Source of the DNA: Gemmatimonadota bacterium
GTDB lineage: Bacteria; Gemmatimonadota; Gemmatimonadetes; Gemmatimonadales; GWC2-71-9
DNA: 56,079 nucleotides
NCBI GenBank assembly: GCA_022566515.1
Contig: JADFIT010000006.1
Coordinates: 1 to 56,079 of the forward strand
Direction of reading: 5' to 3'
Below the pieces are notes generated by a model. It searched no databases and was not told the DNA's origin. It worked only from the letters and a program-made list of their open reading frames with translations. Below, piece after piece: positions 1-56,079 of this stretch. Both the position numbers and the translations under genes were made by a program. The stretch's first letter is position 1. Every line of letters starts with the position of its first letter.

Positions 1-59
1 CCTTAGATTGGCAGTCCTCCACGAGACACACCGCACACTTGAATCCGGAGGAGCGCTCC

Positions 60-1361
60 ATGGAATGTAGGCCTTGCGTTACACTCGCCGTTGCCGCAGC
101 GGCGATCGCCGCGCTGCAACCACTCCACGCGACAGCCCAATCCGCTGCCCAAACGACAGCGATAGCGGAACTCGCCGAGCAGGCGGCCGTGCAGCGGGCG
201 TTCCGTGCGATCGACGAATTAGAGGCCACAACGATGGCCAACCACGTGATGCTGACCGAGATCGCCGCTCCCCCGTTCATGGAAGAACGGCGCGCGGCGA
301 AGTTCGCTGAGTTACTGCGAGAAGCCGGCGCGGATTCGGTATGGATCGACGCGGAGGGAAACGTCATCGCGTTGCGCCGCGGTCAGCTGGGGCAACGAAC
401 CGTGGCAGTGGACGCCCACCTCGACACCGTGTTCCCCGAAGGTACCGATGTGTCGGTTCGCAGACGAGGCGACACCCTCCTCGCCCCGGGGATCGGTGAT
501 GACACCCGCGGCCTGGCGGTGGTGCTCACCCTGCTACAGGCGATGAACGCTGCCGAGTTGCACACCGAGGCCGATCTGTTGTTCATCGGAACCGTGGGCG
601 AGGAAGGCCTGGGAGACCTCAGAGGCATGAAGTACCTGTTCCGCGACGGAGGGCCGCGGATCGACGTCTGGATCAGTATCGACGGCGTCGACCCCAAGCG
701 CATCGTGCATGGAGGGCTCGGAAGCCACAGATACCGAGTGACCGTCAGAGGACCGGGAGGCCACTCATGGGGTGCGTTCGGGCTGGCGAACCCCCACCAC
801 GCGCTGGGCATGGCGGTTCAGAAGTTCGTCGCAGCGGCCGATCCGTTCACTTCGAGCGGCCCACGCACGTCGTACAACGTTGGGAGAATCGGTGGAGGGA
901 CATCCGTGAATTCGATTCCGTTCGAATCGTGGATGGAAGTGGACATGCGCTCGGTGAGCCCCGAGAGGTTGAACGGCGTGGATGCACTGTTCCAACGAGC
1001 GATGCGCGAAGCCCTGGAAGAAGCGAACATACTCCGTCGTCGCGGCGACTCGCTCACCATGGAGATAGAGTCGATCGGCAACCGGCCGTCCGGTGTGGTA
1101 AGCGTTGATGCATCTCTGGTCCAAGCCGCCATGGCAGCCACAACTTACTTCGACCTGGAGCCCGTGCTCACGATCTCCTCCACGAACTCGAATATACCGA
1201 TCTCCTTAGGGGTTCCGGCGATCACCATCGGTTCGGGTGGCGCTGGCGGCGACGCTCACGCGCTCAGTGAGTGGTGGGTTAACGACAACCAAGCGCTGGG
1301 CATCAAACGGGCACTGCTGATCGTGTTGGCGGAGGCGGGGCTCTCTGAGCTGGTTAATTAG
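60..1361 (+). CDS. Secreted M20-family zinc metallopeptidase
   Basis: Predicted exported di-metal aminopeptidase or carboxypeptidase of family M20 (peptidase T / CPG2 type). The first 26 or so residues form a signal peptide with a hydrophobic alanine-rich core and a likely cleavage after ATA. Metal-site motifs are in order: AHLDTVF (His120, Asp122), GIGDDTRG (about 144-151), the catalytic Glu and metal Glu in GEEGLGDLRG (about 180-189), and a C-terminal GGDAHALSEWW that supplies the last histidine. The dimerisation domain lies between. I chose the ATG at 60 because GGAGGAG sits 6-7 bases upstream; an in-frame TTG at 39 has no such site. The length of 433 residues is normal for the family. The substrate cannot be read from sequence. 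It stands alone and is followed by an AT-rich repeat. Confidence 0.9.
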   Translation: MECRPCVTLAVAAAAIAALQPLHATAQSAAQTTAIAELAEQAAVQRAFRAIDELEATTMANHVMLTEIAAPPFMEERRAAKFAELLREAGADSVWIDAEGNVIALRRGQLGQRTVAVDAHLDTVFPEGTDVSVRRRGDTLLAPGIGDDTRGLAVVLTLLQAMNAAELHTEADLLFIGTVGEEGLGDLRGMKYLFRDGGPRIDVWISIDGVDPKRIVHGGLGSHRYRVTVRGPGGHSWGAFGLANPHHALGMAVQKFVAAADPFTSSGPRTSYNVGRIGGGTSVNSIPFESWMEVDMRSVSPERLNGVDALFQRAMREALEEANILRRRGDSLTMEIESIGNRPSGVVSVDASLVQAAMAATTYFDLEPVLTISSTNSNIPISLGVPAITIGSGGAGGDAHALSEWWVNDNQALGIKRALLIVLAEAGLSELVN

Positions 1362-1370
1362 ACCAATACT

Positions 1371-1421
1371 CAATATCCAATATTGAAGATTCGATATTCA
1401 ATATTCGATACTGCGATTATC
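1371..1421. repeat. AT-rich inverted repeat, copy 1
   Basis: This is an AT-rich block in an otherwise GC-rich region, starting 10 bases after the peptidase stop. Its core is a perfect inverted repeat AATATTGAA (1379-1387), 9-base loop, TTCAATATT (1397-1405), flanked by further ATATTC/ATATCC units. Nearly the same core recurs at 4608-4634, and related sequence occurs at 55806-55913. It may act as a terminator-like hairpin or be a dispersed selfish repeat. The rest of the gap to the next gene (1422-1513) shows only a small GGCC-TTT-GGCC palindrome. Confidence 0.8.
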
Positions 1422-1513
1422 ATGACACACGTGCAATCGGCCTTTGGCCCCAAGAACCGACTGTAACTTGCCCTGCGCATCCCTCAAGGCATCCCAACCA
1501 GTGGACTCGTGAT

Positions 1514-3775
1514 GTGACGACCTCAGGCCCCCTCCACGGACGCATAGCATCCCTCCTCGCTTTCATCTTTTTCTTTTCTGGCTTTGCCAGCTTGATGTAT
1601 CAGATAGCCTGGCAACGGCTTCTGACGCTGTATTACGGCGTTGGGACGATCTCGATTACACTCATCGTGAGCGTATACATGTTCGGGCTCGGCGTGGGTG
1701 CCCTCATCGGAGGCGCTCTGGCCGAGCGAATACGCGACAAGCTGAGGCTGTACTTTGTCGTTCAGCTACTGCTCGCCGTCTTCGGGTTCGTGAGCCTCCC
1801 GTTTCTCGACTTTCTCGGTAGGCTCACGGCCGGAAGCAATTACGTCATATCCCTGTGGTACATGGGGTCATTCCTGATCTTGCCGACCACCCTGATGGGT
1901 ATGACGCTGCCGCTAGTTACCAAGATCTTCATGCGTTTCGCAAAGGATCTCCTGTCAACCGTCAGCTATTTGTACTTTCTCAACTCGATCGGTGCAGCCT
2001 GCGGCGCTTTGTTTGCAAGCTACGTGTTCATCTCATTCTTCGGGCTCCACGCAGCCGTTTACTGTGCCGCGGCGATCGACATTGTCCTGGCGGCCCTCAT
2101 CTTGCGCGTTCACTTTCTACCCATGCCCGAGGCACGCTACCAATACGCGCTTCAGCTCGTGCATGGCCACGCAGATACCGGCACGGTGCTTGGTAAGTTG
2201 GCGTACCCGGTTGTACTTATCACGGGTTTCTTGGCGATCGGATACGAAATCGTTTGGCTGCGCGTGGTTGGTGTTCTGGTCAAGGCGTCACCCTATGCTT
2301 TTTCGACGGTGTTGGCGGTTTACCTCGTTGGGATCGGCGTTGGCAGCTTCGGCGTTGCACGGCTGTGGCCGCGGCAGACCGTCGTGGGAAAGCGAAATCT
2401 CTTCTTCCTCTTGCAGTTTCTCATCGGTCTCTACGTGGCGACGACGTTCATAGGCTACTACTACCTGACGACATTCACTCCGCTCGGTGGTATCACGCGC
2501 GCCTCATTTTCGACCCTGTTGCATCCACCCTTCATCGTTCCATCGGTCGCCTCCTTGGGACAGTTTCTCAGCGACACCTTCGTCATCATTGACGTCTTCG
2601 CCTGGCCGTTGGTATTCGCGTTCGTCCCGACAGTTCTCATGGGGGCGAGCTTTCCGCTCATTGCGCACTTGTCCCAAGTAGAGGCCCACGAGGAGGGTAG
2701 GACGGTCGGTAGGGTGTATTTCTTCAATATCGCTGGCAACGTGCTAGGCGGTATTCTCACCGGATTTGTTCTCCTGCCGATCATGGGAACGGCGCCGACC
2801 CTGATCGTGTTCTCCGCTATTGGTGTGCTGTTCGGGTTGTTCGTGACGCGGATTGCGGGCAGGCAGCTAAGGATCGGATGGCGGGTTGGCGTCGCCGTCA
2901 CGTTGCTGGTCCTCATTGTAGCGCTCTTTCCCAAGGGAGATCGCCTTTATGAAACGATGCATGATTCTCCCGGAGAGGGGTTCGTCACGTTCATAGAGGA
3001 AGGCAGAGACGGAGTAGTTGTCACACAGCAAAAGCAGGACACCATATACAACTACATCAACGGCCTCGGCCACGGCGGGCGGCCGGGGTACGGATTTTAT
3101 TACGAAGCCATTGAGGGACTGAGTTTTGCACGACAGGTAGAGAACGTGTTGATCATCGGCTTTGGCACCGGATCGACCACCGAGATGATCCTCAAGATGA
3201 ATGGCGTGAGAAAGGTAACCATCGTCGAGCTGAATCCGGCGCTTCTCAGGAACCTGGAAAAGATGCCGTTGTTTAGGGAGCTACTCCACGACGACAGAGT
3301 TGAGGTGATCATCGACGATGGGAGACGGTGGTTGTTGAGGACGGACGAGAGGTTCGACCTCATCCAAATTGACGCGCTACGAGCCACCACTTCGTACAGC
3401 AACAATCTCTATTCGCGTCAGTTCTTCGAGCTCGCGGGTCGCCACTTGAACGAGGGGGGAGTGTTCATGGTATGGATGGACGAGTACCGGGTCATACCAA
3501 AGACGATTCTAGCTGCGTTTGACCACGTACGCGTCTATGATTTCTTCTGCTTGGCGTCGAATGTAGCCTTTGTGAGAAATGACGAAGTCCAAAGAGCTTT
3601 GCTGGCAGATTTCTCGCCCGAGGAGCGCCAAACGATTGCGGCCCAGGGGAGGTATCTGGGAGACGAACGCTTTATCGAGGAGGTAACGGTGGGCTACGAC
3701 ATCAACGAGGATTGGAAACCCGTGACGGAGTATTACCTCGGCCTGCGAATCGAGAACAGCTTCCGCCTGCGTTAA
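1514..3775 (+). CDS. Polytopic membrane protein fused to a spermidine-synthase-like domain
   Basis: A 753-residue two-part protein. Residues 1 to about 475 are membrane-embedded with many hydrophobic segments and repeated G-rich helices (for example GLGVGALIGG and a second half containing GIGVGSFG), as in the fused MFS/spermidine synthase family. Residues from about 485 to 700 form a Rossmann methyltransferase-like domain of the polyamine aminopropyltransferase type, with GFGTGSTTE near 548, the acidic VELNP that ends strand 2, DDGRRWL, and the DLIQID strand. Members of this family often lack proven aminopropyltransferase activity, so the substrate is unknown. The start is a GTG with no strong ribosome site. 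It faces the minus-strand prepilin gene across 28 bases. Confidence 0.8.
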   Translation: MTTSGPLHGRIASLLAFIFFFSGFASLMYQIAWQRLLTLYYGVGTISITLIVSVYMFGLGVGALIGGALAERIRDKLRLYFVVQLLLAVFGFVSLPFLDFLGRLTAGSNYVISLWYMGSFLILPTTLMGMTLPLVTKIFMRFAKDLLSTVSYLYFLNSIGAACGALFASYVFISFFGLHAAVYCAAAIDIVLAALILRVHFLPMPEARYQYALQLVHGHADTGTVLGKLAYPVVLITGFLAIGYEIVWLRVVGVLVKASPYAFSTVLAVYLVGIGVGSFGVARLWPRQTVVGKRNLFFLLQFLIGLYVATTFIGYYYLTTFTPLGGITRASFSTLLHPPFIVPSVASLGQFLSDTFVIIDVFAWPLVFAFVPTVLMGASFPLIAHLSQVEAHEEGRTVGRVYFFNIAGNVLGGILTGFVLLPIMGTAPTLIVFSAIGVLFGLFVTRIAGRQLRIGWRVGVAVTLLVLIVALFPKGDRLYETMHDSPGEGFVTFIEEGRDGVVVTQQKQDTIYNYINGLGHGGRPGYGFYYEAIEGLSFARQVENVLIIGFGTGSTTEMILKMNGVRKVTIVELNPALLRNLEKMPLFRELLHDDRVEVIIDDGRRWLLRTDERFDLIQIDALRATTSYSNNLYSRQFFELAGRHLNEGGVFMVWMDEYRVIPKTILAAFDHVRVYDFFCLASNVAFVRNDEVQRALLADFSPEERQTIAAQGRYLGDERFIEEVTVGYDINEDWKPVTEYYLGLRIENSFRLR

Positions 3776-3803
3776 CCCCTGGTGAGCAGGCGCACCGGTT
3801 TTC

Positions 3804-4295
3804 TTAAGGAACCATCCCCATGCCCATGCCCATCCCAACTCCACCACCGTCACACACCATCAAGCCTTCCGCGGTTGCGGGCGCGTAAATGGTGGCCGGT
3901 GAGCCCAGGAATAGCGCACAGCGGTCGGGGATACTCGCGTGCGTAGTACGGCCACTGAAGCCTGCCCCATCGCCGAAGAGTTCGAGTACCACACCGGGAC
4001 TGGTGTCAAAATCCAACCCAGCCATCCCCACCCCCATCCCCATCCCCATCCCCATCCCTACACCGATCGTACCGGTATAGGTAAAGTTGTCGCCATGAAA
4101 GGCCTCTTCCGCGGCGGCCAGATTACGCAAGTCAGATTTCATCTCGGCGAGGTACGCGTGCTTCTTAGCGCCGACCAGTTTGGCCGTGATCGATGCCAAG
4201 ATCCCAATGATCACAGTCACCACGATCAATTCAATGAGCGTAAAACCGCTGCGACCCACGTGGTATCTCGACCTCACTCGATAGAATAGCGTCAT
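3804..4295 (-). CDS. Type IV prepilin-like protein with Gly-Met repeat tracts
   Basis: A short prepilin of 163 residues. After a basic leader comes the prepilin-peptidase site G/FTLIE with Glu at mature position 5, then the hydrophobic helix VVTVIIGILASI. The globular part is short and has two cysteines (RCALFLG and LMVCDGG) that probably form the C-terminal disulfide loop. Two low-complexity tracts stand out: GVGMGMGMGMGVGMAG in the middle (DNA about 4021-4058 plus strand, CCCCAT hexamers) and GGGVGMGMGMGMVP at the C-terminus (DNA about 3811-3845). These come from hexanucleotide repeats, so length change would stay in frame. It probably polymerises into pili or pseudopili driven by an ATPase such as the PilB-like protein at 13914-16172. 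No other pilus genes are adjacent. Confidence 0.85.
   Translation of the reverse strand: MTLFYRVRSRYHVGRSGFTLIELIVVTVIIGILASITAKLVGAKKHAYLAEMKSDLRNLAAAEEAFHGDNFTYTGTIGVGMGMGMGMGVGMAGLDFDTSPGVVLELFGDGAGFSGRTTHASIPDRCALFLGSPATIYAPATAEGLMVCDGGGVGMGMGMGMVP
3811..4058. repeat. Two CCCCAT-type hexanucleotide tracts inside the prepilin gene
   Basis: Interrupted hexamer repeats lie at about 3811-3845 (CCATCCCCATGCCCATGCCC and following) and 4021-4058 (CCCCAT units in a row). On the coding strand they read GGGATG and encode Gly-Met. The tract at 4021-4058 also has enough G runs on the minus strand to form a G-quadruplex. Confidence 0.85.
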
Positions 4296-4590
4296 ATGAC
4301 TCCAGCGCCTAGAGTCGGCTAACCACGTCCTGACAGGACGAATAGCAGCGCATGCCGCTCTCTAGAGGTGCCGCTCATGGTTGTTGAGGTGCCCGATGCA
4401 GGCGGTGGAACGCCGGCAAGTGGCAAAATACACTACGGTGGGTACGCAAACCATGTGCCAGACGCGGTGGAGTAGCGTAAGTCATTATGAATACATAAGA
4501 TACGCTCGCACCCGCGGCGTTCAGTGTGTCTCGGCGCCGCCCCAGCCTGCAACTTTTCTTGACAATACGCGACGGTCCTTTAGAGCAAGA
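4296..4590. other. Intergenic stretch without a recognisable gene
   Basis: About 295 bases upstream of the prepilin gene and downstream of the alcohol dehydrogenase. I see a small GTCCTGACAGGAC hairpin near 4329 that could belong to the prepilin leader. A TTGACA hexamer near 4560 has no matching -10. No convincing open frame or RNA gene was found. Confidence 0.5.
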
Positions 4591-4650
4591 CTCAATATCC
4601 AATATCCAATATTGAAGATTGGATATTCAATATTCGATATTCGATATTCT
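4591..4650. repeat. AT-rich inverted repeat, copy 2
   Basis: Same family as the block at 1371-1421. The inverted core is AATATTGAA (4608-4616), 9-base loop, TTCAATATT (4626-4634), with extra CAATATC and GATATTC units on either side. It overlaps the 3' end of the alcohol dehydrogenase gene and supplies its stop codon. Confidence 0.85.
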
Positions 4651-5740
4651 TCGGGTCGATAATCGCCTTCGTGACTCGGAGCGCCGCCACGTCCTCCAGC
4701 GCCCTGCCGGCCTGCCCCAAGCCGTAACGCCCTCCGATCAACCGGGCAAAGGGGAGCCGATCGCGGTACTTCGCCAGGAGCCCCAAAGACCGCACCAGAT
4801 GGCGGAAATCGGTGCCCCATTGGCCGCGAACATCTGCGTGTTTGCGATTCACGTCGATATGGGGGTTGAAGGCAGTGGGGCCGGCATCGGTATAGTGGCC
4901 GGCGATTACGTACGTGCCGCCATCTCTGAGGAGAGAGAACCCTTCTCCGATGGCGTCGGGGTTGCCGCTGGCCTCGATGATCACGTCCGCGCCGCGGCCG
5001 TGGGTGGCCTCCGCGATCACGTCAGCCCGGTCGGCCAAGGGCCGGTCTTCCAGTGACAGCACCACGTCGGCACCGAGTTGCCGTGCCAGCTCGAGGCGCG
5101 CCTTGGGGGCTCCGATGGTGATCACCAGTCCCGCCCCCCGGAGCGCGGCGAAAGCCCCGGCCGCCAAACCCACCGGGCCCGATCCCTGCACCACCACGGT
5201 GTCGCCCATGGCGAGGTCGCTGCGCTCGACCGCCGCAAACCCCGTGAACAATCCGCAGCCGCCCCCAATCACATCGTCTGCATCGAGCCCGTCCGGAAGT
5301 TTGACGATGCGCACGCCGGGCTTGAGGTAGATCTGCTCGGCCCAGCCGCCGAGGGGGCCGTCGTGGGCGGAATATGTGATCCCGTACACCCGCCGGCTGG
5401 GACAGCGATTCGGCTGCCGCGCCACCATGCAGAAATAGCAGCTGTTACAGACTTCGTGGACGTCATAGAACGTCACGACATCTCCGGGACCGAGCTTGGC
5501 ACCGAAGGCGTCGCGATCGGTACCTCTGGCTTCGAGCACCCGGCCCACGCTCACATGACCGGGGATGATGGGATACGGCACGCCTGCCAGCCGTCCGTGG
5601 TGGAGGTGCACGTCGGTGCCGCACACCTCGCTGGCGATGGTTTCCAACAGCACCCCGCCATCCTCGAGAACCGGCTCATCAATGTCCCAGATTTCCAATG
5701 GGGCGTCTGGCTGCGTCATCACGGCGGCCCGGATCGTCAT
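4592..5740 (-). CDS. Zinc-dependent alcohol dehydrogenase (MDR family) with repeat-encoded tail
   Basis: Medium-chain dehydrogenase/reductase, probably oxidising an alcohol or polyol with NAD(P). The catalytic-zinc cysteine is in EVCGTDVHLHHG and the structural-zinc lobe has the cysteine pattern CNSCYFC...RC. The Rossmann motif GSGPVGLAAG opens the cofactor domain. The ATG at 5740 fits the family start (TIRAAV...). An upstream in-frame start at 5833 would add 31 unlike residues. The natural C-terminus should lie near VTKAIIDP. Instead the reading frame continues for about 17 residues through the AT-rich repeat before stopping, so the tail is repeat-derived and probably non-functional. It is transcribed divergently from tig. 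Confidence 0.88.
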   Translation of the reverse strand: MTIRAAVMTQPDAPLEIWDIDEPVLEDGGVLLETIASEVCGTDVHLHHGRLAGVPYPIIPGHVSVGRVLEARGTDRDAFGAKLGPGDVVTFYDVHEVCNSCYFCMVARQPNRCPSRRVYGITYSAHDGPLGGWAEQIYLKPGVRIVKLPDGLDADDVIGGGCGLFTGFAAVERSDLAMGDTVVVQGSGPVGLAAGAFAALRGAGLVITIGAPKARLELARQLGADVVLSLEDRPLADRADVIAEATHGRGADVIIEASGNPDAIGEGFSLLRDGGTYVIAGHYTDAGPTAFNPHIDVNRKHADVRGQWGTDFRHLVRSLGLLAKYRDRLPFARLIGGRYGLGQAGRALEDVAALRVTKAIIDPKNIEYRILNIQSSILDIGY

Positions 5741-5941
5741 TTGTCTCAACAGCTCCAGTCTCGAGGGGCGCCCGCAAACTACCAATCGGTGGGGCTGACG
5801 GGGAGCGGGCAAGGAGACGGAAGGACAGAGCACCCCTTCGCCTGGGCGGGGCGGACGGTAGGCAGGGTGGCGCCGAAGAGCGGGGCGGCGGACCGGATGG
5901 AGGGTACCGCCTGGAGAGGTAGGGAGGAAATGGTGGAAGTG

Positions 5942-5950
5942 TGCTAGATT
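5942..5950 (+). promoter_or_regulatory. Possible extended -10 promoter for tig
   Basis: TGCTAGATT type element (TG-N-TAGATT) 34 bases before the tig start in the 243-base divergent gap. No good -35 is visible, as is usual for extended -10 sites. Based on pattern only. Confidence 0.3.
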
Positions 5951-5983
5951 ACCTCGCTGCCAGATGACACCAGAGCAACGGAC

Positions 5984-7234
5984 ATGACCACCGATATACA
6001 GATTACCCGAACCAAGGACGAGCCAGGGGAGACCACGCTGAGAGTGGAGGCTCCCGTGGAGCGCGTGCAGGCCGCCGAGAGGAAAGCGGCTTCGCGGTAT
6101 GCGAAGCGCGTCCGGTTGCCTGGATTTCGCAAGGGGAAGGTTCCCCTCAACGTCATCCGCCGTCGGTTTGGCGATGCTATCAAGGAGGCGGTGGTACAGG
6201 AGCTATTGCAGGAGAGCTGGAAGCTGGCCCTCGAGAAGGAGGACCTGGAGCCCATAGCGGAGCCGCGGATTCGCGGTCTGAAGATAGAGGAGAATTCCCC
6301 GGTAACCTTTGAGATTTTGGTCGAGGTCAAGCCCGAAGTCAACGTGGAGAGGTTGGGGGGCTTTTCCCTGCAACGCAAAGTTGCCCCGGTCTCGGACGAG
6401 ATGGTCGGAGAGCAGCTCGAGGAGTTGCGGCGTCAAAAGGCCCGCTGGGTTCCGGTGGAGGGTGAGAAACCCCAACCCGGCCAGATGGTTCGTATCACCA
6501 TCGACACCGAGAAAGACGGTGAGGAGAAGGAGGGTCGTCCCTATGAGCTGGTGATCGGCCAAGACCAAGCACTTCCCGAGGTCGAGGACAAGATCATGCA
6601 GCTCCTTCCCGGCGAGACGACGGATACGACGATCACCTTCCCGAGCGACACTGAGGACCAGTCAAAACAGGGACACACGATCTCAGCTCGCATTACGTTG
6701 TACGAAGTGAAGGAGCAGCAGCTTCCCGAACTCGACGGCGCTTTCGCTGCCGAGGTGGGGGACTTCGATTCGGTGGATGATCTGCGGGAGGCGGTGCGCA
6801 AGGACCTGGAAGAGAACGCGAAACGGGAAGCGGACGCAGATGTTCGGCGGCAGCTGGTGGAGCAGATTGCCGCAGCCAACGACATTCCGGCTCCTCAGTC
6901 ACTGGTGAACCGGTTACTGGCGGCATATCGGGAAGCGTATCGCGTTCCGGACGACCAGGCTGACAAGTTCGCCGCCGAGTTCGTTTCCATGGCGGAGACA
7001 CAGGTTAAGCGCGATCTATTGTTGGAGCATATCGCAGAGCGCCACGACTTGAAGGCCACAGAGGAAGACATTGACGAGCGGGTGGAGAAGATTGCCACGG
7101 CGCGCGACACGGAACCTGGGAAGGTATTCGCGAGTCTTCAGAGAGAGAATCGCATCAAGGAACTCGAGCGAAGCATCACTGAGGAGAAAGTATTTGCGTA
7201 CCTTCTCGAGCAATCACCCGTTATTGAGAGTTGA
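5984..7234 (+). CDS. tig: Trigger factor, ribosome-bound chaperone
   Basis: Folding chaperone that docks at the ribosome exit tunnel and shields nascent chains. The N-terminal ribosome-binding domain (1 to about 115) has the signature GFRKGKVP near 47-54. The FKBP-type middle domain (about 150-245) contains [17 protein letters not shown], and the helical C-terminal substrate-binding arms run to residue 416. Length is a little under the 430 usual. It is first in the run tig-clpP-clpX-engB, a common bacterial order that links folding and proteolysis. The clpP start lies 8 bases after the tig stop, so the two are probably cotranscribed. Confidence 0.97.
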
Positions 7235-7242
7235 CAGACACC

Positions 7243-7878
7243 ATGACAATGTACAAGCCCGGTTCGGCTACCATATATCCGCCGTACGTCATCGAGCGGT
7301 CGAGCCGGGGTGAAAAGAGCTACGACGTCTTTTCCCGTCTTCTCATGGACCGCATCGTGTTTCTCGGTGCGCCCATCAACGATGATGTAGCCAACATCGT
7401 GATCGCGCAGTTGCTGTTTCTCGATGCAGACAATCCGGACCGCGACATCTTCCTTTACATCAATTCGCCTGGAGGCGTCATCTCTAGCGGGATGGCCATC
7501 TACGACACGATGCAGTTCCTGCGGGCGCCGGTGAATACCATCTGCATGGGGATGGCGGCGTCGATGGGCTCTTTTCTCCTATCGGCGGGTTCCAGAGGCA
7601 AGCGTCGGGCGTTGCCTCATGCACGGATAATGCTTCACCAACCGTCGGCGGGATACCAAGGCACGGCGGCGGATATCGAGATTCAGGCGAAGGAGGTCAT
7701 CTACCTCCGCGACCAGCTCAACAGCTTGTTCGCTGAGCACACCGGCAAGACGGTAGAGCAGATTGAGAAGGACATCGATCGTGACAGGTTCATGTCTGCC
7801 GCTGAGGCCAAGGAATACGGCCTGATCGACGATGTCATAGTCAAAATGCCCAAGAATGGCTCCGCTAAGTCGGGTTGA
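7243..7878 (+). CDS. clpP: ATP-dependent Clp protease proteolytic subunit
   Basis: Serine peptidase that forms the tetradecameric barrel degrading substrates unfolded by ClpX. The catalytic triad is visible: Ser107 in GMAASMGSF, His132 in MLHQPS and Asp181 in DRDRFMSA. The mature-type N-terminus and handle helix look normal, and 211 residues is typical. The ATG at 7243 was chosen; a second ATG follows at 7249 and a TTG at 7231 overlaps the tig stop. Direct neighbour of clpX downstream. Confidence 0.97.
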
Positions 7879-7903
7879 CGGTCGGCCTGGTGAGAGGCAT
7901 ACT
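7875..7903 (+). promoter_or_regulatory. Possible internal promoter ahead of clpX
   Basis: TTGACG at 7875-7880, a 17-base spacer, then CATACT at 7898-7903. The -35 hexamer overlaps the clpP stop codon. It could give clpX a supply independent of tig-clpP. Match to consensus is fair (5/6 and 4/6); experimental support is lacking. Confidence 0.35.
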
Positions 7904-7931
7904 AGACGAGTCGAACCACTGGTGTTAACGC

Positions 7932-9179
7932 ATGGCTAATGACAAGCACCTACGCTGTTCCTTCTGCGGCAAGTCGAAGGATGCCGTCCGGAAGTTCATC
8001 TCCGGACCGTCGGTGTATATCTGCAACGAGTGCATCGCACTGTGCAACGAAATCCTGGCCGAGGACGAGGAGCGGGAGGTTGCCGAGGCGGTAACGCACG
8101 TTCCGACGCCTGCGGAGATCAAGGAGGTCCTGGACCAGTATGTCATCGGCCAGGAGCTGGCAAAGCGGACACTAGCGGTAGCCGTGTACAGCCACTACAA
8201 GCGCATCAATTCCCAATCGAACCGTGAAGACGATGTCGAGTTAGAAAAGTCCAACATCCTCCTCATGGGTCCAACCGGAGTCGGGAAGACCCTTCTCGCG
8301 CAGACGCTTGCGCGAATTCTCGATGTTCCTTTCACTATTGCCGATGCGACGACGCTCACCGAGGCAGGATACGTGGGCGAAGACGTGGAGAACATTTTGG
8401 TCCGGTTGTTGCAGGCCGGTGACTTCAACGTCAGCGACTGCGAACACGGGATCATCTACATAGACGAGATCGACAAGATCGCACGGAAGAGCGAGAATCC
8501 GAGCATCACGCGCGATGTATCGGGCGAAGGCGTGCAGCAGGCCCTGCTGAAGATCTTGGAAGGAACTATTGCGTCGGTCCCCCCCCAGGGCGGGCGCAAG
8601 CACCCGCAGCAGGAGTATATCCAAATCGACACGAAGAACATCTTGTTCGTCTGCGGCGGGGCGTTCGACGGTCTGGAGAAAATCATCGAGGCGCGTACGG
8701 GCCGGCGACAAATCGGCTTCGGCAAAGAGGACATCGACAGCGGCAAGGTCGAGAAAATGAAGGCCAACCCATACGAAGAGGTGGAGCCTGACGACTTGCT
8801 GCGTTACGGGCTCATTCCGGAGCTGGTAGGACGTCTCCCAGTCACCGTTCCGCTCGAGCAACTCGACGAGTCAGCCCTCATCAAGATCCTGCTGGAACCG
8901 AAGAACGCTTTGACGAAGCAGTACAAGAAACTGTTTAATCTGGAGGGGGTCGGCCTCACGTTCGACCCCGAGGCGTTGCGCGCCGTCGCCGAGCGGGCCG
9001 TGAAGCGCGGTACCGGCGCACGCGGACTCCGTGCCATCCTCGAGAAAACGATGACCAACATCATGTTCGACCTCCCGAATCGGGATGATGTTCGGGAAGT
9101 CGTGATTACGAAAGAATGCATTACCGAGGAGCGGCCACCGTTGGTCGTGACAGAACGGCCGACCAGGAAGGAAGCCTGA
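7932..9179 (+). CDS. clpX: ClpX ATPase, unfoldase of the ClpXP protease
   Basis: AAA+ hexameric unfoldase that recognises substrates and feeds ClpP. The N-terminal C4 zinc-binding domain has Cys9, Cys12, Cys31 and Cys34. The Walker A motif GPTGVGKT is near 113-120 and Walker [10 protein letters not shown] near 175. The ClpP-docking region has the expected IGF loop ([10 protein letters not shown]). The sensor-2 helix GARGLR lies near the C-terminus. Full length at 415 residues. Its stop codon overlaps the probable engB start. Confidence 0.97.
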
Positions 9180-9763
9180 ACCCAGTCGCCTTTATCGGCA
9201 GCTTTCCAACAGCCGATTTTCAAGTCGAGCCATCCCTCCCGGAAGTTGCGTTTCTGGGCCGATCGAACGTCGGCAAGTCCTCGCTGATAAACGCCATCGT
9301 AGGACGAAAGGCCATCGCTCGAATCAGTAAGAGTCCCGGCAAGACACGGGAATGCAATGTTTACCGAATCGGCGAGCGGCTATACTTGGTGGACCTTCCG
9401 GGATATGGGTACGCTCGGGCTTCGAAGTCGGAGCGAAGCCGATTTGCCAAGCTGATAGAGACGTACTTGCGAACCCGAGAATCGCTTGCCGGACTGGTGT
9501 GGCTGCTCGACGTCAGACGTAACCCCTCTGCCGCGGATCTCGCGTTGGGCGACCAGCTGGCAGGGTGGGAAATTCCGGTGCTGGTGGCGATCACCAAGGG
9601 CGACAAGCTCACTCGTGCCAAGCGCTCGGAACGGATGCGCAGCATCCTAGGGGAGATCGGACTTCCGGAAGACCAAGCCGTGATGACCAGCGCCGTAACC
9701 AAGGAGGGGATCGAGGACTTGGAGGAAGCGATACTGGCCCTCGCGGCGGAGGTGCGGAGTTGA
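9176..9763 (+). CDS. engB: Ribosome-biogenesis GTPase EngB (YihA/YsxC)
   Basis: Small essential GTPase involved in assembly of the large ribosomal subunit. The G motifs are present: GRSNVGKSS (G1, from residue 28), a switch containing [14 protein letters not shown] (G3) and TKGD (G4). The likely start is a CTG at 9176 that overlaps the clpX stop (CTGA), preceded by AGGAAGGAAG at a normal distance. It gives a protein beginning [10 protein letters not shown]. The only in-frame ATG (9116) would add 20 residues encoded entirely inside clpX. There are no in-frame ATG, GTG or TTG codons between. 195 residues is family-typical. Confidence 0.93.
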
Positions 9764-10386
9764 TGGTGAGCCCCTTGAAGTGGGGGTGCCTGATGGCATT
9801 CGCCGCCGGTACGCTGCCCTTCGCGGCCCACCACGCGCGCGCCCAGGATACCACATCGCAGGACGAAGGTTTGCCGCCGGCCGGCTTGGGCTCACTGCGT
9901 CAGGAAGACATTGCGGTGCGCCTGGACCTGGGGAACGTGCAGTTCCGCATCATGCCCCTAGACGAGCTGATTCTCCGCTTGCTCGCACCGGACTCATACG
10001 CCGCCCTGCACTCGCTGCGGGAAGCCAGCGACGACGAAATACGACAGTCCGTGGAGCGCTTCGGTGTGACCGAGCCCGTAGCGTTCCTTGTCACCGTCTT
10101 CGGAAGGCAGGACCAGGCCGAGTTCGATCCCGAGCGGTTGGTCATCATCAGCCGCAACCGGCTTTTCCGGCCGATCGCCATCCTCCCCATCACCCCTCTG
10201 TGGAATCAACACAGGGTATCACAACGGGAAACGGCCGCGGCCATTTACCTGTTCGAAAACGGCATCGCGATGTTGGAACCGTTCACGGTGGAGTCCGACA
10301 GGGTGCGGTCGGACCAATGGGAGCGGTCGCTCCGGCGGATCGAAAGGGAACGCGCAAGAATCGCCAACCGACAACGCCGACAGTGA
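9763..10386 (+). CDS. Secreted protein of unknown function
   Basis: I do not recognise this 207-residue protein. Its start overlaps the engB stop by one base (TGATG), so it is probably translated with the clp-engB operon. It has a signal peptide (hydrophobic stretch CLMAFAAGTLPFAA, cleavage likely after ARA). The mature part is mixed alpha/beta with a central block about responding residues IAILPITPLWNQHR and ends in a very basic arginine-rich segment (RSLRRIERERARIANRQRR). No catalytic motif is visible. Periplasmic or outer-membrane-associated location is likely. Confidence 0.7.
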   Translation: MVSPLKWGCLMAFAAGTLPFAAHHARAQDTTSQDEGLPPAGLGSLRQEDIAVRLDLGNVQFRIMPLDELILRLLAPDSYAALHSLREASDDEIRQSVERFGVTEPVAFLVTVFGRQDQAEFDPERLVIISRNRLFRPIAILPITPLWNQHRVSQRETAAAIYLFENGIAMLEPFTVESDRVRSDQWERSLRRIERERARIANRQRRQ

Positions 10387-10432
10387 CAGCAACTGCGTAG
10401 CAAGCGGCGATTTGCACGTTCTCCCGCGGCAA

Positions 10433-12919
10433 CTATCGTCGAATTCTGAACCCGCCAAGAATTGTCCGCGGCAGTCCGGGCCTGGCGCCCGCAGGCTGCC
10501 TAGCCACGACATACGACTCGCCGGTGAGGTTCTGCACCGTTAGGTAAAGGGAACTCCACGGGCGAAGCCGGTAGTCCGCCGACACATTCAACACGGCAAA
10601 CGCGTCCGTACCCTCGTCTTCCCGCGCCGGCCCCTGACCGGCAACGGTACGCATCGTCGCCGAATAGTTCGCACCCACCGAGACCGACCAGCGCCTATGC
10701 TCAACTCCGATCCAAGCGCTGAGTTGCGTGGTGGGTATGTATGGCACCCGGTCACCCTTCTCGACCGATCCCCACGACTCAAAATCGCTGTCGAATGAGG
10801 TCTGGAACTCTGCTTTCGTGTAAGTGAACGTCAGACCCCACGGTACCGTGAAATTTGCTCCCCTCAAGGCGAGCGGGGCATATTGCACCGATGCTTCTAT
10901 GCCGGAGACGTCCACCGCCCCGCCATTGAACTGGTTCCCTACACCGCTCCCACCCGTGGCCAGTGTGGCGGCCCCGAGGATGTTGCTATAGTTGTTGAAG
11001 AACCCGACGATCTGGGCATTCATCTCACCGGTATTGTACCGGGCGCCGAGTTCGTAGTTTACGCTCGACTCGACCTCAGTTTCCTGATCCGCGCCGGGAC
11101 CTGGTGGACTGAACCCACGGTGGACACCGCCGAAGAGCCGCAGATCGTCGCGCAGCGCGTAGCTCACACCGATTCCCGGTATCAACACCTTCACGTTCTT
11201 CTCACGCACGCGATCGGGAGCGGTGCGATCGGGATCGTCCGTCCGATAATCGGTGCGGGTAAAATCGATCGTCTCGAACCGAACACCGGGAGTGACTTTC
11301 CACGGCCCGAAGCTGATCTGGTCCTGGACAAAGAGGGCTAGAGCCCTAGCGTCGCTGACGCGATTGGACTGGCTTCCTGGTGCGCCCGCCGTCGTAAGCT
11401 GCATCTGGTTCGCCACAAACTGAAAGGCGTCCTCATGCTGAAACCGGTCCTCCTGGTCTTCGTGGTACCGAGCACCGATCTCGATCTCGTGGCCGACCGA
11501 CCCTCCGGCAAACTGCACACCGACGACCGATTGAATGCCGTGAGCGAAATAGGAGCGATTGTTGGCCCGCACTCTGAGGTCGCCGGGGCCGGAATCGCCA
11601 CCGCGGAGCACCGTCATCTCCACAGGGAAATCGCCGGGCCGCTCCAGTATTCGGCTGATGTTGGTTCCCCCAACGCTCTGGAGCTTGTACCAGTTTCTTT
11701 CCGTCTCGTTGCGATACAGGGTAGTCGTGAGGTCGAAATGTCCACCCGGGCGAACGAAATAGCGGACGTGAAGCTGCCTGTGTTTGACGTTCATGACGTC
11801 CTGTCGGGAAGCCGGATACCGCAGATTGGGGCTCACGGCGAAGTCGGCTTGGGTCAATCCCAGGTATGTCTCGTCTGAGCGCTGTCTGTTGTAGCCGAGC
11901 TTCACCTCGAGTTCCTGATAGGTCGACTTGCGAGGGTCCGTATTAACCCGAAACTTGGCGTTGTAGTCTCCGATGTCGAAGCCCGTTCCCCCTTCCAAGA
12001 GCCTCTTGAACCCGTCCGTCACCATCCGATACCCTTGAACCATCCAACCGAAGTTGGGTTGGGAGCCTCCGACCATGGCGTTGATACGCCGGGTGGCGTG
12101 GGCGCCCCCCGCCAGCTCCGCACGGGCCTGGAACTCGTCGGGAATAGGTGTGGAGACCAGGTTGATCGCCCCGCCAACCGTGCGCGGCCCGTACTTGATC
12201 TGACTCGACCCCTTGCGCACCTCTATGCCGTGCATCCGGCCGATGACGGGGAAGTAATAGGCAGATGGCGCGGCATAGGGAGCAGGCGCAATGAGGATTC
12301 CGTCCTCCATGAGAGTGATCTTGGAGGAGCGCTGCGATCCAGACCCGCGCAGGCCGATGTTGGGTCGCAGGCCGAAGCCTTCTTCCTCTTGGATGTTGAC
12401 GCCGGGAACTCGACGGAGGGTTTGGTGCACATCGTGGAAGGGGTTCCGTTGCGTGATCTCCTCGCCGACAATGACGTGAACCGAGCCGGGAATGTCGTCG
12501 AGGTTGCGGGCCAGCTCCGTTCGGCTGCGCAGCACTTCTATCGCCGGCAGGCGAACTACCCCTGCCTCCAGGGCGACGTCCAGAACCGTTTCTCCCCCGG
12601 CTCGCAGTTCGATCGATTCCCGCCTCACGACGCGTCCGATCATCCGAACGACGACGGTGTACTTGCCAGCCGGCAGCCCGCTCAACTCGTAGCGGCCCTG
12701 CCGGTCGGTGCGAGCCCGAACATCGAGTGGCACGACCTCGATGAAGGCGCCCGACAGCGGCTCCCGGGAATCGGCTTCCAGGACAACCCCGACCAACCTG
12801 GCCGTGGGGGGTGGTGCTTGACCCAAAGCCGCGGATACGAAGCCGGCTGCGAGGAAGGAAAGGGCGAAGAGAAGCGTGGCGCCGTGTCGAGTGCGTCTGC
12901 TATTGGTTGTCTTGAACAT
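10433..12919 (-). CDS. TonB-dependent outer-membrane receptor, probably for iron chelates
   Basis: Outer-membrane active transporter of 828 residues. The signal peptide covers about 1-33. A carboxypeptidase-regulatory-like beta domain follows (about 40-110, GVVLEADSREPLSGAFI...). The plug domain starts near 125 (IPGSVHVIVGEEITQRNP, later RGSGSQRS), and the rest is a 22-strand-type barrel. The C-terminus ends ILGGFRIRR, a fair barrel-closing strand. A Fur-type operator lies 48 bases upstream of the start, so iron-repressed synthesis and uptake of a ferric siderophore or ferric dicitrate-like ligand is likely, although the ligand itself cannot be read. No TonB, ExbB or ExbD genes are nearby. 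Confidence 0.92.
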   Translation of the reverse strand: MFKTTNSRRTRHGATLLFALSFLAAGFVSAALGQAPPPTARLVGVVLEADSREPLSGAFIEVVPLDVRARTDRQGRYELSGLPAGKYTVVVRMIGRVVRRESIELRAGGETVLDVALEAGVVRLPAIEVLRSRTELARNLDDIPGSVHVIVGEEITQRNPFHDVHQTLRRVPGVNIQEEEGFGLRPNIGLRGSGSQRSSKITLMEDGILIAPAPYAAPSAYYFPVIGRMHGIEVRKGSSQIKYGPRTVGGAINLVSTPIPDEFQARAELAGGAHATRRINAMVGGSQPNFGWMVQGYRMVTDGFKRLLEGGTGFDIGDYNAKFRVNTDPRKSTYQELEVKLGYNRQRSDETYLGLTQADFAVSPNLRYPASRQDVMNVKHRQLHVRYFVRPGGHFDLTTTLYRNETERNWYKLQSVGGTNISRILERPGDFPVEMTVLRGGDSGPGDLRVRANNRSYFAHGIQSVVGVQFAGGSVGHEIEIGARYHEDQEDRFQHEDAFQFVANQMQLTTAGAPGSQSNRVSDARALALFVQDQISFGPWKVTPGVRFETIDFTRTDYRTDDPDRTAPDRVREKNVKVLIPGIGVSYALRDDLRLFGGVHRGFSPPGPGADQETEVESSVNYELGARYNTGEMNAQIVGFFNNYSNILGAATLATGGSGVGNQFNGGAVDVSGIEASVQYAPLALRGANFTVPWGLTFTYTKAEFQTSFDSDFESWGSVEKGDRVPYIPTTQLSAWIGVEHRRWSVSVGANYSATMRTVAGQGPAREDEGTDAFAVLNVSADYRLRPWSSLYLTVQNLTGESYVVARQPAGARPGLPRTILGGFRIRR

Positions 12920-12966
12920 GCAGTCCAGCGACTTTTCGTAAGGTTGATTGTGGCACTAGTTGCAAA

Positions 12967-12981
12967 TGAGAATCATTTTCA
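12967..12981. promoter_or_regulatory. Fur box between divergent genes
   Basis: TGAGAAT-C-ATTTTCA, a 7-1-7 inverted repeat that matches the classical Fur consensus TGATAAT-N-ATTATCA at 12 of 14 arm positions. It lies in the 140-base gap between the minus-strand TonB receptor and the plus-strand acyltransferase. It is well placed to repress the receptor, and possibly both genes, when iron is plentiful. Confidence 0.75.
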
Positions 12982-13059
12982 ATATCATCGCAGTGAAAGC
13001 TAACAACCCGTCATCCTGCCAGTCAACTCCGTATTTTTACCTACCCGAGGGGGTAAATC

Positions 13060-13908
13060 ATGGTGCTGCGTCCGTTGCGGTCCCTCGCCTATCCAGAGCC
13101 TTTCGCTGGGATCATCGATCGATGGTTGGGGGACATCGAGGAGCAGTTGCAGGACCCCGGCTGTGATCGTTACGAGCTGTGCCGGCGTACTCTCCTCGAC
13201 CTCTACTACCCTGATCTGGGGAATTACGACGACTTGGTGGCAGACCCGGCCACCTCACACGCAACTCGCGCCGCGCTGCTGGGCCTCGATCCCCACAACG
13301 TCACCCTGGAGCCCGAGTACTACCATGAGATCGACACCGAGCAATACGCCCGCGTCAAACCGCTCCTGTGGCTGTGGCAGAGCTTCGACCGCTCGCTGCT
13401 CGGCGGAGGAAACGTTGCCGTCGGTGTCCGGCTCCGCCGTATCTTGGCATCGCACATCTTCAAACACTGTGGCAAGAACTTCAAATGCTTCCAGTACGTA
13501 GAGTTCTCGTTCGGTTATCAGATGGAGGTCGGCGACGACGTCGCCGTACACCGACATGTTCTGCTCGACGACCGGGGGGGCATCGTGCTGGGCAATCGGG
13601 TGTCGATCGCCGATTACGCGAACATCTACAGCCATACCCACAGCATCACCGATCAGCTGGACGTTACAAACGCGACGACCATTCTCGAAGACGGCGTGCG
13701 AATCACCTATCACGCCACCGTCCTAGCAGGCGTGAAGGTCGGGGAGGAATCGATGCTGGGTGCGGTAGCGCTCGCCACACGAGACGTGCGGCCCTATCAC
13801 GTCAACTTGGGGATTCCCGCCAAGTCCGTACGGGTGAAGCCGAATGCGCCCACGGAAGATCAGGTGACGCTGGACAGCGCCCGCAGGAGGGAGGTGAAAG
13901 ACTCGTGA
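13060..13908 (+). CDS. Left-handed beta-helix (hexapeptide) acyltransferase
   Basis: Probable O-acetyltransferase of 282 residues. The C-terminal half (about 140-260) shows hexapeptide-repeat rungs (VGDDVAVHRHVLLDD, VLGNRVSIADYANIYSHTH, VRITYHATVLAGVKVGEES) with the catalytic-type histidines of the LacA/CysE/WcaF group and the ending VNLGIPAKSVR. The N-terminal 100 residues are unlike standard maltose acetyltransferases and include a Tyr/Asp-rich segment. The ATG at 13060 has a G-rich ribosome site (GAGGGGG). It is divergent from the TonB receptor and shares its Fur-box region. It ends 5 bases from the convergent PilB-like gene. The acceptor is unknown. Confidence 0.8.
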   Translation: MVLRPLRSLAYPEPFAGIIDRWLGDIEEQLQDPGCDRYELCRRTLLDLYYPDLGNYDDLVADPATSHATRAALLGLDPHNVTLEPEYYHEIDTEQYARVKPLLWLWQSFDRSLLGGGNVAVGVRLRRILASHIFKHCGKNFKCFQYVEFSFGYQMEVGDDVAVHRHVLLDDRGGIVLGNRVSIADYANIYSHTHSITDQLDVTNATTILEDGVRITYHATVLAGVKVGEESMLGAVALATRDVRPYHVNLGIPAKSVRVKPNAPTEDQVTLDSARRREVKDS

Positions 13909-13913
13909 GAGCG

Positions 13914-16172
13914 TTAGCGGCGGGTTCGCGCCAAGACGGCCTGAATCCGGGCTGAGAGGGCCCGGGCCCGGAACGGCTTGCTCAAAAAATCATCGGCACC
14001 AAGCTCGAAAACCCTCACCTCGTTGTCTTCGTCGCCCTTGGCCGTTAGCACGATGATGGGAAGGTCCGCGGTGGCCTGGCGCGACCGTAGTTGAGTAATC
14101 ACGCCGTAGCCGTCCAACCCCGGCAGATTGAGATCGAGAACCAGAATGTCGGGGGCATGCGTGTCCACCTGCTCCAGCGCCTGCGCGCCATCTTTAGCTT
14201 CGAACACCGTGTAGCCGTCCCGCTCCAGCAAGTCTCGCATCACCCGACGCAGTTGGTTTTCGTCGTCGACGAGGAGCACTCGAATGCCGGCGGAGCCGTC
14301 GCCCGCCTCTTCGACGGTCGAGACTCCGTCGACCAATTCGAACCGGTCGGTCACCTGATCCCGAAGAGTCGCCACCGCAGGCGACACGACGCCGGCCGGC
14401 GCACTCTCCCCGTCGGATGACTCCGTCGCCGGCCCGGCTGGGCCAGACGGCCGAGCCCGAACGTCGCCGTTCCTCACTTCGTCGTCCTGCGGCATGTCGA
14501 CTACCCGGAGCAGCTCCTCGATGGTGGATTCGCCCTCAATCACATGTGCCAGGCCACTATGCCACATCGACCGCATGCCTTCCGCCGAGGCCGCATCCGC
14601 AATCTTGTCGGCGGTCGCACCACTGGTAATCAGCCGCTCGATTCTGGGCGTTACTTTCAGGATCTCAACGATGGAAAAGCGGCCCCGATATCCGGTCATG
14701 GCACACTCGGGGCACCCCACCGCTCTCCGGAGACTGGAGCCATCGGGAATCCATTCCTGGAGTTTCCGCGCAGGAGCTTCGGACCGTTCCTCTCGACACG
14801 CCGTGCATAGGGTGCGCATTAGCCGCTGCGCCACCACGCCACGAAGCGAGGAGCCGATCTTGAACCCCTGCACTCCGATGTCGGCCAATCGGGTGACTGC
14901 GTTTGCGGCGTCGTTGGTGTGAAGCGTCGACAACACGAGGTGACCGGTCAGGGAGGCCTGGACGGCGATTTCCGCGGTTTCCAGATCGCGAATCTCACCC
15001 ACCAGCACCACGTCGGGGTCCTGTCTGAGGATCGATCGCAGCGCGGCTGCGAAGGTGAGACCGGCCTTTTCGTGCACCTGGACCTGGACGATGCCGGGCA
15101 GCCGGTACTCGACAGGATCCTCCACCGTAACGATGTTGACACCCTCGGACTGAATGTGCCTGATGGCCGAATACAGGGTGGTAGTCTTTCCGGACCCGGT
15201 CGGCCCGGTTACTAGGATGATGCCATCCCGGAATTCCAGCAGTTGTTCAATGGACGCCGCCTCTTCATCGCTGAACCCGAGGGCGTCCAGGCTGAGAACC
15301 GTCCGACTCGAATCGAGGATTCGAATGACGACCTTCTCCCCTTGGGAAACCGGCAGCGTCGACACCCGAAGATCTATGGCGACGGAGTTCACGACCACAC
15401 GGGCACGCCCATCCTGGGGCCGGAGCCGGTTGGCGATGTCCAGCGATGCTATGATCTTCAGACGTGAAATCAATGGGAGCCCCGCCGCTCTCGGGATCTT
15501 CATGATCTGCCGCAACACGCCGTCGATGCGGTAGCGGACGGCGACACCACCCTCCTCCGGCTCGATGTGTATGTCGCTGGCCCGCGATAGGATTCCCTCG
15601 GACAGAATGAGATCCACCATCCTCACGACCGGCCGCTGCGACGCCTCCGCCTCCGAGATGACCAGCTCTTCCTTTTCTTCCTTCTCGTCGAGCATGGTGA
15701 TCTGGGCGTTGGAATCGCCCATGCCCTCGATGATCCTCTCCATCACGTTCTCTGGGCGGTACAGCTCGTCGATACGCTCTGCGATCACCGCCGGGCTGGC
15801 GAGGAGGAGGCGCACCTCCCGTCCCGTAGCGAAAGCGAGGGTCTTTTCACAGTCGAGGTCGAAGGGGTTCGCCGTAGCGATCTCCAAATAGGAGTCCGTG
15901 CCCCGGACGGGAAGGATGTGATACTTGCGGGCCTGCGCTTCCGTGACCAGGGCCTTGGCTGCACGCTCCATCTGCGACAAATCCGCAATTTTTACTCGAA
16001 ACCGCGTGGCGAGGGCACTCAGGATCTCCGAGTCCGTGGCCATATCGCACAACACGGCCGTCTCCCACAGCGACGAAGCGGCCTGCTTGCTCATCCGGAG
16101 TTCCTCCAACTTATCTTCGCCGAGGAGTTGCCTCATGGTGCCGGCAAGCCATTCATCCCGAAACTTGGCCAA
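13914..16172 (-). CDS. PilB/GspE-type secretion ATPase fused to a C-terminal receiver domain
   Basis: Hexameric ATPase that powers pilus extension or type II secretion, here with an added signalling domain. Residues 1 to about 150 match the GspE N-terminal domain. The ATPase core follows with Walker A GPTGSGKTTTL near 322, the Asp box, DPDVVLVGEIRD (Walker B, near 390) and the His box TLHTNDA. A zinc-type tetracysteine (CTAC...CPEC, near 455-490) is present. After a Pro/Gly/Ser-rich linker (about 565-630) comes a complete receiver domain (about 633-752) with acidic pocket VDDE, phospho-acceptor Asp in LVLDLNLPG near 680, conserved Thr (VLTAKG) and Lys (SKPF). ATPase activity is therefore probably controlled by phosphorylation. 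No kinase gene is adjacent. Confidence 0.92.
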   Translation of the reverse strand: MAKFRDEWLAGTMRQLLGEDKLEELRMSKQAASSLWETAVLCDMATDSEILSALATRFRVKIADLSQMERAAKALVTEAQARKYHILPVRGTDSYLEIATANPFDLDCEKTLAFATGREVRLLLASPAVIAERIDELYRPENVMERIIEGMGDSNAQITMLDEKEEKEELVISEAEASQRPVVRMVDLILSEGILSRASDIHIEPEEGGVAVRYRIDGVLRQIMKIPRAAGLPLISRLKIIASLDIANRLRPQDGRARVVVNSVAIDLRVSTLPVSQGEKVVIRILDSSRTVLSLDALGFSDEEAASIEQLLEFRDGIILVTGPTGSGKTTTLYSAIRHIQSEGVNIVTVEDPVEYRLPGIVQVQVHEKAGLTFAAALRSILRQDPDVVLVGEIRDLETAEIAVQASLTGHLVLSTLHTNDAANAVTRLADIGVQGFKIGSSLRGVVAQRLMRTLCTACREERSEAPARKLQEWIPDGSSLRRAVGCPECAMTGYRGRFSIVEILKVTPRIERLITSGATADKIADAASAEGMRSMWHSGLAHVIEGESTIEELLRVVDMPQDDEVRNGDVRARPSGPAGPATESSDGESAPAGVVSPAVATLRDQVTDRFELVDGVSTVEEAGDGSAGIRVLLVDDENQLRRVMRDLLERDGYTVFEAKDGAQALEQVDTHAPDILVLDLNLPGLDGYGVITQLRSRQATADLPIIVLTAKGDEDNEVRVFELGADDFLSKPFRARALSARIQAVLARTRR

Positions 16173-16438
16173 TCTCTAACTTTCTCCACATGCGCGGCGG
16201 GATCGCCCCTCGCACATTCAAGGTAAATCAGCCGGAAAACCCGACAACCGCCCCCCCTCCCCTACCCTCCCAGACCACGGGACACATTGCCCGGAGTCAC
16301 CACAGCCAGCTCTGGGAACCAAGACCGGCAGGTCAGGGGTACCACTCTCTGCCGGTGACGCGCCGAACGCGAGGGGACGCCCCGCGTCCGGTGCACGGTT
16401 GCCGACGACCCTGAGAAGGGAGGATTTCCACCAAGCCC
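16173..16438. other. Divergent intergenic region with a strong GC hairpin
   Basis: This 266-base gap separates the PilB-like gene and the lipoprotein gene. It has a C-rich run near 16250 and a stable hairpin GGACGC-CCC-GCGTCC near 16374-16390 about 50 bases before the lipoprotein start. There is no T tract, so it is not an intrinsic terminator. I could not match it to a known riboswitch. Confidence 0.4.
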
Positions 16439-17104
16439 ATGATACAGGAGTCCCGGTTGCACCAAACCGAATGCCTGCGGGGCGCGTACGGTTCTCCAAC
16501 CCTCCGAATATTGCGGTGGCAGGCCCTGGCGGCAACCATGGCCTCCGCCCTGACGGCCGGATGCGGTGATGTCCTGAACCCCGAAGCACAGGTTCTGGCG
16601 GTCTCCGAACTCCTGATTCTGGCCCAGCAGCCCACCGCTCCGTCTCCGCCAACTGCCGTGTTCCACGTGTTCAACTCCAAGATCACGGCCCGCTCGATCG
16701 TTCATGGCGATGAGTTCAACACGCCCTTTCTCACCATCGAGTTTCCGACCTCGTGCCTGGCAACGGTCGACGGTCAGACGCTGGGGCAGGGAGATTCCGT
16801 ATTGGTCACCCTACGCCCAGCCCCAGGGCAGTACGGGTTCACGTTGTCCCCCCTCGGCCTGACCCTCACGAGCGGCTGTGGCGCCACGGCGAATCTGTCC
16901 TTTGGCCGCTACGGTGACCTGAGCGTCGCCGACGGGTCCTCAACATACCTGGACCACGCGGCCTATGCTGCCGCCCTGGACCTGTGGCGGGAGACGGGTC
17001 CCGGCAGGTGGGAGGTAGTTCCGAACTCGGGGCCTTCCGGGAATGATTCCGTTGAGGGCACCGTGGCGGGGAGCGGCTCGTATCTGCTGGCGGCCCCGAG
17101 GTAG
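16439..17104 (+). CDS. Predicted lipoprotein of unknown function
   Basis: A 221-residue protein with a basic N-terminus, a hydrophobic stretch and the lipobox LTAGC near residue 42, so it is probably lipid-anchored. A shorter start further in (the ATG before ASALTAGC region) would give a more usual signal length. The mature part is beta-rich with two spaced cysteines (TSCLATVDG and TSGCGATAN) that may pair. It ends YLLAAPR. I recognise no family. It lies 78 bases before the probable start of the FHA-cyclase gene on the same strand. Confidence 0.6.
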   Translation: MIQESRLHQTECLRGAYGSPTLRILRWQALAATMASALTAGCGDVLNPEAQVLAVSELLILAQQPTAPSPPTAVFHVFNSKITARSIVHGDEFNTPFLTIEFPTSCLATVDGQTLGQGDSVLVTLRPAPGQYGFTLSPLGLTLTSGCGATANLSFGRYGDLSVADGSSTYLDHAAYAAALDLWRETGPGRWEVVPNSGPSGNDSVEGTVAGSGSYLLAAPR

Positions 17105-17182
17105 TCGGCCGGCATCGCACCACACTCCCCTTTCCCTTCCTGCCACTCCCCAACCATATTGACCGCCTCAGGAGCAGATCTG

Positions 17183-18775
17183 TTGGCAACCTTCAATCTC
17201 CTAAGCACCAACGGGGAACACTCGGTCGACATCACCACCGGCCAGACGATTGTCTTGGGCCGGGCGGTCACGACGGATTTGCCTGTGTACGATCCCACCG
17301 TGTCGCGGCGTCATGCCGAGCTGGTCTATACGGCCCAGGGGTTGACCGTACGCGACCTCGGCTCGAGCAACGGAACGTTCGTGAACGGGATCCGGGTCTC
17401 CGAGATGGTTGTCAAGGACGGTGACATGCTGACCTTCGGCAAGGTCGCATTCAAGCTGATAGAGATCCTCGCCGATTCTCCGCCTCATGCGGAGGCGTTC
17501 GCTTCTCCCCAGAGTGCTCCGGAAGCGACGATCATACGGCAGGTTCCGGTGCCGGAGGTGGACAGCCTAGAGCAGCAGGTCGCGAGACTGAGCGGCGAGA
17601 CAGATCAGGCTTCCTCGGAGATCAAGGAGGTGACCAAGCTGAGCCTCCTGCTCGACATTTCGAAGGAGTTGGCGAAGCAACAGGATGTCGACAGGCTGCT
17701 CGAGAAAATCGTCGACATCACTTTCCAGGTGATGGACGTAGACCGGGTATCAATCCTCATGGTCGAGTCGGGTTCTGGAGAGCTGATTCCGAGAACTTCG
17801 CGCAACCGTCTGGGTGACCAATCAGGTAGCCGGCACGTTCCGCGGTCGATTGCGCAGCGCTGCGTAGACGAACGGCTGGCGATCCTCACCGACAACGCTG
17901 CGGCAGACGAGCGCTTCACGGGTCAGTCAATATTGATGCAGAGCGTGAGGAGCGCGATGTCGGCACCACTCATGGGAAGCGAGGGGAGCGTACTCGGGCT
18001 CATTTACGTAGACAACATGACCGCGACGAACTCGTTCGGAGATGAGGACCTGGAATTCCTCATGGCGTTTTCCGGCATCGCCGCGGTGGCTGTCGAGAAC
18101 AGTCAGCTTTCCGACCGATTGGCCCGCGAGGCGGTCGTTTTGTCCAACTTCCAGCGCTATTTCGCTCCCAACCTCGTCGAGCAGATCGCGAGCCAGAAGG
18201 GAATGGTTCAGCTCGGCGGCACCAAGCGACCGGTAGTGGTGTTCTTCTCGGACATCCGCGGATTCACGCCGATGTCAGAGAAAATGAGCCCGGACGACAT
18301 CGCATCGCTGCTTACCGAGTACTTCACAGAAATGGTGGGGATCGTATTCGAGCACGGTGGAACGCTCGACAAGTTCATGGGTGATGCCCTCATGGCTCTG
18401 TGGGGGGCACCGGTGGCGAGCGACGACGCCGCCGACTGCGCCATGCAGGCAGCGATCGATATGATGGCCGTTTTGCGCGAACTGAACGAGAAGTGGAGTT
18501 CCGAGGGTAAGCCGCACGTCGAGATCGGAATCGGGATCAACTTCGGCGAGGTGTTCGCAGGCAACATCGGCAGCGAACAGCGGATGGAGTACACCGTGAT
18601 TGGCGACCCCGTAAACATTGCTTCACGGTTGTGCTCGAAGGCCGGCGGCGGGCAGGTTATCATCTCCGAACCGTTCTACAACGTTCTCAAGGCGCCGCCC
18701 GAGGTCGAGGCGTTGGAGCCTCTGGAGTTGAAAGGCAAGTCCGAGACTGTTCCGGTGTATCAGGTGAAGTTGTAG
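17183..18775 (+). CDS. FHA-GAF-class III adenylate cyclase
   Basis: Cytosolic signalling protein of about 530 residues. An FHA domain (about 5-95) has the phosphothreonine-binding set GR, SRRH and SSNGTFVNG. A GAF domain (about 155-310) may bind a small ligand. The class III cyclase domain starts near 345, with metal Asp in FFSDIRGF and in DKFMGDALMALWG, the adenine-type Lys in that second motif, and the transition-state Asn and Arg in DPVNIASRL. The enzyme should make cAMP. The TTG at 17183 was chosen because AGGAG lies 8 bases upstream; an in-frame TTG at 17159 lacks a site. The 3' end overlaps the convergent maf gene by 16 bases. Confidence 0.9.
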   Translation: MATFNLLSTNGEHSVDITTGQTIVLGRAVTTDLPVYDPTVSRRHAELVYTAQGLTVRDLGSSNGTFVNGIRVSEMVVKDGDMLTFGKVAFKLIEILADSPPHAEAFASPQSAPEATIIRQVPVPEVDSLEQQVARLSGETDQASSEIKEVTKLSLLLDISKELAKQQDVDRLLEKIVDITFQVMDVDRVSILMVESGSGELIPRTSRNRLGDQSGSRHVPRSIAQRCVDERLAILTDNAAADERFTGQSILMQSVRSAMSAPLMGSEGSVLGLIYVDNMTATNSFGDEDLEFLMAFSGIAAVAVENSQLSDRLAREAVVLSNFQRYFAPNLVEQIASQKGMVQLGGTKRPVVVFFSDIRGFTPMSEKMSPDDIASLLTEYFTEMVGIVFEHGGTLDKFMGDALMALWGAPVASDDAADCAMQAAIDMMAVLRELNEKWSSEGKPHVEIGIGINFGEVFAGNIGSEQRMEYTVIGDPVNIASRLCSKAGGGQVIISEPFYNVLKAPPEVEALEPLELKGKSETVPVYQVKL

Positions 18776-19341
18776 GGAATCCCGGCGGCGCTCATCAAAT
18801 CCACTACCAATCGTAACGGCAAGCCCATCACGGAGAAGTAATCTCCCTCTATGCGATCCACCAATACGGCGCCCAGTCCTTGGATGCCGTAGGAGCCTGC
18901 CTTGTCCAACGGCTCGCCTGTTCGGACGTAAGCTCGCACCCCTTCGCGAGTCATCTGTCGGATCCAAACGGAGGTGACGTCGCATGCGCCATGCATGTCG
19001 TCTCCGCGAGCCAATGCCACGGCGCTGACTACTCGATGGCGATTGCCAGCCAGCTCCAGCAGCATATCCTCTGCGGCGGTGGGCGATTTCGGCTTCCCCA
19101 GAATCCTTCCGTCGAGAACCACCACCGTATCGGCCCCGAGCACCCAGATGTCAGGGTGTCTCTTACTGCCGGCCAGTGCCTTCTCCCGGGCCAGCCGTAC
19201 GGCATAGCGCTCCGGGTCTTCGCCGGACCGGGGCAGTTCGTCGACTTCTACGGGATCCACCACATGCGAGATGCCAAGCATCTCCAGCAGCTGACGCCTC
19301 CGGGGAGAGCGCGACGCCAACACCAAAGTCGCGGTATTCAT
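18760..19341 (-). CDS. maf: Maf-family nucleoside triphosphate pyrophosphatase
   Basis: House-cleaning enzyme that hydrolyses dTTP/UTP or modified nucleotides to monophosphates. The N-terminal [16 protein letters not shown] loop and [10 protein letters not shown] with the catalytic Asp are clear, followed by GKPKSPTAA and KAGSYGIQG. The length of 193 is typical. Its start overlaps the dtd stop by 4 bases (ATGA), so it is the last gene of a glmM-glmS-dtd-maf transcription unit. Confidence 0.93.
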
Positions 19342-19775
19342 CGGTCGATCACCAACGTCACCGGTCCGTCGTTTACCAGTTCTACTCCCATCATGGCACC
19401 GAATTCGCCGGTCTCCACGGGCACGTTCCGACTCCGCAGCGCCCTCACGAACGCTTCGTACAACGGAATCGCTTCGTCCGGTCCTGCAGCGTGGACAAAC
19501 GACGGCCGGCGCCCCCGGGAGACGTCCCCGTACAGAGTGAACTGCGACACGACCAACACCCCGCCGTCCACGTCGACGACCGATCGATTCATCTTGCCTT
19601 CGTCATCTTCAAAAACGCGGAGTCCAACGAGCTTGTTGGCCATCCAATCGATACTTGTCTGACCGTCACCCGGCGCAAAACCCACCAAGGCGAGAAGACC
19701 CCGGCCGATGGAGCCGACAACCTTGCCGTCGATCGTGACGGAAGCGCGAGCGACCCTCTGGACCACGACCCTCAT
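19338..19775 (-). CDS. dtd: D-aminoacyl-tRNA deacylase
   Basis: Proofreading enzyme that removes D-amino acids and glycine mischarged on tRNA. The start [17 protein letters not shown], the catalytic-site motif [17 protein letters not shown] and the cross-subunit motif around [15 protein letters not shown] are all present. The GP dipeptide of the chiral-selecting loop appears in NDGPVT. 145 residues is the normal length. It lies 6 bases downstream of glmS and overlaps maf by 4. Confidence 0.95.
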
Positions 19776-19781
19776 GGAATC

Positions 19782-21608
19782 CTACTCCACCGTTACAGAC
19801 TTGGCGAGATTGCGGGGCTGGTCGACGTCGCATCCACGCCGCACCGCGACGTGATAGGCCAGCAGCTGAAGCGGTATCACGCTCAGGACCGGCGTGAGGC
19901 AGTCGATGGTTTTTGGTATGGTGACCGTTTGATCGGCGAGGCTGGTGATCTCCTCTTCACCCTCGGTGACGACGGCAAATATGCGAGCACGACGCGCCTT
20001 AACCTCTTGCACATTCGACACGATCTTCTGATACACCGCGTCACTTGGCGCGACACAGATCACCGGCATCATTTCATCGATGAGTGCGATGGGCCCGTGC
20101 TTCATCTCGGCGGCGGGGTAACCCTCTGCATGAATGTAAGAGATCTCCTTGAGCTTCAACGCCCCTTCCAGCGCAACAGGAAAGTTGTACCCACGCCCGA
20201 GGAACAACGCGTTCTGCGCCAGCGCGTACGTGTCCGCGAGCTTTTCAATTTCCTTGCTGTGCCCCAACACTTGCCGAACTTGCTGCGGCAAGCGACGCAG
20301 CGCCTTGACCATCTTGCGGCCCTGCAACAACGACATCGTGCGTAGTCTGCCGAGCCGCAGCGTAAGCAGTGCTAGTGCGACGACCTGGCACGTGAACGCC
20401 TTCGTGCTCGCCACGCCGATCTCGGGACCCGCATGGATGTAAGTTCCCCCGTCCACCTCACGGGCGATCGTACTGCCCACCGAGTTCACGATCCCCAGCG
20501 TTCTGGCTCCGCGCTTCTTGGCTTCCCGCAGGGCGGCCAGCGTATCCGCCGTCTCGCCACTCTGTGAGAGGCCTATCACCAACGTACGGCTGTCTACTAG
20601 CGGCTCCCTGTAGCGGAATTCGGAGGCGTATTCAACCTCCGCCGGGATTCGAGCAAGCTCTTCGAGCATGTATTCACCGATCAGCGCGGCATGCCACGAT
20701 GTACCACACGCGGTGAGCACCACACGGTCGATCTCGAGAAGCTGTTCGTCCGTCATGTCGATGCCACCGAGCCTGGCGGTCCCCTCCTCCTCGAGGAGCC
20801 GACCACGCATCGTGTTCGTAATGGCTTCTGGCTGCTCGAGGATCTCTTTGATCATGAAGTGGGCATGGCCGCCACGTTCTATCGTTTCGAGGTCCCAGTC
20901 CACCACTGACACGGTTTTCTCCACGCGCGTCTTATCGAGGTCGACAATGTGGTAGTTGTCCGGCGTGAGGACTGCGACTTCCCCATCGTCCAAATAAACG
21001 ACCGACCGCGTGTGCTCCACGACAGCGGCGGCATCGGACGCTATGAAGTTTTCACCGTCGCCCAAGGCCAACAACAGCGGCGAACCCAACCTCGCCGCAA
21101 CAAGTGTGTTTGGCTCGTGCGTGGAAATCACCCCCAAACCGTACGTGCCTTCCACCCTTCGCAGGGCCTCGGCGACCGCCGCCTCGAGCGAGTCGGTGTA
21201 CAGCTCGCTAATGAGATGCGCCAACACCTCGGTATCGGTTTCGGACCGAAACCGACAACCGCGCTCCGAGAGCCAGGCCCGCAGCGCCGCAGCATTCTCG
21301 ATGATGCCGTTGTGAACAACCGCGATCGTCCCATCGGTATCGGTGTGCGGATGCGCGTTCACGTCGTTGGGCGCGCCGTGCGTAGCCCAACGGGTGTGCC
21401 CCAGCGCCAGTGTGCCGGTGTGGCCGTCGGTGGGCAGCCGGCTCGCCAGCACCGCCAGCTTGCCCGCCGCCTTGTCGATCTCGAGCCGGCCGTCTAGGAC
21501 AACGGCTAACCCGGCCGAGTCATACCCGCGGTACTCGAGCCTCTTGAGCCCGTCCATGATGAGCGGTGCCGCTGCTCGATGACCGGTGTACCCAACGATT
21601 CCGCACAT
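19782..21608 (-). CDS. glmS: Glutamine:fructose-6-phosphate aminotransferase (isomerising)
   Basis: First committed enzyme of UDP-GlcNAc synthesis, making glucosamine-6-phosphate. The N-terminal nucleophile is Cys2 (MCGIVGYTG), followed by the Ntn-glutaminase signature YRGYDSAG and HTRWATHG. Two SIS sugar-isomerase domains (about 285-420 and 455-590) carry GTSWHA and the SQSGETADT and STKAFT loops. The C-terminal NLAKSVTVE matches the conserved tail that closes the active site. Full length at 608. It is 54 bases downstream of the phosphoglucosamine mutase gene, so two successive pathway steps are adjacent. I saw no glmS ribozyme in the gap. Confidence 0.97.
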   Translation of the reverse strand: MCGIVGYTGHRAAAPLIMDGLKRLEYRGYDSAGLAVVLDGRLEIDKAAGKLAVLASRLPTDGHTGTLALGHTRWATHGAPNDVNAHPHTDTDGTIAVVHNGIIENAAALRAWLSERGCRFRSETDTEVLAHLISELYTDSLEAAVAEALRRVEGTYGLGVISTHEPNTLVAARLGSPLLLALGDGENFIASDAAAVVEHTRSVVYLDDGEVAVLTPDNYHIVDLDKTRVEKTVSVVDWDLETIERGGHAHFMIKEILEQPEAITNTMRGRLLEEEGTARLGGIDMTDEQLLEIDRVVLTACGTSWHAALIGEYMLEELARIPAEVEYASEFRYREPLVDSRTLVIGLSQSGETADTLAALREAKKRGARTLGIVNSVGSTIAREVDGGTYIHAGPEIGVASTKAFTCQVVALALLTLRLGRLRTMSLLQGRKMVKALRRLPQQVRQVLGHSKEIEKLADTYALAQNALFLGRGYNFPVALEGALKLKEISYIHAEGYPAAEMKHGPIALIDEMMPVICVAPSDAVYQKIVSNVQEVKARRARIFAVVTEGEEEITSLADQTVTIPKTIDCLTPVLSVIPLQLLAYHVAVRRGCDVDQPRNLAKSVTVE

Positions 21609-21662
21609 AGGTTTCTCTAATCCGATTGCATCACAAGCGAAAGGCCAACAGTTACGAAGCCT

Positions 21663-23021
21663 TCACGACCTCTCGAAAATGTTTCGGGCCTCGGCTACCA
21701 ACTCCTCAGCACGCCCGGGGGATGGCGCCTCCCCGATCAGCCGAACAATCGGTTCGGTGCCCGAAGGCCGAACGTGGAGCCAGCTGTCGCCCCACGCGAG
21801 CCTGATACCGTCCGTGCGGTCCACCGAGGCATCCCCGAACCTGTCCTCTAGTGCTGTGTACGTCGCCTGCAAGTCTCCGCCCCGAGGGGCCTTGGCCTTC
21901 ACGATCGTATAACGCGGCGCCGCGTCCACCACTTGCGACACTGTACGCTCCGTCACCGCCAGCAGCTGTAGCACGAGCGCCGCAGCCACCGGGGCATCTC
22001 GGCCAAAGTGAAGCTCGGGCAGGATGACGCCCCCGTTGCCTTCCCCACCCACTACCGCTCCCCGGTCGAGCATCGCCCGGGCCACATGCGCCTCCCCAAC
22101 AGGCGCCCGGAAAACGTCGCTGCCGAATTCCCGGGCTGCGTCGTCTACAATAAGCGATGTCGAGAGGTTCACAACCACGGGCCCCGGTGCCTGCGCCAGC
22201 ACCACCCGCACCGCGAACGCCAAGGTGTAGTCCTCACCGATCGGACGGCCATTTTCGTCTGTGAGCGCCATCCGGTCACAATCCGGGTCGATCGCCATAC
22301 CCAGATCGGCCCCGCTGTCCCGCACCAATGCGCTCAGACCACTCAGGTTCTCTGGCACCGGCTCGGGCGGACGAGTGAAACGACCGTCGGTCTCCAGCTC
22401 CATTCCAACGACCCGGCAACCCAGGGCTTCCAGCAAACCCGGCATGATCGTTCCGCCGACTCCCCTGACGCAATCGAGCGCCACAACGAATCGCCGCTTG
22501 CGGATGCGCTCCAAATCGAGGGTCGAGAGCCCGAGCACACCGTCCAAATGCCGCGCAATGGCCTCCCCATCCGTCTCGCTCTCTGCCCCGTCGCCACGGT
22601 CCACGCGCTCCGGCAAGGCACCTTCCGCCAGCAAGCGCAGTTTTCCGCCCGTCTCGCTGTTCAGAAAAATGCCGTCGGCGCCCACGAACTTCAGCGCGTT
22701 CCATTCGATCGGATTGTGGCTTGCAGTTACTACGACCCCCCCCCCGGCCCCGTGGTGCTCCACGGCTAACTGGGCGGTGGGCGTGGGAATCATGCCGCAA
22801 TCTATGACGGCACACCCCACAGACTCCAAGCCCGCTGCCGCCGCCGCCGCAAACATCGGGCCCGACGTGCGCGAGTCCCGGGCAAGCACAACCTTCCTCC
22901 CCCCTGACTGCAACACCAAGATTCCCATTGCCGACGCAAAGCGACTCACGAGTTCGGGCGTGAGATCCTTGCCGACGATGCCTCGGACTCCGGAAACACT
23001 TACGATGAGAGTGTCGGTCAT
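21663..23021 (-). CDS. glmM: Phosphoglucosamine mutase (phosphohexomutase family)
   Basis: Converts glucosamine-6-phosphate to the 1-phosphate in peptidoglycan and lipopolysaccharide precursor synthesis. The start VSGVRGIVG, phosphoserine loop TASHNPIEWN, metal loop DPDCDR, sugar loop GEGNGG and phosphate loop RPSGTEP are present in the usual order. 452 residues is normal. The neighbouring glmS supports the glucosamine assignment over phosphomannomutase. It is transcribed divergently from the PLP enzyme gene; a G-rich repeat lies just upstream. Confidence 0.9.
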   Translation of the reverse strand: MTDTLIVSVSGVRGIVGKDLTPELVSRFASAMGILVLQSGGRKVVLARDSRTSGPMFAAAAAAGLESVGCAVIDCGMIPTPTAQLAVEHHGAGGGVVVTASHNPIEWNALKFVGADGIFLNSETGGKLRLLAEGALPERVDRGDGAESETDGEAIARHLDGVLGLSTLDLERIRKRRFVVALDCVRGVGGTIMPGLLEALGCRVVGMELETDGRFTRPPEPVPENLSGLSALVRDSGADLGMAIDPDCDRMALTDENGRPIGEDYTLAFAVRVVLAQAPGPVVVNLSTSLIVDDAAREFGSDVFRAPVGEAHVARAMLDRGAVVGGEGNGGVILPELHFGRDAPVAAALVLQLLAVTERTVSQVVDAAPRYTIVKAKAPRGGDLQATYTALEDRFGDASVDRTDGIRLAWGDSWLHVRPSGTEPIVRLIGEAPSPGRAEELVAEARNIFERS

Positions 23022-23033
23022 TCGGCGTAAGGT

Positions 23034-23120
23034 AAGGGGGGGAGGTGGGAGGGGAGAGGGGAGAGGGGAGAGGGGAGAGGGGAGAGGTTCCCCGCCTTTC
23101 CGCCTTTCCGCCTTTCCGCC
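23034..23120. repeat. G-rich heptamer array plus CCGCCTTT triplicate
   Basis: Five tandem GGGGAGA units lie from about 23051 to 23085, preceded by an imperfect G-rich lead. They are followed directly by three tandem CCGCCTTT octamers (about 23091-23116). The block lies in the divergent gap between glmM and the PLP-enzyme gene. The same heptamer occurs at 29721 and 51954. The plus strand has a strong G-quadruplex potential. Confidence 0.85.
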
Positions 23121-23184
23121 CGGAGAAGTGTGGGTGGAGAGGCATTGGGGTAGTTAGTTTGAGTTGAGCCTTCACACGACAGCC

Positions 23185-24357
23185 ATGACCCACATTTCCG
23201 CCGACGATCTCCGATTCGACATTGCGACGCGCGCCGTCCACGCGGGCCAGGAGCCCGATCCCTCCACTGGCGCCATCATGACGCCGATCTTCCAGACCTC
23301 GACCTACGTCCAACAGAAGCTCGGTGAGCACAAGGGCTTCGAATACGCCCGTACCCGCAATCCCACTCGCGACGCGCTGGAGAGAAATTTGGCATCCCTC
23401 GAAGGGGCACAGCACGGGTTTGCGTTTTCGTCGGGAATGGCGGCGACCGAGGCGGTGCTAAAGCTGTTGTCCTCGGGAGATCACGTCGTCTCGGGCGAGA
23501 ACCTCTATGGCGGATCGCACCGCCTCATGGTTCAGGTACTCGAGCGCTTTGGCATGAGTTTCACGTTCGTCGACGAGCGCGACCCCAAGAATTTCGAGCG
23601 CGCGATCACGTCGGCCACCAAAATGATCTACGTCGAAACCCCCACGAACCCCATGATGCGACTGGTAGATCTCAGGGCCGTAGCGGAACTCGCCGCCGCC
23701 CGGGATCTGCTCGTCGTCGTAGACAACACGTTCGCAACACCGATCTTTCAGCGTCCTCTGGAGCACGGCGCCGACATCGTCGTTCACTCCACGACCAAGT
23801 TTCTCAACGGCCACAGCGACATGGTCGGCGGCGCCGTGCTCACATCGCTCGATGACGTGGCCGAACGGCTGGCGTTCCTACAGAACGCGGCTGGCGCCGT
23901 CCCCGGGCCGTTCGACTGCTGGCTCACCCTGCGCGGCACCAAGACGCTGGCGCTTCGCATGAAGAGGCACGACGAAAGCGGGCGGCGCCTGGCACAGTGG
24001 CTCGTGGAAAATCCTCGAGTGAGGCGCGTGTATTACCCCGGCCTGCCCGATCACCCTCAACACGAGTTGGCGTGCAAGCAGATGCAGGGGTTCGGCGGGA
24101 TGATATCCTTCGACATGGGATCTTTCGATGCGGCCCGAGCCGTGGCTGAGGGCACCAGGCTCTTCGCCTTGGCGGAGTCGCTGGGAGGGGTCGAGAGCCT
24201 CATAGGACATCCCGCGACGATGACCCACGCGTCCATGCCAGCCAGCTTGCGCGAGTCCATGGGATTGAGCCAAGGCTTGGTGCGGATCTCGGTGGGCATC
24301 GAGAACGCAGACGACCTTCTGGCTGACCTGGAACAGGCCATGGAGGGTGCAGGGTAG
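23185..24357 (+). CDS. Trans-sulfuration / O-acylhomoserine sulfhydrylase-type PLP enzyme
   Basis: Fold-type I PLP enzyme of the cystathionine gamma-synthase / gamma-lyase / O-succinylhomoserine sulfhydrylase family, active in methionine or cysteine metabolism. Visible features are YARTRNPTRDALERNLA, FSSGMAAT, the ring-stacking Tyr in NLYGG, the Asp and aromatic region VVDNTFATP, the PLP lysine in HSTTKFLNGHSD, and SLGGVESL...HPATMTHA near the end. Sequence alone does not separate synthase from lyase. The ATG at 23185 matches the family start; a TTG at 23164 would add 7 residues. No other sulfur genes are adjacent. Confidence 0.9.
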   Translation: MTHISADDLRFDIATRAVHAGQEPDPSTGAIMTPIFQTSTYVQQKLGEHKGFEYARTRNPTRDALERNLASLEGAQHGFAFSSGMAATEAVLKLLSSGDHVVSGENLYGGSHRLMVQVLERFGMSFTFVDERDPKNFERAITSATKMIYVETPTNPMMRLVDLRAVAELAAARDLLVVVDNTFATPIFQRPLEHGADIVVHSTTKFLNGHSDMVGGAVLTSLDDVAERLAFLQNAAGAVPGPFDCWLTLRGTKTLALRMKRHDESGRRLAQWLVENPRVRRVYYPGLPDHPQHELACKQMQGFGGMISFDMGSFDAARAVAEGTRLFALAESLGGVESLIGHPATMTHASMPASLRESMGLSQGLVRISVGIENADDLLADLEQAMEGAG

Positions 24358-24458
24358 AAGGGCGTCACAATCTGAAACCGCGACGTAGACAGCGCGTACG
24401 ATGAAGCACAGCGCTATTTTCAGTTACCGCCGCGCACTCTCGACTTGGAGGCACACAC

Positions 24459-25463
24459 ATGACCGGCGTTCCGACCGACCGACCACGCAAGATCTTGACA
24501 GGCATCGCCCCCGTGAGCTGGGAGCACCCGGCGGACCGAGCGGCGCTTCAGGGCCTCCGGGCCGTCCCTGGGTTCGACACGGCCGTCAAGAAGATTCTCG
24601 CTTTCATCGGTGGCGAACAGGGAGTCCGCTTGATCTTCCAGGCAAACGCCGTGAAGGTGGGCCCCAAGCAGTTCCCCAGGCTTCACAGCATGCTGGCCGA
24701 TGTGAAAACCACGCTCGATTGGGAAAAAGACGTGGAACTCTACGTCTCCCAGACACCCATCGCGAACGCGATGGCGGTGGGCTTCGACGAGCCCTTCATC
24801 GTCATCCATTCGGGCACCATGAGCCTACTCAACGACGATGAGCAGCGTGTCGTTCTCGGACATGAACTCGGGCATGTGATGAGCGGTCACGCTCTCTACC
24901 ACACGATCCTATACCTCATTGTGCTGTTCGGTTTCGCCAACCTGCCATTCCTGGCTGGGCTCGCACTGCTTCCGATCCGCCTCGCCCTCATGGAGTGGTA
25001 CCGCAAGAGTGAGCTGTCTTCGGACCGCGCCGGTTTGCTGGCGTGTCAGAGTCGCGAAGACTCTCTCCGCCTCAACATGAAGTTCGCGGGTGGCGGAGAC
25101 ACGAGTGCGATGGATCTGGATGTCTACATGGAGCAGGCCAAGGAGTACGCCGAGGGTGGCGGCCCCTTGGATACGATCTACAAGATATTGAACACTCTCG
25201 ACCTCGATCACCCCTTCAGCTCGATCAGGGCCGCCGAGCTTCAGAAGTGGATCGACGAAGGAGAATACGACAAGATCGTCGTGGATGGCCAGTACACCCA
25301 CCGCGGCGCCGAGGCAGAGGATCGTCCCTTGACCGGGGACATCAGTGAGGCCGCGGGTTATTATGGACGTGAGGCCAAGGAAACGGTGGGGCAGGTGTTA
25401 GAAGCTGCCAAGAAGGCCGGACAGGCGTTCACCCAGGCGTTCAAAGACGCAACGAACAAGTGA
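24459..25463 (+). CDS. M48-family zinc metallopeptidase
   Basis: Predicted HtpX/YggG-like zinc peptidase of 334 residues. The HExxH motif is HELGH, and the third ligand Glu probably lies in KSELSSDRAGLLA. A hydrophobic segment (ILYLIVLFGFANLPFLAGLALLPI, about 148-172) directly after the active-site helix should insert in or lie on the membrane. The C-terminal tail is charged and helical. GGAGG is well placed before the ATG. The stop overlaps the purD start by 4 bases, so the two genes are coupled although their functions are unrelated. Confidence 0.88.
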   Translation: MTGVPTDRPRKILTGIAPVSWEHPADRAALQGLRAVPGFDTAVKKILAFIGGEQGVRLIFQANAVKVGPKQFPRLHSMLADVKTTLDWEKDVELYVSQTPIANAMAVGFDEPFIVIHSGTMSLLNDDEQRVVLGHELGHVMSGHALYHTILYLIVLFGFANLPFLAGLALLPIRLALMEWYRKSELSSDRAGLLACQSREDSLRLNMKFAGGGDTSAMDLDVYMEQAKEYAEGGGPLDTIYKILNTLDLDHPFSSIRAAELQKWIDEGEYDKIVVDGQYTHRGAEAEDRPLTGDISEAAGYYGREAKETVGQVLEAAKKAGQAFTQAFKDATNK

Positions 25464-26737
25464 GAATACTCGTCGTCGGCGGTGGCGGCCGGGAGCATGC
25501 CCTCTGTTGGGCCCTCTTCCCGACCGCCACCGTCTTTTGTGCCCCGGGGAACCCCGGTACCCGTAATTGTGCCACCAACCTTTCGGTGAAACCGAGCGAT
25601 CACTCCGGGATCCTGGAGGCCGTCCGGCGGGAGAACATCGATTTTACAGTGATCGGCCCGGAGGCTCCGTTGGCCGCCGGCCTGGTGGATGACCTCAACG
25701 CCGCTGGACACCACGCTTTTGGCCCCACCCAAGCCGCGGCGCAGATCGAAGCATCAAAGGCCTTTGCCAAGGACGTCATGGCCAAAGCCGGCGTACCCAC
25801 CGCCACCACCCACATCTTCACGGACGAGCAAGAGGCCCTCGACTACGTCGCCACGCACGACGAACCGCTGGTAGTGAAGGCGTCCGGATTGGCCGCCGGC
25901 AAGGGGGCGGTCGTGTGCTCGTCCCGTGAAGAGGCGTGCCTGGCACTGTCTGCGATATTCGCCGGACGTTTTGGGGATGCGGGTAGGGAAGTGCTGGTGG
26001 AGCAGTTCCTGGAGGGCGAAGAGCTCTCCGTGTTTGCGCTGACCGACGGTGAGAACACCTTCACGCTTCCGGCTTCACAGGATCATAAACGACTGAAAGA
26101 AAAGGACTTAGGCCCTAACACCGGCGGCATGGGAGCTTATGCGCCGGTGAGCATCGCCACCGAGATCCTGCTCGAGCGAATCGACAAGGAGGTCATCAAA
26201 CCCACCCTGCGAGAGCTCGCGGATCGGGGAACGCCTTATCGCGGCGTGCTCTACGCCGGTCTCATGGTATCGAAAGAAGGAGACCCTTCGGTCGTGGAAT
26301 TCAATTGCCGGTTCGGTGATCCGGAGGCTCAGGTGGTGCTTCCTATCGCGAGTCAGGGGCTGGCCGACCAGCTCTGGAGCATAGCTTCCGGTGAGCGCTG
26401 GGCACCCCCACAGCCAATTGCAGCACAACCGCGCCGGGTGGCCGTTACGACGGTCATGGCTGCCCCCGGATATCCCGAAGCGCCCCAGAAGGGAGCCCCA
26501 ATCACTCTCCCGTCAGAGTTACCATCAGACACGGTGCTCTTCCAAGCTGGGACCGATGACGCGGACGGTACGCTGCGTGTCTCCGGAGGACGCGTATTGT
26601 GTGCCACGGGAATCGGCCCCGACGTCCCCACCGCCCTAGCGGCGAGCCACCGGCTCGTGGACGCGGTCGAGTTCGAGGGGAAGGTGTTCCGGCGTGATAT
26701 CGGATGGCGGGAGATAGCTCGTGCCGGAGCTTCCTGA
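25460..26737 (+). CDS. purD: Phosphoribosylamine-glycine ligase
   Basis: ATP-grasp enzyme of purine synthesis that joins glycine to phosphoribosylamine. N-terminal VVGGGGREHALCWAL, PEAPLAAG, the ATP-grasp block VKASGLAAGKGAVV, the motif QDHKRLKEKDLGPNTGGMGAY and the metal-binding EFNCRFGDPE are all present. 425 residues is typical. Start is GTG in a GTGA overlap with the upstream peptidase stop. Its end overlaps the next gene by 17 bases. Confidence 0.97.
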   Translation: MRILVVGGGGREHALCWALFPTATVFCAPGNPGTRNCATNLSVKPSDHSGILEAVRRENIDFTVIGPEAPLAAGLVDDLNAAGHHAFGPTQAAAQIEASKAFAKDVMAKAGVPTATTHIFTDEQEALDYVATHDEPLVVKASGLAAGKGAVVCSSREEACLALSAIFAGRFGDAGREVLVEQFLEGEELSVFALTDGENTFTLPASQDHKRLKEKDLGPNTGGMGAYAPVSIATEILLERIDKEVIKPTLRELADRGTPYRGVLYAGLMVSKEGDPSVVEFNCRFGDPEAQVVLPIASQGLADQLWSIASGERWAPPQPIAAQPRRVAVTTVMAAPGYPEAPQKGAPITLPSELPSDTVLFQAGTDDADGTLRVSGGRVLCATGIGPDVPTALAASHRLVDAVEFEGKVFRRDIGWREIARAGAS

Positions 26738-27557
26738 AGTCGAGACCATCGTCAGGGATCTCGCCCCGCTGCTATGCGGGCGGCCTCTCAGAAACCCTCA
26801 GCTGTTCAAGAACGACGTGCTCCGCGGCGTGTCTGCGCGGAAACTCCTACGGATTCTTCGGAACAACCGCATAGCCGATGTGACCCGGCGGGCCAAGCAT
26901 GTGGTGATCCTCCTCGCCAGTGGTGAACGTATGGTCATCCAACCGCGCATGACCGGATCGTTGATCGTTTACGACCGTCGCTTGCGCGCTGATGAGCAGC
27001 GCTACGTGGTGCTGCGGGCCGGCCTCGGGAACGGACAGCTGTTGGTATATAGCGACGTGCGTCGGCTGGGCACGATCTCGTTGTTGGACGAAAGAGCCTG
27101 GCAGACCTATACTGCCGCTATCGGTCCCGAACCCCTGGCCGACGAATTCGACAGCCGTCATTTCATCCAGCGGCTGTCGGGCACCAGACAGGCGATCAAG
27201 AAGGCTCTCATGGATCAGCGCCGACTTGCCGGCGTCGGGAATATCTACGCCAACGAAGCGCTGTTCCGCGCCGGGATCGACCCTTCCCGACCGGCCAATC
27301 GTCTCTCTAGTGATGACTTCCGCAGGCTGTACCGAACAGTGAGACATGTGCTGCGCCAGGCAGTTCGCGCCGGCGGCACGACGATCCGCGACTACCGCAA
27401 CGGCAGGGGCGGCAGCGGATCGTACCAGCACACGCTCCTCGTGTACGGGCGCGGCGGCAAGCCCTGCCCTCGTTGCCGCACCACTCTCGCAACCACGCAC
27501 GCGATTGACGGGCGCGCCACCACCTTTTGCTGGCGCTGCCAGGCCATGTCTCGGTAA
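26721..27557 (+). CDS. mutM: Formamidopyrimidine-DNA glycosylase
   Basis: Base-excision repair bifunctional glycosylase/AP lyase removing 8-oxoguanine and related lesions. The essential N-terminal PELPEVETI (with Pro2 nucleophile and Glu3) follows a GTG start. The helix-two-turn-helix region (LAGVGNIYANEALFRAGI) and the C-terminal zinc finger (CPRC...CWRC) are intact. 278 residues is normal. It overlaps the end of purD and is followed 43 bases later by a UvrC-like nuclease, giving a small DNA-repair pair. Confidence 0.95.
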   Translation: MPELPEVETIVRDLAPLLCGRPLRNPQLFKNDVLRGVSARKLLRILRNNRIADVTRRAKHVVILLASGERMVIQPRMTGSLIVYDRRLRADEQRYVVLRAGLGNGQLLVYSDVRRLGTISLLDERAWQTYTAAIGPEPLADEFDSRHFIQRLSGTRQAIKKALMDQRRLAGVGNIYANEALFRAGIDPSRPANRLSSDDFRRLYRTVRHVLRQAVRAGGTTIRDYRNGRGGSGSYQHTLLVYGRGGKPCPRCRTTLATTHAIDGRATTFCWRCQAMSR

Positions 27558-27600
27558 GGTGAACGCGCGTTCATCTATCGAGTCGTCGATCCCCGCCTCA

Positions 27601-28686
27601 ATGCCTGCGCTAGCGCTTCCCAACGCCGATCTCGACTGGTTGCGGCGGCGCGTGCACAACTTCGCCGAGGATCGACCGGGCGTGTATCGCATGTTGAGCC
27701 ATGGTGGACAGGTGATTTATGTTGGGAAGGCCAAGACGGTGCGGACGCGCCTCCTCTCGTATTTCCGCGCTCGGTACCCGGAGGACAAAGCCGCCAGAAT
27801 CTTGCACGCGGCAGCGGATATTCAGTGGAGGTATGTGTCGTCCGAATTCGGAGCGTACCTCGCTGAGTTGCGGGACATCAAGCGGCACCGACCGGTTTTC
27901 AACGTGCGCATGAACCGCACGCGCCGGGCCGTGTTGATCAAAGTGAGTGGCGGGCCGGCGCCCAAACTGCTCGTGGGGTCCCGGCCGGGTGCGGGAGACG
28001 TTCGTCATTACGGGCCCTTCACCAGCGCCGAACGAGTGCGCGCCGGCGTCAAGGTTCTCAACGATCTTCTCGGTTTGCGCGACTGCGCTCTCTCGATGCC
28101 GGTCAATTTCGCCGAGCAGGGGGATTTGTTTCGGCTGCACCAGCGTGCGGCGTGCATGCGATTCGATTTCGGAACCTGCAGCGGACCCTGTGCCGGGCTG
28201 GTCAGCGAGAGCGAGTACCGCACGCAGATGGCGACCACGATAGACTTTCTGGAGGGCCGCCGTCTCACTCCCTTGGACCGTGTGGTCGCAGAGATGCAGG
28301 CGGCCAGCGAAGCACGGCAGTTCGAACGCGCTGCGTGGTGGCGAGACCGTTTCGACGCCCTAGAGTGGCTGCTGCGAGCATCCACGCAGGCGCGCAATGC
28401 CATAGAATCGCTGAGCTTCGTGTACCACGACCCGGGGTCGCATGGCGACGACCGCGTTTACCTTATTCGACGCGCGACGGTGCGCGCGGTGGCTCCCGCC
28501 CCCACGACACCGATCGAGCGTGAGGCATTCCGCGCAGTGGTCGCGGAACATCGGACCGGGGAACCCAGCGATGTTCCTTTGCCCGTGTCGGACATGGACG
28601 AGATGCTCCTCTTGTTGCGGTGGTTCAAGACTCACCCGAGCGCGATGCGCCGGACCGTACCTCTTTCCGAGTGGTCAGCCAAGTGA
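27601..28686 (+). CDS. Short UvrC-like GIY-YIG nuclease
   Basis: Protein of 361 residues resembling the N-terminal half of UvrC. The GIY-YIG domain (about 25-105) has GVYRML...VIYVGKAKTVRTRL and the conserved Glu and Asn further on. A cysteine-containing mid region (CMRFDFGTCSGPCAG) and a UVR motif (about 235-270) follow, as in UvrC. The protein stops before the RNase H-like second nuclease and the HhH DNA-binding domains. It could be a Cho-like alternative incision enzyme making only the 3' cut. The ATG at 27601 is preferred; a GTG at 27559 is in frame and would add 14 residues. It follows mutM on the same strand. Confidence 0.8.
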   Translation: MPALALPNADLDWLRRRVHNFAEDRPGVYRMLSHGGQVIYVGKAKTVRTRLLSYFRARYPEDKAARILHAAADIQWRYVSSEFGAYLAELRDIKRHRPVFNVRMNRTRRAVLIKVSGGPAPKLLVGSRPGAGDVRHYGPFTSAERVRAGVKVLNDLLGLRDCALSMPVNFAEQGDLFRLHQRAACMRFDFGTCSGPCAGLVSESEYRTQMATTIDFLEGRRLTPLDRVVAEMQAASEARQFERAAWWRDRFDALEWLLRASTQARNAIESLSFVYHDPGSHGDDRVYLIRRATVRAVAPAPTTPIEREAFRAVVAEHRTGEPSDVPLPVSDMDEMLLLLRWFKTHPSAMRRTVPLSEWSAK

Positions 28687-28745
28687 CCACGGCAGCCTGA
28701 ACAGATGACACAAAACTCCAAACTGTTGCCACACCTCGAGGCACG

Positions 28746-29720
28746 ATGCTGACAGCGTTCGTCCAACTCGGCGCCGGTTTCATCATCCTGGCAACCGGCG
28801 GGCATTACATCGTGCGCGGCGCTGTGTCGATCGCCTTTTTGGCCAAGATCTCCACGGCAGTCGTGGGCCTTACCGTAGTTGCCTTCGGCACGAGCCTTCC
28901 GGAGCTTGCCGTGAGCGTCAACGCCGCGGCGGCAGGATCGACTGCCATAGCGTACGCCAACGTCGTGGGTTCCAACATCTTCAACATCGCCGTCATTCTC
29001 GCGGGGGCCGCCCTGGTGAAGCCGGTCTTGATCTCCCGCAATACGCGGCTGCTGGAGCATCCCGGCATGTTCGCGGTGTTGGTGCTGTTCCTGTTCATGG
29101 CCCGGGACGGATTGATGAGCCGGATCGACGGGGCAGTGCTGCTCTTCGGGCTCGTATTGTTCATCGTGCTAACCGTCCTGCACACCCGGGCAGCCGGGCC
29201 GGCGGACCACTCCTCCCGCAAGGCGGAGATCGAGGGCCTGCATCCCGACGGTGGCAACCGCGGTCGCGCTTGGGGTCTCGGCATCGCATACGTGGTCGCC
29301 GGGATCGTCGGGTTGTGGATCGGTGCTGAATTCCTGGTAAAGGGTGCGGTGACCATCGCGAAATCGATGGGAGTCTCCGAACGCGTCATCGGCCTCACCA
29401 TCATCGCCATGGGAACGAGCTTGCCGGAGCTGGTCACTTCCATCGTAGCCGCCCGGCGCGGTGAGCATGAAATCGCACTGAGCAACTTGATGGGTTCCAA
29501 CCTCTTCAACGTGCTAGCAGTGCTCGGCCTCACCAGCTTCGTGTTCGCAGTTCCGGTGGATCCCCGGGCCATCAGCCTCGACAACTGGGTCATGCTGGGA
29601 TTCGGCGCCGCGCTCTTCCCGATCCTGTGGCTGAGCAAGCATGTCACGAGGGTGCATGGCGCATTACTGCTGGCCGCGTTCGGCGTGTACTTTGTCGTTG
29701 TGTTGGGGGGTGGAGGGTGA
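28746..29720 (+). CDS. Calcium/sodium antiporter (CaCA family, YrbG-like)
   Basis: Inner-membrane cation exchanger of 324 residues with about ten transmembrane segments in two inverted halves. Each half has the alpha-repeat motif: GTSLPELAVSV with GSNIFN, and GTSLPELVTSI with GSNLFN. A charged cytoplasmic loop (about 155-180) separates them. It should exchange Ca2+ for Na+ or H+. The C-terminus ends in GGGG, encoded by the G-rich repeat that begins at its stop codon, so the last residues are repeat-influenced. Confidence 0.92.
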   Translation: MLTAFVQLGAGFIILATGGHYIVRGAVSIAFLAKISTAVVGLTVVAFGTSLPELAVSVNAAAAGSTAIAYANVVGSNIFNIAVILAGAALVKPVLISRNTRLLEHPGMFAVLVLFLFMARDGLMSRIDGAVLLFGLVLFIVLTVLHTRAAGPADHSSRKAEIEGLHPDGGNRGRAWGLGIAYVVAGIVGLWIGAEFLVKGAVTIAKSMGVSERVIGLTIIAMGTSLPELVTSIVAARRGEHEIALSNLMGSNLFNVLAVLGLTSFVFAVPVDPRAISLDNWVMLGFGAALFPILWLSKHVTRVHGALLLAAFGVYFVVVLGGGG

Positions 29721-29802
29721 GAGAGGGGAGAGGGGAGAGGGGAGAGGGCCACCCAGCCCCACTCCTGTCATGAGGTGGTTGGGCGGGGCCCTCTCCCCTC
29801 TC
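29721..29802. repeat. G-rich inverted repeat between convergent genes
   Basis: GGGGAGA heptamers (29721-29748) end in GGCC. The arm GAGAGGGGAGAGGGCC (29735-29750) is perfectly complementary to GGCCCTCTCCCCTCTC (29787-29802), 16 base pairs around a 36-base loop that itself has further complementarity. It starts right after the antiporter stop and overlaps the stop of the convergent phosphoesterase. It may work as a bidirectional terminator. Related to the block at 51954-52050. Confidence 0.85.
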
Positions 29803-30277
29803 ACCCCAACGGCACCAACCTCGCCCTCGGAGGTATTCCCGGCTCCAGCTCCATGATACCGACGGAGGCTGGGATTCCCTTTCTCGGTGCACCTGCGGAA
29901 CCCGGGTTCATCACCGTCACTGTCATGTCCACCAGCTCCAACAGCGGTTGGTGCGTGTGTCCGAACACTATTATCTCGGCTTCCAGAAACGACTTGTGTA
30001 GCGATTGTGGGTTCGGCGTGCCGAACTGATCGCCGTGCGTCACGGTAACGTAGAACCCGTCCAACTCTAGCTTCGCCACTTGCGGGCAGCACTCCCGAAT
30101 CTCGAATCCGTCAACGTTTCCGTACACGGCCGTGACCGGCGCCAACGTTTCCAGTTCTGTCAAGACGTCGGCCTTTCCTACATCGCCTCCGTGAAGGATG
30201 TGGTCTACCTGGCTGAAGATCTCGAACACCGTGTTGGGAAGCCTGCCGTGCGTGTCGGAGATGATGCCGAGGCGCAT
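29801..30277 (-). CDS. YfcE/MJ0936-type metallophosphoesterase
   Basis: Small calcineurin-like phosphodiesterase of 158 residues. Metal ligands are in the usual order: ISDTHG, HGGDVG, GNVDG (in place of the common GNCD), THGDQFG and FGHTHQP. Such enzymes hydrolyse model phosphodiesters and their real substrate is usually unknown. Its start directly abuts the ubiX stop, so it ends the quinone-synthesis operon. The last codons lie in the arm of the G-rich inverted repeat. Confidence 0.9.
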   Translation of the reverse strand: MRLGIISDTHGRLPNTVFEIFSQVDHILHGGDVGKADVLTELETLAPVTAVYGNVDGFEIRECCPQVAKLELDGFYVTVTHGDQFGTPNPQSLHKSFLEAEIIVFGHTHQPLLELVDMTVTVMNPGSAGAPRKGIPASVGIMELEPGIPPRARLVPLG

Positions 30278-30865
30278 CTATTCACCGCTGCGCCAGCGGG
30301 TCACGAACGTCAAGTCGAGCTTCATGTGGTCAACGACACGCTGAACGATGAAATCCACGAGCTGGCCCACTTCAGTCGGCCGGTGATAAAAGCCAGGGGC
30401 AGCCGGGAGCACGGTAGCGCCGGCTTCGGCGACAGTCGTGAGGTTGCGGAGGTGTATCAGGGAAAGGGGAGTCTCGCGAGGCACGAGAATCAGCGGCCGG
30501 CGTTCCTTGAGGGCTACGTCAGCCGCACGTTCGACAAGCGAACGGCTGGTTCCACCGGCGACTGCTGCCACAGTCCCCATCGAGCAGGGGCAAATGACCA
30601 TGCCCGCACTCTCTGCCGAACCAGAAGCCGGGGTCGCGCCGCGCTCATCGTCTGCGAAGACGACGACGTTGGGCCACTTCCCTCCTGTGGCGGCTTGGAG
30701 TTCCGCTTCTGAGCCGATGCCTGCCTCGACATCGAGGAGCCGCCACCCGTGCTGCGACACGATGAGTTGAACCGGAATTTGATGAGCGACGAGAACGTCA
30801 AGCAGACGAACCGCATATGGCGCACCAGACGCACCTGTAATTGCCAGAACCCAAGGTCGTGTCAA
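30278..30865 (-). CDS. ubiX: Flavin prenyltransferase UbiX
   Basis: Makes prenylated FMN, the cofactor of UbiD-type decarboxylases. The N-terminal ITGASGAPYAVRLL matches the FMN-binding loop, with CPCSMGTVAAVAGGTS and the LVPRETPLS motif further on. 195 residues is typical. The start is a TTG that overlaps the stop of the upstream small gene (TTGA), a weak start probably served by translational coupling. A UbiD homologue encoded in the same operon is the expected client of its product. Confidence 0.93.
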   Translation of the reverse strand: MTRPWVLAITGASGAPYAVRLLDVLVAHQIPVQLIVSQHGWRLLDVEAGIGSEAELQAATGGKWPNVVVFADDERGATPASGSAESAGMVICPCSMGTVAAVAGGTSRSLVERAADVALKERRPLILVPRETPLSLIHLRNLTTVAEAGATVLPAAPGFYHRPTEVGQLVDFIVQRVVDHMKLDLTFVTRWRSGE

Positions 30866-31080
30866 CGACCTCTCCGATTCGGGGTCGGCGACTTCCTGGG
30901 GTGACGCACCGGCATCCCCGGCGCGGGCTTGCCCGGTATGCCGCCGCTGGGAAAACAGCCCCCTTCCGAATTCGGCTTACGAACCGGCCATGGGATGTGG
31001 GAGGGAGGCTTCGGCAACCCCTTGTCCACCTTCTTTCGCGGAAACGGGCTCTTCCCGCCTGGAACCAAGAACGCGCTCAT
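30862..31080 (-). CDS. Small basic Pro/Gly-rich protein (orf72) in the quinone operon
   Basis: I do not recognise this 72-residue product. Its ATG overlaps the ubiA stop (ATGA) and its stop overlaps the ubiX TTG start (TTGA), so it is linked by 4-base overlaps on both sides. Third codon positions are about three-quarters G or C, as in neighbouring genes. The protein has one cysteine, about 15 prolines and many Lys/Arg, with repeated short PG/PP motifs and no membrane segment. It could be a real small partner protein, or a leader whose translation brings ribosomes to the weak ubiX start. Confidence 0.5.
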   Translation of the reverse strand: MSAFLVPGGKSPFPRKKVDKGLPKPPSHIPWPVRKPNSEGGCFPSGGIPGKPAPGMPVRHPRKSPTPNRRGR

Positions 31081-31955
31081 AACAGTCTATCTCCTAGAGC
31101 TCCGAGAAAAACAATAATGCTCATGACGCCGTTCATCGTAAAGAAGGCCGCATCGAGCCTGCTCAGATCGTTCGGCCGGACGAGTTGGTGTTCCCAGACC
31201 AGAACGGCAGCCGCGATTCCCACACCAACAAGATACACGGGGCCAAAACCCGTCCACAGACCAAACGCCACGAGCGCAACAATGGTGACCCCGTGGAGCG
31301 CTTTCGCGAGCATGATGCTGCGGGCCTTGCCCAGCAAGACCACCGCGCTCTTGAGGCCCTGCTCGCGGTCAAAGCGCTCATCTTGGAGCGCGTAGAACAT
31401 GTCGAAGCCGCCCACCCATGTGATCACCGCGATCGCCATGACTGGAAGCGTCCACCACGGCTCGCTCCAGGCACCGGTCACAGCTATGTAGCCGCCCGCC
31501 GGTGCGATGGCGAGTGAGGCGCCAAGCCAAAGATGTGACCAACTCGTGAAACGCTTGGTGTAGCTATAGGTCAGAATCCACACCAGGGCGAAGGGAGCCA
31601 ACCGGAAACAGAGCGGGTTCAGCAAGGCCGCAGCTCCGATAAACACGGCGCCGGCGGCTATCACTGAAACCACCACTTGCACGACCGTCAGATTCCGATC
31701 GGGAAGTTCGCGGCGTCTGGTTCGCGGGTTGAGTGAATCCATCTTCCGGTCCACGACGCGATTGAATGCCATGGCAGCAAACCGCGCAGCAGTGAACGCT
31801 ACGATCACCAGCAACAATCGGCCCCATGTCACAGAAGCGTGCCACGACCCGTAGACCACACCCAGCAAGGCGAATGGTAAGGCAAACACAGTGTGCGGGA
31901 GCTTTACGAGATTGGCGTAACGAAGGAGCAGCCGAGCCCTTTGCTGATTACTCAC
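31077..31955 (-). CDS. ubiA: UbiA-family polyprenyltransferase
   Basis: Integral membrane prenyltransferase that attaches an isoprenoid chain to an aromatic acid. About nine transmembrane helices are visible across 292 residues. The two Asp-rich active-site motifs are NRVVDRKMD (near 65-73) and DMFYALQDERFD (near 185-196). Given the UbiD/UbiX/UbiE company and no other ubiquinone genes here, it may be the MqnP-type enzyme of the futalosine menaquinone pathway; that assignment is inference. Its start overlaps the ubiD-like stop by 8 bases. Confidence 0.9.
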   Translation of the reverse strand: MSNQQRARLLLRYANLVKLPHTVFALPFALLGVVYGSWHASVTWGRLLLVIVAFTAARFAAMAFNRVVDRKMDSLNPRTRRRELPDRNLTVVQVVVSVIAAGAVFIGAAALLNPLCFRLAPFALVWILTYSYTKRFTSWSHLWLGASLAIAPAGGYIAVTGAWSEPWWTLPVMAIAVITWVGGFDMFYALQDERFDREQGLKSAVVLLGKARSIMLAKALHGVTIVALVAFGLWTGFGPVYLVGVGIAAAVLVWEHQLVRPNDLSRLDAAFFTMNGVMSIIVFLGALGDRLL

Positions 31956-33438
31956 GAGACGTCAACGAGATTCCCAGATCAGACCACATGGTGTCCACCT
32001 GGGCTTTGGTTTCATCATCCATGACTATTTTCGTCGGCCACTCGCGATCAAAGCCCTCCTCTTTCCACTTGGCGGTCGCGTCTATTCCCATCTTCGATCC
32101 ATAGGTAAACGCCCGCGACGAGTGATCCAGCACGTCGATCGGGCCCATGGTGAACCGGGTGTCTCGTTCGGGATCGATGTTGTTCAGCGCCACCCACCAC
32201 GCCTCATCCGGATCGCGAACGTTGACGTCCTTGTCCACTACGACTATCACCTTCGCCAGCGACATGAGCCCCATTCCCCACAGCGCGTTCATCACCTTCC
32301 ACGCTTGGCCTGGATACTGCTTGTCGATACTCACAAAAACGAGGTTGTGAAAGATTCCCGGAGCCGGCATGTGGTAATCGACGATTTCCGGAACGGTGAG
32401 CTGTAGCAACGGAAGAAAGATGCGTTCGGTGGCGTGCCCGAGGTAGAAATCCTCCATGGGCGGACGGCCGACGATGGTGGAGGGATACATCGGGCGTTCT
32501 CGCATTGTGATCGCCGTGACATGCACGGCGGGATAGCGGTCGGCCAACGAGTAGAATCCGGTGTGATCCCCGAACGGTCCCTCCATAACCAATGGCTCGG
32601 CGGGGTCGATGTACCCCTCGATCACCAATTCAGCCTCGGCCGGCACCACGAGATCACTAGTCACCGCCTTGGCGAGCAGTACCGGCTTGCGACGCAGGAA
32701 CCCGGCGAAGATGTATTCGTCGATGTTCGGCGGAAGCGGTGCTGACGCCGAGTAGATGGATGCCGGGTCCCCTCCCAGCGCTATAGCCACGGGCATCCGA
32801 TCTCCCCGGTCCGCCATCTCCCGCCAATGGGCCGCGCCAACCTTGTGGCGCTGCCAATGCATGGCCAAGAGTGCTCTTTCCAACACCTGCACGCGGTACA
32901 TGCCCACGTTGCGAACGCCGGTCGTCGGATCATTGGTGATCACCTGCGGCAGAGTGATGTACGGTCCACCGTCGCCCGGCCAGGACGTCATGATCGGCAG
33001 CCGCGTAACATCGACGTCGGAGCCCTGCACCACCACTTCTTGGCAAGCGGGGGTCCCCCGCACCATCCGGGGCGGAAACTTGGCCACCTCCGCTATCGTC
33101 GGGAACATGGCGATCTTCTCACGCCACCCTTCCGGCACCTTCATTTTCAACAGTTCGGAAATGCGCGCTCCAATAGAATCGAGATCGTCCACACCGAGCG
33201 CGATGCTCATTCGCCGCATCGATCCGAACAGGTTGATCCCAACCGGCATGGCACACGGCGATCCGTCGTGCAAGACTGGTTGCTCGAACAGCAAGGCGGG
33301 TCCGCCACCCGGGCTCTTCATGCAACGATCGGCGACTTCCGACATCACCCGGTCGACGGATATGTGATGCCGGACTCGGGTCAACTCGCCCGCGGCCTCG
33401 AGCTGTGTTACGAATTCACGAAGATTTTCCGCAATCAC
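31948..33438 (-). CDS. UbiD-family decarboxylase
   Basis: Prenylated-FMN-dependent aromatic (de)carboxylase of about 496 residues. Typical features include NLFGSMRRM, the block ITNDPTTGVRNVGMYRVQ, the E-x-R region around GDPASIYSASAPLP, and the active-site acidic segment VMEGPFGDHTGFYS, with VVDKDVNVRD near the end. The likely start is a GTG in a GTGA overlap with the ubiE stop; a TTG at 33453 in the same frame would add 5 residues. It needs the UbiX product made in the same operon. In menaquinone users such homologues decarboxylate prenyl-naphthoate. Confidence 0.9.
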   Translation of the reverse strand: MIAENLREFVTQLEAAGELTRVRHHISVDRVMSEVADRCMKSPGGGPALLFEQPVLHDGSPCAMPVGINLFGSMRRMSIALGVDDLDSIGARISELLKMKVPEGWREKIAMFPTIAEVAKFPPRMVRGTPACQEVVVQGSDVDVTRLPIMTSWPGDGGPYITLPQVITNDPTTGVRNVGMYRVQVLERALLAMHWQRHKVGAAHWREMADRGDRMPVAIALGGDPASIYSASAPLPPNIDEYIFAGFLRRKPVLLAKAVTSDLVVPAEAELVIEGYIDPAEPLVMEGPFGDHTGFYSLADRYPAVHVTAITMRERPMYPSTIVGRPPMEDFYLGHATERIFLPLLQLTVPEIVDYHMPAPGIFHNLVFVSIDKQYPGQAWKVMNALWGMGLMSLAKVIVVVDKDVNVRDPDEAWWVALNNIDPERDTRFTMGPIDVLDHSSRAFTYGSKMGIDATAKWKEEGFDREWPTKIVMDDETKAQVDTMWSDLGISLTSRE

Positions 33439-34163
33439 CTGCGCACACCCCAATGGATCATGGCAATCCCAAAGCTCACCGGTTCGTAACCGACATCGCG
33501 GAATCCCGCCCTCCGGAACACCGCGGCTAGCTGGTCGGCATCGGGAAAATCGAGCACCGAGCTTGGTAGATAGCTATAGGCCGTCGTATGTTTGGACACC
33601 ATCCGCCCGATACGCGGGAGAAGGTGCTGAAAATAGAACAAGTACAGCGGCCTGACGGGCCAACGTCGTGGCGTTGAGAACTCGAGCACTACCAACCTCG
33701 AGCCTGGCTTGAGCACTCTAGCCATCTCCTTCAAGCCGCTGTCGAGACTTGTCAGGTTGCGAACACCGAAACCGACGGTGCACCCGTCGAATTGGGCGTC
33801 CGCAAATGGCAATTCCAGAGCGTCTGCCCCCACAGGCATCACGGCGGCGGCCTTATCACGTCCAAGCTTCAACATGGGGACAACGAAATCGGCTCCTACC
33901 ACCCGGCCCCGGAATTTCGACCGGCGAGCGATGTCGGCGGCAAGGTCGAGGGTGCCGGCGCAAAGATCCAAGAATGTGCCATCCGGGGTGCGTTCCCAGC
34001 CAAGCCGTGACACGGCACGGCGCCTCCACCTCCGATCAACGCTCAGGCTGAGAACTCGGTTGAGGAGATCGTAGCGAGGGGCGATGGCTGTAAACATCTC
34101 CCTCACGTACGATCGTTTTTCGCTGCCGGTAGGAGCGCTATACCGGATTTGCGCCGGCGTCAT
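33435..34163 (-). CDS. ubiE: UbiE/MenG quinone C-methyltransferase
   Basis: SAM-dependent methyltransferase for the last or next-to-last step of menaquinone/ubiquinone synthesis. The family start YVREMFTAIAPRYDLLNRVLS, SAM motif I LDLCAGTLDLA, and the signature GFGVRNLTSLDSGLKEMARVLKPG are present. The ATG at 34163 (MTPAQIRY) was chosen; the frame stays open further upstream to 34286 but that part is unlike the family. 242 residues is typical. First gene of the operon ubiE-ubiD-ubiA-orf72-ubiX-phosphoesterase, divergent from the ECF sigma gene. Confidence 0.93.
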   Translation of the reverse strand: MTPAQIRYSAPTGSEKRSYVREMFTAIAPRYDLLNRVLSLSVDRRWRRRAVSRLGWERTPDGTFLDLCAGTLDLAADIARRSKFRGRVVGADFVVPMLKLGRDKAAAVMPVGADALELPFADAQFDGCTVGFGVRNLTSLDSGLKEMARVLKPGSRLVVLEFSTPRRWPVRPLYLFYFQHLLPRIGRMVSKHTTAYSYLPSSVLDFPDADQLAAVFRRAGFRDVGYEPVSFGIAMIHWGVRR

Positions 34164-34254
34164 AGGCGCGAAAGATACTGATGCGTTTAAACTCACGACA
34201 GGGTGCAAACTGAAACACACCGGAGCGGGCGGGGGTAAACACAAGACCTGACAG

Positions 34255-34857
34255 ATGGGGCTTCCCGACGAGATCTCGACGGCCACCGACCAAGAGGTGG
34301 TGGAGTGGGCACGCCAAGGACACGAGCACGCCTACCGAGAACTCGTGCGTCGCTACCAGCGACCCGTCTTCTCACTGATCTATCGAATGGTGCACGACCG
34401 GGAGCGGGCCGAAGATCTGGCGCAGGAGACGTTCGTCAAGGTCCTGAACGCCCTCGACAGCTACCGACCCCAATACAAGTTCTCCTCTTGGATATTCAAG
34501 ATCGCCAACAACGCCGCCATCGATCGGCTGCGCCGCAAGGAGCTGAACACGCTCTCATTGGACGGCGCGCCGGATGCCGTGACAACCGAGCGCCAGGAGG
34601 GCTCCTCGCTCCAGATCGCTCACAGTGGGGAGAGCCCGTTGCAGGAACTCGAAGCGCGCGAGCTGGGAAGCCAGATCGAAAGAGCGATCTCACAGCTGCG
34701 ACCCGAATACCGTTCGTGCATCATGCTCCGCCACGTGGAGGGGTGCGCGTACGAAGAGATCGCGGAGATACTCGATCTGCCACTCGGCACTGTGAAGACG
34801 TACATTCACCGCGCGCGTTCCGAGTTGCGTGACCTGCTGGAACAAGTACGTGAATGA
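34255..34857 (+). CDS. ECF-type RNA polymerase sigma factor
   Basis: Alternative sigma-70 factor with only regions 2 and 4, 200 residues. Region 2 covers about 25-95, including RAEDLAQETFVKVLNAL and FSSWIFKIANNAAIDRLRR. Region 4 (about 140-195) has LRPEYRSCIMLRHVEGCAYEEIAEILDLPLGTVKTYI in the usual order (a helix-turn-helix). A longer acidic linker sits between. The next gene overlaps by 4 bases (ATGA) and looks like its membrane anti-sigma. Upstream GAAAC and GTAAAC elements near 34210-34240 might form an autoregulated promoter; this is weak. Confidence 0.93.
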   Translation: MGLPDEISTATDQEVVEWARQGHEHAYRELVRRYQRPVFSLIYRMVHDRERAEDLAQETFVKVLNALDSYRPQYKFSSWIFKIANNAAIDRLRRKELNTLSLDGAPDAVTTERQEGSSLQIAHSGESPLQELEARELGSQIERAISQLRPEYRSCIMLRHVEGCAYEEIAEILDLPLGTVKTYIHRARSELRDLLEQVRE

Positions 34858-35450
34858 AACTCTCGGTGAGAAATTGCGTATGGGACGGTGAGGAAATTGA
34901 GATGACTGACAACAACGGGACGCGGATGACTCCCAACGTGACCCAGCTCACTCCCGCGGAGGAGGACCCGATCGTCGATCGGTGGCTCACCTCGCTTCCG
35001 GAATTGTCGCCGGGCGACGGTTTCGAAGATGCGGTGATGGCTCGGGTGTGGGTGCCCGTTCCCCACTGGGTTCAGTCAGTTCAGAACATGACCCGGGCGT
35101 TACTCGATCGGAAACGCGTGTGGGTGTGGGCCGGGGGCTTGGCTGCTTCGTCGGCGGCGTCAATAGCTGTCATCGTTGCGCTCGTGGTCTCTCATTGGGT
35201 TCAGATCGAAACGGCTTGGTCACTGCTTGCCGGCAGCTTCCTCCTGGAAGTGTGGCGATTAGGCGTCACGCTGATCGGCCAGACCCTCGCTACTGCCATC
35301 GCGTTCCGGGAGGTGTGGGGATTGACCGGCACAATGACCTTATTCGCAGGCCTCGCAGGTGCGGTGGTGAGCGCATCCAGCGCGTGGGGACTATACAGAA
35401 TACTGATGGGCTTTAATGCTGAGAGGATTTCGTTCCATGCGAGTCGCTAG
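34854..35450 (+). CDS. Probable membrane anti-sigma factor
   Basis: Protein of 198 residues with a soluble N-terminal part of about 90 residues followed by two or three hydrophobic segments (VWAGGLAASSAASIAVIVALVV, LLAGSFLLEVWRLGVTLIG, and TGTMTLFAGLAGAVVSAS). The N-terminal motif GDGFEDAVMARVWVP is like the sigma-binding start of many anti-sigmas, but the zinc HxxxCxxC motif is absent. The assignment rests mainly on its ATGA coupling to the sigma gene. An internal ATG (MTDNNG...) could be the real start. Confidence 0.7.
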   Translation: MKLSVRNCVWDGEEIEMTDNNGTRMTPNVTQLTPAEEDPIVDRWLTSLPELSPGDGFEDAVMARVWVPVPHWVQSVQNMTRALLDRKRVWVWAGGLAASSAASIAVIVALVVSHWVQIETAWSLLAGSFLLEVWRLGVTLIGQTLATAIAFREVWGLTGTMTLFAGLAGAVVSASSAWGLYRILMGFNAERISFHASR

Positions 35451-37002
35451 ATGGACCCCCGTGCTGGCTCTTGCCGGCACCGGACTGGGCACGGCGCCGG
35501 TGGTCGTGGCGCAACAGCAGGCCGTCGTCGCCCATTCCGTATCCATTTCTCAGGATGGCTCGTCGCTGGAGCTGGAGCTGACGGACGGGCGACGGATCAC
35601 CATAGTGTGGGCCGGCGGCAAGGTGCAGATCAATGGTGAGACCGCAGGATCATATGCGCCTGGGAGCGGACTCGAATCATCCTGGAGAAATCTCCTCTCT
35701 CATGGCGGCTCGTTGAGTTCCGCCGAGCTACTCGAAGCTCTCGCGGGATGGCAGGTCGAGGGACTTCAGGAAGGGAAGCAAGAGCTACGCACGGCGCTGG
35801 AGGCGACCCTCAGCAACCTGGACGTAGTGATCGCTAGTGCCATAGGAACCGCCCAGGCCGCTACGGTAACCCAAGCCAGAGGGGCCGTTCAAGAGGCTCT
35901 AGGCAGATCCCAGGGGCTCGTGATCGATCTCAATCGCCTCACGGGCGACCGGAGCGTTCTCGAGCGTGTCGCTGAACTGCGTGAGAGCTACGGCGACGAT
36001 CTTGGCGACATCGGGATACGAGTCGAGAACGGCCGGGTGCACGTTGGCGACCTCACCATTCGTCGAGGGCAAGTCTTCAACGGAAACCTCGCGGTGCTTT
36101 CGGGAGACGTTTCGGTATACGGGACGGTGGAGGGAAACCTTGCGGCCCTGAACGGAGACGTCATCCTCCACTCCGGCGGTCGGGTGGAGGGAGATGTCAT
36201 CTCGCTGAACGGCACAGTGACTCGGGCGGGGGGATACGTAGGCGGTAGAGTCCGTTCCGTCAGCAGCCTGGGCCTGACACCATCTCGCCCCCGTGCGGCA
36301 CCCCGTGCGGCAAGGAGGCCAATCCGGACCGGCCTGGGCCAGGCTTCTGGCTTCGAGGCGATCGGGCAGAACATCGCCACACTTGTCGGCTTCTTCGTTG
36401 CACTGGCCTGCATCGGCTTCGGCCTGAACTTCTTCATGCCTCGGCAACTCGAAGTCGTGTCGGAGACAGTGTCTGATTCATTTGGCAAGTCCTTCCTGGC
36501 AGGCTTGTTCGCCCAACCCTTGCTGCTTCCGCTGAGCGCCATGCTGATCGCCGGGCTGGCTATTACGGTGATTGGAATTCCGGTGGCCGTCATCGTTGCC
36601 TTGGCGCTCCTGCTGGCAGTCCCCGGGGCTGCCGTCCTCGGTTACCTCGCGGCGGCAAAGTCTGTCGGCAGCTCATATTTGACAAGGAGAATGGCCGAGG
36701 GACACGCGGTAGTCGTGACGCCATACCGCTCCACGGCCTACGGCTTGGTCGGCTTGCTCGCCGTGTGGATTCCTGCGGTAACCCTGACCTGGATTCCCCT
36801 CGTCGGACAACTCTTCTTCCTGCTCGCGCTGGCAGCCACCTGGGTGATGGCCACGGCCGGAGTGGGAGCCGCCATCCTGTCGCGGGCCGGCCTGCGCGCC
36901 ACTTTCTCTGGCTCCCAGCGCCAACAGGCACTTACTGATGAGCATTATTGGCCGATGGACGCCTCAAATTTCACGCCGGCGCGGCGCCGCGATCGTTCCT
37001 AG
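35437..37002 (+). CDS. Membrane protein with bactofilin-like beta-solenoid segment
   Basis: Exported protein of about 521 residues. The signal peptide ends near VVVA/QQ. After a helical region (about 70-170) comes a repeat-rich segment (about 200-280) with rungs such as GNLAVLSGDVSVYGTVEGNL and GDVILHSGGRVEGDVISLNG, resembling polymer-forming bactofilin/cytoskeletal domains. A Pro/Arg linker leads to four or so transmembrane segments (about 315-490). The ATG at 35437 gives a clean signal peptide; an ATG at 35416 overlaps the anti-sigma gene more. The combination suggests a cell-envelope sensor or scaffold under the ECF sigma. Confidence 0.7.
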   Translation: MRVARWTPVLALAGTGLGTAPVVVAQQQAVVAHSVSISQDGSSLELELTDGRRITIVWAGGKVQINGETAGSYAPGSGLESSWRNLLSHGGSLSSAELLEALAGWQVEGLQEGKQELRTALEATLSNLDVVIASAIGTAQAATVTQARGAVQEALGRSQGLVIDLNRLTGDRSVLERVAELRESYGDDLGDIGIRVENGRVHVGDLTIRRGQVFNGNLAVLSGDVSVYGTVEGNLAALNGDVILHSGGRVEGDVISLNGTVTRAGGYVGGRVRSVSSLGLTPSRPRAAPRAARRPIRTGLGQASGFEAIGQNIATLVGFFVALACIGFGLNFFMPRQLEVVSETVSDSFGKSFLAGLFAQPLLLPLSAMLIAGLAITVIGIPVAVIVALALLLAVPGAAVLGYLAAAKSVGSSYLTRRMAEGHAVVVTPYRSTAYGLVGLLAVWIPAVTLTWIPLVGQLFFLLALAATWVMATAGVGAAILSRAGLRATFSGSQRQQALTDEHYWPMDASNFTPARRRDRS

Positions 37003-37005
37003 AAA

Positions 37006-37890
37006 ATGATCTCTTTCTCACGGCGGTGTATTCTGCCATTGGCCATCGCTCTGGCCACAGCCGCACCACAAGCCGAGGCACAGACCGAGCGAGCCTACCG
37101 CACTCTCTCCACCGTCCGCCAGGTAACCCAAGAAGAAGACATCACCATCTTGGTCCGCTTTGCCCTGGGGCAGTTCAGCCTCGGTCGCGACCAGGGAGGG
37201 GCACTCTACCGCAGTAAATTGGTTTATGACGGCGATCTGTTCGATCCGGTTCAGCGCTACGATCGCGACAGCCGAACGCTGGAGATCTTGCTTGGAGACG
37301 ATGAGTCGAAGGGGCGGGATGTCAAGCTAGGCAATCTGCGCGACTTGCAGCAGCGACTCGAGATGGCGCTTTCCCCCTCGGTTCCCGCCCGGATCGACCT
37401 GGAGCTTGGAGTCGTTCGCGCCGAGATAGACCTTGGCGGCATTTCCCTCATCGCGGCGGACATCAAGACTGGAGCCAGCCAGAGCGTGCTGCGGTTCAGT
37501 AGCCCCACCACTGCACCATGCGAGCGGCTGCACGTTGTCATGGGCGCAGCGGAATTCAAAATCGAGGGTCTTGGGAATTCCAATTGCGGCGAGATGCAGT
37601 TCGAGGGCGCCGCCGGAAGTTTCGCACTCGACTTCACCGGTGAGTGGCAGCACCTGGGAGAAACTACGGCGAGAATCAAGCTCGGCGTCGGCGCATTGGC
37701 TCTGCGATTTCCATCACACCTCGGTGTGGCCATCTCGCTAGACCGCTTCTTGGCGACGTTCGATAAATCGGGATTCACCAAGCGCGGCAACATCTACTAC
37801 TCGAGCAACTACGACGCCGCAGCCGCCAAGTTGCGTCTGGATATCACTGCGACATTTGGCGATATCAACGTGGAGTGGGTGCCCCGGTAG
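37006..37890 (+). CDS. Secreted beta-rich protein, LiaF/toast-rack-like
   Basis: Protein of 294 residues with a signal peptide (cleavage near AEA/Q). The mature part alternates short beta strands (LELGVVRAEIDLGGISLIAA, AEFKIEGLGNSNCGEMQF, GVAISLDRFLATF) in the way of the toast-rack / LiaF C-terminal adhesin-like fold, with two cysteines that may pair. I am moderately sure of the fold and do not know the function. It follows the bactofilin-like gene by 3 bases and closes the sigma/anti-sigma unit. Confidence 0.6.
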   Translation: MISFSRRCILPLAIALATAAPQAEAQTERAYRTLSTVRQVTQEEDITILVRFALGQFSLGRDQGGALYRSKLVYDGDLFDPVQRYDRDSRTLEILLGDDESKGRDVKLGNLRDLQQRLEMALSPSVPARIDLELGVVRAEIDLGGISLIAADIKTGASQSVLRFSSPTTAPCERLHVVMGAAEFKIEGLGNSNCGEMQFEGAAGSFALDFTGEWQHLGETTARIKLGVGALALRFPSHLGVAISLDRFLATFDKSGFTKRGNIYYSSNYDAAAAKLRLDITATFGDINVEWVPR

Positions 37891-37907
37891 TGAGCGGCAG
37901 GCGGTAA

Positions 37908-37927
37908 GAGGTGATTCAAGCCACCTC
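37908..37927. terminator. Weak hairpin between convergent genes
   Basis: GAGGTG, 8-base loop, CACCTC in the 42-base gap between the toast-rack-like gene and the Mrp gene. The stem is only 6 pairs with no clear T run, so it is a tentative terminator at best. Confidence 0.25.
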
Positions 37928-37932
37928 ACTTC

Positions 37933-39030
37933 TCACCCAAGAACCGGCAGCTTCACGCTCTTTGCCCCGATCTTCTTCCGCACCTCCCCCACCATCTCTT
38001 GAAAGGCCTTGGCGGCTGGAGATTCCGGTTCGCCTATCACGATGGGCTGCCCTTTGTCCGCCAGATCGGTCATGCCCGCTTGGAGCGGAATCTGGCCCAA
38101 AAGGGGCACGTGTAGTTCATCGGCGAGTCTCTGGCCTCCTCCCGAGGAGAAAATCGCGATACGCTCACCCGACGGCGCCAGGAAGAAGCTCATGTTCTCG
38201 ATGATGCCCAGAACCGGGACGCCGACCTTTTCGAACATCTTGGCGCCGCGCAATCCGTCACCGATCGCCACCTCCTGCGGTGTGGTTACGATGAGTGCGC
38301 CTCGCACTTGCACGGTCTGCACCAGGGAGAGCTGCGCATCACCGGTTCCCGGCGGCAGATCGACGAACAAATAATCGAGCTGGCCCCAATCCACATCCCG
38401 CAGGAATTGTTGCAAAATCTTCATGATGATCGGTCCGCGCCAGATGGCAGGCGCGTCGCGTTCGATCATGAGCCCCAGCGAGATGATCTTCACTCCATGT
38501 GCCTCGAGGGGGACGATTCTCTGGTCGCGTATCTGGGGCTGCTTGTTCACGCCCAACATCCGCGGGATGTTGGGGCCATAGACGTCAGCGTCCATGATCC
38601 CCACCGCAAGCCCCTGTTGGGCCAGCGAGACGGCGAGGTTGGCGGCGACGGTCGACTTGCCCACGCCCCCCTTTCCACTCGAAACGGCCACGACGGAGCC
38701 GAGATTGGGAAGCTCGTCGGGCTGCGGCGGAGCAGGCACGGACCCGGGTTGCGCCTTGGCGTGGCTCTGCTGGCTTGGGGCCGGTCCCCCCGGTTCCATG
38801 ACCTTGACCTTCACCTCCGAGACACCCTCCACTTCCCGGACGGCCGCGCGGGCCTCTCGAACGATGGTCGCCGAATCGTCACGACCCAAGAGAAATGTGA
38901 ACGACACACGCCCACCGTCACCCACCGTCAGGTCCTGAATCATCCCGGCGGAGATCACATCGTTGTCTACCCGGGGGTTCCGGACGTTGGTGAGCGCGCC
39001 TGCGACTCGAGCTTCTAGGTTATTCGGCAT
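37933..39030 (-). CDS. mrp: Mrp/NBP35-family Fe-S cluster carrier ATPase
   Basis: P-loop ATPase thought to carry and insert iron-sulfur clusters. The N-terminal MIP18/DUF59 domain (about 8-90) is followed by a Pro/Gln linker and the ATPase domain from about 110, with the deviant Walker A SSGKGGVGKST, switch MDADVYGPNIP and DLPPGTGD. The stretch after ENMSFF reads LAPSGERIAIF. It therefore lacks the CPxC cysteines that bridge the cluster in many homologues, as in some other phyla. 365 residues is typical. It stands alone on the minus strand. Confidence 0.92.
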   Translation of the reverse strand: MPNNLEARVAGALTNVRNPRVDNDVISAGMIQDLTVGDGGRVSFTFLLGRDDSATIVREARAAVREVEGVSEVKVKVMEPGGPAPSQQSHAKAQPGSVPAPPQPDELPNLGSVVAVSSGKGGVGKSTVAANLAVSLAQQGLAVGIMDADVYGPNIPRMLGVNKQPQIRDQRIVPLEAHGVKIISLGLMIERDAPAIWRGPIIMKILQQFLRDVDWGQLDYLFVDLPPGTGDAQLSLVQTVQVRGALIVTTPQEVAIGDGLRGAKMFEKVGVPVLGIIENMSFFLAPSGERIAIFSSGGGQRLADELHVPLLGQIPLQAGMTDLADKGQPIVIGEPESPAAKAFQEMVGEVRKKIGAKSVKLPVLG

Positions 39031-39097
39031 GGCACTTTTATCGTTTCGACGTGAGACGTCGGTGGTAAATGTTCTAAGTCAAAGATAGCAGAGAACC

Positions 39098-40141
39098 TTA
39101 ACCGGTTTCCTCTAGCGTGGTTCGGGCGATCTCCAGTACTCGCTCCTGGACCTCATTCAGAGAACCCTCCAGAGACGCACCGGCAGCCCTTTTGTGGCCG
39201 CCACCCCCAAACTGTTGGGCGAGCGCCGCGACATCGACACTTCCCATGGACCGGAAGGAAACCTTGATTCGCCCGTTGGCCAACCCTCGAAACAGCAGCG
39301 CCAGACGCACGCCCTCGATCGATCGGGGCAGCTCGACGACGCCCTCGAGGTGTTCCGCATCCAAGCCGTACCTCTCGAGCGCGCCAGGGGGTACTGTCAC
39401 CCAGGCCAGCCCCAATTCCGGTTCAACCACCAGGGTATTTGTCACCTCCCCCACCAATCGCACCCGCCCTTCCGGATCGCTGGCATACACCTCGCGGTAA
39501 ATGTCCTCGGGTTCCAGGCCCCGGTCGAGCAGATCGGCGGCCACACGCAATGTCCGCGACGTGGTATTGCTGAAGCGAAACCCGCCGGTGTCGGTGAGGA
39601 TCGCCACGTACAGGGCTCGGGCCACATCGGGCGTCAAGTCCCACCCAACGGCCTTGGCGAAGTCGTAGACCAGCTCTCCGGTGGCGCACGCATTTGCATC
39701 CACTAGTCGGGGGCCCGCAGGCAAATCGCCGTTGCTCAAGTGATGATCGATGCACGCCACCGGCACGCCCCGCTCTGCGATTCGTCGTCCCAAGTGCCCC
39801 AATCTCCCGAGGTCCGAAATATCCAGCACCACAACGACATCGGCCTTCTCGATGTGCCGTACGGCTTGGGCCGTCTTGTCCGCGGCGCCAATGCCATCGA
39901 GCAGGAACCGGTACCGCTGCGGGAAAGGGGTGGGATTGGTGATGACCGCCCGGACCCCATACTCGGTCAGGAGGCGCCACAGCCCAACCTCACTCCCGGC
40001 TCCGTCTCCATCAGCATTCACATGGGTCGTGAGGGCGATCCGGACTCCAGGCTGGAACAGCTCGGCTATCTTGCGAGCCGCCTTCGCGCGCTCGGGGACA
40101 GAGGCAACCACGGGGGGCTTCTTCGATCGGGCTTTGGCCAT
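39098..40141 (-). CDS. nrnA: DHH-family phosphoesterase, NrnA-like oligoribonuclease/pAp phosphatase
   Basis: Manganese-dependent enzyme of 347 residues that degrades 2-5 base RNA fragments (and pGpG) and dephosphorylates pAp. Motifs are THVNADGDGAGSE, VLDISD, the name-giving IDHHLSN and TDTGGFRFSN in the DHH domain, and GGGGHKRAAGAS in the C-terminal DHHA1 domain. The ATG at 40141 was preferred to an in-frame GTG at 40180. Upstream, the divergent alanine symporter starts 155 bases away. Confidence 0.9.
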   Translation of the reverse strand: MAKARSKKPPVVASVPERAKAARKIAELFQPGVRIALTTHVNADGDGAGSEVGLWRLLTEYGVRAVITNPTPFPQRYRFLLDGIGAADKTAQAVRHIEKADVVVVLDISDLGRLGHLGRRIAERGVPVACIDHHLSNGDLPAGPRLVDANACATGELVYDFAKAVGWDLTPDVARALYVAILTDTGGFRFSNTTSRTLRVAADLLDRGLEPEDIYREVYASDPEGRVRLVGEVTNTLVVEPELGLAWVTVPPGALERYGLDAEHLEGVVELPRSIEGVRLALLFRGLANGRIKVSFRSMGSVDVAALAQQFGGGGHKRAAGASLEGSLNEVQERVLEIARTTLEETG

Positions 40142-40296
40142 CGAGGCAAGATACAAGCTTCGGTCGGATTGCGAGTGCACCTAGCTTCCGCGGCGTGCAG
40201 GTATGGCAGGTGGGCGTTCAGCAAGCCTCGCCCTTGCTGTGGAGCCCCCAACCGTCCATTTTCCCGCACTTCTGATTCCGGTCCTTGGGAGAGCCA

Positions 40297-42030
40297 ATGG
40301 AAGCACTCGAGCAAGTCGTCAGCGCGGTAAAGGGCTTTTTCAACAGCTTCGGTATTCCGGTGAGTGGGGAAACGATACCGTTTAAGGTGATCGCCCTGCT
40401 GGGAACCGGCATCTTCCTCACCGTTCGACTCGGCTTCGTCCAGCTACGGCACTTGGCCCACGGTTTCGCCGTGACGAGCGGGCGGTACGACGATCCCAAC
40501 GATCCGGGAGACGTCTCGCACTTCCAGGCCCTCACCACCGCGCTGTCGGCCACCGTGGGAATCGGCAACATCGCAGGCGCTGCATGGGCCATCCATTGGG
40601 GCGGGCCTGGCGCGCTCTTCTGGATGTGGATGACTGCACTCCTGGGGATGGCGACGAAGTTCTCCGAGGTCACCTTGGCCCAGCGCTATCGCAACGTGGA
40701 GAAACCGAAGGATGGTCCCAAGTGGGAGGGCACAGTGTCGGGCGGCCCCATGTATTACATCGAGCGGGGACTGGGCCCCAAGTGGAGACCGTTGGCGATT
40801 TTCTTCGCCATCATGCTGGGCACCACCGCCTTCCTCACAGGGAATGCGGTTCAGGCCAATACCCTCGCCGACACGATGCGATCGAGCTTCGGCATCCCGA
40901 ACCTGGTCACCGGCCTGGTGGCCGCTGCGATCATCGGCGCGGTAATCATCGGTGGCATTACCCGAATCGGAAAGGTCACGGGGTTTTTGGCGCCGATCAT
41001 GGCAGCCATCTACGTTGCCGGCGCCATGACGATCATTCTACTGAACTATGATCAGTTGCTTCCCAGCTTCGCATTGATCTTCCGCGAGGCGTTCAACCCA
41101 TCCGCCGGGGTGGCCGGCACGGGCATCGGCGCCATCCTCGTGACGATGAACTGGGGAGTGGACCGGGGCCTCTTTTCCAACGAAGCGGGTCAGGGATCGG
41201 CGCCGATTGCACACGCGGCCGCGAAGACAGAGGAACCGGTGTCAGAGGGAGTGGTGGGGCTAGTAGAGCCCTTCATCGACACCATCGTCATCGTGACGAT
41301 GACCGCCCTCGTGATTGTAATGACGGGCGTCTGGAACGAGAAGGTCCCGTCGGCGCTTACCATGGACGGTGGTGACATCACGTACATCATCGATCACGGC
41401 AACCAGGTCTACGAAGAGGCCCCGGCGCCGAGCCAGATCAATGTGGCCGACGGGGGGCAGCTGATCACCGCCGGCGAGCCCGCCTTTGCATGGCACGACG
41501 TGATCGTCGATGAGTTCTTCACCGACAAGGACCAGACGGCACCTTTCAGCGGTGTCATCAACCCGGGTGACAACGCCGTAGCGGACGACGGAACGACATA
41601 TTCCATCCTCTACGCCGACGCACCCGAAGGCGGTGCTCCTCTTACGATGCTCGGGTTCCGTCGCGGTCTCTCGAAGATCGGCGACTTCGGCCACTACATA
41701 GTGCTGATCTCCGTGTTGTTGTTCGGAATCTCCACCGCTATTTCATGGAGTTATTATGGCGACCGCTGCGCCATGTATCTGTTCGGACCGCGAGCGGTGT
41801 TGCCGTACAAGGTGGTCTACATCCTGATGCATGTCGCAGGAGCGTTGGTTGCGGCCAACATTGCGTGGGACCTGGGAGACATTTTCCTCAGCATCGTGAT
41901 TCTTCCGAACCTGTTGGCTCTGCTTCTCTTGTCGGGTGAGGTGCGGAAGCTGATGGACGGCTACTTCGAGCGGAAGCCGTGGATCGAGAGCGCAAAAGCG
42001 CGCCAGCGTTGGAAGGAACAACAGAAGTAG
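40297..42030 (+). CDS. Sodium:alanine symporter (AGCS family) with a large extra loop
   Basis: Inner-membrane amino-acid:cation symporter of 577 residues with around eleven helices. Signature regions are TALSATVGIGNIAGAA, GGPMYYIERGLG, NWGVDRGLFSNEAGQGSAP and FGISTAISWSYYGDRC. Between the helix ending TGVWNEKVPSAL and the next helix is a soluble insert of about 100 residues rich in Asp, Gly and Ala (about 350-455) not found in the shorter classical members. The ATG at 40297 has GGGAGAG 6 bases upstream. It converges with guaB across 22 bases. Confidence 0.9.
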   Translation: MEALEQVVSAVKGFFNSFGIPVSGETIPFKVIALLGTGIFLTVRLGFVQLRHLAHGFAVTSGRYDDPNDPGDVSHFQALTTALSATVGIGNIAGAAWAIHWGGPGALFWMWMTALLGMATKFSEVTLAQRYRNVEKPKDGPKWEGTVSGGPMYYIERGLGPKWRPLAIFFAIMLGTTAFLTGNAVQANTLADTMRSSFGIPNLVTGLVAAAIIGAVIIGGITRIGKVTGFLAPIMAAIYVAGAMTIILLNYDQLLPSFALIFREAFNPSAGVAGTGIGAILVTMNWGVDRGLFSNEAGQGSAPIAHAAAKTEEPVSEGVVGLVEPFIDTIVIVTMTALVIVMTGVWNEKVPSALTMDGGDITYIIDHGNQVYEEAPAPSQINVADGGQLITAGEPAFAWHDVIVDEFFTDKDQTAPFSGVINPGDNAVADDGTTYSILYADAPEGGAPLTMLGFRRGLSKIGDFGHYIVLISVLLFGISTAISWSYYGDRCAMYLFGPRAVLPYKVVYILMHVAGALVAANIAWDLGDIFLSIVILPNLLALLLLSGEVRKLMDGYFERKPWIESAKARQRWKEQQK

Positions 42031-42052
42031 GCATGGCTACCGCCTATCTGCC

Positions 42053-43609
<1,557 letters not shown>

Positions 43610-43616
43610 TCAAGGG

Positions 43617-44018
43617 TCAAGCGGTCTCCTCTTCGTCTTTGCCGGAGGTTTGTTCGCGCTGCCCGACGTCCTTCTTCCCGGGGCCCGCATTCTTCACATC
43701 CGTTCCCTCCTTCGTAACGTTCTGAACCGGGACTTGCAACTCATTAACAACCGTCCTCCCGGCTTCCGCCAAGCCCTGCATGACACGGCCGGCAGCGTCC
43801 AACACATCACGCGTTCCTTTGATGGCAGACACCGAAACGCGGCCCGCGCGCAACGTGTCCTCAACCCGATCGGCGAGCTTCTCGAGTGTCGATGCCTGAC
43901 CTGAGCGACTGCCGAATTTCGACTCGAGAAACTCCACATAGTCCAAGACCTGATAGGCCTTGTCGTTCGGCAGGTTGTCCAACCGACGGATGATTCTTTC
44001 CTTCAGCAACTCATCCAT
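43617..44018 (-). CDS. Small charged protein of unknown function
   Basis: A 133-residue hydrophilic protein. The first 35 residues (ERIIRRLDNLPNDKAYQVLDYVEFLESKF) form a charged helix like the start of DUF2281-type proteins. A second helical region (about 40-95) has alternating charges and may coil. The last 35 residues are a disordered Lys/Glu/Gly tail. No catalytic motif is seen. It is 8 bases downstream of the SH3-domain gene, suggesting a shared transcript that ends at the hairpin ahead of guaB. Confidence 0.6.
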   Translation of the reverse strand: MDELLKERIIRRLDNLPNDKAYQVLDYVEFLESKFGSRSGQASTLEKLADRVEDTLRAGRVSVSAIKGTRDVLDAAGRVMQGLAEAGRTVVNELQVPVQNVTKEGTDVKNAGPGKKDVGQREQTSGKDEEETA

Positions 44019-44026
44019 TCAATACC

Positions 44027-45088
44027 TCACCGCTCACGTACCGACATATCAATCAACTCGACTACCGGGTGGCACAGGTACTTATCGCACCCCACCTTGA
44101 CCCGAACCAACACCACGAGCTGCGCCAGGGGGGACAACCGTTCAATTTCCTCTCTGTGCTCGTCGTCGAGCAACACGTAAACGAATCCCGCTTCCGGAAG
44201 GGGCCCACGTGCCAAAATGTAACGTTGCCCCCTGGGAATTCCCTCACGTAAACCATCACTGGTCCGTACCGCAAGCAACTGCACGGTCCACCGCAACACC
44301 CGGCCTTCGAAACGCTCGGGCTGTGCCCGGACCTCTGCTCCACTGACACCCACCAAAACGTCCGTCGATACCGGCCGGAGATCGCTCTCGTGAACCCATC
44401 CTTCGGTACGTACACGCACCCACGGGCCCGATTGAGCCAAGATCGTCAACGGTGCGCCTCCCGCAAGAACGGCCGTGGTATCGCCGCTCGGAACAGCTCG
44501 CATCGCTGAACGACCCAACGTCACCGCCCGATCAATCGTCGGGCGGCTGCCGCCGGAAGTCTCCCTCTCCGGAGGGGCCGGGATGGAGCCGCCGCCCTCG
44601 CCCACGGTGGATTCCCGGGCCAGCTCCGGCCCCGCCCCTGTCCGCTCGAGCGAGCGAGCCCACATCCACCCGACTCGCTTCACTCTGACCCACTCGCCCC
44701 TGGTTTCGACCTCTTGCAGCCAGAAACCCGTGCTCAACCGGGCCAAGATAGGACCGTTCGGCCGGACACGAAGGTTCTCGCCAGACCCGGCGCTGACCTC
44801 ATAATCGTATTGTGTGCTGTCTAAGGGCCGCAGCGATCGGCGCCAGATCCAGCCCTCGAGGGCGACCTCGACCCAGCCGGAGCGGGTCTCGCCGCCCATG
44901 AGTTCCGCACCCTCGTTGACCGAAGCCAGAAGCCGCCCGTCCGGGCGGGGCTCGCGACGGAAATTCTCGCGCCGAGTGACACGGTATTGATCCTGGGCTT
45001 CGGCCGCCTGGTTCGGAAGAATCGCCAGTGACACAGCCGCCAGGAGGCAAGCTGGAAGCCCTGCAATGAGGTGACTAGATTGCTGCAT
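44027..45088 (-). CDS. Secreted protein with three bacterial SH3-like domains
   Basis: Protein of 353 residues with a signal peptide (cleavage near AEA/Q). Three SH3b-type repeats follow at about 35-90, 95-150 and 190-240, each with the pattern of LRVRPNG...LSTG...WVRVKRVGWMW, as in cell-wall binding or peptidoglycan-associated proteins. A Pro/Gly/Ser linker separates the second and third. The C-terminal 100 residues hold a different domain with a cysteine pair (GCDKYLCHP). The divergent gpmI starts about 38 bases upstream. Confidence 0.75.
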   Translation of the reverse strand: MQQSSHLIAGLPACLLAAVSLAILPNQAAEAQDQYRVTRRENFRREPRPDGRLLASVNEGAELMGGETRSGWVEVALEGWIWRRSLRPLDSTQYDYEVSAGSGENLRVRPNGPILARLSTGFWLQEVETRGEWVRVKRVGWMWARSLERTGAGPELARESTVGEGGGSIPAPPERETSGGSRPTIDRAVTLGRSAMRAVPSGDTTAVLAGGAPLTILAQSGPWVRVRTEGWVHESDLRPVSTDVLVGVSGAEVRAQPERFEGRVLRWTVQLLAVRTSDGLREGIPRGQRYILARGPLPEAGFVYVLLDDEHREEIERLSPLAQLVVLVRVKVGCDKYLCHPVVELIDMSVRER

Positions 45089-45126
45089 TGTTTCGCCTTA
45101 GATCATTCCAGGAGACGAGTTTACGC

Positions 45127-46698
45127 ATGTCAAAGCGCGCCGGAAGGCGGTCCGGCCCGGTCGTCTTGATCGTGTTGGACGGATGGGGCTACCGAACCCA
45201 GTCGGACGGCAACGCAATTGCCCTCGGCCGAACCCCTGTATGGGACCGCCTCGTCCATGGAACCCCCTTCACTCTGCTCGAAGCATCCGGTGAGGCGGTG
45301 GGCCTTCCCGGCGGCCAAATGGGCAACAGCGAAGTGGGCCACCTGAACCTTGGCGCAGGTCGAGCGGTGCCGCAAGACATCGTCCGCATATCCGCAGCAA
45401 TCCGCTCCGGCGATTTCTACAATATCCCCGAGCTGGCCGAACTCTGCAGGCGCGTTCGAGAGCGGGACGGAGCGTTGCACCTGTTGGGCCTCATCGGGAA
45501 AGGCGGCGTCCACGCGACCCACGAGCACCTGGCTGCCGCCATGGAGTTGGCGCGGCGCCATGGCGTTGGCCGAGTCGCCGTCCACGGGTTCCTCGACGGC
45601 CGCGACACGCCGCCGAAGTCCGGGGCAGACTTCATGAGAGACGTCGTCACGGCCGCTGCGGACCACTCCGACAGCCGTACGCGATGTTTCATCGCCACGG
45701 TCACGGGACGTTATCACGCCATGGACCGGGACCGTCGCTGGGATCGGATCAAATTGGCCTACGATGCCATGGTGCACGGAACAGGTCATGCGATCGACGA
45801 TCCCGTGACCGGAATCGTCCAAGCGTACGAACGCGGCGAAACCGACGAATTCGTCAAACCCCTCGTAGTTCAATCCCAGGGCACCCCCGCGGCGTTGATT
45901 CGCGACGGAGACGGTGTGTTCTGTTTCAATTTTCGAGCAGACCGCATGCGTCAAATCGTACGTGCCTTGGCCATCGAGGGATTCGACGGCTTCGATACGA
46001 ACCGCCGGCCCTCGGTTTCTCTTGCGACGATGACCGTGTATGACGAGACATTCCCCCTACCAGCGGCATTTCCGCCAAAAACGATGTCGCGCATCGTCGC
46101 CGAAGTGGTATCCGACGCCGGCCGGACCCAGTTCCGGACCGCTGAGACCGAGAAGTACGCCCATGTCACCTATTTCTTCAACGCGGGTGTCGAAGTTCCT
46201 TTCAAAGGGGAAGAGCGCCAACTAGTCGATTCCCAGCACGTAGCAACTTACGACCTCAAACCGGAGATGAGCGCTCCCGGTATCACCGATGTGCTATGCA
46301 AGGCCATCGAAAGCCGGCACTACGATTTCGTGCTGTGCAACTACGCGAACGGGGACATGGTGGGGCATACCGGTGTACTAGAGGCGGCGGTTGCAGCAGT
46401 CGAGACGGTCGACACGTGTGTAGAGCGGGCTCTGTGCTCCGCCGAGAAGGTCGGTGGCACGGTCCTGATCACGGCCGACCACGGAAATTGCGAAATCATG
46501 ATCGATCTGGAAACTGGTGGACCGCACACGGCGCACACGACGAATCCCGTGCCGTTCCTCTTGCTGGGTGACGCGAAAACGCGGCAGTTGCGAAGCGGAG
46601 GCACCCTGAGTGACGTGGGGCCTACGGTGCTGGGATTGCTGGGGCTGGAAAAACCATCCGATATGACGGGGCGGGATCTCCGGGAAGGAACTGGATAA
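45127..46698 (+). CDS. gpmI: 2,3-bisphosphoglycerate-independent phosphoglycerate mutase
   Basis: Dimanganese enzyme of lower glycolysis interconverting 3- and 2-phosphoglycerate. The metal motif LIVLDGWGYR, the nucleophile Ser in QMGNSEVGHLNLGAGR, HGFLDGRDTPP, VTGRYHAMDRD and the C-terminal metal motifs NYANGDMVGHTG and TADHGNCE are intact. 523 residues is typical. The ATG at 45127 has AGGAG upstream; the frame extends further to a start at 45088 without one. Its stop abuts the next gene, which begins on the following base. Confidence 0.96.
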   Translation: MSKRAGRRSGPVVLIVLDGWGYRTQSDGNAIALGRTPVWDRLVHGTPFTLLEASGEAVGLPGGQMGNSEVGHLNLGAGRAVPQDIVRISAAIRSGDFYNIPELAELCRRVRERDGALHLLGLIGKGGVHATHEHLAAAMELARRHGVGRVAVHGFLDGRDTPPKSGADFMRDVVTAAADHSDSRTRCFIATVTGRYHAMDRDRRWDRIKLAYDAMVHGTGHAIDDPVTGIVQAYERGETDEFVKPLVVQSQGTPAALIRDGDGVFCFNFRADRMRQIVRALAIEGFDGFDTNRRPSVSLATMTVYDETFPLPAAFPPKTMSRIVAEVVSDAGRTQFRTAETEKYAHVTYFFNAGVEVPFKGEERQLVDSQHVATYDLKPEMSAPGITDVLCKAIESRHYDFVLCNYANGDMVGHTGVLEAAVAAVETVDTCVERALCSAEKVGGTVLITADHGNCEIMIDLETGGPHTAHTTNPVPFLLLGDAKTRQLRSGGTLSDVGPTVLGLLGLEKPSDMTGRDLREGTG

Positions 46699-47411
46699 AT
46701 GGTGAGACGTTTGCTCGCTGGTACGGCTGTGTGCTTAGCCGTCTTTCAAACGACCACGGCATTGGCTCAGGTAGGTCACTTGCCGGAGAACTCGCCCTAC
46801 AAGGACATGCGGATCAAACAAGCGCTGGTGTTTTACGGCGGCGTGATGTCCGGTGGCGAGGGCAACGCCGGTGTGGGTCCCACCAACGGCCCTGTTGGGG
46901 GGGTGAGGTGGGAGATTGCCGTGGGGGCGCCCAGCATCCTTTTTCTCGGGTTATCCATGGCGAACTTGGAGCGGCCGCTCGTCAACCCGGACGACCCGCC
47001 CGATACACGGTTTTTCGGAAGCGCCAATCAGCGAATCGTCATGGTAGACGCCGGCCTGAATTTCGTGCTGACCGGACGAAAGACGTGGCGCGGGTTGGCC
47101 CCTTACCTGGGTGTTGGATTCGGAATGGCGTTGGGCGGATCGGTGCCGGAGGATTCCTCGGGATACACGTTCAAGAGCAAGTTTCACATCGATCCGACCA
47201 TCGGTATCCGATTTCATCCGTCGCCCCGCTTTCACTTCCGGATCGAGGGACGTGCCATATTCTGGCGTCTCGATTTTCCACCGCGATTCTTCGACACCCG
47301 AAGAACGCCCCTGGCACCGACCCCCTGTTGAACCCGCTGATTCAAACCGACACCGATTGGACGGTGCACCCAACCCTACTATTCGGCATTGGCTACACGT
47401 TGAGACGTTAG
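46699..47411 (+). pseudogene. Outer-membrane beta-barrel protein, frameshifted near the 3' end
   Basis: Signal peptide (1-24, cleavage after ALA) and about 200 residues with alternating beta-barrel-like strands (VRWEIAVGAPSILFLGLSM, MVDAGLNFVLTG, GLAPYLGVGFGMALGG, FHIDPTIGIRFHP, FHFRIEGRAIFW). The starting frame stops at 47331, but the -1 frame carries on with DPLLNPLIQ...LLFGIGYTLRR, which looks like the missing last strand, to 47411. Adding one C to the CCCC run at 47308-47311 would join them into 237 residues. This is either a true frameshift, a phase-variable tract or a sequence error. Function unknown; it lies between gpmI and the Mo/W transporter. Confidence 0.65.
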
Positions 47412-47417
47412 CGATCA

Positions 47418-48113
47418 TTGGATTTCTTAATTGAGGGTTTCCGGCGCGCCGTCCAGCTGATACTGAGCGGGGATGCCGACGTGTTCGGAATCACCGCCCT
47501 CTCCATCAAGATCGCACTCTCGTCTACGGTTTTGGCATGCCTGGTGGGAATCCCCATCGGATTTGTCGTGGGCACCACCCGGTTTTGGGGACGGCGTGCC
47601 GCCCTCACCGTGTTGAATACGATGCTGGCGTTCCCCACCGTAGTGGTGGGGGTCGTGATCTGGGGACTCCTCACACGCAACGGGCCCTTCGGCGGGCTTG
47701 GCCTGCTGTACACGTGGTGGGCCATCGTCGCCGCCGAAGTCGTACTGGCCGTTCCCATAGCCGCGGCACTTACGGCAGCCGCCGTACAGAGCATCGACCC
47801 TCGTGTGAGGCGCACTGCCCTCACTCTCGGTGCAGGACCTTGGCGGGCCCACTGGGCGGTGGCAGGCGAGGCCCGGTTCGCACTCCTGGCGGCGGTGGTG
47901 GTGGCGTTTGGGCGTGTGCTGGCCGAAGTGGGGGCCGCGATGATCGTGGGCGGTAACATTCGGAATCACACGCGGACGCTCACGACGGCGGTAGCACTGG
48001 CATCGTCCCAGGGGGATTTCGCGCTCGCCATAGCCCTGGGACTCGTTCTGCTGGGACTGGCACTCACGGTGAACGTGCTGTTGCAACTATTTCAGGGCCG
48101 TGGTCATGCTTAG
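47418..48113 (+). CDS. tupB: ABC transporter permease, tungstate/molybdate type
   Basis: Inner-membrane permease of 231 residues with about five helices and the EAA-like loop (ALTLGAGPWRAHWAVAGEARF, then GRVLAEVGAAMIVGGN). It is closest to TupB/WtpB-like anion permeases. The start is a TTG 6 bases after the previous gene. The ATPase gene overlaps its end. No TupA binding-protein gene is seen on either side. The Mo-cofactor genes downstream support molybdate or tungstate as substrate. Confidence 0.85.
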   Translation: MDFLIEGFRRAVQLILSGDADVFGITALSIKIALSSTVLACLVGIPIGFVVGTTRFWGRRAALTVLNTMLAFPTVVVGVVIWGLLTRNGPFGGLGLLYTWWAIVAAEVVLAVPIAAALTAAAVQSIDPRVRRTALTLGAGPWRAHWAVAGEARFALLAAVVVAFGRVLAEVGAAMIVGGNIRNHTRTLTTAVALASSQGDFALAIALGLVLLGLALTVNVLLQLFQGRGHA

Positions 48114-49101
48114 CGCGCGTGGCATCGAGCACCACTACGGCGCGCGCCGGGTGCTGGACATCGACTCGCTGGACTTCGAGACCGGGTCGATTACGGCCGT
48201 CGTAGGTGCCAACGGCAGCGGTAAGAGCACACTGTTGCGCATTCTCGCCTTCGTCGAGATGCCCACTAATGGGTCGCTCGTCCTCGACGGCAAGCCGATT
48301 CGTACCCGTGCCGACCGGCTCGCGGCGCGGCGGATCGTCACTCTGGTCGAACAGCGACCTTTTCTGTTTTCCGGAACCGTTACGGCCAACATGCTCTACG
48401 GGCTCAGGGCTCGAGGATGCCGCGGATCCGAAGCCAAACGACGCGTCGTAGAGACGCTGCAACTCGCCGGCGTGGCGGATCTGGCCGATCGAGACGCCCG
48501 GACATTGAGTGAGGGTGAAGTCCAGAAGATAGCCGTGGCCCGCGCGCTCGCCCTCGATCCCAAGGTATTGCTCATGGACGAGCCGACCAGCGCCGCGGAC
48601 AGATCTTCAACCAACCGTCTCTATCAGATAGTGGCAGAGGCTCGCGACCGCGGTGTGACCGTCGTTATCGCCTCGCATCAGCTCGAGGAAGTCTACCGAT
48701 GGTCCGAGAGCTTTGTCTCGCTCGAGGGGGGTCGGACTAGCCCGGTGTCACCGGAGAACGTCTTTCGCGTGGAGATCCCGGCAGGCACCGGCTCCAAAGA
48801 GGTACGGCTGGGCGACCTCGTCATTCACCTTGTGACCGACACGACCGGACCGGCAACGATCGCTCTACCCCCCGATGACTTGATCGTGAGTACCGGCGGC
48901 TTTTCGTCGAGCGCGCGCAATCAGTTCCAGGGCCGCATTCAGCGTATCACCGACGACGGCCGGGGCCGTGTCACGCTCAGGATTGATGCCGGTGTGGAGC
49001 TGGTGGCACGCATTACCCCCTCGGCGCTCGCGGAACTGGCTCTGTCGGTGGGATCTCCCGTCGTCCTCTCCATCAAAGCCATGGCCGTGCGCGTGTTTTG
49101 A
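48106..49101 (+). CDS. tupC: ABC transporter ATPase with C-terminal TOBE/Mop-like domain
   Basis: Nucleotide-binding subunit partnering the permease. Walker A GANGSGKST, Q-loop EQRPF, signature LSEGEVQKIAVARAL (LSEGE in place of LSGGQ), Walker B VLLMDEPTS and switch His (ASHQ) are present in residues 1 to about 215. Residues about 270-331 (NQFQGRIQRI...VELVARIT...AMAVRVF) match a TOBE/Mop oxyanion-binding domain, which may sense intracellular molybdate or tungstate. The ATG at 48106 was chosen over a GTG at 48100. It overlaps the permease gene by 8 bases. Confidence 0.9.
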   Translation: MLSARGIEHHYGARRVLDIDSLDFETGSITAVVGANGSGKSTLLRILAFVEMPTNGSLVLDGKPIRTRADRLAARRIVTLVEQRPFLFSGTVTANMLYGLRARGCRGSEAKRRVVETLQLAGVADLADRDARTLSEGEVQKIAVARALALDPKVLLMDEPTSAADRSSTNRLYQIVAEARDRGVTVVIASHQLEEVYRWSESFVSLEGGRTSPVSPENVFRVEIPAGTGSKEVRLGDLVIHLVTDTTGPATIALPPDDLIVSTGGFSSSARNQFQGRIQRITDDGRGRVTLRIDAGVELVARITPSALAELALSVGSPVVLSIKAMAVRVF

Positions 49102-49104
49102 ACC

Positions 49105-49548
49105 GTGGCTAGTTTACCTACCGTGGCCAAAGTGCATCTCACCCGTTCAGTCCGGTTCAGCGCGTCGCACCGCTATTTTCGTCCTGAGTGGAGCGAGGAG
49201 CGAAATCGCGAAGTCTTCGGGTCGTGCACCAACGCACCCGGGCACGGCCACAATTACGAATGCTCTGTAACGGTCACCGGAGCCCTCTCCGAAGACACGG
49301 CGATGGTGCTGGACTTGGAACTGTTCGACCGCATTTTGCACGAGGAGATCGTACGGCGGCTAGATCACCAGCATATCAACGACGCCGAACCGGAGTTCGC
49401 CTACGGCAACACGGTCCCGACGGCCGAGGCGCTTGCCGTCTTTCTCTGGCGAAGAATCGCATCTCGGCTACCCGGCGGAGTGCGACTCCACAGGGTTCGT
49501 GTTCAGGAGAATCCTCATCTTTACGCCGAATACTTCGGCCAAGAGTAG
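49105..49548 (+). CDS. 6-pyruvoyl-tetrahydropterin synthase family enzyme
   Basis: T-fold zinc enzyme acting on dihydroneopterin triphosphate. The zinc histidines are in FSASHRYF and GHGHNY, the catalytic Cys is in FGSCTNAPGHGHNY and the Asp-His of the relay in RLDHQHIN. The motif C-T-N-x-x-G-H-G-H-N is closer to the tetrahydrobiopterin-type synthase than to short QueD forms. Starts at GTG 49105 or GTG 49123 are both possible. It lies 3 bases after tupC and 7 before mobA, in a molybdenum-cofactor setting, so its pterin product or role there is uncertain. Confidence 0.88.
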   Translation: MASLPTVAKVHLTRSVRFSASHRYFRPEWSEERNREVFGSCTNAPGHGHNYECSVTVTGALSEDTAMVLDLELFDRILHEEIVRRLDHQHINDAEPEFAYGNTVPTAEALAVFLWRRIASRLPGGVRLHRVRVQENPHLYAEYFGQE

Positions 49549-49555
49549 GAAGTGC

Positions 49556-50188
49556 ATGGTGGATGGAGATTCAACCAGCGGATTGGTGAGAAGCGCCATC
49601 TTGGCCGGAGGCACCGCCAGTCGCTTCAGCGGAAAGCCCAAGGGCCTCGAAAGAGTCGGCGGCGAACGCATTCTCGATCGAGTGATCCGCGTGCTGGAGA
49701 GTGCAGTGGAGGGGCCTCCGTTGTTGGTTGCCAACGCCGATGAAGCTCAGTCGTGGGTAGAGAGGCTGGTCGTGGTGAAGGACCTCATGCCACACTGCGG
49801 CAGCCTGGGGGGTATTTACTCTGCTGTTGCCAGAAGCCCCGACCCCATGCTCATGGTGGCCTGGGACATGCCCTTTCTAAAAGTCGAGCTTCTCAAAGCC
49901 CTCATCGATGGCGCGTCCGGCTTCGACGTATATCTCCCGGAGAGTAACGGGCCGCTAGGGTTCGAGCCGCTCTGCGGCGTCTACAAGCCCGAGTGTGCCG
50001 CGCCGATCAAGGCGGCATTGGAGCAGGAGAACCTGTGGACGTCGAGCTTCCACGAACACGTCCGCGTCGGCACGCTGGCGTTGACAGAGGTGAAAGCGTT
50101 CGGAGACCCAGACGTGTTGTTCTTCAACGTCAACGCCCCTGACGATGTAGCAAAGGCTGAGCAACTGTGGAAAGACCAATCCGGTTAG
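49556..50188 (+). CDS. mobA: Molybdenum cofactor guanylyltransferase-like protein
   Basis: Nucleotidyltransferase that attaches GMP (or CMP) to molybdopterin. The N-terminal AILAGGTASRFSGKPKGLE is the nucleotide and Mg-binding loop, followed by VVKDLMPHCGSLGGIYSAV and the metal Asp in AWDMPFL. 210 residues is typical. The ATG at 49556 has TAGGAAG upstream. Its end overlaps mobB by 22 bases. Confidence 0.9.
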   Translation: MVDGDSTSGLVRSAILAGGTASRFSGKPKGLERVGGERILDRVIRVLESAVEGPPLLVANADEAQSWVERLVVVKDLMPHCGSLGGIYSAVARSPDPMLMVAWDMPFLKVELLKALIDGASGFDVYLPESNGPLGFEPLCGVYKPECAAPIKAALEQENLWTSSFHEHVRVGTLALTEVKAFGDPDVLFFNVNAPDDVAKAEQLWKDQSG

Positions 50189-50703
50189 TATCTGTCGTTG
50201 GGAAAAAGAACTCCGGGAAGACCACGCTCCTCGTCGCGCTCGCAGCCGAGTATGGTAGGCGAGGTAAGATCGTCGGCACTCTCAAACACGGTACGCATCC
50301 AGCCACACTCGATCACGAGGGCACCGATACGTGGCGCCACATGCACGAAGGGTCGGCTCAACGCGCGCTCCTCGAGTCTGCGGGACAGCGCGTGTTGTTT
50401 CAACGGTTGGACGAGGAAGCCGATCCTGTGACGCTGGCGCGACAGTACATGTCCGGCACCGACATCGTCCTCGCCGAAGGGTTCACCACGCATCCCATTC
50501 CCAAAATCGAGGTGTTCCGCCGCGAAGAGCACGACGAACCGCACTATAGTCCCGCGCACCCCAACGCCAAGCACTGGTTCGCGATGGTGACCGATCAAGT
50601 CGACGTGGACTACCCGTTTCCCACCTTTCGGTTCAGCGACACTTCCTGGTTGGTGAATTTGTCGAAGATGGCCTGGGACAAGGCCATGATCATCGAGGGA
50701 TAA
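50167..50703 (+). CDS. mobB: Molybdopterin-guanine dinucleotide biosynthesis adaptor MobB
   Basis: Small GTP-binding partner of MobA/MoeA. Walker A GKKNSGKTTL follows a short beta strand, then TLKHGTH, and DIVLAEGFTTHPIPKIEVFR is the family core. 178 residues. The start is a GTG inside the mobA 3' end. The moeA GTG lies 3 bases after its stop, so the three genes are probably translated from one message. Confidence 0.92.
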   Translation: MERPIRLVSVVGKKNSGKTTLLVALAAEYGRRGKIVGTLKHGTHPATLDHEGTDTWRHMHEGSAQRALLESAGQRVLFQRLDEEADPVTLARQYMSGTDIVLAEGFTTHPIPKIEVFRREEHDEPHYSPAHPNAKHWFAMVTDQVDVDYPFPTFRFSDTSWLVNLSKMAWDKAMIIEG

Positions 50704-50706
50704 CTC

Positions 50707-51954
50707 GTGCATACACCGGCCTCTGCGGCGACCGACATTCTCAGTCAAATTTCAGCGTTGCCGAGCCAAGACGTTCAATTGCCCGACGCGCTCGACCGTG
50801 TGCTTGCCGCCGATGTCGTGAGCCCGGTCAACCTGCCCCATTGGGACAACTCCGCCATGGACGGGTATGCCCTACGCTCAACCGACATTGCGGGAGATCC
50901 ACCACACGAACTCGAGATAATCGAGGAGATTCCTGCCGGGACGTTCCCCAGCAAAGAGGTGGCAGCCGGACAGGCGGCGAGAATTTTCACAGGGGCGCCG
51001 ACTCCCCGGGGGATCGACACCGTAGTTCGCCAGGAGGACACCACCCGGCTGAGCGACAAGCGTGTCCGCATCGATGACACTCGCGACGCAGGCCGCCACA
51101 TCCGCCCCCTGGGCGAAGATGTGCGAGAAGGTGAAACGGTGCTGCGCGCCGGAACCCCCCTCGGCCCGGCTCAACTCGGGATGCTGGCATCCGTCGCACA
51201 CTTCGACGTGACCGTGCATCGGAAGCCGCTCGTCGCTATTCTCGGCTCCGGCGACGAGATCGCAGATGCGGATGAGCGCGACGCGATCGTCGCCGGGCAA
51301 AAGATCGCGTCGTCCAACACGTACACCCTAGCCGCACTCATCCAGCGCGCCGGCGCCGAGACGGTGAACCTCGGCATTGCAAAGGACGACCCGGCCGACC
51401 TGCGCTCCCGTCTGCTCGAGGCCGCGCCCGCCGACCTGGTCGTGACGACGGCGGGTATCAGCGTCGGCGAGCATGATTTCCTCCATCAGGTCCTGGAGGA
51501 ACTGAATCTCGAAAAGAGATTCTGGCGTATTCGCATGCGGCCCGGCGCCCCGGTGGGCTTCGGCTTGATCGGCGACCTCGATGGCCTGCCGTGGATCGGC
51601 CTGCCGGGCAACCCCGTGAGCGCGATGGTGACGTTCGAACTGTTCGTGCGACCGGCCATTCGCAAGATGCTGGGGCACACGGCGGTGTTCAGGAGTGTCA
51701 CGCCTGTTGTCGCCGCAGAACCGATCACGCTAGGAGCACCGTTGCGCCACTTCTTGCGAGTCAAGTTGACGGGAGAGGATGGCAATCTGGTGGCGCGGCT
51801 AACAGGAGCCCAGGGGTCCGGCATCCTCAAGTCGATGGTGCACGCCCACGCTCTCCTGATCGTTCCGGAAGACAAGCCGGAAGTCCAGCCGGGGGACGTG
51901 TTGAACGCGATCGTGCTGGACGATCACCGGCACGTGGAGGAGTGTCCTTGGTAG
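50707..51954 (+). CDS. moeA: Molybdopterin molybdenumtransferase MoeA
   Basis: Inserts molybdenum (or tungsten) into adenylated molybdopterin. Motifs are NSAMDGYAL, RIFTGAPTP, VAILGSGDEI, TTAGISVGEHDF and LPGNPVSAMVTFELFVRP, ending in the beta-barrel domain IV (GSGILKSMVHAHALLIVPE). 415 residues is typical. The start is GTG. Its stop codon is directly followed by the large G-rich inverted repeat. Confidence 0.96.
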   Translation: MHTPASAATDILSQISALPSQDVQLPDALDRVLAADVVSPVNLPHWDNSAMDGYALRSTDIAGDPPHELEIIEEIPAGTFPSKEVAAGQAARIFTGAPTPRGIDTVVRQEDTTRLSDKRVRIDDTRDAGRHIRPLGEDVREGETVLRAGTPLGPAQLGMLASVAHFDVTVHRKPLVAILGSGDEIADADERDAIVAGQKIASSNTYTLAALIQRAGAETVNLGIAKDDPADLRSRLLEAAPADLVVTTAGISVGEHDFLHQVLEELNLEKRFWRIRMRPGAPVGFGLIGDLDGLPWIGLPGNPVSAMVTFELFVRPAIRKMLGHTAVFRSVTPVVAAEPITLGAPLRHFLRVKLTGEDGNLVARLTGAQGSGILKSMVHAHALLIVPEDKPEVQPGDVLNAIVLDDHRHVEECPW

Positions 51955-52050
51955 GGGAGAGGGGAGAGGGGAGAGGGGAGAGGGCCGCCCCGCGAAACCA
52001 CCCCCGGGGCGGGGGTGTGGGGCCCTCTCCCGTCTCCCCTCTCCCCTCTC
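51954..52050. repeat. Large G-rich inverted repeat between convergent genes
   Basis: Four to five GGGGAGA units (from 51954) end in GAGAGGGCC (to 51986). About 34 bases later comes GGCCCTCTCCCGTCTCCCC and further CTCTCCCC units (52021-52050). The arms pair over about 30 bases with a single mismatch. The structure starts at the moeA stop and ends at the convergent ETF-QO stop. The same design is seen at 29721-29802. It is a good candidate for a bidirectional terminator or a dispersed repeat element, with G-quadruplex potential. Confidence 0.88.
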
Positions 52051-53700
52051 TCACATTCTCTTGTACACCGGGCCGCTGCCTCCCTCTCTTGGCGTCCACC
52101 GCGGGCCCAGCACGTCTGTGGCTTTGCAATCCACACAGTTCGGCGCATTCACACGCAGCTGCCCGTCCACCACTTCGTACACTCCCGCCGGACACATACT
52201 CGCGTACATCCTCGCGACCTCTTCCCCGACGCTCTCGTTCACGATGAGATGAGAGGGAACCGTGTCGCGCGTCGCGTTGCCGGACTTGAACACGGCATCG
52301 ACCTTGCTGAACGTCAGTTTCCCATCCGGCGTGAACGGTTTCGGCCGGTCAGCCCGCTTCGGCACATCCGCATCCGGCTTCACGCGAATCCGCTTGCCGA
52401 ACAACCGTCCTCCGCTCAGCGTCATCAAGGTCGCCTTGGCGCCGCCCCAGAAGAAACCGCTCTTGAACGCCAGACGCATGTTGCGTGTGCGATAGAGATC
52501 GTCGAGAATGTACGAGTCGTTCACCAGCTCGTCGTACGCCGCCAGGTAGGGCGCGGCGCTCTCCCCCTTCTTCAGCGCGTCGAAGATGGCGCGGGCCGCA
52601 AAGATGCCTGACTGCATCGCGTAATGAATCCCCTTGAGCGACGGCACATCCAAAAAACCAGCCGAATCGCCCAGCAGTACGATGCCGTGGCCGTACCGAC
52701 GGTCGGGCACCGAGTAGAACCCCCCCTCGGGAATAGTCTTGGCCCCCCACTCCACCATCTCACCCCCTTCGAGATAGTGCCGGAACAGGGGATGGAGCTT
52801 CATGTTCTGAAACAGGGTGTGCACGTCGAGCCCGGTCTGACGGTAATCGAGGCCCACCACCAAACCGATCGACACCACATTCGACTCCAGCGGATACATG
52901 AAGCTTCCGCCGAAGGCATCGTTGGGAAGCGGCCAGCCCAGTGTGTGAATCACGGTATCCAGAGGAGTCTTGGTTTCCCAAATTTCCTTGACTCCGAGTG
53001 CATATATCTGCGGATTCTGCGCACCGATGTGTTGCCACTCTTGGTACGCTTGCGCCAAGGTCCCGCGGCTTCCCTCCGCCAGCGCCGTGATCTTCGCGAC
53101 GATGTCCGTTCCCGGCACGTAGCCGGACATCTCGTTCCCCTCCCGATCCAAGCCCGTGGGGGCGGTGCGTACACCGATTACTCGATCGCCCTTGACCAAG
53201 AGTTTCTCCGCCGGGTATCCAGCAAAGATGTCGACGCCCAGATCCTCGGCCTTCTTGCCCAACCAGCGCACGATCTCGCAGAGCGAGGCGACATAATTGC
53301 CCTCATTGTGCATCGGCGCGGGCGTGGGAATCCGTATAGACCGAGTGCCGGTGAGCACGTACACGGCTTCCTTTTTCACCGGCTGCCGGAACGGAAAGTC
53401 GTTGTCGCTGAGATCGGGAAAGAGGTTGCGAAACGCCGAGGGGTCCACCACGGCGCCCGACAAGCAGTGCTCGCCCAGCGCCGCAGCTTTTTCCAAAACG
53501 CCGATGGTGATCTCTCCAATGCCACCGCTAGATTTGTTGTCCGCTTTTACGAGTCGGGCCAGTTCAATAGCGCCCGCCAACCCGGCCGGCCCACCCCCCA
53601 CGAAGAGTACGTCCACCTCCAGACTCTCCTCCGAGAGCGCTTCGTCAATGATGAGTTGATCGATCGGTAGCTTCGGTTGGCTGTCGGAAGGACGCACCAT
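52051..53700 (-). CDS. Electron-transfer flavoprotein:quinone oxidoreductase
   Basis: Membrane-associated FAD and Fe-S protein of 549 residues that passes electrons from reduced ETF to the quinone pool. N-terminal FAD motif VDVLFVGGGPAGLAGAIELARL, the quinone/FAD-region helices (GGSFMYPLESNVVSIGLVVGLDY, LLGDSAGFLDVPSLKGIHYAM) and the C-terminal ferredoxin-like domain are present. The cluster ligands read CPAGVY, then NCVDCKATD; the fourth cysteine of the usual C-x2-C-x2-C is a threonine. The last codons adjoin the G-rich repeat. It is 3 bases downstream of etfA. Confidence 0.92.
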   Translation of the reverse strand: MVRPSDSQPKLPIDQLIIDEALSEESLEVDVLFVGGGPAGLAGAIELARLVKADNKSSGGIGEITIGVLEKAAALGEHCLSGAVVDPSAFRNLFPDLSDNDFPFRQPVKKEAVYVLTGTRSIRIPTPAPMHNEGNYVASLCEIVRWLGKKAEDLGVDIFAGYPAEKLLVKGDRVIGVRTAPTGLDREGNEMSGYVPGTDIVAKITALAEGSRGTLAQAYQEWQHIGAQNPQIYALGVKEIWETKTPLDTVIHTLGWPLPNDAFGGSFMYPLESNVVSIGLVVGLDYRQTGLDVHTLFQNMKLHPLFRHYLEGGEMVEWGAKTIPEGGFYSVPDRRYGHGIVLLGDSAGFLDVPSLKGIHYAMQSGIFAARAIFDALKKGESAAPYLAAYDELVNDSYILDDLYRTRNMRLAFKSGFFWGGAKATLMTLSGGRLFGKRIRVKPDADVPKRADRPKPFTPDGKLTFSKVDAVFKSGNATRDTVPSHLIVNESVGEEVARMYASMCPAGVYEVVDGQLRVNAPNCVDCKATDVLGPRWTPREGGSGPVYKRM

Positions 53701-53703
53701 GCG

Positions 53704-54672
53704 CTACGCTCCCCGAAGGTTCTTGATCTCCTGCGTCAGCCGGGGAACAATCTCAAAGAGATCCCCCACGATACCATAATCCGCAATCTTGAAGATAGGG
53801 GCGTCCCGGTCTTTGTTGATCGCGACGATCACCTTCGAGGTGCGCATGCCTGCGAGATGTTGGATCGCTCCGGATATGCCGATGGCGATGTACAACTGAG
53901 GGCTCACCGTCTTGCCCGTTTGGCCAACCTGGTCTGCATGGGAGCGCCAACCGGCGTCCACAACCGCTCGAGATGCCCCGACGGCGGCATTGCCAAGGGC
54001 CTCGGCAAGATCTTCCACTAACGTGAAGTTTTCGGCTTCCTTGAGCCCCCGGCCACCACTCACGATGACGGACGCCTCTGCCACATCGAGGTGGGCTTTT
54101 TCCGGCTCCTTGATTTCCAGTGTCCGGGCCCGAACCTCTACCTTGGGAGGTGCAACCTTCTCCGTAGATGGGTCGCGGGGATTTTCGCGCGGAGTGAAGA
54201 CGTTCGGCCGAAGAGAGATGACGCATGGAGATGGCGTGATACTGATCCGGCATATGGCCTTCCCGGAATACACGGGTCGGCTGATCGTGATGCCATCACT
54301 CCATTCAACACCGGTCACGTCGACGGCAAGCGGACAGTCCAGCCGGGCCGCCACCCGCGGGCCAAGATCCTTACCCATTGCCGTGGCAGACATCATGACG
54401 GCCACATAATCACCCGATTGAGTCTGCCCAACGACCGCAGCGGCATAGATTTCCGGCTGGTACAAACTCAGGTCGTCACCCTCCACGACTATCACCCGGT
54501 CAGCCCCATGCGTACCCAACTCCGATACATCGATAGCAGCCGGCCCAAGCACCAGCGCGTCCACCGACCCGCCTGATGCATCGGCCAGACTTCGGGCGGC
54601 CGTCAGCACTTCCTGCGAGACCTGCTTCAGCGCGCCGGCACGCTGTTCGAGCACTGCGAGTACGTTGGCCAT
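53704..54672 (-). CDS. etfA: Electron-transfer flavoprotein alpha subunit
   Basis: FAD-binding subunit of the soluble ETF, accepting electrons from acyl-CoA and other dehydrogenases. The conserved C-terminal FAD region is clear: [60 protein letters not shown] and [20 protein letters not shown]. The length of 322 is normal. The ATG at 54672 shares its A with the etfB stop (TGATG); a GTG one codon earlier is also possible. First partner etfB lies immediately upstream. Confidence 0.95.
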
Positions 54673-55424
54673 CACAGCACCTTCGCTTCCGTTCGCAGGG
54701 CTTCTATCAGCGCCGGAACCGCGTCGGGACCTTCTCCCACGATCCGGCCCTCAGGGCGCTCAGGAGGCAGCGCCAATTGGATGACCGTCATCCCACCGTC
54801 GCCCAACTCTACGGGCTTGACCTCGAGGGGTTTCTTCTTCGCCATCATGATGCCCCGCAGGGCGGGATAACGCGGCTCGTTCAGCCCCTTGTCGGCGGTC
54901 ACAACCGCCGGGAGCGAGAACTCCACCACCTCCACACCACCCTCGATCTCCCGTTCCGCCGTTCCCTTCCCATCCGCCAATTCCAGATGGCCGATCGCAC
55001 TGACACTCGGCAGGGAGAGCAACTCGGAAACAATGGTTCCGACTGCTTGGCTGGAATCATCGACTGCGTACTTGCCAAAGAGGATTAGATCGTAGCCGGC
55101 ACCATCGAGTTCAGCGGCCAACACCTTCGCCACGGTTACTGGATTCACTGACACAGCGTCGGTCTGGAGCAGAATGCCTCTGTCCGCTCCCATGGCCAAC
55201 GCCCCGCGAATCGTTTCTTGGGAAGCAGCGCTCCCCATCGCTATCGCCACGACCTCCCCGTCTCCCGATTTCTCCTTCAACTGGAGAGCTTCCTCGATGG
55301 CGTACTCATCGTAGGGATTCAAAACGAACTTGACGCCGTCCTCCACAATCGACTTTCCGTCGGCGCCGATCTTAATACGAGTCTCCGTGTCCGGGACGCG
55401 TTTTATGCACACCGCTATCTTCAC
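54672..55424 (-). CDS. etfB: Electron-transfer flavoprotein beta subunit
   Basis: AMP-binding partner of EtfA. Typical features are KIAVCIKRVPDTE, LNPYDEYAIEEALQLKE, ALAMGADRGILL and the docking-loop region LPAVVTADKGLNEPRYPALRGIMMAKKKP. 250 residues is typical. It heads the operon etfB-etfA-ETF-QO. GGAG lies 11-14 bases upstream, and an AT-rich stretch with TATAAC on the minus strand (near 55448-55453) may be the -10 of its promoter; no good -35 is seen. Confidence 0.95.
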   Translation of the reverse strand: MKIAVCIKRVPDTETRIKIGADGKSIVEDGVKFVLNPYDEYAIEEALQLKEKSGDGEVVAIAMGSAASQETIRGALAMGADRGILLQTDAVSVNPVTVAKVLAAELDGAGYDLILFGKYAVDDSSQAVGTIVSELLSLPSVSAIGHLELADGKGTAEREIEGGVEVVEFSLPAVVTADKGLNEPRYPALRGIMMAKKKPLEVKPVELGDGGMTVIQLALPPERPEGRIVGEGPDAVPALIEALRTEAKVL

Positions 55425-55478
55425 CGTAACTCCATGTAGTACTTAAGGTTATAAAACTGAAAACTAACGAAAAAGCGC

Positions 55479-55754
55479 TTGCGGAAGGTACTCAAAGGGA
55501 CGCAATCGCACCAACCCTTGGCACCCGAAGGCCCGCAGGGTCTGGAGATCAACGTCGCGGACGCCATCGAAATCGAACTCGACCTGGATGCGCTGGAGGA
55601 GATGACCGAGAGCATAGGCGAGGAAGTCGGAGAGCGGACGGAGGCACTCGCTGAGGAGTTGCACGAGCGGTGGGGCGTATACAAACGACTCGTCGAAGCC
55701 TCGCCAAACCCCCATAAGCAGTCCATCTTAGTCCCCTATGCCCGAACGCGTTGA
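55479..55754 (+). CDS. Small acidic protein, uncertain
   Basis: A 91-residue reading frame starting at TTG with no clear ribosome site; a stop lies shortly upstream. The middle (NVADAIEIELDLDALEEMTE and the following Glu-rich part) is strongly acidic and helical. Third positions are GC-rich, as in real genes of the window, but a minus-strand frame over the same bases is also open. It could be a genuine small gene or a remnant. I do not recognise a family. Confidence 0.3.
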   Translation: MRKVLKGTQSHQPLAPEGPQGLEINVADAIEIELDLDALEEMTESIGEEVGERTEALAEELHERWGVYKRLVEASPNPHKQSILVPYARTR

Positions 55755-55804
55755 TCTTGGTCGAGAACTTCTTCGAGGAGTTGAAGGCGAAGGTGGGGAG
55801 ATGA
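55718..55804 (+). pseudogene. Remnant of a kinase-type protein C-terminus
   Basis: The frame ending at the TGA at 55802 reads NALILVENFFEELKAKVGR. This resembles the last residues of the Ser/Thr kinases with TolB-like propellers common in Gemmatimonadota and Acidobacteriota, which end in a similar ENWFEELK motif. It is closed upstream by an in-frame stop at 55715, so only about 28 codons remain. Assignment is from remembered family style. Confidence 0.4.
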
Positions 55805-55805
55805 C

Positions 55806-55914
55806 ATCGAATATTGAATATCCAATATCGAATATCCAAAAAGGAATATCGAAACCGAAGTGTCCACCACCAATCAATATTCAATATTCGGTATTGGATA
55901 TTGGATATTCAACT
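55806..55914. repeat. AT-rich repeat, copy 3, with two opposed arms
   Basis: Left arm (55806-55838) and right arm (55872-55913) are built of GAATATTGAATATCC and TTGGATATTGGATATTC units that are largely complementary to each other. About 33 bases separate them. It is the same family as the copies at 1371 and 4591. It is flanked by kinase-like gene fragments on both sides. Confidence 0.8.
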
Positions 55915-55919
55915 AGCCC

Positions 55920-55982
55920 ATGACCGATAATCTCGACCGCCTTAAGACTGCCCTCGCCGACCGCTACACCATCGAAGAAGAA
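55920..55982 (+). pseudogene. Truncated kinase N-terminus
   Basis: ATG at 55920 begins MTDNLDRLKTALADRYTIEEE, which closely matches the typical opening of Gemmatimonadota Ser/Thr kinases. The next expected element, a glycine-rich ATP loop (ELGxGGMATVY), is missing and the frame drifts into unrelated sequence. The gene therefore appears cut at about 55980, probably by a rearrangement. The frame stays open to the window edge but without kinase motifs. Confidence 0.5.
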
Positions 55983-56009
55983 CCCAGTCCCGCGACTACG
56001 CCAAAGCGC

Positions 56010-56079
56010 TCATTGAGTGGCCACGATCTTGAACACCCTGCCCTCGGCCACCAACATGTAAAGCTCGCCGGCGGCATCT
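56010..56079 (-). CDS. C-terminal end of a protein entering from the right edge (beta-propeller-like)
   Basis: On the minus strand the frame from the window edge reads DAAGELYMLVAEGRVFKIVA and stops with TGA at 56010-56012. The DxxGELYxLV...VFKIV pattern resembles the last blade of PQQ-type sugar dehydrogenases and similar propellers. Partial, so the full gene is outside the window. Confidence 0.4.
   Translation of the reverse strand, partial: DAAGELYMLVAEGRVFKIVATQ

Follow-up and report, generated by a model that had tools for sequence, protein, structure and literature searches.

Type IVa pilins and GspG-like pseudopilins (Pfam PF07963) are among the closest described comparisons for the protein considered here, and it is through loops and tails that pilins help set the adhesion targets of the pilus. 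Generally, type IVa pilins carry a conserved helix breaker, Pro22, which may let part of the N-terminal helix melt in the filament (PMC5059446). A precedent for a pilin gene associated with unusual DNA is gonococcal pilE, upstream of which a G4 is known (PMC10094033). Low-complexity Gly/Met sequence at a protein terminus is found in GroEL, whose Gly-Met tail is functionally important (PMC11978752) and adopts polyproline II (PMC12571646). Our search of the literature, largely outside subscription papers, found neither Gly-Met or Met-rich pilins nor any link between SpeE and pilins.

The stretch of 56,079 nucleotides analysed here (the window) carries a gene for a prepilin-type protein of 163 residues on the minus strand (3804..4295), recognized from its ORF translation and family profiles. 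The ORF (4295-3804) begins MTLFYRVRSRYHVGRSG^FTLIELIVV, where ^ marks leader cleavage; the leader is 17 residues long and ends in RSG, and the mature protein begins with FTLIE. Since the scores for both N_methyl (PF07963; 29.7 bits, cut-off 21.2) and NCBIfam TIGR02532 (33.3 bits, cut-off 16.3) exceed their cut-offs, the class III leader proposed by the first-pass annotation can be accepted, and the cleavage/methylation motif G^F-T-x-x-E is present as well. In the alignment, Glu5 and Gly14 are kept in the N-terminal helix (FTLIELIVVTVIIG), and two conserved Cys are retained. The T2SS major pseudopilin GspG was rejected as an identity, as the score of 39.4 bits against the curated profile TIGR01710 lies below the cut-off of 88.85. 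The coding strand is fixed by homology to pilins; HPHPHP and PIPIPI, read from the antisense frames, are incidental. The gene is remote from any pilus operon of its genome (G000; 3.6 Mb, a 241-contig draft, 95% complete and the sole assembly of the species), in which PilM, PilN, PilO and a secretin, plus other pilins, are encoded elsewhere; the main pilus region, L113 (G000:C60), contains several prepilins followed by PilM, PilN, PilO and the secretin.

Two in-frame Gly-Met tracts, one mid-protein and one C-terminal, had been described in this gene, and both proved to be present, each as (GGN-ATG)4. Tract 1 (4023..4058, minus strand; residues 80-91) is (GGG ATG)4 GGG GTG GGG ATG, that is, GMGMGMGMGVGM, with four perfect GGG-ATG units at 4035-4058 and then GGG-GTG-GGG-ATG extending to 4023. 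Tract 2 (3813..3836, minus strand), GGG-ATG-GGC-ATG-GGC-ATG-GGG-ATG, lies within the C-terminal tail DGGGVGMGMGMGMVP (3807..3851, minus strand; residues 149-163), which follows the last conserved Cys. The TRF scores of the tracts are 67 and 38, respectively. At most two consecutive GGNATG units arose in 60 Markov simulations of the window, while four were observed, twice. A pattern search allowing one mismatch placed all six matches to GGNATGx3 in the genome inside the pilin gene, and runs of four GGNATG units were found in five other genomes among 298 of the phylum, none of them in a pilin. The Gly-Met-tract pilin is real and unusual. RNA structure around the tracts is unremarkable (z -1.88), and positions 1300-6100 hold no Rfam matches.

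Alignment with about 50 relatives along the mature protein places tract 1 in a 14-residue insertion between the helix/first strand and the beta-domain, a position occupied by a short variable loop in other pilins, and tract 2 in a tail beyond the second (last) conserved Cys, where relatives end after 1-2 residues, with one exception that is a different prepilin type. Both tracts are, as suspected, outside the conserved pilin core, one after the first strand and the other after the last Cys, and neither was found in about 52 related pilins searched for them. The suspicion that such Met richness is unusual for pilins also holds: 11 Met were counted in the mature protein, while the median among 54 relatives is 1 and the highest count 4. 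As a single-sequence AlphaFold model (mean pLDDT 47) is reliable for the N-terminal helix only, our inference that the tracts are surface-exposed draws on the alignment and on what is known of the pilin fold.

Convergent to the pilin gene, with the two stop codons separated by 28 bp, lies a gene (1514..3775, plus strand) for a fused MFS/spermidine-synthase-like protein (SpeE-like; hereafter SpeE). It passes the cut-off of NCBIfam NF037959 (fused MFS/spermidine synthase) with 122.2 against 40 bits; a true spermidine synthase SpeE (TIGR00417) was rejected as its identity, the score being 57.7 bits and the cut-off 249.55. The pair lies between an M20/M28 peptidase gene on the left (39..1361, plus strand) and a Zn-dependent dehydrogenase gene on the right (ADH; 4592..5833, minus strand; 82% to G001). 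In G001, which belongs to the same genus, the genes for the M20 peptidase and ADH stand side by side, with tig, clpP, clpX and engB after them, and the same series is broken in the window by SpeE and the pilin. Judged by gene order, the SpeE-pilin pair is an insertion relative to G001, and a search of the three congeners, one of which is just 72% complete, found no match to the SpeE gene.

The edges of the inserted segment coincide with AT-rich heptamer palindromes, one (1363..1412) directly after the stop codon of the M20 peptidase and a second, near-identical one (4586..4649) extending into the ADH gene at its 3' end. The last ~18 residues of ADH (4592-4651) are encoded by the latter element and form an extra tail, NIEYRILNIQSSILDIGY, absent in G001. 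These elements are dispersed, palindromic and AT-rich (GC 0.21-0.40), with units such as GAATATC and CAATATT; they occupy dozens of places in the genome (1363-1412, 4586-4649 and 55806-55912 of the window, and L148-L167); the three congeners have fewer, and a search of 17 other genomes found none. A longer form of about 100 bp has a GTGTCCACCACCACTTC-like core. Elsewhere in the window, 23037-23120, 29721-29748 and 51953-52050 hold heptamer arrays of the GGGGAGA type, perfect or nearly so, together with an 8-bp CCGCCTTT array.

The only close SpeE homologue in the genomes searched belongs to G256, a member of another family of the same class, and is 76% identical in amino acids over its full length; the DNA similarity between window and G256 ends at the SpeE gene boundaries. 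There too, a pilin gene is convergent to SpeE, 27 bp apart (L172/L173). The two pilins are sisters with support of 100/99 in a 59-sequence tree, the bootstrap of which was not fully settled, and a profile built from both scores 281 and 406 bits on its own members and, across 394 genomes of the class, at most 122 bits on any other. Defined here as a convergent MFS-SpeE gene within 30 bp of a Pro22-less pilin with a Gly/Met tail, the pair occurs among the genomes searched only in G000 and G256, and on this sampling it is rare and patchily distributed. IMG/VR holds no SpeE relative, the best plasmid matches of SpeE are below 30% identity, and a contig scan yielded only a distant Lentisphaeria pilin. 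In addition, the pilin pS of 0.81 (window against L172) is far above the 0.51 of the SpeE neighbour, a pattern that an exchange of the pilin or a higher mutation rate in it would give.

Beyond the last Cys, the G256 pilin has 31 residues and the window pilin 15. The G256 tail is DGPGVGGGGMGGGMGGGMGGGMGGGMGMGGP, and the sequences end in CDGPGVGGGGMGGGMGGGMGGGMGGGMGMGGP (G256) and CDGGGVGMGMGMGMVP (window); tract 1 is absent from the G256 orthologue. The tail repeats are written with 15 GGC, 6 GGT and 6 ATG codons in G256 and with 2 GGG, 2 GGC and 4 ATG codons in the window, so that the Gly codons vary only synonymously, and Gly and Met are kept in both orthologues. The first-pass annotation had named one unvarying tract length across related genomes as evidence that would speak against its reading; because tail unit and length differ between the two orthologues, this objection does not apply. 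Given that the G256 relative builds a similar Gly/Met tail from a different repeat, it is the Gly/Met make-up of the tail and not its length that seems to be conserved between the two members known. A pattern search of 394 genomes of the class located GGGM stretches in exported proteins, transporters and GroEL, and the G256 protein is the sole pilin among the loci read. A short ORF unrelated to pilins (L041/L197; G025:C10, about 10.2 kb) has an RRSF-type start region and a long (GM)n/GGGM end.

Pro22 is present in 52 of 53 pilins, the window pilin being the exception, and the G256 orthologue lacks it as well; in both, it was lost together with a one-residue deletion, and in this feature the window pilin departs from type IVa pilins. 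Its branch is among the longest of the pilin tree (1.18, median 0.31). The pilin core has a pN/pS of 0.42 with saturated synonymous sites, against a minimum of 0.68 in 300 neutral simulations of this one sequence pair, and SpeE has a pN/pS of 0.25. On the evidence of this single pair, the pilin core is under purifying selection, and the pN/pS values support a functional pilin.

The reading to which we give somewhat better than even credence is that of a gene for a divergent type IV pilin-like subunit, paired with SpeE and inserted at this site, with Gly/Met segments kept as flexible surface decoration. The SpeE-pilin pair has probably spread by horizontal transfer; both tracts probably stem from units of 6 or 12 bp that expanded, or were copied, in frame, and are retained since their protein composition is useful. 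They would form a flexible, mildly hydrophobic, polyproline-II-like decoration on the surface of what is probably a minor or accessory filament subunit, chemically resembling the Gly-Met tail of GroEL, and would serve neither as a metal site nor as a phase-variation switch. Several points weigh against this reading: selection on composition is judged from a small sample of two members, the repeat copies are non-independent, and the remoteness from the pilus operon, the loss of Pro22 and the long branch also fit relaxed constraint. A more elaborate version, which we regard as speculative and unlikely, would make the pair a mobile two-gene module, in which a pilin lacking Pro22 and ending in an elastomer-like Gly/Met tail is modified or supported by a dedicated membrane aminopropyl-/methyltransferase-like enzyme, so that the filament would be packed differently and have a soft surface responsive to oxidation.

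The main alternative, doubtful in our estimate yet a serious competitor, is that the tracts are neutral low-complexity noise left by replication slippage at two tolerant positions in a gene weakly constrained after transfer. The location of one tract in a loop and of the other at the very C-terminus, the restriction of the mid tract to one species and the absence of pilus genes next to the pilin would all be expected of such a gene, as would its long branch and missing Pro22. Neutral expansion is less easily reconciled with two orthologues that both have a Gly/Met tail, made from different units, with purely synonymous variation inside the tail repeats, with a core pN/pS below all neutral simulations, and with the retention of the Cys pair, Glu5 and Gly14. 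Moreover, the genome contains no other GGNATG tract and is therefore not generally prone to them.

That hexamer slippage varies pilin length between cells of one population, as the first-pass annotation had suggested, is improbable. The tracts are indeed in-frame 6-bp repeats, and the tail length does differ between orthologues (15 and 31 residues). Interruptions are, however, expected to stabilise a repeat, and each tract has only four perfect units, with GGC or GTG interruptions, which argues against hypermutability; the G256 orthologue uses a 12-bp unit instead. Binding of Cu(I)/Ag(I) or quenching of oxidants at the pilus surface by the Met-rich tracts, for which the excess of Met over the at most 4 of relatives might speak, together with Gly-Met runs in multicopper-oxidase-like proteins of related genomes (recognized by reading translations, not by family search), is quite improbable: copper genes are absent next to the pilin, the GM or GGGM spacing contains no conserved Met motif and changes between orthologues, and Gly-Met stretches in the class are common to many unrelated exported proteins and GroEL.

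Both tracts are also G3+N1-7 quadruplex motifs on the coding strand, where the 56-kb window has five in all, and the G4 of gonococcal pilE (PMC10094033) is a precedent for quadruplexes, in DNA or RNA, with a role in promoting recombination or tuning expression. The pilE G4, however, is upstream and not coding, the G256 pilin gene has no such motif, and donor copies of the tract region were not found in the genome. Likewise, a search of the 95%-complete genome for silent partial pilin copies sharing the repeats, as required for pilE-type gene conversion, found none. As quadruplex motifs are confined to the window gene, what is conserved is likely the peptide and not the DNA, and we consider the quadruplex explanation very improbable. 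An assembly artefact, in which the segment was joined through the heptamer elements or derives from contamination, is scarcely credible even for an insertion bracketed by dispersed repeats in a single, 241-contig draft assembly, since these elements are typical of the genome and short (50-71 bp), the genes on either side share the contig and are in synteny with G001, the pair is intact in the unrelated G256 assembly, and the two tracts differ in codons.

The link to a pilin provides a candidate context for the poorly understood MFS-fused spermidine-synthase-like family, and a Pro22-less lineage that keeps its Gly/Met tail while changing the unit amounts to a natural experiment on how far filament core and surface can change.

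Compared with type IVa pilins and GspG-like pseudopilins, whose mature proteins have about 120 residues, the window pilin has the same leader, FTLIE start, Glu5, Gly14 and helix, the same beta-domain with two conserved Cys and, after removal of the tracts, an equal core length. It differs by the loss of Pro22 with the one-residue deletion, by the Gly-Met insertion after the helix/first strand, and by 15 residues beyond the last Cys, where the relatives have 1-2. The G256 pilin is the nearest counterpart, sharing the convergent 76%-identical SpeE, the Pro22 loss and the Gly/Met-rich tail, as well as GF instead of GW and an (S/T)IYAPAT block; its tail of GGGM units is twice as long, however, it has no mid tract, the cores are only 50% identical, and its gene pair sits at another genomic site without heptamer elements. 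SpeE resembles NF037959 proteins (122 bits, cut-off 40) and, unlike true spermidine synthases, scores far under their cut-offs and is linked to a pilin gene. Gonococcal pilE, with its antigenic variation, is likewise a pilin gene with G4-type sequence, whereas the window gene has no silent copies and carries its motif within the coding region, where the orthologue does not conserve it. Finally, the GroEL tail, (GGM)4M, is like the window tail a low-complexity Gly/Met sequence at the extreme C-terminus, conserved in kind, and since GroEL is an unrelated protein of another compartment, the analogy is one of chemistry only.
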